Source of the DNA: a virus
IMG/VR virus record: IMGVR_UViG_3300042544_000985
Coordinates: 1-37,235 of that record
DNA: 37,235 nt
Strand: one strand, 5' to 3'
The notes beneath the pieces are model-generated. The model did not search any database, was not told where the DNA came from, and saw only the letters and a list, made by a program, of their open reading frames with translations. Position 1 is the stretch's first letter; each line of letters begins with the position of its first letter. Below, piece after piece: positions 1-37,235 of this stretch. A program made the position numbers and the translations under genes.

Positions 1-15
1 ATGTTTTGGTTTTTC

Positions 16-495
16 CTAAAAATTTTTTCCCTCCCCCGTCTCCACCGACCTCGACCCTGTTCGGGAGCCTTCGCCCTCGACCTCGACCCTCTTCCGCACC
101 TTGTCCGCTAACCATGCCACCACCTGTGCCTTGTTCGCAGGTACATACTTCCCATCGACATCCATGTGCAAGGTAACAGGTGGTATAGATGTCTTCTCAT
201 TGACTGACTTAGTATCATGACATGACTTACATAACGCTAATAGATTGTTTAAGTTATACATCGAACCACCACGTGTAATAGGTATCATGTGGTCCACACA
301 TCCTTTATAATCACCTGGCGTTATATCAGTCATAATACCTAACACTATACAGCATTCACATAGAGGATTAGCCCGACGATAAGCCTTAGACATCTTATGC
401 CATGCGTTATTATAGCTACCTTGTTCACCCGATGGTGTACGCTGCATCTTAGCCTTGTGTATAGTACTACCTATTCCCTTGCTTATGTATGGCAT
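16..495 (-). CDS. HNH endonuclease, terminase-adjacent type
   Basis: 159 residues. A zinc-binding HNH core is visible: CxCC at residues 46-49, the DH pair at 68-69 (catalytic His), Asn at 84, and CxxCH at 89-93. HNH proteins of this size next to terminase genes are known to be needed for cos cleavage and packaging in HK97-like phages. If the window closes into a circle, the next gene downstream is terS, the usual order. It begins 10 nt after the glycosyltransferase gene ends, so it is probably co-transcribed with it. The last 25 residues are Glu/Gly/Arg/Ser-rich and encoded by an unusually GC-rich, partly repeated stretch, which looks like an added tail outside the conserved domain. Family call is firm; a packaging role is inferred from position. 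Confidence 0.9.
   Translation of the reverse strand: MPYISKGIGSTIHKAKMQRTPSGEQGSYNNAWHKMSKAYRRANPLCECCIVLGIMTDITPGDYKGCVDHMIPITRGGSMYNLNNLLALCKSCHDTKSVNEKTSIPPVTLHMDVDGKYVPANKAQVVAWLADKVRKRVEVEGEGSRTGSRSVETGEGKNF
28..100. repeat. GC-rich island with 13-bp direct repeat
   Basis: This stretch is far richer in G and C than the surrounding AT-rich DNA. It holds two exact copies of CGACCTCGACCCT at 46-58 and 78-90, 32 bp apart. It encodes the low-complexity C-terminus of the HNH protein and lies next to the probable junction with terS, where cos or terminase-binding sites are commonly found. That role is only an inference from place and composition. Confidence 0.5.
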
Positions 496-1485
496 CTATA
501 TTCCTTTTAATATCTCCCATCGCTTCTTGTTCAGTAAGTCTATGTGTAACACTTCCTTAACATAACTTCTTCCTGCCTTAACGCTTGCTACCTTATCAAT
601 GTTGCCATTAACTATATCAGTAACTAAGTCTATAAACTGTGTAGGATTATCATAATGTATAACACCAGGTATATTAAACTCTGGAAAGTAACTATCTGCT
701 AACACTGGCATTCCATTGGCAATACACTCTATGGCAAAGATATTACTTTTAGATAGATTAAAATCATTACGCACTAATGGATAGAAACCAAAGTCACCTT
801 CTATACGCTGCATGAATGTAAAATAGACAAACATAGATGACCAATCAACATTGATAGCTTTCTTATTTAAGTCATACATCATCATCTTATTTAAGCCAAA
901 GAAAGTGACTTCTGTCTCCATATCAATCATCTGATTAATCTCTGGCTTAATCGTGTGCAGATCACTAAAATGTGTACTTCCTCCTCTCCATACAAACCTT
1001 GTAGGCTTATGTTGTTCCTTTACTTCAAACATTGGTAGGTCTGTTGGATTCCAGCCATTAGGAATGACAAACATAGGTATCTTTCCCTGGCACATTGGAT
1101 AGTAAAGGTCATATAGCTTTTTAGTAGATACTATGACAGCATCGGCAAATAGGAAAGTATCTTGTATTTGCTTTTGTACTTGTGGATTAGCAAAATAATG
1201 ATTAGCCGGATTATCCTCTGGCACGTCTAAAAGGTGATCATCAAAATCAATAATTACCTTCTTTCCCATCCTTTTCGCATCTGCCATTATTCCCAGTGAT
1301 GCCGTAGAGTTAGGTCGCTGAATTAATACAATGTCAGTGTTATAAATGTCATGCCACTGCGCTCTCTCTTGCTGGCAGATAACGTGCTGAAATTTCTTCT
1401 GCAATGCTAACCTGGTAAATGGGCCAAGTGAACGGTAATAATCAGTAGCCTGACTTTTAGATGATGTAAATGTAGTTAACTTCAT
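496..1485 (-). CDS. Glycosyltransferase, GT-B fold (GT4-like)
   Basis: 329 residues with the layout of a two-Rossmann-domain glycosyltransferase. The N-terminal half ends in a strand-turn ADAVIVSTKKL (about 114-124) and VIPNGW (140-145). The C-terminal half starts with FVWRGGSTHFSDL (about 164-176) and carries KSNIFAIECIANGMPVLA (246-263). In that segment K246 and E253 fit the sugar-nucleotide phosphate and ribose contacts of GT4 enzymes. The start codon overlaps the stop of the upstream small gene (ATGA), so translation is probably coupled. It sits at the head of the late operon, which suggests modification of virion protein, host surface or DNA; the substrate cannot be read from sequence. 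A second, different glycosyltransferase lies at 2922-3791. Confidence 0.8.
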   Translation of the reverse strand: MKLTTFTSSKSQATDYYRSLGPFTRLALQKKFQHVICQQERAQWHDIYNTDIVLIQRPNSTASLGIMADAKRMGKKVIIDFDDHLLDVPEDNPANHYFANPQVQKQIQDTFLFADAVIVSTKKLYDLYYPMCQGKIPMFVIPNGWNPTDLPMFEVKEQHKPTRFVWRGGSTHFSDLHTIKPEINQMIDMETEVTFFGLNKMMMYDLNKKAINVDWSSMFVYFTFMQRIEGDFGFYPLVRNDFNLSKSNIFAIECIANGMPVLADSYFPEFNIPGVIHYDNPTQFIDLVTDIVNGNIDKVASVKAGRSYVKEVLHIDLLNKKRWEILKGI

Positions 1486-1640
1486 TTCTTATAGCTATCT
1501 AAAACGTGTTCAATAGTCTTTTCAAGAGAAATTCTTTTACCAGTCTTAAAAGAAATATCAATTTGAATCTTTAGTAATTTCTCGTGAATTTCATCAGTTA
1601 ACAATACTCCTTTCTTTTTAGCCAACATAATTTTTTCCAT
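1482..1640 (-). CDS. Small ribbon-helix-helix-like protein, first gene of the late operon
   Basis: 52 residues starting MEKIMLAKKKGVLL and ending VLDSYKK. The pattern is a basic N-terminal tail, a short strand, then two predicted helices with the connecting RISLEKTIEHVL. This resembles ribbon-helix-helix DNA-binding proteins of the Arc/CopG/ParD sort, but similarity at this length is weak. The ATG follows the leftward promoter by about 20 nt, and the stop overlaps the glycosyltransferase start (ATGA). As the first product from a promoter that overlaps the early promoter, it would be well placed to regulate both. That is inference; it could also be an unrelated small helical protein. Confidence 0.7.
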   Translation of the reverse strand: MEKIMLAKKKGVLLTDEIHEKLLKIQIDISFKTGKRISLEKTIEHVLDSYKK

Positions 1641-1657
1641 ATTTATTTGTTTTAATG

Positions 1658-1687
1658 TTGCAAATATATAATAAATATATAACTTTG
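1658..1687 (+). promoter_or_regulatory. Rightward early promoter (Bacteroidota sigma-ABfr type)
   Basis: TTG at 1658-1660, a 19-bp spacer, then TAACTTTG at 1680-1687, an exact match to TAnnTTTG. The expected start point is near 1694, about 10 nt before the ssb ATG at 1704, which gives a very short A-rich leader. It overlaps the leftward promoter on the other strand. Confidence 0.75.
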
Positions 1688-1690
1688 CAA
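1661..1690 (-). promoter_or_regulatory. Leftward late-operon promoter overlapping the early promoter
   Basis: On the minus strand TTG (plus-strand 1688-1690), a 19-bp spacer and TATATTTG (plus-strand 1661-1668) again match the Bacteroidota consensus exactly. It would start RNA about 15 nt before the small gene at 1640. The -7 element of each promoter abuts the -33 element of the other, so polymerase cannot hold both at once. Confidence 0.72.
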
Positions 1691-1703
1691 AAAATAAATT
1701 TAT

Positions 1704-2096
1704 ATGATAAAATTAATTGTTTCTGGAAGAGTAGGTCAAGATGCTGAATTAAAAAGCGTTGGTGATACTACTGTATGTTCTTTTTCTGTTGCTCACACTG
1801 AGAAAGTGTATGGCACTAATCCAAAAGAGACCACGATTTGGATCAGTTGTTCAGTTTGGGGAGAAAGAGCTGTCAAACTTGCTCCATTCATTACAAAGGG
1901 AACTTACATAGTAGTGGAAGGTAGTGGTGGAGTAAATGCCTACACTCAAAAGAATGGAGAGGCAGCTGCCGTTATTAACTGCCGCGTTACTTCCCTTGAA
2001 TTTGGCGGAAAGCCTACCGCAGAACCTACACCTCACACCGCTCCTCCTACTGGCAAAGTGACATTTGAAGGAGTAGATGGTGATTTACCATTTTAA
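1704..2096 (+). CDS. ssb: Single-stranded DNA-binding protein
   Basis: 130 residues. Residues 1-100 form the SSB OB-fold: IKLIVSGRVGQDAELK start, TIWISCSVWGERAVKLAPFITKG in the middle, and a VVEGSGGVNAY strand. A short Pro/Thr-rich linker leads to the acidic tip GDLPF, the conserved C-terminal peptide by which SSB recruits replication and repair proteins. It binds ssDNA as an oligomer during replication. It is the first gene behind the rightward promoter, so it is expected early. It is shorter than most host SSBs (about 150-180) because the linker is brief, which is common in phages. Confidence 0.95.
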   Translation: MIKLIVSGRVGQDAELKSVGDTTVCSFSVAHTEKVYGTNPKETTIWISCSVWGERAVKLAPFITKGTYIVVEGSGGVNAYTQKNGEAAAVINCRVTSLEFGGKPTAEPTPHTAPPTGKVTFEGVDGDLPF

Positions 2097-2119
2097 TAAA
2101 CCATTTTAAACAAATCAGT

Positions 2120-2920
2120 ATGAAAAACAACACATTTGAATGGGAAACCATTACACCCATCACACCTACAAAAACAAAGATTAAAAGCTACCTGCTTTTA
2201 TTTCTAATCATCTCCTCCCTTTATATTTCCCTTGTAGGTCAAGGCTACAAATCTAACAAGGTATCAGCCCCAAACCCTGCAAAGGAATATCCACAGGATA
2301 ATTTGCAAACGATAGACATGAAGAATCTGCCAGGTACACAGATAAAGGGCATGGATGCGGAGGAGTTAAGACAGTTTTTAGAGGAACAAGGATTTAAAAG
2401 ATTAAAGAATAAAAGTCTGGTTGATTTAAGAAGGATTTGGTTAGGTTTTATGTATGAAGATTTCTTTTATACTATGCATAAAAAGACTAATCTGCCAATC
2501 TCTGTTATCTATGCCTTTTTCATCATTGAAGCTACCAATGCCGGAATAGAAAGTAAGTTGATGGCTAAAGCCTTGAATCCTGGTGGAATAAAATACAGAG
2601 GCACCGGTAAGAAAATGAAGGCAATGGATGATTGCTATAAAAATGGGAAGAAGATACCTTGCGACTTCCAGGCTTTCTCTTCCTACAATGCCATGGTGCA
2701 AGGTTGGGCAGATGTATTAAATTTACCAAGGTATAAGAATTGCAAGAGGTATATGTTAGCAAAGTATAACAGAGGCATGAGTGCGAAGGAAATAGTAGAT
2801 GCTACTTGTAAATGCTTTTATAAATCAGGCTACCATACAAGTAATCTTTGGAAAGTAAGAAGTAATTTATCAACCGAATACTGGACAGTAAAAGCCAGTT
2901 TTCCCGAAATGGAATATTAA
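2120..2920 (+). CDS. Exported or membrane-anchored glucosaminidase (peptidoglycan hydrolase)
   Basis: 266 residues. Residues 1-21 are cytoplasmic-like, 22-39 are strongly hydrophobic (YLLLFLIISSLYISLV), followed by GQ at 40-41, which fits a signal-peptidase I site with Gln at +1. Residues 100-215 resemble the mannosyl-glycoprotein endo-beta-N-acetylglucosaminidase family: LPISVIYAFFIIEATNAGIES with the candidate catalytic Glu at 137, then LMAKALNPGGIKY. It would cut the glycan strand in the periplasm. It lies in the early operon, 24 nt after ssb and 2 nt before a glycosyltransferase, away from the holin/amidase cassette. That suggests a role in entry, superinfection exclusion or delayed lysis. 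The hydrophobic segment could instead be a stable anchor. Confidence 0.75.
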   Translation: MKNNTFEWETITPITPTKTKIKSYLLLFLIISSLYISLVGQGYKSNKVSAPNPAKEYPQDNLQTIDMKNLPGTQIKGMDAEELRQFLEEQGFKRLKNKSLVDLRRIWLGFMYEDFFYTMHKKTNLPISVIYAFFIIEATNAGIESKLMAKALNPGGIKYRGTGKKMKAMDDCYKNGKKIPCDFQAFSSYNAMVQGWADVLNLPRYKNCKRYMLAKYNRGMSAKEIVDATCKCFYKSGYHTSNLWKVRSNLSTEYWTVKASFPEMEY

Positions 2921-2921
2921 T

Positions 2922-3791
2922 ATGAAATTCTTAATTTATTCTTTTGATTATAATTGGAAATCTGGAGGCAATCAAGTTTTGCATGATTTAGGTAAAATAT
3001 TGTCTGAAGATTATCCAACCTATCTTTGTGCAAACAAAACATTATTTGATTCAAAAGCTATTTGTATAAATTTTGATAACGCAAACAAAGCAAAAGAGAT
3101 TGCTGCATTAAATGATGTTATAACTATCTACCCAGAAGTAATATCTGGCAATCCATTAAATGCTACTAATGTTGTAAGGTATGTTTTGTATTATCCAGGA
3201 TGGCACGCAGGAGATAAAGAATATAGTAACAATGAACTTGTTGTTACTTATAACTACGAGTATGTTAAAAATACTAAATATGATAAATCATTTGTATTAA
3301 CTGTGATTAATCCTAAATTAAACATTATGAAAAATAATGGTAAAAAAAGGAATAAGATAGGATTACTTGTAAGAAAATGTAAGGATGCTGATTATAAATT
3401 TAAAACATTAGAGCAGTATAAGCATTTGTTTAAATTTCCAGTTATTAGTATTGATGATGAAATTATAAAATGTTCTGATTTAAAGGAATTAAGTAAAATT
3501 TACAACAGACTTTCTTTATTTATAAGTTTTGACCCTCACACATATCACAGTACTATGGCTGCCCTTTGCGGCTGCCAAAGCGTGGTAATACCTTCCGAAG
3601 ATTTATCAAGCGAAGATTTTTACAATGTGCAAAAATACGGAGTTGCTTATAGCTTTGAAAATATTGATTTTGCTAAATTGACTCATGGAAAAATGATAGA
3701 GGATCTTAAAATGATGGAACAAAACACTTTTACCCAATGTGCTAAATTTGTCGAATTAGTACAAAATCATTTTATTCATAAATCTAATTAG
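2922..3791 (+). CDS. Glycosyltransferase-like protein, GT-B fold
   Basis: 289 residues. The N-terminus KFLIYSFDYNWKSGGNQVLHDL (glycine loop at 15-17) is the first Rossmann strand and loop. A central ITIYPEVISGNPLNATNVV (about 67-85) and a C-terminal LFISFDPHTYHSTMAALCGCQSVVIP (about 199-224) are typical of glycosyltransferases in polysaccharide clusters and in phages. The DPxT and ALCGC segments fit the nucleotide-sugar pocket. It starts 1 nt after the glucosaminidase stop and ends 2 nt before the HNH gene, so it is part of the same transcript. The acceptor is unknown. It shares little with the other glycosyltransferase at 496-1485. Confidence 0.72.
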   Translation: MKFLIYSFDYNWKSGGNQVLHDLGKILSEDYPTYLCANKTLFDSKAICINFDNANKAKEIAALNDVITIYPEVISGNPLNATNVVRYVLYYPGWHAGDKEYSNNELVVTYNYEYVKNTKYDKSFVLTVINPKLNIMKNNGKKRNKIGLLVRKCKDADYKFKTLEQYKHLFKFPVISIDDEIIKCSDLKELSKIYNRLSLFISFDPHTYHSTMAALCGCQSVVIPSEDLSSEDFYNVQKYGVAYSFENIDFAKLTHGKMIEDLKMMEQNTFTQCAKFVELVQNHFIHKSN

Positions 3792-3793
3792 CC

Positions 3794-4438
3794 ATGGCAA
3801 AAGAATTTAAAAAGCTACATAATGCTTTTACAGATGAGCATTTAGAAATAATAAGAAAGTTATATCCTAACACTCCTAACAAGGTCATTGCCACATGGAT
3901 GCCTCACTCCGCTACTTCCATTAGCAAGAAAGCTAATACAATGGGATTAAAGAAAACGAAGGAATATATTAGAGAGAATGGCAGAGCCGTAGCAGTTGCA
4001 CAATGGAATAAATTAATAGAACATAACTTACAATTAAGTAGTAATTTTAAGAAAGGTCATGTGCCCTGGTGCAAAGGACAAAAATTGTCCTCTGAACATA
4101 TTGCAAAGCTCACAGGTGTGTTTAAGAAAGGTCAAACACCTCATAATACATTGCCAATAGGCAGCATTAGAGATATTAATAATTACGTTGAAATTAAATA
4201 CAAAAATCACAAATGGATGGCACTTGCCCGTTACAACTGGGAACAAGTGCATGGGCCGGTGCCTTGTAATATGTGTGTGTTTAAATTAGATGGTGATAGG
4301 TATAATGATGACATAAGTAACCTATGCCTTATATCCAGGAAGGACTTAGCTATGCTTAACCGCAACCATGCCAAGTTAACGCCAGAGTTAAAGGAAGTGC
4401 AAATTTTAATAAACCAGATTAAACAAAAAATCAGATGA
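3794..4438 (+). CDS. HNH homing-type endonuclease
   Basis: 214 residues. The N-terminal 60 residues look like a helix-turn-helix domain (FTDEHLEIIRKLYPNTPNKVIATWM, then SISKKANTMGLKK). The middle repeats the motif FKKGHVPWCKG and FKKGQTPHNTLPIG. The C-terminus has the HNH_3-like core: WMALARYNWEQVHGPVP, FKLDGDRYNDDISNLCLISR. This arrangement is common in free-standing phage HNH nucleases. Its stop overlaps the next ATG (ATGA). It may be a selfish nuclease; nothing in the sequence shows a target. Confidence 0.85.
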   Translation: MAKEFKKLHNAFTDEHLEIIRKLYPNTPNKVIATWMPHSATSISKKANTMGLKKTKEYIRENGRAVAVAQWNKLIEHNLQLSSNFKKGHVPWCKGQKLSSEHIAKLTGVFKKGQTPHNTLPIGSIRDINNYVEIKYKNHKWMALARYNWEQVHGPVPCNMCVFKLDGDRYNDDISNLCLISRKDLAMLNRNHAKLTPELKEVQILINQIKQKIR

Positions 4439-4674
4439 AAAACAAAATCAGCGACCTCCGCAACCACCTCTTCGTTGTTCTTGAAGAACTCAGCGACCCA
4501 GATTCCAAGTATGATCTTGAAAAAGCAAAGGTCATTGCCAATGTTGCCCAGACTATTATTAACTCTGCCAGTGTGGAGAATCAGTATTTGAAGATAGTCG
4601 GAGGTAGCCAAGGCAGTGGATTTATTGAGGAGGGGAGGATGGAAAATATTAAAACTTTAAACGAGAAAAACTGA
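4435..4674 (+). CDS. Small phage protein, helical, unknown function
   Basis: 79 residues. It resembles a family seen in many phages next to HNH or DNA-binding genes: ISDLRNHLFVVLEELSD, then DLEKAKVIANVAQTIINSASVE. The two amphipathic helices fit a small dimer. The ATG overlaps the HNH stop and the stop overlaps the next ATG, so all three are probably translationally coupled. I recognise the family pattern but know no function. Confidence 0.75.
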   Translation: MKNKISDLRNHLFVVLEELSDPDSKYDLEKAKVIANVAQTIINSASVENQYLKIVGGSQGSGFIEEGRMENIKTLNEKN

Positions 4675-4976
4675 TGGAACATTTAGGTTATTTTGTAGAA
4701 GTATCTGAAACAGAAGTACGCTTTCAACTTGAAAAACCAGAGCCAGGAGTACATCATTGGGCTGCTGGTATAGATAAAAATAAAGCTATTGAACCTACTA
4801 AAGTTATACCTGATGGTGAAATAGACCCAGACGAGCTGCTTATTAAAGTAAGAGAATGTAGAACTAAAGAGGCATTAAGAGAACTATGGGATTCAAATCC
4901 AGCGAATCAAGATTACCCTTTTATGTTTGGACATCAAAGCACTAAAATTAAATATAAAGATTTTGACCACAGTTGA
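4674..4976 (+). CDS. Hypothetical protein
   Basis: 100 residues, acidic in the middle, no motif recognised. The segment EIDPDELLIKVRECRTKEALRELWDSNP looks like a small helical hairpin of the kind found near nuclease or helicase genes. Its ATG overlaps the previous stop (TGATG). A second reading frame opens over its last 50 nt. Confidence 0.65.
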   Translation: MEHLGYFVEVSETEVRFQLEKPEPGVHHWAAGIDKNKAIEPTKVIPDGEIDPDELLIKVRECRTKEALRELWDSNPANQDYPFMFGHQSTKIKYKDFDHS

Positions 4977-5154
4977 AACAATAGGTAACTTTTTAAAAAC
5001 AACCTTAGACAAAGTTTTCACAGAGGGAAATGAATTTCCTTCTGTGAAATACGAAACACCGCCAGCCGTGTTAAAACACATGGAAATGCAAAGCGCAATT
5101 GGGAATCCGCCTTGGAAAATAAAGGGGAAAAGAATTAGAAAATATAAAAAATAG
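4927..5154 (+). CDS. Possible small basic protein with TTG start
   Basis: Up to 75 residues if it begins at TTG 4927. No in-frame ATG occurs until very near the end, and the frame overlaps the previous gene by 50 nt. The C-terminus is proline-rich and then strongly basic (NPPWKIKGKRIRKYKK), which argues for a real peptide. It might instead be reached by frameshifting from the gene before, but I see no strong slippery site. The stop lies 3 nt before the -7 promoter element of the candidate small RNA. Confidence 0.4.
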   Translation: MDIKALKLNIKILTTVETIGNFLKTTLDKVFTEGNEFPSVKYETPPAVLKHMEMQSAIGNPPWKIKGKRIRKYKK

Positions 5155-5156
5155 TT

Positions 5157-5164
5157 TATCTTTG
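5157..5164 (+). promoter_or_regulatory. Candidate -7 element for a small RNA
   Basis: TATCTTTG is an exact TAnnTTTG match. A start about 7 nt downstream falls at the first base of a hairpin (5171). The -33 region has only TTAG, so the promoter is incomplete by consensus. The same eight bases recur at 9711-9718. Confidence 0.5.
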
Positions 5165-5170
5165 TTCTAT

Positions 5171-5266
5171 CCTTTAGATGGAGTGGAAGCCTCCTAAAGG
5201 AACATGAAACAAAATTATGTTGTTTCACCCTAAGCCAAGTAGTCTTCCACCTGCTTGGCTTTTTTA
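5171..5266 (+). ncRNA. Candidate phage small RNA with three hairpins and complementary loops
   Basis: About 96 nt between two genes with no open frame. Hairpin 1 pairs CCTTTAG (5171-5177) with CTAAAGG (5194-5200), then GAG/CTC after a bulge, leaving loop TGGAAGC (5184-5190). Hairpin 2 pairs TGAAACAA (5205-5212) with TTGTTTCA (5220-5227). Hairpin 3 is the terminator stem AAGCCAAGTAG/CTGCTTGGCTT with loop TCTTCCAC (5243-5250) and a T run. GTGGAAG at 5183-5189 is the exact complement of CTTCCAC at 5244-5250, so loops 1 and 3 could kiss. The -7 element just upstream would start RNA at the base of hairpin 1. It could also be only a 3' UTR of the preceding operon. Confidence 0.6.
5232..5266 (+). 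terminator. Rho-independent terminator
   Basis: An 11-bp stem (5232-5242 with 5251-5261, one G-U pair), an 8-nt loop and a run of six T. It is also the third hairpin of the candidate small RNA. The next ATG is only 26 nt beyond the T run. Confidence 0.85.
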
Positions 5267-5291
5267 TTTGTAACTTTTTAAATTTTATAAT

Positions 5292-6092
5292 ATGTTAAAT
5301 TTACAAACAAATCCAATGTTGGCGGAAGCAATACCAGCTATGAGCCAACAAGATTTACAAATTCATTCTACACATGATTTATCAATTTTTAAAAATCTAA
5401 ACGGAAATAGAGATTTAAATATTGGCAATGTTGACAGGATTGCAAAATCTATAGTAGATAATGGATTTTTAAAAGTACCAATAGTTGTTAATGAAAATTT
5501 TGAAATTATTGATGGACAACACAGAGTAGAAGCTGCAAAGAAAGTAAATAGTATAGTTTATTATGTAAAGGTTAAAAGCTATAATTTATCAACAGCAATT
5601 TTATTAAATGCAAATGCTTCAAACTGGAAAACAATTGATTATGTAAAAAGCTTTTGTGAAAGAGGTAATATTAATTATATAAAATTAATGCAATTATACG
5701 AATCAAACAAAGATTTTGGTTTAAATACTTGTGCTGAATTGACTACTGATTATATTTACAGATTAGTGCTTAATAAAGATAATAGTAAATCGGATGTTAT
5801 TAAAACTGGTGAATTTATTTATAATGACATAAATGATGCTGATTATATTTTTGAATCAATGAGAAAAATACATGATAATATCCCCGAAGCAAAAAGTTCA
5901 ATATATTGTAGGACAGTAAAATTATGTTTAAAAAATCCAGAATTTAGATTAAATGATTTTGTATATAAAGCAAATAAATATCCTGACTTATATAGAAAAA
6001 GCAATACTATTTCTGTTATAATGGCAAATATTGAGCATATTTATAATTACAATAACAAAACAAAAAAAAGAATTTATTTATCATTGAAATAA
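5292..6092 (+). CDS. ParB/Srx-fold N-terminal domain protein
   Basis: 266 residues. Residues 35-90 carry the ParB N-terminal pattern: VDRIAKSIVDNGFLKVPIVV, then IIDGQHRVEAAKKV with the GQHR nucleotide-binding box at 75-78. The remaining 175 residues are Asn/Ile/Tyr-rich and helical, with no ParB helix-turn-helix that I can recognise. In phages, such proteins are variously DNA-binding partition-like proteins, nucleases or regulators; a CTP-switch role is possible but not shown. It stands alone between two terminators (5232-5266 and 6101-6131), so it is a single-gene unit. TAACTTTT at 5271-5278 may serve as a weak -7 element. Confidence 0.78.
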   Translation: MLNLQTNPMLAEAIPAMSQQDLQIHSTHDLSIFKNLNGNRDLNIGNVDRIAKSIVDNGFLKVPIVVNENFEIIDGQHRVEAAKKVNSIVYYVKVKSYNLSTAILLNANASNWKTIDYVKSFCERGNINYIKLMQLYESNKDFGLNTCAELTTDYIYRLVLNKDNSKSDVIKTGEFIYNDINDADYIFESMRKIHDNIPEAKSSIYCRTVKLCLKNPEFRLNDFVYKANKYPDLYRKSNTISVIMANIEHIYNYNNKTKKRIYLSLK

Positions 6093-6100
6093 TTAAATTA

Positions 6101-6131
6101 GGTGCAGATGTAATGTCTGCACCTTTTTTTT
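6101..6131 (+). terminator. Rho-independent terminator
   Basis: A perfect 8-bp stem GGTGCAGA/TCTGCACC (6101-6108 with 6116-6123), a 7-nt loop and eight T. The next start codon (6144) is 12 nt after the T run, leaving no room for a separate promoter. TATCATTG near 6078 is a one-mismatch -7 candidate upstream. Confidence 0.9.
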
Positions 6132-6143
6132 ATAAAATAATAT

Positions 6144-7085
6144 ATGAAAAAATTACTAATAAATCTTAATCAACGCCCTATTGCCGTTTACCCTGTTTAC
6201 ATTAAGCTAACAGGAAGTGTAAACGCTGGGCTGCTACTTAGCCAAATCATGTATTGGTACGGAGCTGTTAATGGAAGAACCTTTTATAAAAGTGATGCAG
6301 AAATAATGGAAGAAACAATGCTATCCGTTAATGAACTCCGCCATGCCAAAGCAAGGTTAAAGCAAATGTCTTTTATAAAAATTACTTTACATGGTGTACC
6401 TGCAAAGACACATTACACCATAGATGATAAATTACTGTTTAGTGAAATCAACCAATGTAGTTTAGTGGAATCAACTAAACTGGATAAGTCAAAACCACGA
6501 AACTACAATAGTGGAATTAACGAAACTAATACAGAGAATACAACAGAGAATACAACAAAGAATACAACAGAGAAAGGTTGTGAATTTAAAAATCCACTCC
6601 CCGACCTTGAAGTTAAAAATCCTTTCTCTCGCCAATCCTTCCATGATTCTCTGTCCTATGAGCAAGGTGAAAAAGAAAAAGAAAAAAGTTTTGCGACGAA
6701 AAAAGAAAAAGAAAGAGAGCCATCCGAAACCTACCTCTGCTTCTCCGCCTTCGCCTCTACCTATGAACGCCTTGCCGGTGTTACATATCCCTCTGACAAA
6801 GGAAATTACATAATGACAGCTAAAGATGGAAGTAATTGTAAAAAGTTAGTAACATGGCTAAAGAAGGTAAGTGCCAGTGAGCAAGCACCTGAGGACATGG
6901 TGCAAATGTTTACCACGGCAGCATGGCAGATAAGTGATAAATGGCTAAAGGCTAACTTTACTATTAGTAATATTTACTCACAGGCTAATAACATTTATAC
7001 GAAATTCTTATATGCCAGCCCACTGGCAAAGGAAAAGAAACGGCAGGAGGAGATTGATAAACTTGTAAATGAATTTACAATATAA
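6144..7085 (+). CDS. Winged-helix phage replication protein (replisome organiser/initiator-like)
   Basis: 313 residues. Residues 1-95 fit the winged-helix domain of phage O-like or DnaD-like replication proteins: PVYIKLTGSVNAGLLLSQIM, then FYKSDAEIMEETMLSVNELRHAKARLKQMSFI and GVPAKTHYTIDD. A low-complexity linker (about 125-195) contains repeated NTTE and Lys/Glu runs. The C-terminal part (about 196-313) resembles the helical partner-binding region that loads helicase, with YERLAGVTYP, LVTWLKKVS and KWLKANFTISNIYSQ. The linker DNA holds iteron-like 12-bp repeats followed by an A-rich tract, as in the lambda O/ori arrangement. No helicase gene is evident, so it probably recruits the host helicase. 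Confidence 0.75.
   Translation: MKKLLINLNQRPIAVYPVYIKLTGSVNAGLLLSQIMYWYGAVNGRTFYKSDAEIMEETMLSVNELRHAKARLKQMSFIKITLHGVPAKTHYTIDDKLLFSEINQCSLVESTKLDKSKPRNYNSGINETNTENTTENTTKNTTEKGCEFKNPLPDLEVKNPFSRQSFHDSLSYEQGEKEKEKSFATKKEKEREPSETYLCFSAFASTYERLAGVTYPSDKGNYIMTAKDGSNCKKLVTWLKKVSASEQAPEDMVQMFTTAAWQISDKWLKANFTISNIYSQANNIYTKFLYASPLAKEKKRQEEIDKLVNEFTI
6528..6572 (+). repeat. Iteron-like 12-bp tandem repeats inside the replication gene
   Basis: AATACAACAGAG at 6537-6548 and 6561-6572, AATACAACAAAG at 6549-6560, and a 9-nt partial copy AATACAGAG at 6528-6536. About 100 bp downstream is a very A-rich stretch (6666-6720). Repeats plus an A-rich region inside an initiator gene is the layout of the lambda origin. 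It could equally be slippage in a linker. Confidence 0.5.
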
Positions 7086-7100
7086 TTTTAAACTAAAAAA

Positions 7101-7451
7101 ATGATTTACATAATTAAAAGAGCAAGTGGTTATCATGATTTATCGCCTTGTGAAGAAGCTATTAAAAAACCTTTTGAAAATTGGCACACAAGAGGTATTA
7201 CTGAAGATTCTTATAATGAAAGATTTTCTTTAAAACAAGGAACATGGAGGTCTCAAGGTAAAAATCACACTATAACTAATGAAGGATATATAACAAGGCA
7301 ACTAAATGATGAGATGTTGTGGAGTATTGAAATAAATTCCCTTAAGGATTTAAATAAATTTATTGAAAAGTATGGTACCATAATTATTGAAGGCCCAGAC
7401 AATAAAAATAAAGCACCAACTATTACTATATATGATGATTATATAGAATAA
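7101..7451 (+). CDS. Hypothetical protein
   Basis: 116 residues, mixed alpha/beta by appearance. It has GTWRSQGKNHTITNEGYITRQL and a C-terminal strand-rich TIIIEGPDNKNKAPTITIYDD. It has no hydrophobic segment, no Cys pairs and no recognised family. The A-rich leader before its ATG is like that of its neighbours. It lies between the replication protein and the TPKEKA cluster on the same strand. Confidence 0.65.
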   Translation: MIYIIKRASGYHDLSPCEEAIKKPFENWHTRGITEDSYNERFSLKQGTWRSQGKNHTITNEGYITRQLNDEMLWSIEINSLKDLNKFIEKYGTIIIEGPDNKNKAPTITIYDDYIE

Positions 7452-7475
7452 TTAATTTACATAAAACTAAAAAAT

Positions 7476-7685
7476 ATGACACCAAAAGAAAAAGCAAATC
7501 AATTAGTAGATAATTATTGGTTAATGGATAAAATAAATCCATCTTTATCTAAAGAACAAGCCAAACAATGTGCTTTGGTTGCCGTGGATGAAATATTATT
7601 TGTACTTAAATTTAATCTTGATTTTAAAATGGAAAAGTCAATTAAATACTGGCAAGAAGTAAAAAAAGAAATAGAAAACCTATGA
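7476..7685 (+). CDS. TPKEKA-family small protein, copy 1
   Basis: 69 residues, the first of three tandem relatives. The shared pattern is MTPKEKANxLV at the start, a central AKQCALVAVDEI helix and the end YWQEVKKEIENL. The whole protein is probably two or three helices. Small proteins with this signature are frequent in Bacteroidota phages; I know of no function. Its stop overlaps the next ATG (ATGA), so the three are co-translated. Confidence 0.75.
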   Translation: MTPKEKANQLVDNYWLMDKINPSLSKEQAKQCALVAVDEILFVLKFNLDFKMEKSIKYWQEVKKEIENL

Positions 7686-7960
7686 CACCAAAAGAAAAAG
7701 CGAACGAATTAATAAATAAATTTAGCGAGCGCAAAAAACTTTTAACTGAAACAAAAGGCTGGATAGAACACATTGATTCATCTAAGGCAAAAGGACACGC
7801 ATTGACTGCGGTAGATATAATTATAAATTCAACACCATCAGAACCTAACTTTGCTGATTGGGATGATTGTGGCGGAGAACATCGATATTTCTACGATGCT
7901 CAAAAAACACACGCACTTCATTTTTGGCAAGAAGTTAAAAAAGAAATAGAAAAACTATGA
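7682..7960 (+). CDS. TPKEKA-family small protein, copy 2
   Basis: 92 residues, starting MTPKEKANELINKF and ending FWQEVKKEIEKL. Compared with copy 1 it carries an insertion of about 20 residues between the central AVDIIINS helix and the terminal helix, including a DWDDCGGEHRYFYD segment rich in acidic and aromatic residues. Start and stop overlap both neighbouring genes by 4 nt. Confidence 0.75.
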   Translation: MTPKEKANELINKFSERKKLLTETKGWIEHIDSSKAKGHALTAVDIIINSTPSEPNFADWDDCGGEHRYFYDAQKTHALHFWQEVKKEIEKL

Positions 7961-8196
7961 AACAAACACCCAAAGAAAAGGCTAAGGAACTTTTCACTCA
8001 TTACCACAACCTTATTCAGGACATTGGCGGAGAACTTGGACAGGAGATCCTTGTATCTATTCTGGCAAAACAATGCGCTCTGTTTGCAGCAAGGGAAGTG
8101 TTAAAGGAAAAGTGGAACATTGAAATACCAGGCAGCTATGATGAATATTATTACTGGGAAGAAGTAGAACACGAAATAGAGAGCTATGAAGAGTAG
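7957..8196 (+). CDS. TPKEKA-family small protein, copy 3
   Basis: 79 residues, MKQTPKEKAKELF at the start, LAKQCALFAAREVL in the centre and YYYWEEVEHEIESYEE at the end. It is the most divergent of the three, more acidic at the C-terminus and higher in GC than copy 1. Its start overlaps copy 2 by 4 nt; its end overlaps the next gene by 11 nt. A related start, MKQTAVEYLLQEF, appears in the gene at 13898. Confidence 0.75.
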   Translation: MKQTPKEKAKELFTHYHNLIQDIGGELGQEILVSILAKQCALFAAREVLKEKWNIEIPGSYDEYYYWEEVEHEIESYEE

Positions 8197-8404
8197 AGAA
8201 GAATATAACGCATACATGAAAGCGTATATGCAGCAAAAGCGTGACAACATGACCTACGAGGAATGGAGAGCATTTAGAGATAGAGATAATAAAGGAAGAA
8301 GAAAGAAATACGCTGAACGCACACCGGAAGAAATTGAAAAATACAGGGAGTATCAGAGGAATAAACAAAAATTTTATTACTTTCTAAAAAAACAAAACAA
8401 ATGA
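8186..8404 (+). CDS. Basic Lys/Tyr/Arg-rich helical protein
   Basis: 72 residues, almost a third charged, with Met/Tyr-rich heptads (EEYNAYMKAYMQQKRDNMTYEEWRAF, then YREYQRNKQKFYYFLKK). It probably forms a single long basic helix that binds nucleic acid. Similar YREYQRN strings accompany HNH domains in some phage proteins, but no HNH is present here. Its stop overlaps the next ATG (ATGA), and the next protein has the same composition, so the two may be a split pair. Confidence 0.6.
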   Translation: MKSREEYNAYMKAYMQQKRDNMTYEEWRAFRDRDNKGRRKKYAERTPEEIEKYREYQRNKQKFYYFLKKQNK

Positions 8405-8913
8405 ACTACACAGATTTACCGGAAGACAAAAGAGAAAAACTAAAGGAGTATCAAAGGAATTATCAAAAGAATAAACGCGCGAATATGACAGAGGAGGAAA
8501 AGCAGAAAAAGCGTGATTATTTTAAACTATATAGAATAGCTAACAGGGATAAAATTAATGCTTATGCAAGTAACTGGAAATACAATATACCTGCTGATAA
8601 ATTAGAGAAAAGAAAGCGATGGCAAAAGGAATATTATGAAAAGAACAAAGAAAAGATAATACAGCAAATAAAGAAAAGATATGCCTCAATGACAGATGAA
8701 CAGAGGGAAAAATACAATGAGAAGAGAAAACAGAGGTACAAGATTTGGTATTTTCTTCTGGATGATGATAAAAAGAGAAAAAAGATAGATATATGTAGAA
8801 GGTGGATAGATAAAAACATGGAACACCACAAAGAAAGAATGAAACAATATTACCAACAAAACAAAAAAAAGAAAGATGAATCTGGCAAAGTACCAACCGC
8901 ACAACCAGGATGA
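8401..8913 (+). CDS. Basic coiled-coil-like protein, relative of the preceding gene
   Basis: 170 residues of Lys/Glu/Tyr/Asn-rich sequence with short repeats: KEYQRNYQKNKRANMTEEEKQ, then KEYYEKNKEKIIQQIKKRYASMTDEQREKYNEKRKQRY. The NMTxEE and SMTDEQ turns recur every 70 residues or so and match NMTYEE of the previous protein. It could be a long helix or helical repeats binding DNA or RNA. No catalytic motif was seen. Its last 38 nt overlap the next gene. Confidence 0.6.
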   Translation: MNYTDLPEDKREKLKEYQRNYQKNKRANMTEEEKQKKRDYFKLYRIANRDKINAYASNWKYNIPADKLEKRKRWQKEYYEKNKEKIIQQIKKRYASMTDEQREKYNEKRKQRYKIWYFLLDDDKKRKKIDICRRWIDKNMEHHKERMKQYYQQNKKKKDESGKVPTAQPG

Positions 8914-9601
8914 AAAGAGTATTATTGAAGCAAGGCCCAACAGGATAGCTAATATTGAACCTAAAGACGCATTTAGAAATGTACTCAATGTTATTAGCAG
9001 CCTCTTCCCAGTGTATGGCATCGATGGTGATCTTACATTTTATTCGACAGTTACAAAAGAAATCGTTAAAACCTTTGGGCAGATAGCTGCCAATGAAATT
9101 GAAATTGCTTTTCGTCTCTTTGCTGCCCAGTCCCTTGACCTGGATGATGATGTAAAATTCTACGGTAAGGCAAATATGCACACGATAGGCAAAATATTAA
9201 ACGCTTACCTTGTTTACCGGAGGAAGATTATTGCAGCTCACGACAATGAAGTCGCGGCCCTTCGGCACAATGCCACCATGGAAGAGAAAGCAAGGAAAGC
9301 AAGGGAGGAATTATACGCCAACTTTCCAACTATGCTAAAGGAATTTAAAGGCAAAGATTATACCACAGTGCCATTGTACTGGTATGATATGTGTATCCAG
9401 TTTGGCATGATAGAATACCAGGAAGGTGAGAAAAGAGCATTGTGGGAGGAAGCCCAGGCAATAGCATTGAAAGAACCACCGGAGAGTATGGATCTTATGA
9501 CCATCAGAAGCCATGCAAAGAAAATAGAACAGGGAAATACAAAGAGAGCAGCCGTTATTGCCCAGCAACTGGCAGTGTGGAGGAAGGTGTTAAAGAAATA
9601 G
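8876..9601 (+). CDS. Conserved phage protein of unknown function, replication region
   Basis: 241 residues, soluble and helical. Residues 30-60 (KDAFRNVLNVISSLFPVYGIDGD) and 70-130 (IVKTFGQIAANEIEIAFRLFAAQ, then KANMHTIGKILNAYLVYRRKI) look well packed. The second half is rich in Lys and Glu. The size, position after small genes and the KANMHTIGKIL pattern recall proteins found in replication modules of Bacteroidota phages, perhaps helicase loaders, but I cannot name the family. A terminator follows at 9628-9657. Confidence 0.7.
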   Translation: MNLAKYQPHNQDEKSIIEARPNRIANIEPKDAFRNVLNVISSLFPVYGIDGDLTFYSTVTKEIVKTFGQIAANEIEIAFRLFAAQSLDLDDDVKFYGKANMHTIGKILNAYLVYRRKIIAAHDNEVAALRHNATMEEKARKAREELYANFPTMLKEFKGKDYTTVPLYWYDMCIQFGMIEYQEGEKRALWEEAQAIALKEPPESMDLMTIRSHAKKIEQGNTKRAAVIAQQLAVWRKVLKK

Positions 9602-9627
9602 TAACTGGTTTAAAATGTGTTTACAAG

Positions 9628-9657
9628 GTGTGGGGAGTTGACCTCACACTTTTTTTT
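9628..9657 (+). terminator. Rho-independent terminator
   Basis: Stem GTGTGGGG/CCTCACAC (9628-9635 with 9642-9649, one G-U pair), a 6-nt loop and eight T. It ends the unit that closes with the gene at 8876-9601. Confidence 0.88.
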
Positions 9658-9710
9658 AAATTATTTTTATATTTTTATATAATTTATATACTTTGTATTT
9701 ATTTAAATAT

Positions 9711-9718
9711 TATCTTTG
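9711..9718 (+). promoter_or_regulatory. Candidate promoter -7 element
   Basis: TATCTTTG is an exact TAnnTTTG match, placed in a very AT-rich gap after a terminator. The expected start point is near 9725, about 15 nt before ATG 9740. TTTG at 9692-9695 is closer than the usual -33 position. This promoter excludes the TTG at 9716 as a start codon. Confidence 0.6.
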
Positions 9719-9739
9719 AATAAACAAAAACAAAACATC

Positions 9740-9991
9740 ATGACACCACAAGAAAGAGACGAAAAAATTGTAGGTATTCTTACAAAGATTTGTATTAATA
9801 CGCTTGTAAAAAATCTGTTTGATAAAAATGGAGAAAGAGTTTACGAAGAATTTTTATACGAATTAAATCAACTACCGGTAAACGAAGAGGATTATACTCG
9901 CTGTAACCATGCCCATGCTTTTTTGCACAAAACAGCCGTGGAGTATCTACAAAAAACAATAGTATTTAACGAAGAACACAGAACAAAATGA
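9740..9991 (+). CDS. Hypothetical small protein
   Basis: 83 residues from MTPQERDEKIVGIL. The first Met after the promoter was chosen; the in-frame TTG at 9716 would lie within the -7 element. It is helical and acidic with CNHAHAFLHKTAVEYLQK near the end (Cys and three His close together, possibly metal-binding). It is the first gene of a new unit; the stop overlaps the next ATG (ATGA). No family recognised. Confidence 0.68.
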   Translation: MTPQERDEKIVGILTKICINTLVKNLFDKNGERVYEEFLYELNQLPVNEEDYTRCNHAHAFLHKTAVEYLQKTIVFNEEHRTK

Positions 9992-10254
9992 ACCAGGCAA
10001 GCCAAGACGTTTTAGACTACATTGTAGATAATCACCTTGCTCTGCGCGACATTAGCGACGAAGGCATAAGCAAGGCCATTGATGCACTGTTTAATTTTAA
10101 CGATTTACTACCTAAGGAGCAAGTGTTATTTAATAGCATTATGGCACAGGCAATAGACTTTGAATGGATTGCCCAACAGTTGGAGAACTGGCAGGAGGAA
10201 GAGGAGTTAAAAAGATTAGACGCTCAAAGAGAAGACTATTATGATAATCACTAA
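9988..10254 (+). CDS. Hypothetical small acidic protein
   Basis: 88 residues, strongly acidic towards the C-terminus (NWQEEEELKRLDAQREDYYDNH). It is all-helical in appearance: VLDYIVDNHLALRDISDEGISKAIDALFNF. Its start overlaps the previous stop and it overlaps the next gene by 14 nt, so it belongs to one coupled operon. No family recognised. Confidence 0.66.
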   Translation: MNQASQDVLDYIVDNHLALRDISDEGISKAIDALFNFNDLLPKEQVLFNSIMAQAIDFEWIAQQLENWQEEEELKRLDAQREDYYDNH

Positions 10255-10666
10255 GGCAAAAGTTAAATATAGTGCAGGCGCACCGAGAGAAGGGCAGTAT
10301 GGCCCATCTATAAACATTCTGGTGGTATTTGCCGATGGCAAGGAAGCAAGGATATATGGAAAGCCTGGCGATCCTATACAAAGTTTAAAGCAAGGAGAAG
10401 TAATTGATGTTATAGATGATAATGGTAAATTAAAGTATGTGCAAGCTGCACCATTGCCAGCACCTACCGGTGTAGCAGTGATAGAGCAGGAGAAAGCAGA
10501 GGCAGATAAGCCTGACCTTGCAGCCATTGCCTTTGAAATATCCTCAATATATACACAGGCATACATTGACATTTATAACAAGTTAATTGAGGCGGAGATA
10601 CCACATGATAATGCAACTGCCGCAACTTCTACTATCTTTATACAAGTGTTTCAAAAATTGAGATGA
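10241..10666 (+). CDS. Hypothetical protein, beta-rich N-terminus
   Basis: 141 residues. Residues 1-70 are strand-rich (ITKAKVKYSAGAPREGQYGPSINILVVFADGKEARIYGKPGD, then GEVIDVIDDNGKLKYVQ) and look like a small beta-barrel such as an OB fold. A short Pro/Ala linker leads to a helical C-terminus (FEISSIYTQAYIDIYNKL, FIQVFQKLR). An OB-type nucleic-acid-binding role is possible, but this is only appearance. It ends 12 nt before a terminator. Confidence 0.65.
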   Translation: MIITKAKVKYSAGAPREGQYGPSINILVVFADGKEARIYGKPGDPIQSLKQGEVIDVIDDNGKLKYVQAAPLPAPTGVAVIEQEKAEADKPDLAAIAFEISSIYTQAYIDIYNKLIEAEIPHDNATAATSTIFIQVFQKLR

Positions 10667-10678
10667 ATGACTCTATAT

Positions 10679-10706
10679 GTGCCAGTATCTGCGCTGGCAC
10701 TTTTTT
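10679..10706 (+). terminator. Rho-independent terminator
   Basis: Perfect 7-bp stem GTGCCAG/CTGGCAC (10679-10685 with 10694-10700), an 8-nt loop and six T. It lies 22 nt upstream of the next likely ATG with no consensus promoter in between, so it may act as an attenuator. Confidence 0.85.
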
Positions 10707-10728
10707 AAAACAAACAAAACCAATTACC

Positions 10729-10962
10729 ATGACTTTAGAGCAAGCTAAAAAAGCATCTGAAATTTTACAGAAAATAGATAGAAATAATGAGATAATAAAT
10801 AATTTAAAATTTAAAAAAACACATGATATAAAATTTGGCAGAATTAATGAAAGTAGTTTTATTATTCTTGACAAAGAACTTATAGATACTATTGTAGATC
10901 ATTCACTTCATGTCTTAGCTGAAGAAATATGGGAGTTGCAACAGGAACTTAAATTATTGTAA
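10729..10962 (+). CDS. Hypothetical small helical protein
   Basis: 77 residues from MTLEQAKKASEILQKID. An upstream in-frame ATG at 10663 would put the terminator hairpin inside the coding region, giving an odd Cys-rich leader, so it is rejected. The protein has two long helices with Lys/Ile/Asn bias (coil-like ILQKIDRNNEIINNLKFKK and LHVLAEEIWELQQELKLL). No family recognised. Confidence 0.62.
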   Translation: MTLEQAKKASEILQKIDRNNEIINNLKFKKTHDIKFGRINESSFIILDKELIDTIVDHSLHVLAEEIWELQQELKLL

Positions 10963-10978
10963 ATTTTAAAAAAGTAAA

Positions 10979-11314
10979 ATGATTTATATATGTAAAAATT
11001 GCAGCTCTGAATCAAACGACATGAATCTCGGAGAGTACTGTGAAGATTGTGGAGATATTTCAAGGGTAAAAACAATGCCTATGAAAAGAGAATATACACA
11101 TGATTTGATTTGGCAAAAGTATATGGAGGATAAATGCCCTGTTTGCGATGGCAAAGTGGATTCTGATTCCCAATATTCGCACACCGAAAACGGAGGGAAA
11201 TGTATGGCAAAGTATTTTGCTTGTGACAGTTGTTTTAGCCGTTATACTGTTGGGTATAATCGAAGTAGGCATCCAATAATGTGTGAAGTAACATGTAACG
11301 CTGTATATAAATAA
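10979..11314 (+). CDS. Zinc-ribbon protein
   Basis: 111 residues with two knuckle pairs: CKNC (5-8) with CEDC (20-23), and CPVC (about 54-57) with CDSC (about 79-82). Extra Cys and His occur near the end (RHPIMCEVTC). The second ribbon resembles the phage and host restriction-alleviation or Lar-type zinc fold, but not closely enough to name. It probably binds one or two zinc ions and may contact nucleic acid or protein. The exonuclease-like gene follows after 14 nt in the same unit. Confidence 0.68.
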   Translation: MIYICKNCSSESNDMNLGEYCEDCGDISRVKTMPMKREYTHDLIWQKYMEDKCPVCDGKVDSDSQYSHTENGGKCMAKYFACDSCFSRYTVGYNRSRHPIMCEVTCNAVYK

Positions 11315-11328
11315 TTAAACAAAACAAG

Positions 11329-12231
11329 ATGTTTAAATTACCAAAAGAACATTTATCTGTATCACAGATTAACCTATGGGAGAGCGATCCTATTGCCTAC
11401 CAAAAGAAATACTTTATCGGCATTCCCGATCCTCCTTCGCCTTTCCTTGAATTTGGCAAACAATTTGCAAAGGACATAGAAGATTATGCTGCCGGTGTTC
11501 AAAGAGATTTTAACTTTCCAGAAGGATTTTTAGACATGACTTTAATTTATCCTTACGTAGAATATAAATTAGAACATGATTTTGGAGACTTTAAAATGCT
11601 TGGCTATATTGACAATATGAGTAAAGATTATGAACTTGTAGTTGACTTTAAGACAGGCACTGCTCCATGGTCAACACAGCGACTGCAGGAATCTTTGCAA
11701 ATGCAAACTTACTCTTTAATATTGTGGTATAAATTTGGAGTTATTCCGACTTCTATTATATCATACTGGAAAACAAAACTGCGAGGCAAAACCTTGTCAT
11801 GGGCTGGTGAGCATGAGAGTTTTATGTATGTATTTAATACAGAGGAATTAACTGCAACAGAAGCAAGGATAAAGAAGGCAGCGAAAGAGATTAGCGAGGC
11901 ATACGAAAGATACCAGGATAGCTACATTGGTGAATTGATGGCAAGGTATGCGGAGATTACAAAAGAGTTAAAGGATTTGGAATATAGAAGAGATAAAAAT
12001 AAAAATCAGTTGACACTTTTACTAAAGGACAATAAAATGGCTATGGATGTACATGGTTGTTTAGTATCTTATTCTACTTATAAAAGAAAGTCATACACCT
12101 TTTCTAATAATATAATAGATAAGGAATATGAGATTGAACAAATGAAAAGAGAGGAAATAAATACTGGTATAGCGGAAGAGAAAACAAAAACAGTCACACT
12201 TATATTAGTGAAAGATGAAGGAGTGGAATAG
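11329..12231 (+). CDS. PD-(D/E)XK nuclease, RecB/Cas4-like
   Basis: 300 residues. The motifs run in order: LSVSQINLWESDP (9-21, the first helix of the RecB nuclease family), FLEFGKQFAKDIE (39-51), GYID (92-95, Asp 95), LVVDFKTG (103-110, Asp 106 and Lys 108) and LQMQTYSLIL (123-132, Gln motif IV). These are the metal and catalytic residues of PDDEXK_1 nucleases. The last 100 residues are a Lys/Glu coil (ITKELKDLEYRRDKNKNQL). Phage relatives serve as recombination exonucleases or in DNA degradation. No Cys cluster is seen, so it is not a Cas4 iron-sulfur type. No annealing protein (RecT/Erf) is evident next to it. Confidence 0.82.
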   Translation: MFKLPKEHLSVSQINLWESDPIAYQKKYFIGIPDPPSPFLEFGKQFAKDIEDYAAGVQRDFNFPEGFLDMTLIYPYVEYKLEHDFGDFKMLGYIDNMSKDYELVVDFKTGTAPWSTQRLQESLQMQTYSLILWYKFGVIPTSIISYWKTKLRGKTLSWAGEHESFMYVFNTEELTATEARIKKAAKEISEAYERYQDSYIGELMARYAEITKELKDLEYRRDKNKNQLTLLLKDNKMAMDVHGCLVSYSTYKRKSYTFSNNIIDKEYEIEQMKREEINTGIAEEKTKTVTLILVKDEGVE

Positions 12232-12625
12232 TAAGATGTTAGAGATACAGGCATTCTGCGACGAAGTAAACGCCTGGATAACTACTGCACCATCTGCAGA
12301 AATGTTGGATGAGTGCGATGATTACCTCCGACAGTTATCTGCCTACTATTCAAGGTACACAGTGATAAGTGGAATGAACGAAAGTATCTTTGCCCAAATG
12401 ATGATGAGTTGCATTCGTGATATGCCAGAGGAGGAGTACAAAAGAGTTAAACACTCCTCCACATTAACCGATTTTTACGTGAAAGGGAAATACCCAAAAG
12501 CTACGGCAATTTTCGAGCAATGTAGGGCGGTTCAAAAGTTATTACTCGTAACTTCCGATAATTATCGAACATTGCTTAGTAGCTTTCGGCAGGAAAGAAT
12601 ATTGGTCGGTCACATGACTACATAA
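12215..12625 (+). CDS. Hypothetical protein downstream of the nuclease
   Basis: 136 residues from ATG 12215, which overlaps the nuclease gene by 17 nt; an alternative ATG at 12236 gives 129 residues and avoids the overlap. It is all-helical (ECDDYLRQLSAYYSRYTVISGM, QMMMSCIRDMPEEEYKRVK, TAIFEQCRAVQKLLLVT), Met/Cys-rich and soluble. Position suggests a partner of the nuclease, but nothing identifies it. It is the last gene before a 293-nt non-coding stretch holding structured RNA. Confidence 0.65.
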   Translation: MKEWNSKMLEIQAFCDEVNAWITTAPSAEMLDECDDYLRQLSAYYSRYTVISGMNESIFAQMMMSCIRDMPEEEYKRVKHSSTLTDFYVKGKYPKATAIFEQCRAVQKLLLVTSDNYRTLLSSFRQERILVGHMTT

Positions 12626-12633
12626 AATATTTG
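12602..12633 (+). promoter_or_regulatory. Weak candidate promoter for the tRNA-like RNA
   Basis: TTG at 12602-12604, 21 bp, then AATATTTG at 12626-12633 (one mismatch to TAnnTTTG). It overlaps the end of the preceding gene. RNA would start near 12640 and cover the inverted repeat, the tRNA-like element and possibly thyX. Confidence 0.3.
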
Positions 12634-12643
12634 CAGACCTCGG

Positions 12644-12691
12644 AGTTAAGTGAAGTGTATGAGCGGATTAAACATTTCTTTCGGCTTAACT
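12644..12691 (+). repeat. Inverted repeat upstream of the tRNA-like RNA
   Basis: AGTTAAG at 12644-12650 is perfectly complementary to CTTAACT at 12685-12691, with a 34-nt loop. A shorter hairpin GCCTG/CAGGC follows at 12713-12729, just before the tRNA-like acceptor stem. An ATG in the loop (12659) opens a 43-codon frame that runs through the tRNA-like D arm; I regard that frame as chance. Confidence 0.4.
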
Positions 12692-12733
12692 GCGTCAGAG
12701 GATGAATTGGCAGCCTGGAATAGACAGGCAAAT

Positions 12734-12856
12734 AGCAAGGTGGCGGAATTGGTAGACGCAAACAACTGCAATCAGGTATGTGAACCCTGACGTTAAACAA
12801 AAAGCTATCAACGCAGGAGTGCGGATGTTATGCAGGTTAAAATCCTGCCCTTGCTA
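12734..12856 (+). ncRNA. tRNA-Leu-like RNA with a branched arm replacing the anticodon arm
   Basis: Acceptor stem AGCAAGG/CCTTGCT (12734-12740 with 12849-12855, 7 bp) is followed by discriminator A; CCA is not encoded. TG at positions 8-9 and a D arm GCG/CGC with the classic leucine D loop (12743-12759) come next. The T arm is GCAGG/CCTGC (12832-12836 with 12844-12848) with a 7-nt loop TTAAAAT and joins the acceptor directly. Between D and T arms, 72 nt replace the usual 30 or so. AACAACTGCA (12761-12770) pairs with TGCGGATGTT (12820-12829) over 9 of 10 positions including one G-U. Inside are TCAGG/CCTGA (12772-12790) and CGTT/AACG (12791-12813). No normal 7-nt anticodon loop fits. The T loop has A where C56 is expected. 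Confidence 0.72.
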
Positions 12857-12865
12857 ATTTTAAAT

Positions 12866-12929
12866 CTCTCTTAAACCTCTCTTAAATGTCTAATAAATGT
12901 CTAATAAATGTCTAATAAATGTCTAATAA
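12866..12929 (+). repeat. 11-bp tandem repeat carrying start codons before thyX
   Basis: Four exact copies of ATGTCTAATAA start at 12886, 12897, 12908 and 12919. They are preceded by two related copies of CTCTCTTAAA at the same 11-bp spacing (12866, 12877). Each unit has an ATG; the first three open frames of only 8 to 9 codons, and the fourth is in frame with thyX. Confidence 0.85.
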
Positions 12930-12930
12930 A

Positions 12931-13575
12931 ATGAAAGTAGAACTTTTAGAAATATTTGGAAACGATGACATGGTAGCAACGGCCGCCCGCGTTTCATTCG
13001 GCAAGGAAGCCAGCAATTACACTGTGGAGCAAAATGAGAAGCTGATAAAATACCTTGCAGAGCACAATCACACCTCTCCATTTCGCCATCCACAATTACA
13101 ATACCGGATAACCTGCCCTATTTATGTAGAAAGGCAATTATTTAAGCACCAGGTAGGATTGACTGCTAATAGTATATCTGGAAGGTATGTAGATTTTAAA
13201 GATAATTATTACAAGATAGATAATTTCAGAATTCAAAGTAAAAGTAGTAAGCAAGGCAGCGGAGAAGATTTAAAGCCATTTTATAACTATGAAGCACAAA
13301 GGATTCAAAACCTTGTAATAGATTATTGTTCTAATGCTTATAAAGAATTACTTGAACTTGGTGTAGCAAAGGAACAGGCGCGTACTATTTTACCTTTAAA
13401 TTTGGAAACTACTTTTATCTGGACAGGAAGTTTATTAGCTTACATTAATTTTTGGAAGCTAAGAATCACAAGAGATACACAAGCCGAAACAATGCAAATA
13501 GCCCAGGATATGCTACATGAATTAAAGTTACGCACAAATAGTTTTGAGCATTCACTAAAAGCATTTCATATATGA
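12931..13575 (+). CDS. thyX: Flavin-dependent thymidylate synthase
   Basis: 214 residues from MKVELLEIFG. An in-frame ATG in the last repeat unit (12919) would add MSNK. ThyX signatures are clear: HTSPFRHPQLQYRITCPIYVERQL, then NSISGRY with the catalytic-region serine, EQARTILPLNLETTFIWTGSL, and FWKLRITRDTQAETMQIA. The enzyme makes dTMP from dUMP using FAD, NADPH and methylene-tetrahydrofolate. The usual RHR of the ThyX motif reads KHQ here (FKHQVG), a notable change in residues that contact dUMP and FAD. It leads a nucleotide cluster with the genes at 13572 and 14131; its stop overlaps the next ATG. The repeats before it may tune translation. Confidence 0.92.
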   Translation: MKVELLEIFGNDDMVATAARVSFGKEASNYTVEQNEKLIKYLAEHNHTSPFRHPQLQYRITCPIYVERQLFKHQVGLTANSISGRYVDFKDNYYKIDNFRIQSKSSKQGSGEDLKPFYNYEAQRIQNLVIDYCSNAYKELLELGVAKEQARTILPLNLETTFIWTGSLLAYINFWKLRITRDTQAETMQIAQDMLHELKLRTNSFEHSLKAFHI

Positions 13576-13901
13576 AAAATTTTGATGAAATTAGAGGTCT
13601 TCGCTATAACTCCGATAAACTCCGCTACGACCTTATCCCTCCTATTGCCAACCGTGAATATGCAAAAGTATGGACACAGGCATTAGGTAAATATCCAGAG
13701 GGGAATTGGGAAAAAGGTATGCCATGGACAGAGGTAATAGCCAGTGCAATGAGGCACCTGGAAGCGATAAGGCTGGGAGAAGATATAGATGCAGAATCGG
13801 GACTACTTCACGCTGCACACTTACAGGCTAATGCTGCAATGCTCACCGAATATTATTTTACTAAACAAGATTTTGATAACCGTAAAAAATACGAGAAATG
13901 A
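13572..13901 (+). CDS. DUF5664 family protein (putative dATP/dGTP diphosphohydrolase)
   Basis: 109 residues matching the DUF5664 pattern: LRYNSDKLRYDLIPPIANREYAKV, GKYPEGNWEKGMPW, ASAMRHLEAIRLGEDIDAESGLLHAAHLQANAAML. This all-helical MazG-like fold has been named dATP/dGTP diphosphohydrolase. The acidic and His residues (E and D in GEDIDAESG, RH, HAAH) are as expected for a metal site. Between ThyX and dCTP deaminase it probably helps set dNTP ratios. The ATGA overlaps on both sides point to coupled translation. Confidence 0.85.
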   Translation: MKNFDEIRGLRYNSDKLRYDLIPPIANREYAKVWTQALGKYPEGNWEKGMPWTEVIASAMRHLEAIRLGEDIDAESGLLHAAHLQANAAMLTEYYFTKQDFDNRKKYEK

Positions 13902-14134
13902 AACAAACGGCAGTTGAATATTTATTACAAGAATTTAGTGAAATTATTGGAAGAGTTAATTTTACAGTTACGCAAGACTTATTTATAAGAGATGCCGTTA
14001 TAAAAGCCAAAGAAATGGAAAAGGAGAATATAAAACAAGCTTACAATGATGGTAAAGCGGCTGTTATACACATTGAAAATAATATGTCCCTTGAAGAATA
14101 TTACAATAAAACTTTTAAAAACAAAATAAAATGA
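13898..14134 (+). CDS. Small phage protein with MKQTAVEYL start
   Basis: 78 residues. The pattern MKQTAVEYLLQEF, then VIKAKEMEKENIKQAYNDGK and SLEEYYNKTF is common in small proteins of Bacteroidota phages. The AKEMEK helix resembles the AKQCAL helix of the TPKEKA proteins, so a distant relation is possible. ATGA overlaps link it to both neighbours. Function unknown. Confidence 0.78.
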   Translation: MKQTAVEYLLQEFSEIIGRVNFTVTQDLFIRDAVIKAKEMEKENIKQAYNDGKAAVIHIENNMSLEEYYNKTFKNKIK

Positions 14135-14664
14135 TTTTAACCGACAAGACAATTAACGACGAAATTAGCGAAGGTAACATCGTAATTGAGCCATTTAACC
14201 CTAACAATTTAGGAAGTAATTCTTATGACCTTACCTTGTCAAATAGCTTAGTTCTTTATACTGAAAGTGTATTAGATGTAAGAAAGAAGAATCTTAGCGC
14301 ACCGATGGTGATTCCTCCGGAAGGATTAATATTGCAGCCTAATGTTATTTACCTTGCCTCTACTGTCGAATATACGGAGACACTGCGCCATGTGCCAATT
14401 TTGCAAGGGAAATCAAGCCTCGGAAGATTAGGATTATTTGTTCATGTTACTGCCGGCTTTGGAGATGTTGGCTTTAAAGGATTTTGGACATTAGAACTTA
14501 TTGCAGTGCAAAGAATTAGGATTTATCCAGGAATGAAGATTGCCCAAATTGTTTACCATGAAATTAGCGAGATGCCGAAAGTTACTTATGATAAAAAAGA
14601 AGATGCTAAATATTCTAATCAAGGCAGTGAACCAGTAGCAAGTAAAAATTATTTAAATAAATAA
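14131..14664 (+). CDS. dcd: dCTP deaminase
   Basis: 177 residues of the dCTP deaminase/dUTPase fold. GKSSLGRLGLFVHVTAG (93-109) and GFKGFWTLELIAVQ (114-127) hold the active-site Ser 95, Arg 99 and Glu 122. The N-terminal LTDKTINDEISEGNIVIEPF and the SNSYDLTL strand fit the family. It turns dCTP into dUTP, feeding dUMP to ThyX in the same operon. A separate dUTPase was not seen; whether this is a bifunctional dCTP deaminase/dUTPase cannot be told by eye. The usual IDPGF segment reads GDVGF. The length is normal for the family. Confidence 0.9.
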   Translation: MILTDKTINDEISEGNIVIEPFNPNNLGSNSYDLTLSNSLVLYTESVLDVRKKNLSAPMVIPPEGLILQPNVIYLASTVEYTETLRHVPILQGKSSLGRLGLFVHVTAGFGDVGFKGFWTLELIAVQRIRIYPGMKIAQIVYHEISEMPKVTYDKKEDAKYSNQGSEPVASKNYLNK

Positions 14665-14666
14665 AG

Positions 14667-14783
14667 ATGAGTGAAGAAAATAAAGAATTGGCAAACATGG
14701 CAGCTAAAGGCATTGTCACCGTTGGTGGAGTAGTAACTGCTTTATGGATTATTTACTATTTATACGATTTATTATGGAAGTAG
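14667..14783 (+). CDS. Single-pass membrane miniprotein
   Basis: 38 residues, MSEENKELANMAAKG followed by one hydrophobic helix (IVTVGGVVTALWIIYYLYDLLW) and a Lys end. It starts 2 nt after the dcd stop with AAAG before the ATG. The Gly/Val face and the aromatic second half could support oligomers, as in small holins or toxins, but the length alone does not prove function. Confidence 0.65.
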   Translation: MSEENKELANMAAKGIVTVGGVVTALWIIYYLYDLLWK

Positions 14784-14785
14784 AA

Positions 14786-14956
14786 ATGAATAAATATGTC
14801 ATCAAATATGAGGATGGCAAAAGCGTATCAGTAAGCGCAAAGAACCTTGAAGAAGCTATTGATAGGTTTAAAGAATTGCGGATTGAAACTGCAACAAAAG
14901 AAATAAGGGTTATGTCATCCTGGGAGATGTTTAATAAAAACAAACCAAAAATTTAG
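14786..14956 (+). CDS. Hypothetical small protein
   Basis: 56 residues from MNKYVIKYEDGKSVSVSAKNLEEAIDRFKELRI, a strand-strand-helix arrangement. An upstream ATG (14744) would overlap the membrane miniprotein by 40 nt and add an odd hydrophobic leader, so the ATG 2 nt after its stop is preferred. It is the last gene before a terminator. No family recognised. Confidence 0.6.
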   Translation: MNKYVIKYEDGKSVSVSAKNLEEAIDRFKELRIETATKEIRVMSSWEMFNKNKPKI

Positions 14957-14986
14957 GTATTTTAAGCATAAGTAGCAATTATTTAG

Positions 14987-15017
14987 GTGCTAAGATTATT
15001 TCTTAGCACTTTTTTTT
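14987..15017 (+). terminator. Rho-independent terminator
   Basis: Perfect 8-bp stem GTGCTAAG/CTTAGCAC (14987-14994 with 15002-15009), a 7-nt loop and eight T. It closes the nucleotide-metabolism operon. Confidence 0.92.
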
Positions 15018-15060
15018 ATAATTATTTTACATAAATATATACAACTTATTTATTTTATAT

Positions 15061-15068
15061 TACTTTTG
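15061..15068 (+). promoter_or_regulatory. Candidate promoter -7 element
   Basis: TACTTTTG matches TAnnTTTG exactly and follows a terminator. The predicted start near 15075 leaves only about 4 nt before ATG 15079 but about 30 nt before ATG 15106, which is one reason to prefer the latter. No clear -33 box is present. Confidence 0.5.
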
Positions 15069-15105
15069 TAATGTCATTATGACAATCACTAAACACCACA
15101 ACAAA

Positions 15106-16050
15106 ATGAAAAGAAATTTTAACAATCAAACTTTTGAATGGCTATTTAATGACATCGCCTCATCCATGCCAAAGATTATTTTTGTAGGTATTATTTTAAC
15201 TTACCTTATCACAGCTGCACTAAATGTGTACTTCCTTCCACTTCCTCTACTGCTCTCTATCCCTGCCTCTCTTATGTTGCAGTTTGGCAGATTTGCGATT
15301 GTGTTTATTGACTTTTTAAATCCAAGTGAGAAAAGATCACCTTATCCTGCCAAGGTTGCTGCAGGTGCTACCGTAGTTGCATTGTTAGAATTGTATTTTT
15401 CTATTCAAGGTCAAAGCACTGGTGCAGAATTTTACGCAATGTTTATTTTTATAGGCACTGTTATTTGCTTTGGATATTTTTTAGAGATTCAATTTATCGA
15501 GAAGGGTATAGAAGCCTACGGTATTGGCATGAAAGCACCAAGAAAGCGCAATACAACGAAGAAGGAAAAAGAGCCCGTTAAAATGAACACTACAGTGCGT
15601 AGTGTACAATTATCATTAGCTATTATGTTAGTATTGGCAGTAACTACTGTAAATGGGCAGAATAATCACTTTATGGCATATAACACCATGAGCCTTGAAA
15701 AGATAGGAGATAAGATGCTGGAAAGATGCTATTATAGTGAAGCTGATGATAGCTACACAGTTGATACTATTCACTATGATATGTTAGATGGCATAAACTT
15801 GTGGGATGGTTATTCAAGGACTACTTATGATAACTGCTTATTCATGACTTTTGGAACACAGCAATTAGAATATTTTCCACTAATGGGAATATGGAAGCAT
15901 GGTAAAAAATACTATGACTATCATGGTTTACTAAAATTTGTAAGTAAATACGTTAAACGTAACTTCTTAAATAAAAAGATAAATTATGATGAAATTCGTA
16001 GGCATAGATCCAGCCATGAGGCTAAATGGTTTGGCAGTATGCGTGATTGA
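15106..16050 (+). CDS. Multi-pass membrane protein with an exported C-terminal domain
   Basis: 314 residues from MKRNFNNQTFEW (an in-frame ATG at 15079 is less likely, being almost on the RNA start). Hydrophobic segments follow at about 24-45, 49-75, 85-105, 110-132 and 168-186. The last (SLAIMLVLAVTTVNGQ) reads as a signal peptide with Gln at +1, and an in-frame ATG (15583) sits just before it. The C-terminal 125 residues are soluble and aromatic-rich (RCYYSEADDSYTVDTIHYDML). It may be one anchored protein or two products from alternative starts. Its N-terminal NNxTFEW motif is shared with the glucosaminidase at 2120. No family recognised; a superinfection-exclusion role is only a guess. Confidence 0.62.
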   Translation: MKRNFNNQTFEWLFNDIASSMPKIIFVGIILTYLITAALNVYFLPLPLLLSIPASLMLQFGRFAIVFIDFLNPSEKRSPYPAKVAAGATVVALLELYFSIQGQSTGAEFYAMFIFIGTVICFGYFLEIQFIEKGIEAYGIGMKAPRKRNTTKKEKEPVKMNTTVRSVQLSLAIMLVLAVTTVNGQNNHFMAYNTMSLEKIGDKMLERCYYSEADDSYTVDTIHYDMLDGINLWDGYSRTTYDNCLFMTFGTQQLEYFPLMGIWKHGKKYYDYHGLLKFVSKYVKRNFLNKKINYDEIRRHRSSHEAKWFGSMRD

Positions 16051-16525
16051 TGATAAAAAAGTATATTTTGGAAGGTATAAGAATCTGGCTGCATGGATAA
16101 TGGATAGCCTTACATGGGAGAGAGATTGTGCTATTTGTGTAGAAGATTCTTCCCTCCAAAATATCACTTTTCGTAAACACGCAAATGTAAAAGCAAGTAA
16201 CAAGATTAGCCGAAACGTAGGCATGAATCAAGGAGCATCCAGGACTATCATTGACTTATTAGAATTAAATGGCCATAAAGTAAAAGGTATTTCACCGCAG
16301 CACAAAGGCAGCAAATGGACTATTGATTACTGTATGTCAGTCATAAAAGCAATGAAGTTAGAGGTGCATGGGAATAAAAAACTATCTCAAGACGAAATAG
16401 ACGCTTTTCAAATAGCGTTAATTTCTAAAACTTATTACGAAAATGATGCAAGAGTTGGTTGTAAAAAAGAAACTCCAACGGTTGAACCTGGCATACATGG
16501 AGGAGACAATGAGACGAAAGATTAA
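15986..16525 (+). CDS. RuvC-like Holliday junction resolvase
   Basis: 179 residues. RNase H-fold acidic residues appear in order: FVGIDPAMRLNGLAV (Asp 8), AICVEDSS (Glu 53), then DEIDAFQIAL (Asp 136 and Asp 139). In between is a long basic segment with KASNKISRNVGMNQGASR, typical of phage RuvC-like crossover endonucleases. It would resolve branched DNA before packaging. It overlaps the end of the preceding gene by 65 nt; two ATG codons in a row make the start slightly uncertain. The last 20 residues are Gly/Glu/Thr-rich and poorly conserved in look. Confidence 0.83.
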   Translation: MMKFVGIDPAMRLNGLAVCVIDDKKVYFGRYKNLAAWIMDSLTWERDCAICVEDSSLQNITFRKHANVKASNKISRNVGMNQGASRTIIDLLELNGHKVKGISPQHKGSKWTIDYCMSVIKAMKLEVHGNKKLSQDEIDAFQIALISKTYYENDARVGCKKETPTVEPGIHGGDNETKD

Positions 16526-16616
16526 TTATTTTTACGTCGATTATTTAGCCACCAGGATACGACAAGAAGAAACTAAGCTAACACTTTTAAAAATAAACAG
16601 TAATGGAAGCAACTAA
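16509..16616 (+). CDS. Possible small basic protein overlapping two genes
   Basis: 35 residues beginning MRRKINYFYVDYLATRIRQEE. Its ATG has an AGGAG box 3 nt upstream, unusual in this genome, where A-rich leaders prevail. It overlaps the resolvase end by 17 nt and the next gene by 14 nt, bridging an otherwise 77-nt gap. The peptide is basic and amphipathic. It may be real or a coupling device. Confidence 0.4.
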   Translation: MRRKINYFYVDYLATRIRQEETKLTLLKINSNGSN

Positions 16617-16881
16617 ATTTTTAAAAACTAACGAAATTAATCAAGGTTTAATAATGGTTGAGAAATACCCTAAACCGATTAATAAAAATAATGTTGTAAA
16701 TACTAATAGTGGTATATTGCAATTTTACTCCGGCAACGATGGCTCTGGAAGGAAATTTTTAGAGTACATGAATCCTGAGAGAATGTTAGCTATATTATTT
16801 ATGATTATAAATAATACTAGTGAAAAAGATGAAGTAAAAGTAAAAGCATCTAATATGTTTAAAAAGATATTAAAGACATAG
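16603..16881 (+). CDS. Hypothetical protein, last rightward gene
   Basis: 92 residues. The centre ILQFYSGNDGSGRKFLEYMNPERMLAILFMIINN looks like a compact alpha/beta or helical unit. It is basic at the C-terminus (KVKASNMFKKILK). No family recognised. A terminator begins 30 nt downstream, where the leftward late genes also end. Confidence 0.65.
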   Translation: MEATKFLKTNEINQGLIMVEKYPKPINKNNVVNTNSGILQFYSGNDGSGRKFLEYMNPERMLAILFMIINNTSEKDEVKVKASNMFKKILKT

Positions 16882-16910
16882 GTTAGTGGTGAGTAATAGT
16901 GTTTTGTTTG

Positions 16911-16939
16911 GCCGCAGGTGTTATTCCTGCGGCTTTTTT
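16911..16939 (+). terminator. Terminator between the converging units
   Basis: Perfect 8-bp stem GCCGCAGG/CCTGCGGC (16911-16918 with 16926-16933), a 7-nt loop and six T, for rightward transcription. On the leftward side the stem is followed by CAAACAAAAC with no U run, so it would stop leftward RNA poorly. It is the only gap between the last early gene and the amidase. Confidence 0.9.
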
Positions 16940-16940
16940 A

Positions 16941-17600
16941 TTACCACTCCACACCTTGCGCAATGGCATATTCAAGAATGCCCTTTGCGTGAGCTTTAGC
17001 TATTGCCTCTTGCCATTCTCTGTCAATCATTAACACAGCATCGTTATAATTGGTAAAGAATCCATTCTCTGTTAAAACGGCTGGCACCTTTGTAGCCGTG
17101 AGCATTTGAAACCTTGCTTCTTTATCAAGGTCACCATCACTGTAATCATGCCTATGCACCCATCCAGGCGTAGCATCTTTTATTTCATTGCCTATCATGG
17201 TAGCAAGGAGATCCGACTTTGTTTCACCGGGAGAGGTAAACACTTCCCATCCTCTGGCAGTTGTTGAAGCTGCGGCATTGCCGTGAATGGAAACAAGTAT
17301 AGTTGCTTTGCCTAATGTAGAATAGCTATTTACAAGCTGGCATCGTTTGTTAAGTGATGTATCATTGATAGGTTCATATACTGGCTTAACTTGAAAACCA
17401 TAATCAATAAGAAACTGCTCAAGAAAATTGGCAACGGAGCGATTAAACACACCCTCAAAAAACCATCCATAGGAATGGAATTTACCATGTTTATGTTGGA
17501 AGCATTTAGAAGGATAGGTAACATATTTATCAGGCCCTATACCTTTTCTTAACCCACCATGCCCAGCATCCACGCATACTACAAAATCATTTGCTTTCAT
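16941..17600 (-). CDS. N-acetylmuramoyl-L-alanine amidase endolysin
   Basis: 219 residues of the Amidase_3 family. Zinc ligands His 14 (VDAGHGG), Glu 49 (FFEGVFNR) and His 106 (VSIHGNA) and the catalytic Glu 177 (LTENGFFTN) are all in place. It cuts the amide between MurNAc and the stem peptide. There is no signal peptide and no cell-wall-binding domain, so it should be cytoplasmic and depend on the holin encoded two genes upstream (17981-18385). It is the last gene of the late operon, consistent with lysis. Confidence 0.93.
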   Translation of the reverse strand: MKANDFVVCVDAGHGGLRKGIGPDKYVTYPSKCFQHKHGKFHSYGWFFEGVFNRSVANFLEQFLIDYGFQVKPVYEPINDTSLNKRCQLVNSYSTLGKATILVSIHGNAAASTTARGWEVFTSPGETKSDLLATMIGNEIKDATPGWVHRHDYSDGDLDKEARFQMLTATKVPAVLTENGFFTNYNDAVLMIDREWQEAIAKAHAKGILEYAIAQGVEW

Positions 17601-17617
17601 ATTTTTTATTATTTTTA

Positions 17618-17645
17618 AGGGGAATAGAAATCAATCTACTCCCCT
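17618..17645 (-). other. Hairpin just upstream of the amidase start
   Basis: AGGGGA (17618-17623) pairs with TCCCCT (17640-17645), extended inward by ATAG/CTAT-like pairs after one mismatch. In the leftward mRNA it lies about 18 nt before the amidase ATG and has no U run, so it is more likely a processing or mRNA-stabilising element than a terminator. Confidence 0.4.
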
Positions 17646-17676
17646 CGGCTGCCTAAGGTAGCGAATCCTGCTGCGC

Positions 17677-17970
17677 CTATAACTTGAATCCGATTAATGC
17701 AAAAGCCGCACTAATGATTGATAACTTTGCAGGTAATTTTACCTCAATTTCCTTCCCAGCGCATTCCCTCGATGTCTCCTTTATCTTATCCCAAATGATT
17801 TGAGCAAGTTGGATATATTCCCTCCACGTGAATTTCACCTTGTTGCCTTCAAGATGAACGTTTATTTCACTTGCCAGCTCCGCAAAGTTCATCGAATAAC
17901 AAGCAACATCACCCATTGGTGACTTTATTCCATCTGCATTTTTCAATGCCTCTTTTAAATTAGTCTGCAT
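17677..17970 (-). CDS. Hypothetical protein in the lysis cassette
   Basis: 97 residues. The centre (CYSMNFAELASEINVHLEGNKVKFTWREYIQLAQIIWDKI) looks mixed alpha/beta and the end (KLSIISAAFALIGFKL) is mildly hydrophobic but lacks a charged flank for a clear membrane helix. It lies between holin and amidase, so a lysis-control or accessory role is possible. No family recognised. Confidence 0.65.
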   Translation of the reverse strand: MQTNLKEALKNADGIKSPMGDVACYSMNFAELASEINVHLEGNKVKFTWREYIQLAQIIWDKIKETSRECAGKEIEVKLPAKLSIISAAFALIGFKL

Positions 17971-17980
17971 ATTATTTATT

Positions 17981-18385
17981 TTAACGATTAAAAAAACGTG
18001 TGATTAAAACGCCAAGGTTTACGCCTGTAATGCGTTTAATATTTTCCGAAATAGAATAAAGCTCCACCGTTGCAATCAAGAACGCTGCCATGTACGTAAT
18101 GTTGAATGGAAGGCTAAACGTATTCCTTGCACCCTCGAATATGAGTATAGCGCAAAAATACACTATTATTTTTTCTATTGTACGGTAAAGTCCACGGCTG
18201 TTTATCTTTTGCCCTTCTTTCTTTGCTGCAATGATACCCGTTCCCATGTCAGCAAAAACCACAAAAATTGTAAAAATTAAAAATCCCTTTATTGGTACGA
18301 AAAACGAAAAAATATATCCACAGCAAATCGCGTATGTTATTTTCTCCCATCCAAGGTGCAAAAAGTTTATTAAGGTTGTTTTCAT
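17981..18385 (-). CDS. Phage holin (toxin secretion/phage lysis holin family)
   Basis: 134 residues with hydrophobic segments at about 17-50, 75-88 and 95-110. The diagnostic stretch is FADMGTGIIAAKKEGQKINSRGLYRTIEKII (about 44-74), found in the Phage_holin_4 family, where an acidic residue precedes TGI and Ser-Arg precedes the third helix. It would open the inner membrane at lysis and release the amidase. Its start overlaps the stop of the upstream gene by 4 nt. Confidence 0.85.
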   Translation of the reverse strand: MKTTLINFLHLGWEKITYAICCGYIFSFFVPIKGFLIFTIFVVFADMGTGIIAAKKEGQKINSRGLYRTIEKIIVYFCAILIFEGARNTFSLPFNITYMAAFLIATVELYSISENIKRITGVNLGVLITRFFNR

Positions 18386-18996
18386 CGAGTTACTTTTAAC
18401 TGCCTCAAAATTACTTTGCCATCCTGTGAAATATACCTATTTTTTGCCTCCTCCCAATACAGGTCAACAAATTGTCCTAACACTGGATAACTTATTAATC
18501 GTATCGCAAACTTTGAAAATACAATAGCATTTTTTGGCGTTGAACCTTCGACAATGTACCTGAATGCACTTGTATTTTTATTGTAATTAAAGTCAACGGC
18601 TGCCGTTATTCCAAGTGACGTTATTTGCCATTTGTTATCTGTGTAAAATGCCTCATTGTTTTTTAAAATAGTATCCAATGGATTTTTGCCCGTCAATTCT
18701 TGAATGTTATTATTCTCTCTTATGGCTGCCGTTGTTTTCCTTCCGAAGTCATAATAAGCAATTACCTTGTCAGCAAAGTTATTTGCATTGTTTTCAAAAC
18801 TTGCCATAGCACCATTATATAGTTGACTTGTATCACCAATAATGGAAGCCTTTTCGTAATACCCACCGTCTGTATAATCTGCACGGTAAATAAGGTAATA
18901 AGCATTGTCAATAATTTTAACATACGATGTATCAAAAGTGATAGATTGTGCACTTAATTGAGATACAAATAATAAAAAGAAAATGATTTGTTTCAT
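18382..18996 (-). CDS. Exported protein, unknown function (possible lysis accessory)
   Basis: 204 residues from MKQIIFFLLFVSQLSAQS, a clean signal peptide with signal-peptidase I cleavage after LSA and Gln at +1. The longer frame (to 19116) overlaps the tail fibre gene by 101 nt and is rejected. The mature protein is soluble, Asn/Tyr/Thr-rich and mixed alpha/beta (IIDNAYYLIYRADYTDGGYYEKAS, then AAVDFNYNKNTSAFRYI). It lies between fibre and holin, so it may act in the periplasm at lysis, taking a spanin-like place, but there is no lipobox. No family recognised. Confidence 0.68.
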   Translation of the reverse strand: MKQIIFFLLFVSQLSAQSITFDTSYVKIIDNAYYLIYRADYTDGGYYEKASIIGDTSQLYNGAMASFENNANNFADKVIAYYDFGRKTTAAIRENNNIQELTGKNPLDTILKNNEAFYTDNKWQITSLGITAAVDFNYNKNTSAFRYIVEGSTPKNAIVFSKFAIRLISYPVLGQFVDLYWEEAKNRYISQDGKVILRQLKVTR

Positions 18997-19015
18997 GTTT
19001 ATTTTTTTAAGTTTA

Positions 19016-21442
19016 TTAATACATTGGAGCATAGGATAAAATATACCATTTAGTGCCATCGCTTTGTATAGTAGTACAATAACCACCAACAATGTCAACA
19101 CTTGAATTTTCACCATCAGTTCTTACAAATAAATTTGACGATGGAGTAACTAATGTTAACGCCTCATTACCCTCGGGTATATCGAAAATTGAGATTATAA
19201 ATTTAACACCAACTGCATTAGACGCATTAGGAATAGTCAATGTTTTATCCGATGTTAATGTTGTATAAATAATTGTATGATTATCAGTTGTAGCTGTATA
19301 ATCTGCATTACTTATTTTTACAATAGGTAATCCCATATTTTTTTTAAACAAAATATTTCCTTCAAATCTTGCAGAATCATTTAAAATAGTTTTGCCGTCA
19401 ACTGTTAAAGTATTAGATAAATTTGTTGCACCAAATACACCTAATGTTCCATTCACGTCAAGCGTCTTCGTTGGTGATGCGTAACCAATGCCCACGCGAT
19501 CCGTCGAAGCATCTACGAAAACCATGTTTGCGTTGCCGTCGCTTTCCACGCGAAAGTCGGAATCAGTTGAGCCTTCATTGAACACGGCTGAGGAGTTGAC
19601 GGTCAAAGGTGCGGACAATGTCGTTGCGCCTGTGACGCCGAGGGTGCCATAAAAATTTGAGTTGCCATCAACGTCTATATTAAATGCTAAAAATTCAGAA
19701 GGATTTGGATTTCTTCTTGTGTAAAAACTATAACCTCCTTGAGTGCCTCCAATAGTTGATGTTCTGAATTGCATATTACTTTCGGCGGTTGGAACTATTA
19801 TTTGCCTTCTTATTTCATTGCCTGTTTTAAAATCAATTCGTGTTGGAGTATTATTATCTGCTCCTTGTAAAGTAAATATACCTTGCGTAGTTGTATTGTT
19901 TATATTTAACCCTGTAAATGTTCCTGTTGTTCCTGTCAACGCGCCTGTTACACCGAGGGTGCCGCCGATTGTAGCACTATTTACAATAGTTAAGTTACCT
20001 GTTGGTGTTATAGTCATTCTATTTGTTCTTACCGTTCCAAATCCTGTTAAAAAATTTAGGCTGCCAACATCAACTCCTACACCATCACCAGATGATTCAA
20101 TAGATGCACCGTAATTTAAAAAACCGCCATCATTTGAAGAAAATATTAATTTTCCATAGCTTCCAACGTCTGCTGAAGATAATCTTAAAATTGAATTACT
20201 ACTTTTAGAAATACCTAAATCTCCACTCAACGTTCCCCCTGTCAATGGCAAATACGTTGAAGCCGCCGTTCCCGTTCGCAAGTAATTTGTCAGCATCGAA
20301 GCCGTGTCAGATATATTTAATTTAGCTGCAAATCTTGAAGTAAGGTTTAATGAAGTTGTATCTGCATCTCGAAAGTAGGGCGTAAGCATGGAAGCCGTGT
20401 CACTTGTTAATAACGCCGCCGTTGTGTCGCGCCAAAGTCCACTCCTGTAATACAAAGAAGACCTGTCAACGGGTGACGTTATTGAAACATCATGAAGCTC
20501 TGATAATTTATAACCCGATGCTACGCGTATGGCTATTGTTCCATTATTTACCGAACTATTAATACAAAAGCCAATAGGCATATCAATGTTAGGCGCAATA
20601 GGTTCAACGTCTGTCCAAACTCCTGCCACCGTTGGCGAAGGGTAAAGGATCGCGCCAGCCGCAAAAGTATCAGTGTTAACTTGTCTTATTTTGCCGAAGG
20701 AAATAACGTACCCATCTTCACCATCGGTCAAATCATGAGCCGTTATTCCAAGTAAATACTTTGCATCTATTGAGCCGTTGGCGATAAACTTTGCAACCGT
20801 TATTCTCCCACTTGCGCCCACCGTGCCATTGGCGTAAACAAGGCTACCTTTTGTAATTGTTGAGCCTGTTTGATTCTTAACAAGCCAAAAGTTTTTGAAT
20901 CCAAGTTCATTAGGTACATTGTCATTTAATCCAAGTACCACTGTTGCCAAATCGGAATCCCATCGCATTTTTGCAGTATCGACATTATTTGTCGGAACGC
21001 TGACATTGAAAAACAATGAATCCACGGGCTGAGTGAAAGCCGCACCGCCACCGCCAACCAAGTTCCAGACGTTGGAAGTAAAGTCAAATGAATACATTTT
21101 TAAATTAACGGTATCAAGAATAACCCATGCGTTTTGATTGTTTATAGGTTGAATGGAAGCCGTGTCGGAAATTGAACCGCGCCAAACAAGCCCGTCGGCC
21201 GTGGTCTGGAAACCAAGTCGTTGCTTGTTACCGGTGTTTGGAAATTGGGCAAAAGCAAAAGATGAAGCTAAAATAATTAAAACGATTGATAGCCCTTGCC
21301 GTTTGTTGCCTACATTGTCAATAGCTTTTCCAATAAACTTTCTGGCTATTCCCATGACTAATTCATTGGCTAAAAATTTGGCAATATTCCCAACGGCTTT
21401 TAAAAACTTTCTTTCTTTTTTAGGTGCTTTTATTTCTTCCAT
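19016..21442 (-). CDS. Large tail fibre/structural protein with internal signal-peptide-like segment
   Basis: 808 residues. The N-terminus (1-49) is basic and amphipathic. Residues 50-65 (GLSIVLIILASSFAFA) followed by Gln 66 form a signal-peptide-like segment, unusual for a tail protein. Then come beta-rich repeats typical of fibres: STYLPLTGGTLSGDL near 395-410, GTLGVTGALTGTTGTF and GTLGVTGATTLSAPL in the second half, and VGIGYASPTKTLDVNGTLGV. The C-terminal 90 residues (TLTIPNASNAVGVKFIIS, WYILSYAPMY) resemble a fibre tip. GC content rises around 19450-19640, suggesting mosaic exchange. Its ATG overlaps the upstream stop (TAATG). It probably binds the host surface. Confidence 0.75.
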   Translation of the reverse strand: MEEIKAPKKERKFLKAVGNIAKFLANELVMGIARKFIGKAIDNVGNKRQGLSIVLIILASSFAFAQFPNTGNKQRLGFQTTADGLVWRGSISDTASIQPINNQNAWVILDTVNLKMYSFDFTSNVWNLVGGGGAAFTQPVDSLFFNVSVPTNNVDTAKMRWDSDLATVVLGLNDNVPNELGFKNFWLVKNQTGSTITKGSLVYANGTVGASGRITVAKFIANGSIDAKYLLGITAHDLTDGEDGYVISFGKIRQVNTDTFAAGAILYPSPTVAGVWTDVEPIAPNIDMPIGFCINSSVNNGTIAIRVASGYKLSELHDVSITSPVDRSSLYYRSGLWRDTTAALLTSDTASMLTPYFRDADTTSLNLTSRFAAKLNISDTASMLTNYLRTGTAASTYLPLTGGTLSGDLGISKSSNSILRLSSADVGSYGKLIFSSNDGGFLNYGASIESSGDGVGVDVGSLNFLTGFGTVRTNRMTITPTGNLTIVNSATIGGTLGVTGALTGTTGTFTGLNINNTTTQGIFTLQGADNNTPTRIDFKTGNEIRRQIIVPTAESNMQFRTSTIGGTQGGYSFYTRRNPNPSEFLAFNIDVDGNSNFYGTLGVTGATTLSAPLTVNSSAVFNEGSTDSDFRVESDGNANMVFVDASTDRVGIGYASPTKTLDVNGTLGVFGATNLSNTLTVDGKTILNDSARFEGNILFKKNMGLPIVKISNADYTATTDNHTIIYTTLTSDKTLTIPNASNAVGVKFIISIFDIPEGNEALTLVTPSSNLFVRTDGENSSVDIVGGYCTTIQSDGTKWYILSYAPMY

Positions 21443-21813
21443 TAATTTATGTTTATAGCAAATACAATGTAATTACTTCCATCGTAATGGCTGTTTGAAT
21501 CTATGGTAATGGTTGCAGGTAATGTGATAGTATATTGACTATCTACTAATTTTTGCCCATTCTGGTAGACGTGAATTGAAGCGTTTAAATTAGTTGTGGG
21601 TAGTTTTCCGCTATTCTGTGTCCATGTTAAAATATTGGATGTCGTATCAAGAAATTCTTGATTAAATATTGCAATGGCTGAACCTGTAACCGTGACATTG
21701 TTTATTGTCTCTGTAACATTATTATTTACCACTCCACCACTTCCGGCATTGTTTGCCACCTGGTCAAAGTCACGAGGTTTAGATAATACTGTGCGTTCTG
21801 TATAGTTAGGCAT
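21442..21813 (-). CDS. Small tail protein upstream of the fibre
   Basis: 123 residues. Asn/Thr/Val-rich beta sequence (VNNNVTETINNVTVTGSAIAIF) and ASIHVYQNGQKLVDSQYTITLPATITIDSNSHYDGSNYIVFAIN, which recalls the small beta-sandwich found at tail tips of Bacteroidota phages. It overlaps the tail-tip gene upstream by 8 nt and the fibre by 3 nt, so it is co-translated with both. Probably links tip and fibre. Confidence 0.6.
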   Translation of the reverse strand: MPNYTERTVLSKPRDFDQVANNAGSGGVVNNNVTETINNVTVTGSAIAIFNQEFLDTTSNILTWTQNSGKLPTTNLNASIHVYQNGQKLVDSQYTITLPATITIDSNSHYDGSNYIVFAININ

Positions 21814-24028
21814 CTAATTCTATTTTAAAGTAATCACCCTGCCAAATCTCTGTTTTTAAATCTAAACTACCTCTTTCAAAAACGTAATATCCAGATGAAT
21901 ATTCTATCACTTTATGAGGAAGGTAAGGATTATCAACTGATAGATTTTGGAATGGCATATCTACCATGCGTAGCTTTGGTGTAAGTTGCCCGCGAATTAC
22001 TTCATTCACTAATAACTGTGTGACGTTATTAAATCCCGATCCGCTGCTAACATCCCAACTGCTACTATTTTCATAAGTGCCAGATTCAAGAACCTTTAAT
22101 CCTCCATCCGTTGTTTTACTCGGCCCATCACCAAGGTAGGTATCAAGGCTAAATACTGTGGAAGATTTATCATCGTTATCAGAACCATATTCTAAAATAT
22201 CGCTTTGACCGGAAACTGCACCAGTAGGTAAAAATTCAAGGTAATTATTGCTAAGTAAATAAGATACATTAAAGTTGGAAATTATACTACTTCCTGCCTC
22301 GTTTCTCATTTCTTTTAATCTCATCTCCCATACATACTCCGCACTTTCCGGAATATCTAATGTATCAAACGTTATAGTTTTGTAAGCAACAAAAGCAGCA
22401 TCGGCCGTTATAGTTTCTGTGTTAAACTCGTATTCATAAAAAGTATTTTCCCAAGTTGCAGGCTCTAATTGGAAGTTAAATCCATTGGTGTAAGTCACAC
22501 CTCTTTTTAAATACTTGTTTTCTTGTTTTACTTGTAATGACTTTATTTTACCGGTAAACTTTGGAGTAGATACACTATCTAATTTTAAAGTATCTGTATT
22601 AGTGGATAAAATGACATAATCATAATCGCCACTTTCTGTAATTGTTTTAGTTACTCCTCCTAATCTTAATCTTAAACTACCAGCATTATCAATTTCAACT
22701 TTAATTTTAACATAATACTTTCTACCTGACGTAACTGTAAATGTCGTATAGTATGCCTCCGTAGCTATTAAAGTACCTTCAAGTATTTTATTATCAATAA
22801 TCCATCCACTGCCTAATGTCCAGTTAGCTGATTCAAAACCTTGTAAAGGAAAGCTATTGATTATAGATGCTACCTTAACGGCAAATACAAATTGAAAAGG
22901 CTCAAAGTTTACAGGGTTTAAAGCCTGTGCATAGAATCCAAGTATTCCAGTGTACGACAAACGAGCATCCGGATTAGAGGCATCCAATGTGGGAGTAGTT
23001 GTAATTACCGGAGTTGTATTAGTTGCGTAGTTATATTCTACACCGGCTAATAAGTTCTGTTTAGCAAAATGATTATACCTAATTACCACATTTTTTAAAG
23101 CAGGATAATAAGTCCACTTACCACCACTCAATCTCATTAAATCGCTTCCTGCAAGATTGGTCTGAATATTTGAAAGCGTTAAATCTGCGGTAAATGTACC
23201 TGATTGTTGGATACCAAAAGCATTATATTTAAAGTATCTTTTAGTAGCTGGAGTTCTTGAATATTCATTTACTTGAATAAACCAATATTGATTCCCACTA
23301 AATATTAATCTTGCTCCAAAAGTTTGACAAATCTTTTTCAATACATCGTAGCAACTTTGATATACATAATTGCTTTTAGTGTCTTTATGGTAAAATGCTC
23401 GATGCTGAATAACTGTCAATAAAGAGTAATCGCTGGCAGCATTGTAGGCTATTGTATTTTCATGCCAATTAAAAATAGTGTGTAAAACTGGCAAACTATT
23501 TGCCACTAAATTCTCCTGAACAAAATCTAACTGATTAAGACAATTTAAAATATGCTGTACAACCGTGTCCTGCCCATTGTAAGGCCCAACTGCACTTTTG
23601 TAATCCAATGTTTTTAACCAACCTAATCCATCTATTGCAGATATTTGAGCCTGATAACCTATAACCAATGGCACATCTTCAAATTCTACTAAATCTGTTA
23701 CTATATAGCCATACCATTTAAATGATACTGTCGTATTATCATCCTCGTAGGCTGTGAGCTCCATTGTGAACCTTCCCTCAACTGCCAAGCCAATGTCAAA
23801 AAGTAGGGTTTGTAAATCTTCGTTATTTATTAATAAAGATAGTGAACAACGCGAACCAATAATAGGAGTAAATCTTTCCTGACCTTGCTGGCTTTCACTG
23901 TCGTATTGAATGCCTAATGATAATGTGTCAAATGTTTTCACAGTACCGGAGAAAGCACTATCTTTTATAGATACAGTAATCTTTCTACTTTTCTCGTTAT
24001 ATACTGTTGTCGAAAACCTTATAGCCAT
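21806..24028 (-). CDS. Tail tip/baseplate-hub-like protein
   Basis: 740 residues directly after the tape measure gene (1-nt overlap), the position of distal-tail and tail-associated proteins. The N-terminal 120 residues are beta-rich (FTMELTAYEDDNTTVSFKWYGYIVTDL). A middle region (VVQHILNCLNQLDFVQENL, SCYDVLKKICQTFGARLIFSGNQYWFIQV, about 150-255) is a segment I have seen in tail proteins of Bacteroidota siphophages. The C-terminal 480 residues are further beta-domains, perhaps carbohydrate-binding (RKYYVKIKVEIDNAGSLRLRLGG). No lytic motif was found. Confidence 0.72.
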   Translation of the reverse strand: MAIRFSTTVYNEKSRKITVSIKDSAFSGTVKTFDTLSLGIQYDSESQQGQERFTPIIGSRCSLSLLINNEDLQTLLFDIGLAVEGRFTMELTAYEDDNTTVSFKWYGYIVTDLVEFEDVPLVIGYQAQISAIDGLGWLKTLDYKSAVGPYNGQDTVVQHILNCLNQLDFVQENLVANSLPVLHTIFNWHENTIAYNAASDYSLLTVIQHRAFYHKDTKSNYVYQSCYDVLKKICQTFGARLIFSGNQYWFIQVNEYSRTPATKRYFKYNAFGIQQSGTFTADLTLSNIQTNLAGSDLMRLSGGKWTYYPALKNVVIRYNHFAKQNLLAGVEYNYATNTTPVITTTPTLDASNPDARLSYTGILGFYAQALNPVNFEPFQFVFAVKVASIINSFPLQGFESANWTLGSGWIIDNKILEGTLIATEAYYTTFTVTSGRKYYVKIKVEIDNAGSLRLRLGGVTKTITESGDYDYVILSTNTDTLKLDSVSTPKFTGKIKSLQVKQENKYLKRGVTYTNGFNFQLEPATWENTFYEYEFNTETITADAAFVAYKTITFDTLDIPESAEYVWEMRLKEMRNEAGSSIISNFNVSYLLSNNYLEFLPTGAVSGQSDILEYGSDNDDKSSTVFSLDTYLGDGPSKTTDGGLKVLESGTYENSSSWDVSSGSGFNNVTQLLVNEVIRGQLTPKLRMVDMPFQNLSVDNPYLPHKVIEYSSGYYVFERGSLDLKTEIWQGDYFKIELDA

Positions 24029-26082
24029 TATTGTATTCTACTTAATCCCTTTTGAGATCGGTTTAACAATATAATCAAATCATTTCCGCTAATCCTTGTT
24101 TCAAGGCTGCCACCTACACCCATGTCTCCCATCATTGATTTAAGTTTAGATAAAGGTGCGATAACTTCAGGGTCAACTCTTGCGTTTCTGTTATCCCCTA
24201 CAGTTGCCATGGTAGGGCCGTATGCCAAACCTCCTTCGGCTAACTTTGGTGCGCCAATCTTCATTATTAAACTTTTACCTAAATTACCTGCTAACGCTGC
24301 TATTGCAGGTGCAATGGCTAACATAAATGGTGTAGGAGGTAAACCTGCTAATGCTTTAGCAACAAACATTCTAATAAGATTGCCTATTATTTCAGCAACA
24401 CTTTTTTTAACTGCTTGTGCAAGTTCTTTCATGCTCTCAAAACCACCAGCCGCTAAATCAGCAAACGTATTTATACCTTCCACTAATATAGCTTGCATAG
24501 GAGTTAACATATCTGCGGCAGATTTTACAGCAGGTGTAATATTATTAAATGATTTAGCTACATCTTCATTTGTTTGTTTTAATCTTTCATTTGCAGCTGA
24601 AATACTTTCTATTTTATCAGGAAGTAAATCTAATGTAGGTAATAAGTTTACTGTGTCTATTGGAGTATTTAAAGCCGCTCCAACACCTTTACCTCCTCCG
24701 GTGCCTCCTCCTGTCGGTGCGCCACCATCACCAAAAACTAATTCACCTGTTCCATCTGTTCCTCCTCCTCCCGTAGCTTTGCCCGGAGTAGCCATGAATA
24801 GGCTTTTAAATTTGCCTTTAAGACTGTCAACTGTTTCGCCTATTGTTTTAAATTCAGCTGCGACTACTTTTTGCTCTTCCTGGTATTTTGTCATACCACT
24901 AACATCAAATAATTGATAGCCCATTGCTTTTTGAAGCTTATCAATAGCCATCATAAAATCAGCTACTCCTTTGTTAGCACTGTTTTTTATGTTTATCCAA
25001 ATATTTGTAAACCTATCGCTAAACGCTTTCCAGTTATCGTAAACATATAAGGCAATAGCACCAACTGCCGCAATGGCTAAAGTAACACCAAATATAACAG
25101 GATTAGCAAGTATTTTTGCGAAAGCACCGGATATAACTGTAGATAGGTTTTTTACCGTAGTCATTATCAAACGAGTAGTACCTATCAATGCTCCAAAAGT
25201 AGATATTAACTTACCTACTATAAATATTGCAGGCCCTAACGCTGCGACTAATAAACCAGCCTTTACTATAAAGCCTTGTGTCTCCGGATTAAGTGACTTA
25301 AAACCATCTACTAATCTTTGTAATCCTGCGCTTAATGCTGCGGCAACTGCCTCTAAATTTAATGTTTCATTTATTGCTTTACCGAGTTCTGCTAATGATG
25401 CGCCTACGTTATCCCTTAAATTATCAAAGGTATTAGCTAAACCACCGTTAGCCCTTTCTAAATTACTTAAAGCACCTACAGACCTTTTTATAAATTCTTC
25501 GCTGCTTATTCCCAATTCCCTGATTCCTTCGGCTGTCACTACGCCAAATTCTTCTTTCATTACCCTGGCAAACTCTGGCAGCCTTTCTTTTATTTGATTT
25601 AAATCTTCCTGTGTAACTTTTCCAACCGCACTTATCTGTGACAATGCTAATACTACGCCATCAAATTGTTCTGCACCACCGCCTGCCCTTGCTACGGCAT
25701 TGCCAAACTGTGTAATAGTTTCCCTTGCAGCGTCGGCATTCATTCCTACACTTTGTAAAGAAGCTGATGCTTTCACAACTTCAGGAAGAGCAAGACCTGG
25801 ATTCTCGGCAACTTTACGGAGTTTTTCCATCTCTATTCCTGCCTCCTCGCTACTTCCCATAATGGCTATTAAACCATTTTGTAGCTTCTCAATGTCGGCA
25901 AATGATTTTAAGGATGCAGCACCTAAACCAATAATAGGTAAAGTTAATGACTGGGTTAATGTAGAACCGATGTTCTGCATATTACTGCCAAATCTTGACA
26001 TACTACGCTCAACTTTTCCAAGTTCTTTGTCAAGATTTGAAACGTCTACACCAAGCTTTAAATTAAGTTTACCTATTGCCAT
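24028..26082 (-). CDS. Tape measure protein
   Basis: 684 residues. The N-terminus (LDKELGKVERSMSRFGSNMQNIGSTLTQSLTLPIIGLGAASLKSF) and the region IAIMGSSEEAGIEMEKL to LPEFARVMKEEFGV (about 70-185) match the tape-measure N-terminal domain. Two hydrophobic stretches near 270-300 and 325-350 are usual, as is the Gly/Pro/Thr-rich linker near 425-460. It sets tail length and may help DNA cross the inner membrane. At about 0.15 nm per residue the tail would be near 100 nm, short for a siphovirus. It follows the frameshifted chaperone genes, as expected. Confidence 0.9.
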   Translation of the reverse strand: MAIGKLNLKLGVDVSNLDKELGKVERSMSRFGSNMQNIGSTLTQSLTLPIIGLGAASLKSFADIEKLQNGLIAIMGSSEEAGIEMEKLRKVAENPGLALPEVVKASASLQSVGMNADAARETITQFGNAVARAGGGAEQFDGVVLALSQISAVGKVTQEDLNQIKERLPEFARVMKEEFGVVTAEGIRELGISSEEFIKRSVGALSNLERANGGLANTFDNLRDNVGASLAELGKAINETLNLEAVAAALSAGLQRLVDGFKSLNPETQGFIVKAGLLVAALGPAIFIVGKLISTFGALIGTTRLIMTTVKNLSTVISGAFAKILANPVIFGVTLAIAAVGAIALYVYDNWKAFSDRFTNIWINIKNSANKGVADFMMAIDKLQKAMGYQLFDVSGMTKYQEEQKVVAAEFKTIGETVDSLKGKFKSLFMATPGKATGGGGTDGTGELVFGDGGAPTGGGTGGGKGVGAALNTPIDTVNLLPTLDLLPDKIESISAANERLKQTNEDVAKSFNNITPAVKSAADMLTPMQAILVEGINTFADLAAGGFESMKELAQAVKKSVAEIIGNLIRMFVAKALAGLPPTPFMLAIAPAIAALAGNLGKSLIMKIGAPKLAEGGLAYGPTMATVGDNRNARVDPEVIAPLSKLKSMMGDMGVGGSLETRISGNDLIILLNRSQKGLSRIQ

Positions 26083-26729
26083 TTATAATTCTTTATCCCA
26101 TTTGTCAAATATTGACTTGTCGTTATTTGTCAAACTTCTGTTAGTTTCTTTCTTAATAGGATTTTCCCATGGAAATTCGATTAAATCTTTTGGCTTTAAA
26201 CTTTTTCCTTTTGCCGTATGGACATTTAGTAAAAGTGTAGTTTGCCATCTTATTCGTTCCCACTGTGTTTGCTCCTGTTGTTCAAATTGATTGTTATAAC
26301 CTTGCATGGCTATAACAACCTCTTTAAAACTCATGTCGTAATATTGCGAAGGAGGAAATCTTAAAACTCCGAAACAAAAGCGCTCGATGTGTTCAAGTGT
26401 GAGCTCTCCGCCTTCGCCACTACGTTTTTTTGGCTTTCATCTTCTGGAGGTGAAATCTCATTTGAAATCATTTCCATTATGCGAGTTATACCTCCCATGT
26501 CTGTATCTACCAAATCGCAGAATGATTGCAAAGTGTAAGGGCATTTCTCACCTTTAGCTTTGTAACCATGCTCTACACCGGTAAATGCAAGTTCAAGGGC
26601 TAATAAAAGATCTTCTCCTAAAAGGGAAAGGTCACTAAGTTTTAGCTTCCTCTCCCTTAGAAATGTACCTAACACATACATACCAAATTTTATCGGTATG
26701 GAAGTGTTGGCGATTGTTATTGTTTTCAT
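26083..26729 (-). CDS. Tail assembly chaperone fusion made by -1 frameshift (G-GT type)
   Basis: Two frames are joined through a -1 slip at 26424-26430. The product has 215 residues: residues 1-102 from the first frame, 30 residues read through the former gap (RSGEGGELTLEHIERFCFGV and onward), then 83 residues starting MSFKEVVIAMQGYN. The -1 frame stays open across the whole gap, which is strong support. In lambda and many siphophages gpG and gpGT are made the same way and load onto the tape measure. The genes sit exactly between tail tube and tape measure, the standard place. Confidence 0.85.
26361..26729 (-). CDS. Tail assembly chaperone, unshifted form
   Basis: 122 residues, the product when ribosomes do not slip. 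The N-terminal domain (ITIANTSIPIKFGMYVLGTFLRERKLKLSDL) resembles the G-type chaperone of tailed phages. The last 20 residues, after the slip site, are Ser/Ala/Asn-rich and unlike any domain, as expected for the tail of the shorter form. Made in excess over the fusion in the systems where this was measured. Confidence 0.82.
   Translation of the reverse strand: MKTITIANTSIPIKFGMYVLGTFLRERKLKLSDLSLLGEDLLLALELAFTGVEHGYKAKGEKCPYTLQSFCDLVDTDMGGITRIMEMISNEISPPEDESQKNVVAKAESSHLNTSSAFVSEF
26424..26430 (-). promoter_or_regulatory. Slippery heptamer A_AAA_AAC for -1 frameshifting
   Basis: In the leftward mRNA the zero frame reads CAA AAA AAC at codons 100-102, so A_AAA_AAC lies in the right phase for simultaneous slippage. 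A G/C-rich stretch containing GAGCTC follows within 25 nt and might form a weak stimulator, but I see no long stem. Confidence 0.82.
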
Positions 26730-26745
26730 GTGTTAGGATTTAAAA

Positions 26746-27174
26746 TTATGCTTTAACTGTCTTTGTAATAGCACCAGTAACCTCGAAGGATGCTGAATAG
26801 CTTGTATTTTCTTCCACACCAGCGCTCAAGTCTAATGATGTACAAATAGCACTCATTGTAAAGACATTGTCACCTTGTACATCTGTTGTAAATTTGATAG
26901 TCAATGCGGTACCAGATATTAAATCGGTAAAGAGATCATCAAATAGGTAATTGGTAGAAGAATCGCCAGGCCCTGCATACAATGCCTCTGTGGATAGTGT
27001 GCCGGAAAGCGGACCTTTCTTTACCTCTCTCCATCCTCCAGCTGCGGAATCCTTTGTCAAGATTTCACGCATGGCTGCGGAGATGTTCATTTGGCAGGAT
27101 GTTGCGTAACCTATCGCAGTTGAATCTTTGTATAGGCGCATCAACGTACCATTAATAATGCCAGTAGTTGCCAT
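26746..27174 (-). CDS. Major tail tube protein
   Basis: 142 residues, beta-rich: INGTLMRLYKDSTAIGYATSCQMNISAAMREILTKDSAAGGWREV at the start and the strand pair TYSASFEVTGAITK-like end (YSASFEVTGAIT). This matches the TP901-1-type tail tube family, whose hexamers stack to form the tube. Its length and place, between head-tail genes and chaperones, fit. It should be one of the two most abundant virion proteins. Confidence 0.88.
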   Translation of the reverse strand: MATTGIINGTLMRLYKDSTAIGYATSCQMNISAAMREILTKDSAAGGWREVKKGPLSGTLSTEALYAGPGDSSTNYLFDDLFTDLISGTALTIKFTTDVQGDNVFTMSAICTSLDLSAGVEENTSYSASFEVTGAITKTVKA

Positions 27175-27176
27175 GT

Positions 27177-27431
27177 TTATTTATTTTTTTTCGGTTTAAT
27201 AATTCCTTCTTCTTGCTCCTGGTCATTGAAATATGACATAGGCACTGGTACAGGTATATAGATTGGGTCTTGCTGAACTTGCTCTTTCTGTGGCATTTGT
27301 TCAACGACAAAAGATTCATCAAGTAATTCTGCAATGCCATCCTTTATCATTTGTTCTCCATATTCAGAAAGAAAAACGCCTACTTTACCCGGCTCTTTTC
27401 CGTTCCATTCTTTTAAAAGTCTTAATTTCAT
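27177..27431 (-). CDS. Small protein between tail terminator and tail tube
   Basis: 84 residues. The N-terminal half (KLRLLKEWNGKEPGKVGVFLSEYGEQMIKDGIAELLDE) looks like a short beta-beta-alpha unit of the kind seen in small head-tail proteins. The C-terminal half is Gln/Pro/Glu-rich (QDPIYIPVPVP) and basic at the end. The start overlaps the previous stop by 4 nt. Role unknown. Confidence 0.65.
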   Translation of the reverse strand: MKLRLLKEWNGKEPGKVGVFLSEYGEQMIKDGIAELLDESFVVEQMPQKEQVQQDPIYIPVPVPMSYFNDQEQEEGIIKPKKNK

Positions 27432-27829
27432 CTTTTCATTTTTACCATAAAATCAATACTCATCCAATATACGGATAATTCAGCGTTAAACACTTGCGAT
27501 GTAGCTGACATATATTTTATACTTTGCACCTCAATACCTTCAACAATACCAACAAACCTGTCTAATCTATTCCTAATAAAGTTAGATAATATTTGCGTAT
27601 CGTCATAATTTTGAGTGTAAACATCTACTTGTAGTGTAATTTCTTCTAAGTTACTTTGACCATCTTTAAAATCAACAGGAAGGCTATTTACAATAGTATA
27701 TACCACAAATGGATATTGTACGTTTTGAGGCACAATGTCAGGATAAATCTTACTCCCAACATAAGCCAATATTTCACCATCGGTAGATAATCTACTGTAT
27801 ATTAGTTTTCCTATCATGATACTTGCCAA
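27428..27829 (-). CDS. Tail terminator (DUF3168-like)
   Basis: 133 residues. IGKLIYSRLSTDGEILAYVGSKIYPDIVPQNVQYPFVVYTIVN and LQVDVYTQNYDDTQILSNFIRNRLD match the DUF3168 / gp17-like tail-terminator pattern of siphophages. These proteins cap the tail tube and join it to the head connector. It overlaps the gene at 27814 by 16 nt. Place in the operon agrees. Confidence 0.8.
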   Translation of the reverse strand: MASIMIGKLIYSRLSTDGEILAYVGSKIYPDIVPQNVQYPFVVYTIVNSLPVDFKDGQSNLEEITLQVDVYTQNYDDTQILSNFIRNRLDRFVGIVEGIEVQSIKYMSATSQVFNAELSVYWMSIDFMVKMKR

Positions 27830-28431
27830 AATTTTTTAGGTCTTTCCTGCATGATGAAAATACATTCATCTCGCATGGTTTTAATTACTTTCTCCCTACT
27901 TAAATTCCTTGCCTTTACCACTATCTTATTATACCATGCTCGCGTACTTCCGAATACCATGTGAGCGTAAAATCCATTTGTTCCTTCACTGCTATTAATA
28001 CCTCTATTCATTGTATTTCTTTTGTACAATGGCCCAATAGCACCAACGGCTCTTTTATACGATACAAGATTTTTAGATAAGTCAATAATAGACTTTTTTA
28101 GATTACCCGGTTGTACCCACATCGAAGCGCGGTCGTTTTCTTCCCAACCTTGCATCTTTTTATTTTTAAAAGGATTGGTAGAAATACGGTGCGGTTTACT
28201 ACTTACGGGAACTAACGACCTATAAACTTCTAATGCAATAGGAGTGGCTGAATCAATAACTCTACTTCTTTCAGTAACTGTACATTGTTCCATTAACTCT
28301 GCAAATTCTATCACGGCATCAGCTAAACCAACTACACGTAGGCTCATACCTTGAAAACTCCTTCTACCTTTATAGTTAGACTTTTGCAAGTCTTTAAGGT
28401 GATTAATTTGTTTAGCCGAAAGATATCCCAT
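27814..28431 (-). CDS. HK97 gp10-like tail component
   Basis: 205 residues. The core GLADAVIEFAELMEQCTVTERSRVIDSATPIALEVYRSLVPVSSKP, followed by GNLKKSIIDL and GFYAHMVFGSTRAW, is the pattern of the HK97 gp10 / head-tail completion family. The last part (KARNLSREKVIKTMRDECIFIMQERP) is helical. It precedes the tail terminator, the usual order. The family call is good although the N-terminal 30 residues are extra. Confidence 0.78.
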   Translation of the reverse strand: MGYLSAKQINHLKDLQKSNYKGRRSFQGMSLRVVGLADAVIEFAELMEQCTVTERSRVIDSATPIALEVYRSLVPVSSKPHRISTNPFKNKKMQGWEENDRASMWVQPGNLKKSIIDLSKNLVSYKRAVGAIGPLYKRNTMNRGINSSEGTNGFYAHMVFGSTRAWYNKIVVKARNLSREKVIKTMRDECIFIMQERPKKFWQVS

Positions 28432-28474
28432 TGTATTATTTTTATCCTGCCCATATTTCAGGGCACAAATGTTT

Positions 28475-28864
28475 TTAAGCTACTGTTAAAGTTAATGCAG
28501 TAGCGTTAAACTTAACTTCATCTCCCGTTGCAATGGTTTTAGGTGCAGCCAATAAACCTGCAAATAACATATTTCCACCTGTGATTGTATCAAACACTGC
28601 CACGTGAGTAGCCGTTGCACCTGATGCTGCACTTGATGTAATCGTAATAACTCCAGTGTTTGTCAATGTACCATTACCACCTGTTCCCCTTGTCCATCCA
28701 CCTGCTGCAACAGATATACGAGTGTACAATGCACCTGTGGCGGAGCCTGCATCCGTTGGGTCTTGTGAATACAGCTGTACAAAAGTAGATGTTGGAGCTG
28801 TGGCAAAAGTGGAGCCGTTTATCCACCCTGTTATTTGGTCTTCTAAATAATTTGAAAAAGCCAT
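28475..28864 (-). CDS. Small beta-structured virion protein (fibre-like)
   Basis: 129 residues. AFSNYLEDQITGWINGSTFATAPTSTFVQLYSQDPTDAG, then YTRISVAAGGW and HVAVFDTITGGNMLFAGLLAAPKTIATGDEVKF match a widespread small phage structural protein, often labelled tail fibre protein. It lies among the connector genes, not near the main fibre, so it may decorate the neck together with its two upstream neighbours. Confidence 0.68.
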   Translation of the reverse strand: MAFSNYLEDQITGWINGSTFATAPTSTFVQLYSQDPTDAGSATGALYTRISVAAGGWTRGTGGNGTLTNTGVITITSSAASGATATHVAVFDTITGGNMLFAGLLAAPKTIATGDEVKFNATALTLTVA

Positions 28865-28875
28865 GATATTTATTT

Positions 28876-29268
28876 TTAGTTAAGGTTAAAATCTGTTTGT
28901 TCCCACTTTCCCGTTTCCTCATTCCAGTAATAATTATTACCATCATTTGGATACGGTATTGGTGATTCCCAAAGACAACTATCTTCATTTAATATCCATG
29001 AAGGATATGGTTTTGGTGGAATAAAAGCATCTCTAATTTCATCGTAATAATAGCCAATGCCAGCATAGTTTTTTCTAAATGCTTTACTTTGGTTTATACT
29101 TGGTATTCCATCTGTATAATGAATACCACCATTAGTATTATACGATGTTCTTTTATAAATTTCGCCTGTTTTTTGGCTAATTTCCACCTCATTATGTTCA
29201 TCTTCATCCCTTGCGACAGTTACAAAGACTACATAATTTTCAGCGTTTAATTTTGCAAAGTGTGCCAT
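28876..29268 (-). CDS. Structural protein of the RKNYAGIGY/PPKPYPSW type
   Basis: 130 residues. MAHFAKLNAENYVVFVTV, RKNYAGIGYYYDEIRDAFIPPKPYPSW, LNEDSCLWESPIPYP and YYWNEETGKWEQ form a pattern common in virion proteins of marine and freshwater phages, usually short and rich in Tyr, Trp and Pro. I know the pattern but not a proven function. It starts 1 nt after the Gly-rich connector fusion and is probably part of the same neck structure. Confidence 0.7.
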   Translation of the reverse strand: MAHFAKLNAENYVVFVTVARDEDEHNEVEISQKTGEIYKRTSYNTNGGIHYTDGIPSINQSKAFRKNYAGIGYYYDEIRDAFIPPKPYPSWILNEDSCLWESPIPYPNDGNNYYWNEETGKWEQTDFNLN

Positions 29269-29269
29269 A

Positions 29270-30823
29270 TTAACTAAATGTTACAGTTTCAGAAGTTGTT
29301 GTTGTTGCAGTTATTGATATTATTTTAAATCCTCCTAATGTTAATGTTGTTTGCGTAACACCTGCGCTAAATGTTGCAGTTGTTGTGTCTGGTATTTTTA
29401 TTATTATAATTCCTGAACCGCCAGATGAACCAGGAGTATTATATCCAGCACCACCTCCTCCTCCAGTATTTACAGTACCATTTATAGATTCTGTAGATCC
29501 TCTACCTTTTCCACCACCTCCAGAACCTCCAGAACCTCCAGTACCAGAACCAGCACTACCACCACCACCACCAGCATATACTAATAAACTTCCTGAAATA
29601 TTAGTACTTATTCCATTCCCTCCATTACCTGGAATGCTACCAGAAGCACTACCACCATTTACACCAGCTCCACCACCAGCTCCACAACTTGCAGCTCCCG
29701 TAGGGGCGCCATTACCACCATTATTTCCTTGAGAAGGAGACGTAATAGGTGTATTTCCACTACCACCTAAAACTCCAATAAAAGGATTAAAATTAAAGGA
29801 ACCACCACCGCCACCAGAACCACCATTTAAGCCTGCGTTATTAGTGCCACTAAAAGAACCACCACCTCCTCCACCATTTGATGTTATAATGTTAAAATTA
29901 GAATTAGAACCATTAGATCCTCTTGCACCACCAGAACTAGAACCACTGCCGCCAGCACCAACAATAACTGAATAGTTTTGATTTAAGATTATAAATTGAC
30001 TACTAAAATTCCTGTAACCTCCAGCACCTCCACCACCAAAACCACCACCTCCTCCACCACCAGCAACTACAAGGTAATCAACTGATATTTCAGCCGAAGG
30101 CGCATTTACCGTCAAATCTGCCGTTGTTGTCCCAGTGGCTAACAAGGAGGCTTGCGGCAACTTGCTAATCAATGCCGATGCGTTTACATTTGCCGACGTT
30201 AACAAGGAGGCTTGCGCCTTTTGCACAAAGTTAATATCACCCGTCAATGATCCTAAAGCGGATAAATTAGCGTCAGCCTTTTGCACAAAGTTAATGTCAC
30301 CGCCTAACAAGGCGTTGGCGTTTAAACTTGATGCAACCTTTTGAACGAATGAAATGTCAGCGGAAACAGAGCCAAACGCGTTTAACGATGCTTGGTATTT
30401 AATAACACGCATCAAGGCAGCCGATAGGCTACTTTGTGCTAACAGAGAAGCGGAGCAGAATTGTAAGCCAAAAACAGTAGAATAGCTATCGTAGTAAACG
30501 CCCTGGAAGGAAATAAACCTTCTATCGTGACTAATTTTAATATTCTTAACCTGATAAATCTTATTTTTAAATACTACTCTGGATTCTTCTGTAATTGCAG
30601 AAATATATCTTATGGTAAAATCACAAATATTCTTTGCCGTATTTTTACCCTCTATAATTGTCTCGTTTGAGCCTGGTAACTTGCTTTCTGCAAATGCCCA
30701 AATAGTTGCAACATCTGCCCAACTTTCTAAAGCAAAACCAGTTAAACTCCGTGACCGGTTAACATTTTGAAGGATAATTCTATCCCTCATTTTGCCCGTA
30801 ACTTCGTTCTTGTTATACTTCAT
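29270..30823 (-). CDS. Head-tail connector fused to a repeat stalk and glycine-rich adhesin-like domain
   Basis: 517 residues in three parts. Residues 1-113 (MRDRIILQNV, LESWADVATIWAFAESKLPGSNETIIEGK, YQVKNIKI to FQGVYYD) fit head-tail joining proteins of the SPP1 gp16 / HK97 adaptor sort. Residues 114-235 hold a 20-residue repeat: ASL-type ends fall at 127, 147, 167, 187, 207 and 227, with FVQK at 159, 179 and 199. Residues 249-490 are extremely glycine-rich (YLVVAGGGGGGGFGGGGAGGY to SGGSGIIIIKI), as in phage receptor-binding or adhesin domains. The adaptor normally ends at about 110 residues. The start overlaps the upstream connector stop by 1 nt. Confidence 0.78.
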   Translation of the reverse strand: MKYNKNEVTGKMRDRIILQNVNRSRSLTGFALESWADVATIWAFAESKLPGSNETIIEGKNTAKNICDFTIRYISAITEESRVVFKNKIYQVKNIKISHDRRFISFQGVYYDSYSTVFGLQFCSASLLAQSSLSAALMRVIKYQASLNAFGSVSADISFVQKVASSLNANALLGGDINFVQKADANLSALGSLTGDINFVQKAQASLLTSANVNASALISKLPQASLLATGTTTADLTVNAPSAEISVDYLVVAGGGGGGGFGGGGAGGYRNFSSQFIILNQNYSVIVGAGGSGSSSGGARGSNGSNSNFNIITSNGGGGGGSFSGTNNAGLNGGSGGGGGSFNFNPFIGVLGGSGNTPITSPSQGNNGGNGAPTGAASCGAGGGAGVNGGSASGSIPGNGGNGISTNISGSLLVYAGGGGGSAGSGTGGSGGSGGGGKGRGSTESINGTVNTGGGGGAGYNTPGSSGGSGIIIIKIPDTTTATFSAGVTQTTLTLGGFKIISITATTTTSETVTFS

Positions 30824-31383
30824 TAGAATAGTTGTACGCGATATTGGTCTAATAAATATTCAGATGCTGTAGGTAATTTCTTGACATAATCCTGCCTATT
30901 ATCATACGCATCTGTTATCATTAATAAAATAGCTTGCTTTATTTGCCCTGGAACTGATGAAGCATCAGAACCATAACCAGCCGTATAAGTAATGGTAACA
31001 TCATTAATATTACCGTACAATGTGGGCCATGTTTTACCGTAGGCTAATGAAAGCCTTGCAGGTTTTTCAAAAGTATCTACAACATAATTTGAAGCTGCAA
31101 ATGTTTGTGTAGTATTTTCTCCATCTGCATATTGAAAAGACGTAACAGATATTACCGGAGATACAGATAAATAGATTGTACTTAATTGTAGTCTATCTAA
31201 TTTTTCTGTAATTGTTTGAGTTATTAACGCTTGATTCAAATAACGCTCCGCTGCCTGCCTTGCACTTTGCAACAAAGTAGTGATAAGAGTATCTTCAGTT
31301 GAGTCATCAACTTTTAGATAATCCTTTACCTCTTGTAGCGTAAAGATTTCGTTAGCAGGTTGCGTAGTTATTTTCCAAGCCAT
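30823..31383 (-). CDS. Head-tail connector (HK97 gp6-like)
   Basis: 186 residues. IFTLQEVKDYLKVDDSTEDTLITTLLQSARQAAERYLNQAL (14-54) is the hallmark helical segment of the gp6/phi E125 gp8 family; the rest is beta-rich and ends in QAILLMITDAYDNRQD. It forms a ring below the portal. It is placed just after the capsid gene. The order capsid, gp6-like, adaptor, gp10-like, terminator is standard, except for the two inserted fibre-like genes. Confidence 0.87.
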   Translation of the reverse strand: MAWKITTQPANEIFTLQEVKDYLKVDDSTEDTLITTLLQSARQAAERYLNQALITQTITEKLDRLQLSTIYLSVSPVISVTSFQYADGENTTQTFAASNYVVDTFEKPARLSLAYGKTWPTLYGNINDVTITYTAGYGSDASSVPGQIKQAILLMITDAYDNRQDYVKKLPTASEYLLDQYRVQLF

Positions 31384-31399
31384 GTTTTAATTTTTAAAG

Positions 31400-31425
31400 A
31401 GGGATAGAGATTCCTCCCTATCCCT
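31400..31425 (-). other. Hairpin after the capsid gene
   Basis: AGGGATAG (31400-31407) and CTATCCCT (31418-31425) make a perfect 8-bp stem; a third copy, ATCCCTAT at 31430-31437, could pair in its place. In the leftward RNA the stem is followed by CUCUUU, a weak U tract. It lies in the 58-nt gap after the capsid stop and could be a partial terminator that lowers expression of the genes beyond the capsid. Confidence 0.5.
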
Positions 31426-31441
31426 TCACTATCCCTATTGA

Positions 31442-32668
31442 TTAAAGATTTTTCAAGTGCTTGATTGCAGCAGTCTGAATCAACTTGCCATCAAATCTTG
31501 TATACATCAAGAATCCTAATTCCATTTCATCCATAAACCTTTCACGCAATGGCACAAGGACATTGTTAGCTACTTGGCGGATGATATACTTAGACCAATC
31601 TCCAAAGAAAATAATCTTTGCATCAGCAGCCTGTGCAGATGGAAGATCATTATTAATGAAGAAATTGTATCCTAACAATCTATCCGGAGTTCCCTCTCTA
31701 AGAGATGGCTGGAACAAAGTAGTGTTATTAGTATCCAAGTTTAACTTTCTAACCGCACTTAAAATCTGGTCATGCATCATGAATGCAGCAGATGGTGAAT
31801 TACGGTAAGCAATGTCAACAGAGTGAACAAGGTCAACTAAGTTAGCAGCTGTGAATGCACCTGTAGAGGCAGATTCAACACCGGAAGGTGCTACATCTCT
31901 AAATCCAGTCGGTTTGCCAGAACCATCACCAGTTGTAAATGCAGTGTTTAAGCCACGACCTAAACGCTCACCTAACATAATAGGTAACTCTGTGTTTAAT
32001 AAACCAAACTCGTCATTTGCCCATTCTACAGATACTTTTACAAGTGTGTTTAAAACGTGAGCAGAGAAAGTTTCTCTTGTAAAGGTCATGTCCTGTACAG
32101 TCACCGCTCCGCCTTCAGTATGCCATGTTCCTGCCGTTGAAGTATCATTTACCTTTGGCCAGTACAAAGTACCTGCCTGTGGAGTAGTGATAATACGAGA
32201 AACATTAAGCATTGGGCCGTAGTAAGCCATTGTCTTTTCCAACTCATAAGAGAATTGGTAAGGAATAACGTAACCACCAGCAAGACCACTTTCAGCAGTA
32301 GTAATTGTAGCAGTGCCACGCATCTCTCTAAGCATTGATTGCTCATTACTTGTCAAGTCACGCTTTGCAAGAGCTTTCATAAATGCCGTATGATACTCTG
32401 GTGATTTTACTATCTCCCTTGCATCTCTTGGTAAAGCATTAATGGTTTGTTCAACTTGATTAATACCTCTTTCCTCAGTGTTAATGTCATTCCATCTTTC
32501 TAAACGAGAAATCTGGTCTGTATAGTTTTTAAAGTTAGCATCAGCGGCATCCCATTGTGCCAATTCTTCGGCATTCATTAAACGACCTTCTGCAGATGCT
32601 CTCTTTTGCAAGTCTTCCATTATCGCGTAATCGGAAGCCCGCTTTTCTCTCAATAATTTAGAGTTCAT
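31442..32668 (-). CDS. Major capsid protein, HK97 fold
   Basis: 408 residues. Residues 1-100 are helical and charged (LREKRASDYAIMEDLQKRASAEGRLMNAEELAQWDAADANF), the delta/scaffolding domain removed by the protease. From about 110 the HK97 pattern follows: GGYVIPYQFSYELEKTMAYYGPMLNVSRII, TEGGAVTVQDMTFTRETFSAHVLNTLVKVSVEW, LGERLGRGLNTAFTTGDGSGKPTGF, and the end FGDWSKYIIRQVANNVLVPLRERFMDEMELGFLMYTRFDG. Its stop is followed by a hairpin. Cleavage by the neighbouring protease probably leaves about 290-300 residues. Confidence 0.95.
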   Translation of the reverse strand: MNSKLLREKRASDYAIMEDLQKRASAEGRLMNAEELAQWDAADANFKNYTDQISRLERWNDINTEERGINQVEQTINALPRDAREIVKSPEYHTAFMKALAKRDLTSNEQSMLREMRGTATITTAESGLAGGYVIPYQFSYELEKTMAYYGPMLNVSRIITTPQAGTLYWPKVNDTSTAGTWHTEGGAVTVQDMTFTRETFSAHVLNTLVKVSVEWANDEFGLLNTELPIMLGERLGRGLNTAFTTGDGSGKPTGFRDVAPSGVESASTGAFTAANLVDLVHSVDIAYRNSPSAAFMMHDQILSAVRKLNLDTNNTTLFQPSLREGTPDRLLGYNFFINNDLPSAQAADAKIIFFGDWSKYIIRQVANNVLVPLRERFMDEMELGFLMYTRFDGKLIQTAAIKHLKNL

Positions 32669-33267
32669 TATTTTGTTTTTAAATTTAATAAATGCAGGGC
32701 ATTCCTGCGTAGCTCGTTCTGTATATTAATTTCTGACCTAACAGAAATATCAATTATTGTTTGCAAATCTTTATCTATTTCCTTTGTAGCGTCGTAACTT
32801 CTTTTAGCTACCATTGTATCAGGATTAGCTGGATAGGTTACGGGAGAAACATCATACACTTTTTTAATTGAGCGTATAACTCTTTTAGGTTTCATTCCTT
32901 TTCTTTCCTGCCAGTCCTCTGCCTCTACGGTAAATGCAAAGCTACTTTGGTACACATCACCACGTTTTACCATCTCCAATAAATCATTGCCCAATGTAGT
33001 ATTTGGTGCTTCAAATTCATATTCCATTGAATTACCGGTAACATTTAGCTTTAAAGTACCAGATGATGTTCTTGCAAGTACCATATTTTGATCATGGTTA
33101 AACAATGCTACAACATCATTCATATCTGCCTGACTTAATGATTCTGGAGACATTTCTTCGTCGTACCATCCCATGTCATAGGCAGAGTTAAACACTGTGG
33201 CAGTACCAAAAATAGTACGGCTTTCCGGTTTAGCCCTTAGTTCAAAATTTATGCTTCTCTTTTCCAT
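32668..33267 (-). CDS. Prohead protease (Peptidase S78)
   Basis: 199 residues. FGTATVFNSAYDMGWYDEEMSPESL, VVALFNHDQNMVLART with His 58, and YQSSFAFTV with the likely nucleophile Ser 109 are the S78 marks. It is made just before the capsid protein, matures the prohead by cutting the delta domain and then itself. Its end overlaps the capsid start by 1 nt. The C-terminal 40 residues (KEIDKDLQTIIDISVRSEINIQNEL) are extra helical sequence that may be its own processing or capsid-binding part. Confidence 0.92.
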   Translation of the reverse strand: MEKRSINFELRAKPESRTIFGTATVFNSAYDMGWYDEEMSPESLSQADMNDVVALFNHDQNMVLARTSSGTLKLNVTGNSMEYEFEAPNTTLGNDLLEMVKRGDVYQSSFAFTVEAEDWQERKGMKPKRVIRSIKKVYDVSPVTYPANPDTMVAKRSYDATKEIDKDLQTIIDISVRSEINIQNELRRNALHLLNLKTK

Positions 33268-33272
33268 ATAAT

Positions 33273-34523
33273 TTAATCGTTAGTATCGTTACTATCGTCG
33301 TTTATAGTTTCGTTCGATGGCTCTATTTTTATATTAGATGCTAATGGTAACTCGTAAGAATCGCCACCATCATAAGGATTCATATTTTCCTTTATCCGGA
33401 TTTCGTTTGGAGACATTGCTAATACATTTCTCATAGTTGTATAATAAGAAGATCTTGCTGCTATATCACCACGAAGCAAGCCATCAAGATTAAAGCGAGT
33501 TGTAAACTTTTCCTTTTCTGCCTCAAAAAATATCTTCTTATTAAATTCTGCCTCTATTGTTTCGCATAATGGCATGATAGTATAATTTACAAACATTTGG
33601 CTTAACTGTTCCATGTTGCCAAATGTAGCTTTATCCATATCCTCTAAAAGAACACCAGGAACACCTGTTATCCTTGCAATGTCGGAAATGGTAGCTTTCT
33701 TTGTTTCGTTAAATGCTGCATCGGCAGGATTTAAACCTACCTTTTGGAAATCCATTCCTTCTTCTAAGATAGCAGTTCCTCCAGCGTTTTGACTTCCACC
33801 AAATGCTCTGTTAAAGCTACTTTTTAGTCTATCGTATGCTTCATTTGTTAATCTTCCAGGATGCTTTAAAACTCCGTTTAAGTGCGCACCATTTTTGTAA
33901 AAGTTAGCACCATAATTTCTGTTGGCTAATGCTAACCCAAAATTGTCACGGTGAACGTCTGGCACTAACAACGCCTTAACACCATCCCATGCAAGATTAG
34001 GTATATAGATGATATTCTCACCTCTATATGTCTTGTTGTTTTCTTTATTCTTAAATACAAGTTCATTCCTGCTATTATATCCTATCTCCATTTTGGTAGG
34101 ATTTAAAATAGTAAGGCTATTTATTCTTGTAGTTATGCTATTCCTATTAATGGCTGCGTAAAATGCACCATGCGCTAAATAGTGTAGCACCATTGTTTTG
34201 TAAAACGTATGCGAAGTGTATAACTCCGAAGGCTCTCTGGATACTACCTTGTAATTAGGATGATCCTTTGCTATTCTTATACCACCATTATCTTCTTTCT
34301 CAATAATATCAAAAGGTATAGAGGCAATAACACCTCCAAGTATTTGAGTAGCTCTGTAAAAAGCAGGAAGACCTATAATTGCGTATTCATCAACCGCTAC
34401 ACCAGCGGCACTGCCACGCTGAAACAATGCACCTAATGTGTCACCGTTTATTGGTGTAGATGGATTTTCTATCGAACCTCGTTTCGACGAAAAAAAAGAC
34501 CGCATGGAGTTAAGTATAGCCAT
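33273..34523 (-). CDS. Portal protein, HK97 family
   Basis: 416 residues with the family sequence pattern: VDEYAIIGLPAFYRATQILGGVIASIPFDII (40-70), TFYKTMVLHYLAHGAFYAAI, NFYKNGAHLNGVLKHPGRL, ISDIARITGVPGVLLEDMDKATFGNMEQLSQMFV and MSPNEIRIKENMNPYDGGD. Twelve copies form the DNA gate at one head vertex. The start codon lies inside a strong hairpin followed by eight T, described separately. The C-terminus is short and Asn/Asp-rich. The order terminase, small gene, portal, protease, capsid is standard. Confidence 0.95.
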   Translation of the reverse strand: MAILNSMRSFFSSKRGSIENPSTPINGDTLGALFQRGSAAGVAVDEYAIIGLPAFYRATQILGGVIASIPFDIIEKEDNGGIRIAKDHPNYKVVSREPSELYTSHTFYKTMVLHYLAHGAFYAAINRNSITTRINSLTILNPTKMEIGYNSRNELVFKNKENNKTYRGENIIYIPNLAWDGVKALLVPDVHRDNFGLALANRNYGANFYKNGAHLNGVLKHPGRLTNEAYDRLKSSFNRAFGGSQNAGGTAILEEGMDFQKVGLNPADAAFNETKKATISDIARITGVPGVLLEDMDKATFGNMEQLSQMFVNYTIMPLCETIEAEFNKKIFFEAEKEKFTTRFNLDGLLRGDIAARSSYYTTMRNVLAMSPNEIRIKENMNPYDGGDSYELPLASNIKIEPSNETINDDSNDTND

Positions 34524-34527
34524 GCGG
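34490..34527 (-). terminator. Terminator-like hairpin covering the portal start codon
   Basis: CCGCATGG (34520-34527 on the minus strand) pairs perfectly with CCATGCGG (34500-34507) across a 12-nt loop; after TC, or one base beyond the stem, comes a run of eight T (34490-34497). The portal ATG at 34523-34521 is inside the left arm. As RNA it could stop transcription within the first ten codons or hide the start codon. Confidence 0.7.
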
Positions 34528-34574
34528 TAAAAATAAACAAAATCAGTATGAAAATTACAACTTACAGTAACACG

Positions 34575-34838
34575 TTAAACGAACCTAATGTCCATATAGG
34601 TTTTCTTTGCCTTTCTGAAAGAGTTATAGGTGCTATATTTCTCATCAAGTCCTAACTCTCCTCTTTCCTCTTCTAATTTCTGCCAGGCATCTTCATGCCT
34701 TGGATAATCGCCTACAAGTTCGTAAAATCTGTGGAAATATCCACTGGTGCAATTAATCTGCCTAACTTGTTGTGCGTACTCATGCTTTTTCATTAATATC
34801 TCCATAATTGACATTTTTAGATTTTCAATTAGGTACAT
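34575..34838 (-). CDS. Small phage protein between terminase and portal
   Basis: 87 residues. KKHEYAQQVRQINCTSGYFHRFYELVGDYPRHEDAWQKLEEERGELGLDEKYSTYNSFRKAKK is a helical, aromatic and charged sequence; I have seen similar small proteins in Bacteroidota phages, often next to DNA-handling genes, but no function is known to me. The ATG overlaps the terminase stop (TAATG), which supports this start over the internal Met codons. A 51-nt gap with the portal hairpin follows. Confidence 0.68.
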   Translation of the reverse strand: MYLIENLKMSIMEILMKKHEYAQQVRQINCTSGYFHRFYELVGDYPRHEDAWQKLEEERGELGLDEKYSTYNSFRKAKKTYMDIRFV

Positions 34839-36505
34839 TACAACATTAATAATCCTTGTTCGCGTTCTCCGGATGTGTAGATAGTTGGTCTTTCTTCTAC
34901 CATGATTTGAGCATAAGCCATTATCATCGCAACAGGCCCATCTACTTTTTCTGTTGACTTCGCTTTATCTATCTTTATGTTTCCTGCCGGATCAAATCTA
35001 AGCATTACATTTGTCATCATCCATTCCATTACTGGATTGCCATCATGAGTAATCTCATTGGATAAAAACATCTTTTCTATTTCTTTTGTTGGTGCAGACA
35101 TTGAAATAAAACCCTGTCCAAATGGTTTCATGTTCGCTCCATCATTTGTGAGCTGTATAACTAACTGCGAAGCGTTCCACCGGTCAAAAGCTATACACTC
35201 TATTTTATACTTTGCCGTTAGCTCAATAACTTTAGCTTTTATAAAGTCGTAATCGGTTACGTTACCATCTGTCATGATAATATCACCATACTGTGCCCAT
35301 TGCACATAAGGCACTCCATCGGATAAAGATCTCTCCCTTACGTTATCTTCTGGGCAAAAGAAATAGGATTTTATATGTGGCTTATCAAGTCCTTGTTGCA
35401 CAGGGAAACAAAGAACTAAAGCAGCAATGTCACGAGTAGAGGCAAGGTCTAATCCAGCAAAGCATTTTTTATTATAAAGAATATCATCATCTATTTTTAA
35501 CCTTGTTTGTTCGATATAGCTATTAGAAATCCAAACACTGGATGTAGTTGTCCATACGTTTAGATTCTTTGTCATGAATTGAATCTGCTTTGCCGCTCCT
35601 TCGTTCAATGCCTTTTGAAATTGGTCATCCATGTAACTTATATACGGAGTAACGCCAAGGTTAGGATTGCTTTTTGTCCAATTATTTTTATCCTGCCAAT
35701 CATCGCCTTCATCAAGGCAAAAGAGCAAAGGAAACACGCTATTATCCACTTTCCTTTTTTCCAGAATATCTACCATCACCTTCCGGAACATATAGCAAGG
35801 TGATTCACGGTTAAATCCAGCCGTAGTGGTAATAAGGAGTAAAGGCTGTGAACGTGATCCCATACCAGTTTCCATTACCTCTAAAACATCACTAGTTTTA
35901 TGCGAATGATATTCATCAATTCCAGCATAGTGCGGATTCAAACCATCTAATGTATCTGCTTCAGATGCAACAGCTTCAAATTTACTATTAGTGGATGGTA
36001 CGTTGCAATTATACTTTAATACATTGACTAACTTGTTAAAAGTCCTTGAATCTGCCTTTAGTGATTTAAGCATCACCTTTGCCGTATCAAATGCTATCCT
36101 AGCTTGATCTCTGGTAGTTGCAGCTGTGTAAACCTCCGCTCCCGTTTCATTGTCACATAGAAAACAATACACAGCAATAGCAGCGGCTAACTCTGTTTTA
36201 CCGTTCTTTCTTGCTATTTCAAGGTATGCCTTGCGAAATCGTCTGCCTCCATCTTTTCTCTGCCACCCAAACAGTACCTTGATAAAAAATTCCTGGAAAG
36301 GTTGGATATTAAACCTTTGCCCAGCAAATTCACCTTTAGTATGCCGGAGGGCAGAGATAAAGCCAAAGGCCCGGTTAGCGTGAGCTTCGGAGTAAACATA
36401 TTCCCATTTATTATTTTTTAAATCATTCAGATGCCGTTCAACTGCCAACCTTGCGTAATTGCCTAACAATAATTTCCCCGAAACAACATCCTCAATAAAT
36501 TTCAT
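34838..36505 (-). CDS. terL: Terminase large subunit
   Basis: 555 residues. The ATPase has Walker A IARKNGKTE (97-105), Walker B YAGIDEYH (193-200, Asp 197 and Glu 198) and coupling motif LLITTTAG (223-230). The nuclease has FAGLDLASTRDIAALVL (349-365, Asp 353), a second acidic site in IECIAFDRW and a third near VDGPVAMIMAYAQ. It packages DNA through the portal and cuts concatemers. The sequence type (ARKNGKTE with a P27-like small subunit and an HNH partner) is usually found in cos phages of the HK97 kind. It overlaps both neighbours by 1 to 4 nt. Confidence 0.96.
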   Translation of the reverse strand: MKFIEDVVSGKLLLGNYARLAVERHLNDLKNNKWEYVYSEAHANRAFGFISALRHTKGEFAGQRFNIQPFQEFFIKVLFGWQRKDGGRRFRKAYLEIARKNGKTELAAAIAVYCFLCDNETGAEVYTAATTRDQARIAFDTAKVMLKSLKADSRTFNKLVNVLKYNCNVPSTNSKFEAVASEADTLDGLNPHYAGIDEYHSHKTSDVLEVMETGMGSRSQPLLLITTTAGFNRESPCYMFRKVMVDILEKRKVDNSVFPLLFCLDEGDDWQDKNNWTKSNPNLGVTPYISYMDDQFQKALNEGAAKQIQFMTKNLNVWTTTSSVWISNSYIEQTRLKIDDDILYNKKCFAGLDLASTRDIAALVLCFPVQQGLDKPHIKSYFFCPEDNVRERSLSDGVPYVQWAQYGDIIMTDGNVTDYDFIKAKVIELTAKYKIECIAFDRWNASQLVIQLTNDGANMKPFGQGFISMSAPTKEIEKMFLSNEITHDGNPVMEWMMTNVMLRFDPAGNIKIDKAKSTEKVDGPVAMIMAYAQIMVEERPTIYTSGEREQGLLML

Positions 36506-36717
36506 TTATCTTTTTTACTTTTTACAGTCAATCCAAAAATACTATTTAGCAAAACTGCAAAAGCCATCAAGCCCCATGCCTCAACATAGTCAATGTATGG
36601 CAGATTAAAAATATTTGGTATTAACCAATTCCACATAATGTACACCGGAACAGAGATAAATGCCAAAGCAAAAGCAGAGGCTAATATAGAGATGGCAATT
36701 TCTTTAACTTGTTCCAT
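36502..36717 (-). CDS. Two-helix membrane protein between the terminase genes
   Basis: 71 residues with hydrophobic segments at about 8-31 (ISILASAFALAFISVPVYIMWNW) and 46-64 (EAWGLMAFAVLLNSIFGLTV), a short polar turn and a basic C-terminus (KSKKDK). The ends face the cytoplasm by the positive-inside rule. Its stop overlaps the terL start by 4 nt. Function unknown; a second holin or antiholin, or a host-membrane modifier, is possible. A gene for a membrane protein at this place is uncommon. Confidence 0.7.
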   Translation of the reverse strand: MEQVKEIAISILASAFALAFISVPVYIMWNWLIPNIFNLPYIDYVEAWGLMAFAVLLNSIFGLTVKSKKDK

Positions 36718-36720
36718 GAT

Positions 36721-37170
36721 TTAGTTCATTTTAAGAAGTTTGGCAATTTCATCCTCCTCATCACCACTTCCATCCTGGAAATACTCTAAAGTTAGCCTTG
36801 ACTTCGGATCAAGCCCTAAAGTCTTAGATAATTCAAGAAATAACTCAAATCCTTGCTTAAATGCAGTCCATTCGGCACTTACCTGCCTAGCACCGTTAGG
36901 ATGCACCATAACTGCACCGTCTTTGCTCAATATTTCGGCATTGTGCAGTAAATGTCCAATGGCACGCGCTGCGATTGAAAGGTAAATCTCATCAACTTGC
37001 TTTCCAGCCTTGTGAAGATGGAGGTGTTCACGGATTCTGTTGTATATTCTTTGCTCACCTGCGTCAAGGTTGAACATCGGCTCACCGATTTCACCGGGAG
37101 TGAATGTCTTAACGCGTGATTTTTCCAAGGTGCCCTGAAGTAGTTTTGTCTTTATGCTTTTTTGTGCCAT
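36721..37170 (-). CDS. terS: Terminase small subunit, P27 family
   Basis: 149 residues. FNLDAGEQRIYNRIREHLHLHKAGKQVDEIYLSIAARAIGHLLHNAEIL, then GARQVSAEWTAFKQGFELFLELSKTLGLDPKSRLTL is the P27-type small terminase pattern; the LGLDPKSR motif is typical. It binds the packaging site and brings in terL. Its C-terminus is acidic (DGSGDEEDEIAKLL). If the molecule is circular, the HNH gene lies about 80 nt upstream. Confidence 0.9.
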   Translation of the reverse strand: MAQKSIKTKLLQGTLEKSRVKTFTPGEIGEPMFNLDAGEQRIYNRIREHLHLHKAGKQVDEIYLSIAARAIGHLLHNAEILSKDGAVMVHPNGARQVSAEWTAFKQGFELFLELSKTLGLDPKSRLTLEYFQDGSGDEEDEIAKLLKMN

Positions 37171-37235
37171 GTTGTTTATGGTTTATGATTTTAAATTGAA
37201 CCCCCTTTTAGAGGCTGCGTTGATGTGCTCTGAGT
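37171..37235. other. Right edge of the window; probable junction with position 1
   Basis: 65 nt without a gene, including a GGGGG/CCCCC tract at 37201-37205. With positions 1-15 it would make an 80-nt gap between the HNH stop and terS, where a cos site would be expected. I see no direct repeat shared by the two window ends. Confidence 0.4.

Follow-up and report, generated by a model that had tools for sequence, protein, structure and literature searches.

A putative class of phage RNAs that combine a complete tRNA body with a structured domain in place of the anticodon arm

Comparison of viral sequences points to a class of phage RNAs in which a complete tRNA body carries, in place of the anticodon arm, a structured and often pseudoknotted domain (the cargo). 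Members of one phage lineage have a conserved predicted cargo domain, and different lineages have unrelated ones. At least about 180 distinct units composed of a tRNA shell and a cargo were detected in viral contigs by pattern scans, in very different phages. A tRNA body that lacks the decoding arm, keeps a conserved elbow and bears a highly varied, exchangeable domain matches no RNA class that we found.

Results

The element at positions 12734–12856

The window, the whole stretch of 37,235 nucleotides that was analysed, is a viral contig of 37 kb; its genes include one for a phage capsid, thyX (flavin-dependent thymidylate synthase) and one for a dCTP deaminase. The tRNA-like element is flanked by a 136-aa ORF (12215–12625) and by thyX (12919–13575); its entire length (12734–12856, + strand, as for all features below) matched the Rfam tRNA family RF00005 with 37.7 bits (gathering score 29; E-value 1.4e-4 for the window and 3.4e-8 for the record). 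The alignment left 58 nt unaligned at the place of the anticodon, and ARAGORN made no tRNA call for 12734–12856. The 5' strand of the acceptor stem, AGCAAGG (12734–12740), forms 7 of 7 bp with 12849–12855; the 3' strand CCTTGCT and the discriminator A73 occupy 12849–12856, and CCA is not encoded. Nucleotides 8–25 (12741–12759) form a leucine-type D arm, TGGCGGAATTGGTAGACGC, with the A14, A15, G18, G19 and A20a that are common to most of the 148 units described below; the D stem is 3 bp long and invariant in the window family. The T arm, GCAGG-TTAAAAT-CCTGC (12832–12848), has 5 of 5 bp and an A instead of C56. These exact stems, together with the RF00005 match, bear out the tRNA-Leu-like geometry proposed in the initial annotation. 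The latter also placed 72 nt with a folded domain between the D and T arms, and this was confirmed: the cargo (12760–12831) stands for nt 26–48 and replaces both the anticodon and the variable arm, its last nucleotide (12831) being the U48 of the 15–48 tertiary pair. The single-sequence MFE of the element was unremarkable (z −1.2), so the case for it rests on comparison.

About 35 related contigs were gathered via their thyX and exonuclease neighbours. The same inner domain as in the window was present in seven related contigs, in five distinct versions including that of the window. The 72-nt cargos of these five variants were 4–14% divergent, compared with 27–40% for thyX, next to the unit, at its four-fold degenerate sites; this puts cargo divergence about 2–8 times below that of neutral sites of the neighbouring gene. 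Conservation extended to the loops. Because of this difference, the comparison suggests that the inner domain is under purifying selection; cassette exchange between phages could also raise the apparent conservation of the cargo over thyX without selection.

Within the window family, the T arm was supported by two double-compensated pairs. A 10-position helix (12761–12770 with 12820–12829), proposed to take the place of the anticodon stem, is present in the window copy; its lower four pairs (12761–12764/12826–12829) were unpaired in 9 of 20 cells across the five variants and are thus unsupported, and its upper five pairs, CTGCA (12766–12770) with TGCGG (12820–12824), showed no variation in the five variants, so that the helix is only half conserved. 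Inside the cargo, the pairs of a hairpin TCAGG-(9 nt)-CCTGA (12772–12790) were also invariant in the five variants, and a possible second hairpin, CGTT...AACG (12791–12813), is weak: 95% of cells are paired, and a single variant has one broken pair. For this cargo type, the inner fold is plausible but unproven. The missing C56, to which the initial annotation had drawn attention, is real in the window copy and is not a general property: it was found only there and in a near-identical contig (L059), all four divergent relatives having TTC (T loops TTCGAAT, TTCAAGT or TTCGATT).

RNAalifold indicated that the window D loop TTGGTAG (12749–12755) could pair with CTATCAA in the cargo (12805–12811), nearly invariant in the five variants. 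Such pairing was rejected as a general feature, as across cargo families it was not enriched but rather depleted; this depletion is consistent with an intact elbow.

Size and distribution of the class

Viral contigs in IMG/VR were scanned for a leucine-type D arm followed, at too great a distance, by a T arm. At least 148 distinct units with a leucine-type shell, of 83–154 nt, were found in 125 loci, and they sort into 24 multi-member cargo families plus 77 sequences without a related cargo. A scan with class-I D arms added 63 units, of which 28 form the set with intron-like inserts described below and 35 remain. More than 100 cargo families are unrelated to one another. Two or more units were present in 23 of 185 loci.

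Among 396 Bacteroidota genomes, a single one, that of Sphingobacterium cellulitidis R-53603, has such a unit; it lies in a prophage (NOUX01000008), next to a 1545-aa gene resembling a tail tape-measure protein, and the other 395 genomes gave no pattern match. Within the sequences covered here, the class is thus viral. Two archaeal matches were set aside, since they look like ordinary intron-bearing tRNA-Leu, and annotated phage records searched for relatives contained no full match. No recurrent partner gene was observed, the largest neighbouring gene family being found in 7 of 125 loci; the machinery that serves the units would therefore probably be that of the host.

Evidence for a genuine tRNA body

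The scan pattern fixes only positions 6–7 of the acceptor 5' strand. Acceptor pairs 1–5 covary across the 148 units, with changes on both sides, and when the acceptor filter was omitted, 107 of 122 pattern matches still paired at 7 of 7 positions and 115 of 122 at 6 or more of 7. Nucleotide 48, which lies outside both search patterns, is U in 144 of the 148 A15 shells and C in 62 of the 63 G15 shells. The predicted 15–48 tertiary pair is thus kept in the class, as A-U or G-C depending on the type of shell. In conclusion, the units have a 7-bp acceptor, a D arm, a T arm and the 15–48 pair of a tRNA. Two other origins were discarded: a D arm and a T arm taken from two adjacent tRNAs of an array, which is ruled out by the matched and covarying acceptors, and a tRNA pseudogene, which is ruled out by intact pairing and by evolution that is not relaxed.

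The leucine-type shell raises the question of a leucine carrier, charged by the host LeuRS and acting as a non-decoding leucine donor or as a titrator of LeuRS or EF-Tu. A15-U48, G18G19, A20a and A73 constitute the E. coli leucine identity set (PMC9976931), and among 20 units that represent 16 unrelated acceptors, U48 was found in 20 of 20 and A73 in 16 of 20. A73 is present in 119 of the 148 leucine-type units; A20a, G18G19 and C56 are forced by the search pattern and do not count as evidence. The acceptors of these units usually begin with A1-U72, and most tRNA-Leu genes of the same contigs start with G1. Against a leucine carrier, however, the main scan is biased to leucine-type D arms, the site that the window unit occupies also hosts class-I D arms and even an acceptor-only type, A73 is replaced by G73 in two of the five variants of the window family, and the window copy lacks C56 (G19–C56). 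Such a role is possible for leucine-type members and is not general; as an account of the units we consider it unlikely.

No anticodon arm and no intron

An anticodon arm with a 7-nt loop was not found by ARAGORN, by Rfam alignment or by the isotype test. With introns allowed, ARAGORN called most units, and the isotypes were as scattered as those obtained with shuffled cargo. Excision of a segment restored a canonical anticodon arm in 2 of 148 units, compared with 1.3 for shuffles, and units of 83–90 nt, which have no room for an intron, are still without an anticodon arm. An intron or a hidden anticodon is ruled out by the excision test and the random isotypes, and the earlier statements that no 7-nt anticodon loop fits and that ordinary decoding is not the use of this RNA hold.

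A separate set of phage tRNAs detected in the class-I scan carries an insert of 42–50 nt in the anticodon stem, at one fixed position between nt 28 and 29 (L295, L279, L344, L310, L300, L349, L296 and L334). Removal of the insert yields Ile(UAU), Asn(GUU), Lys(UUU), Asp(GUC), Pro(UGG) or Ile(GAU) in 10 of 28 cases, compared with 0.15 for shuffled sequences. These inserts have a common hairpin followed by ACAGCAA and are far shorter than group I introns; each looks like a mini-intron.

It could be proposed that the units are decaying or intron-bearing tRNA genes, since the shell resembles tRNA-Leu and the distinct set above does carry inserts; the initial annotation had considered a tRNA relic with an insertion. 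This proposal conflicts with acceptors that are intact and covarying, with the kept 15–48 pair, with a cargo apparently under purifying selection and with units too short for an intron, and excision restored an arm at the level of shuffles in the units whereas it did so well above that level in the insert-bearing set. Decay or an intron is highly improbable, and is refuted at the level of the class.

The cargo domain

Pairwise covariation was scored within true homologous cargo families. The cargo is typically closed by a stem that stops two nucleotides short of the T arm; this stem reached −8 kcal/mol or lower in 52 of 118 families, compared with 16 for shuffles. In L083/L202, four of the five pairs of this closing stem were double-compensated, and in L248/L255/L127 a covarying stem is accompanied by conserved motifs that are single-stranded. 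A crossing stem (H-type pseudoknot) of −16 kcal/mol or lower was found in 28 families versus 5.2 in shuffles (maximum 10 in 60 shuffles), and one of −18 kcal/mol or lower in 17 families versus 2.1. In the clearest cases the third pseudoknot loop is A-rich, although the signal is modest. Taken individually, about two thirds of the cargo families do not have a strong pseudoknot, and in the window cargo the best crossing pairs are not kept in all variants, so that a pseudoknot is not proven for the window copy. No target of a cargo emerged, and antisense action on the phage's own genome was ruled out because complementarity is at chance, the longest complement being 11 nt, the same as for shuffled cargo.

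Inner domains with extra T-arm-like hairpins, for example ACGGTTCGAGTCCGT, were observed in L021/L079/L271/L306 and in L086 (from 10909).

Possible functions of the units

We lean, at slightly less than even confidence, towards a natural tRNA scaffold that undergoes tRNA-like processing and carries a fast-changing effector RNA as cargo. The host would mature the unit like a tRNA, by RNase P, 3' processing and CCA addition, and the product would be a stable RNA unable to decode. The tRNA body would be a scaffold that confers processing, stability and recognition, and the inner domain would be the interchangeable part that does the work, most likely by binding a protein in phage–host conflict. 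Leucine-type members might in addition be leucylated, because the anticodon arm is dispensable for bacterial LeuRS: the E. coli enzyme still charges tRNA-Leu deprived of its anticodon and variable arms (PMC9976931). The scaffold is favoured because the cargo of the window family is conserved in sequence, because different cargos stand side by side, and because the type of shell varies at one site. A broader version, held a shade more tentatively, is that the tRNA body is an evolvable scaffold with more than 100 unrelated cargos at the anticodon position, exchanged between phages as arsenals of effectors or decoys against host defences.

The idea of a tRNA decoy, already put forward in the initial annotation, remains a live explanation and a close rival of the scaffold. 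The elbow and acceptor would occupy or soak up a tRNA-recognising host factor (a tRNA-cleaving defence nuclease, a toxin that modifies 3' ends, or LeuRS), and the cargo would be a cleavage-resistant plug for the anticodon or variable region, changing fast under an arms race. OLD reportedly removes the anticodon arm of tRNAs, according to a report cited in PMC13096335. Ordinary tRNAs are also present in 50 of the 125 loci, with at least five of them in 14. Known defences cut tRNA in the region that is replaced in the units: Septu and retron-Eco7 cleave the variable loop of tRNA-Tyr, and the T5 tRNA-Tyr escapes cleavage by virtue of a distinctive variable loop (PMC13096335). The leucine identity elements are retained (PMC9976931). 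However, a mere plug should not need a conserved sequence, loops included, as seen in the window family, nor the conserved single-stranded motifs and covarying stem of L248/L255/L127, and several different cargos per phage would be unnecessary. We regard a decoy as possible rather than probable.

If the units are effectors, as in the scaffold reading, nature would have its own version of the laboratory tRNA scaffold, and the units would offer many unexplored viral RNA tools. If they are decoys, their existence would point to an immunity directed at tRNA that acts against phages, probably those of Bacteroidota.

Comparison with known RNAs

The units share with class II tRNA-Leu the acceptor, the D and T arms, A15-U48, G18G19, A20a and A73; they differ from it by the lack of an anticodon arm and by a structured, often pseudoknotted domain in place of the variable arm. 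Like tmRNA, they combine a tRNA-like end with another structure, including pseudoknots, where the anticodon arm would be. The resemblance to tmRNA noted in the initial annotation is correct in this respect, but it is only a loose analogy: the units keep a D stem, are much shorter, have no conserved reading frame (ATG frames are sporadic, and absent in 48 of 118 families) and gave no Rfam tmRNA match, and the window copy has C-G in place of G3-U70. Plant-virus tRNA-like structures and bacterial Y RNAs (YrlA) also represent tRNA mimicry by non-decoding RNA; in contrast to them, the units do not form the terminus of an RNA genome and have no pseudoknotted acceptor. When the window and 20 related loci were searched for YrlA/Y RNA, plant-virus tRNA-like structures and other families, only RF00005 reached its gathering score, and an Rfam search around the element at E ≤ 5 added only a chance U4 match.

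The tRNA-Tyr of T5 and T6, which confronts tRNA-cleaving defences, is likewise a phage-made tRNA body near tRNA arrays with a change in the targeted arm; it decodes, whereas the units cannot. In the engineered tRNA scaffold, a recombinant RNA is inserted at the anticodon arm, and a foreign structured RNA thus replaces that arm of an otherwise intact tRNA, as in the units. By analogy, this would be the nearest functional picture, with the difference that the units are natural, viral and provided with more than 100 different inserts.

No description of a comparable class was found in Rfam or in the open papers searched. The class would have been missed so far because gene finders call the units faulty tRNAs or nothing. 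Standard annotation overlooks them: ARAGORN in default mode called 23 of 148 units, and the isotypes it assigned were mostly scattered or undefined.

The insertion site

In the window, the stop of the 136-aa ORF is directly followed by a structured RNA (element A, 12626–12729), which ends in a terminator-like hairpin GCCTG/CAGGC. Element A is kept in more than 35 related contigs, 7 of its 20 pairs are double-compensated, and an Rfam search with it gave no match. The unit sits directly 3' of its terminal hairpin, where unit-less relatives have a T run. At the equivalent site, related phages have no unit (for example L014, L018 and L024), one unit, or several in tandem, and tandem units differ in their inner domain and even in the type of shell. 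About 20 types of unit were counted at the window's site in relatives and closely similar contigs, some of them with a class-I D arm. The empty and filled sites after element A resemble the outcome of cassette insertion.

The acceptor-only type consists of a unit of 86–87 nt in L110, L117 and L119 (AGCAAGGTGGTAAAAATTAATCTGCG...CCCCTTGCT), in which the D and T arms are not recognisable. Further conserved intergenic elements that are not tRNA-like are interspersed with units in L004, L006, L013, L021, L085, L098 and L110; examples at the same site are GCCCTACAAATGGCAGACGTTAAACCAGAG...GGAACGGTGT and ...GAGTGACAGCCTGGAAAGACAGGC. The gap between the window unit and thyX (12857–12918) is filled by short direct repeats, with three copies of TGTCTAATAAA after CTCTCTTAAA units. 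Unit-less relatives mostly have other sequence upstream of thyX, and similar repeats occupy this position in many of the unit-bearing relatives.
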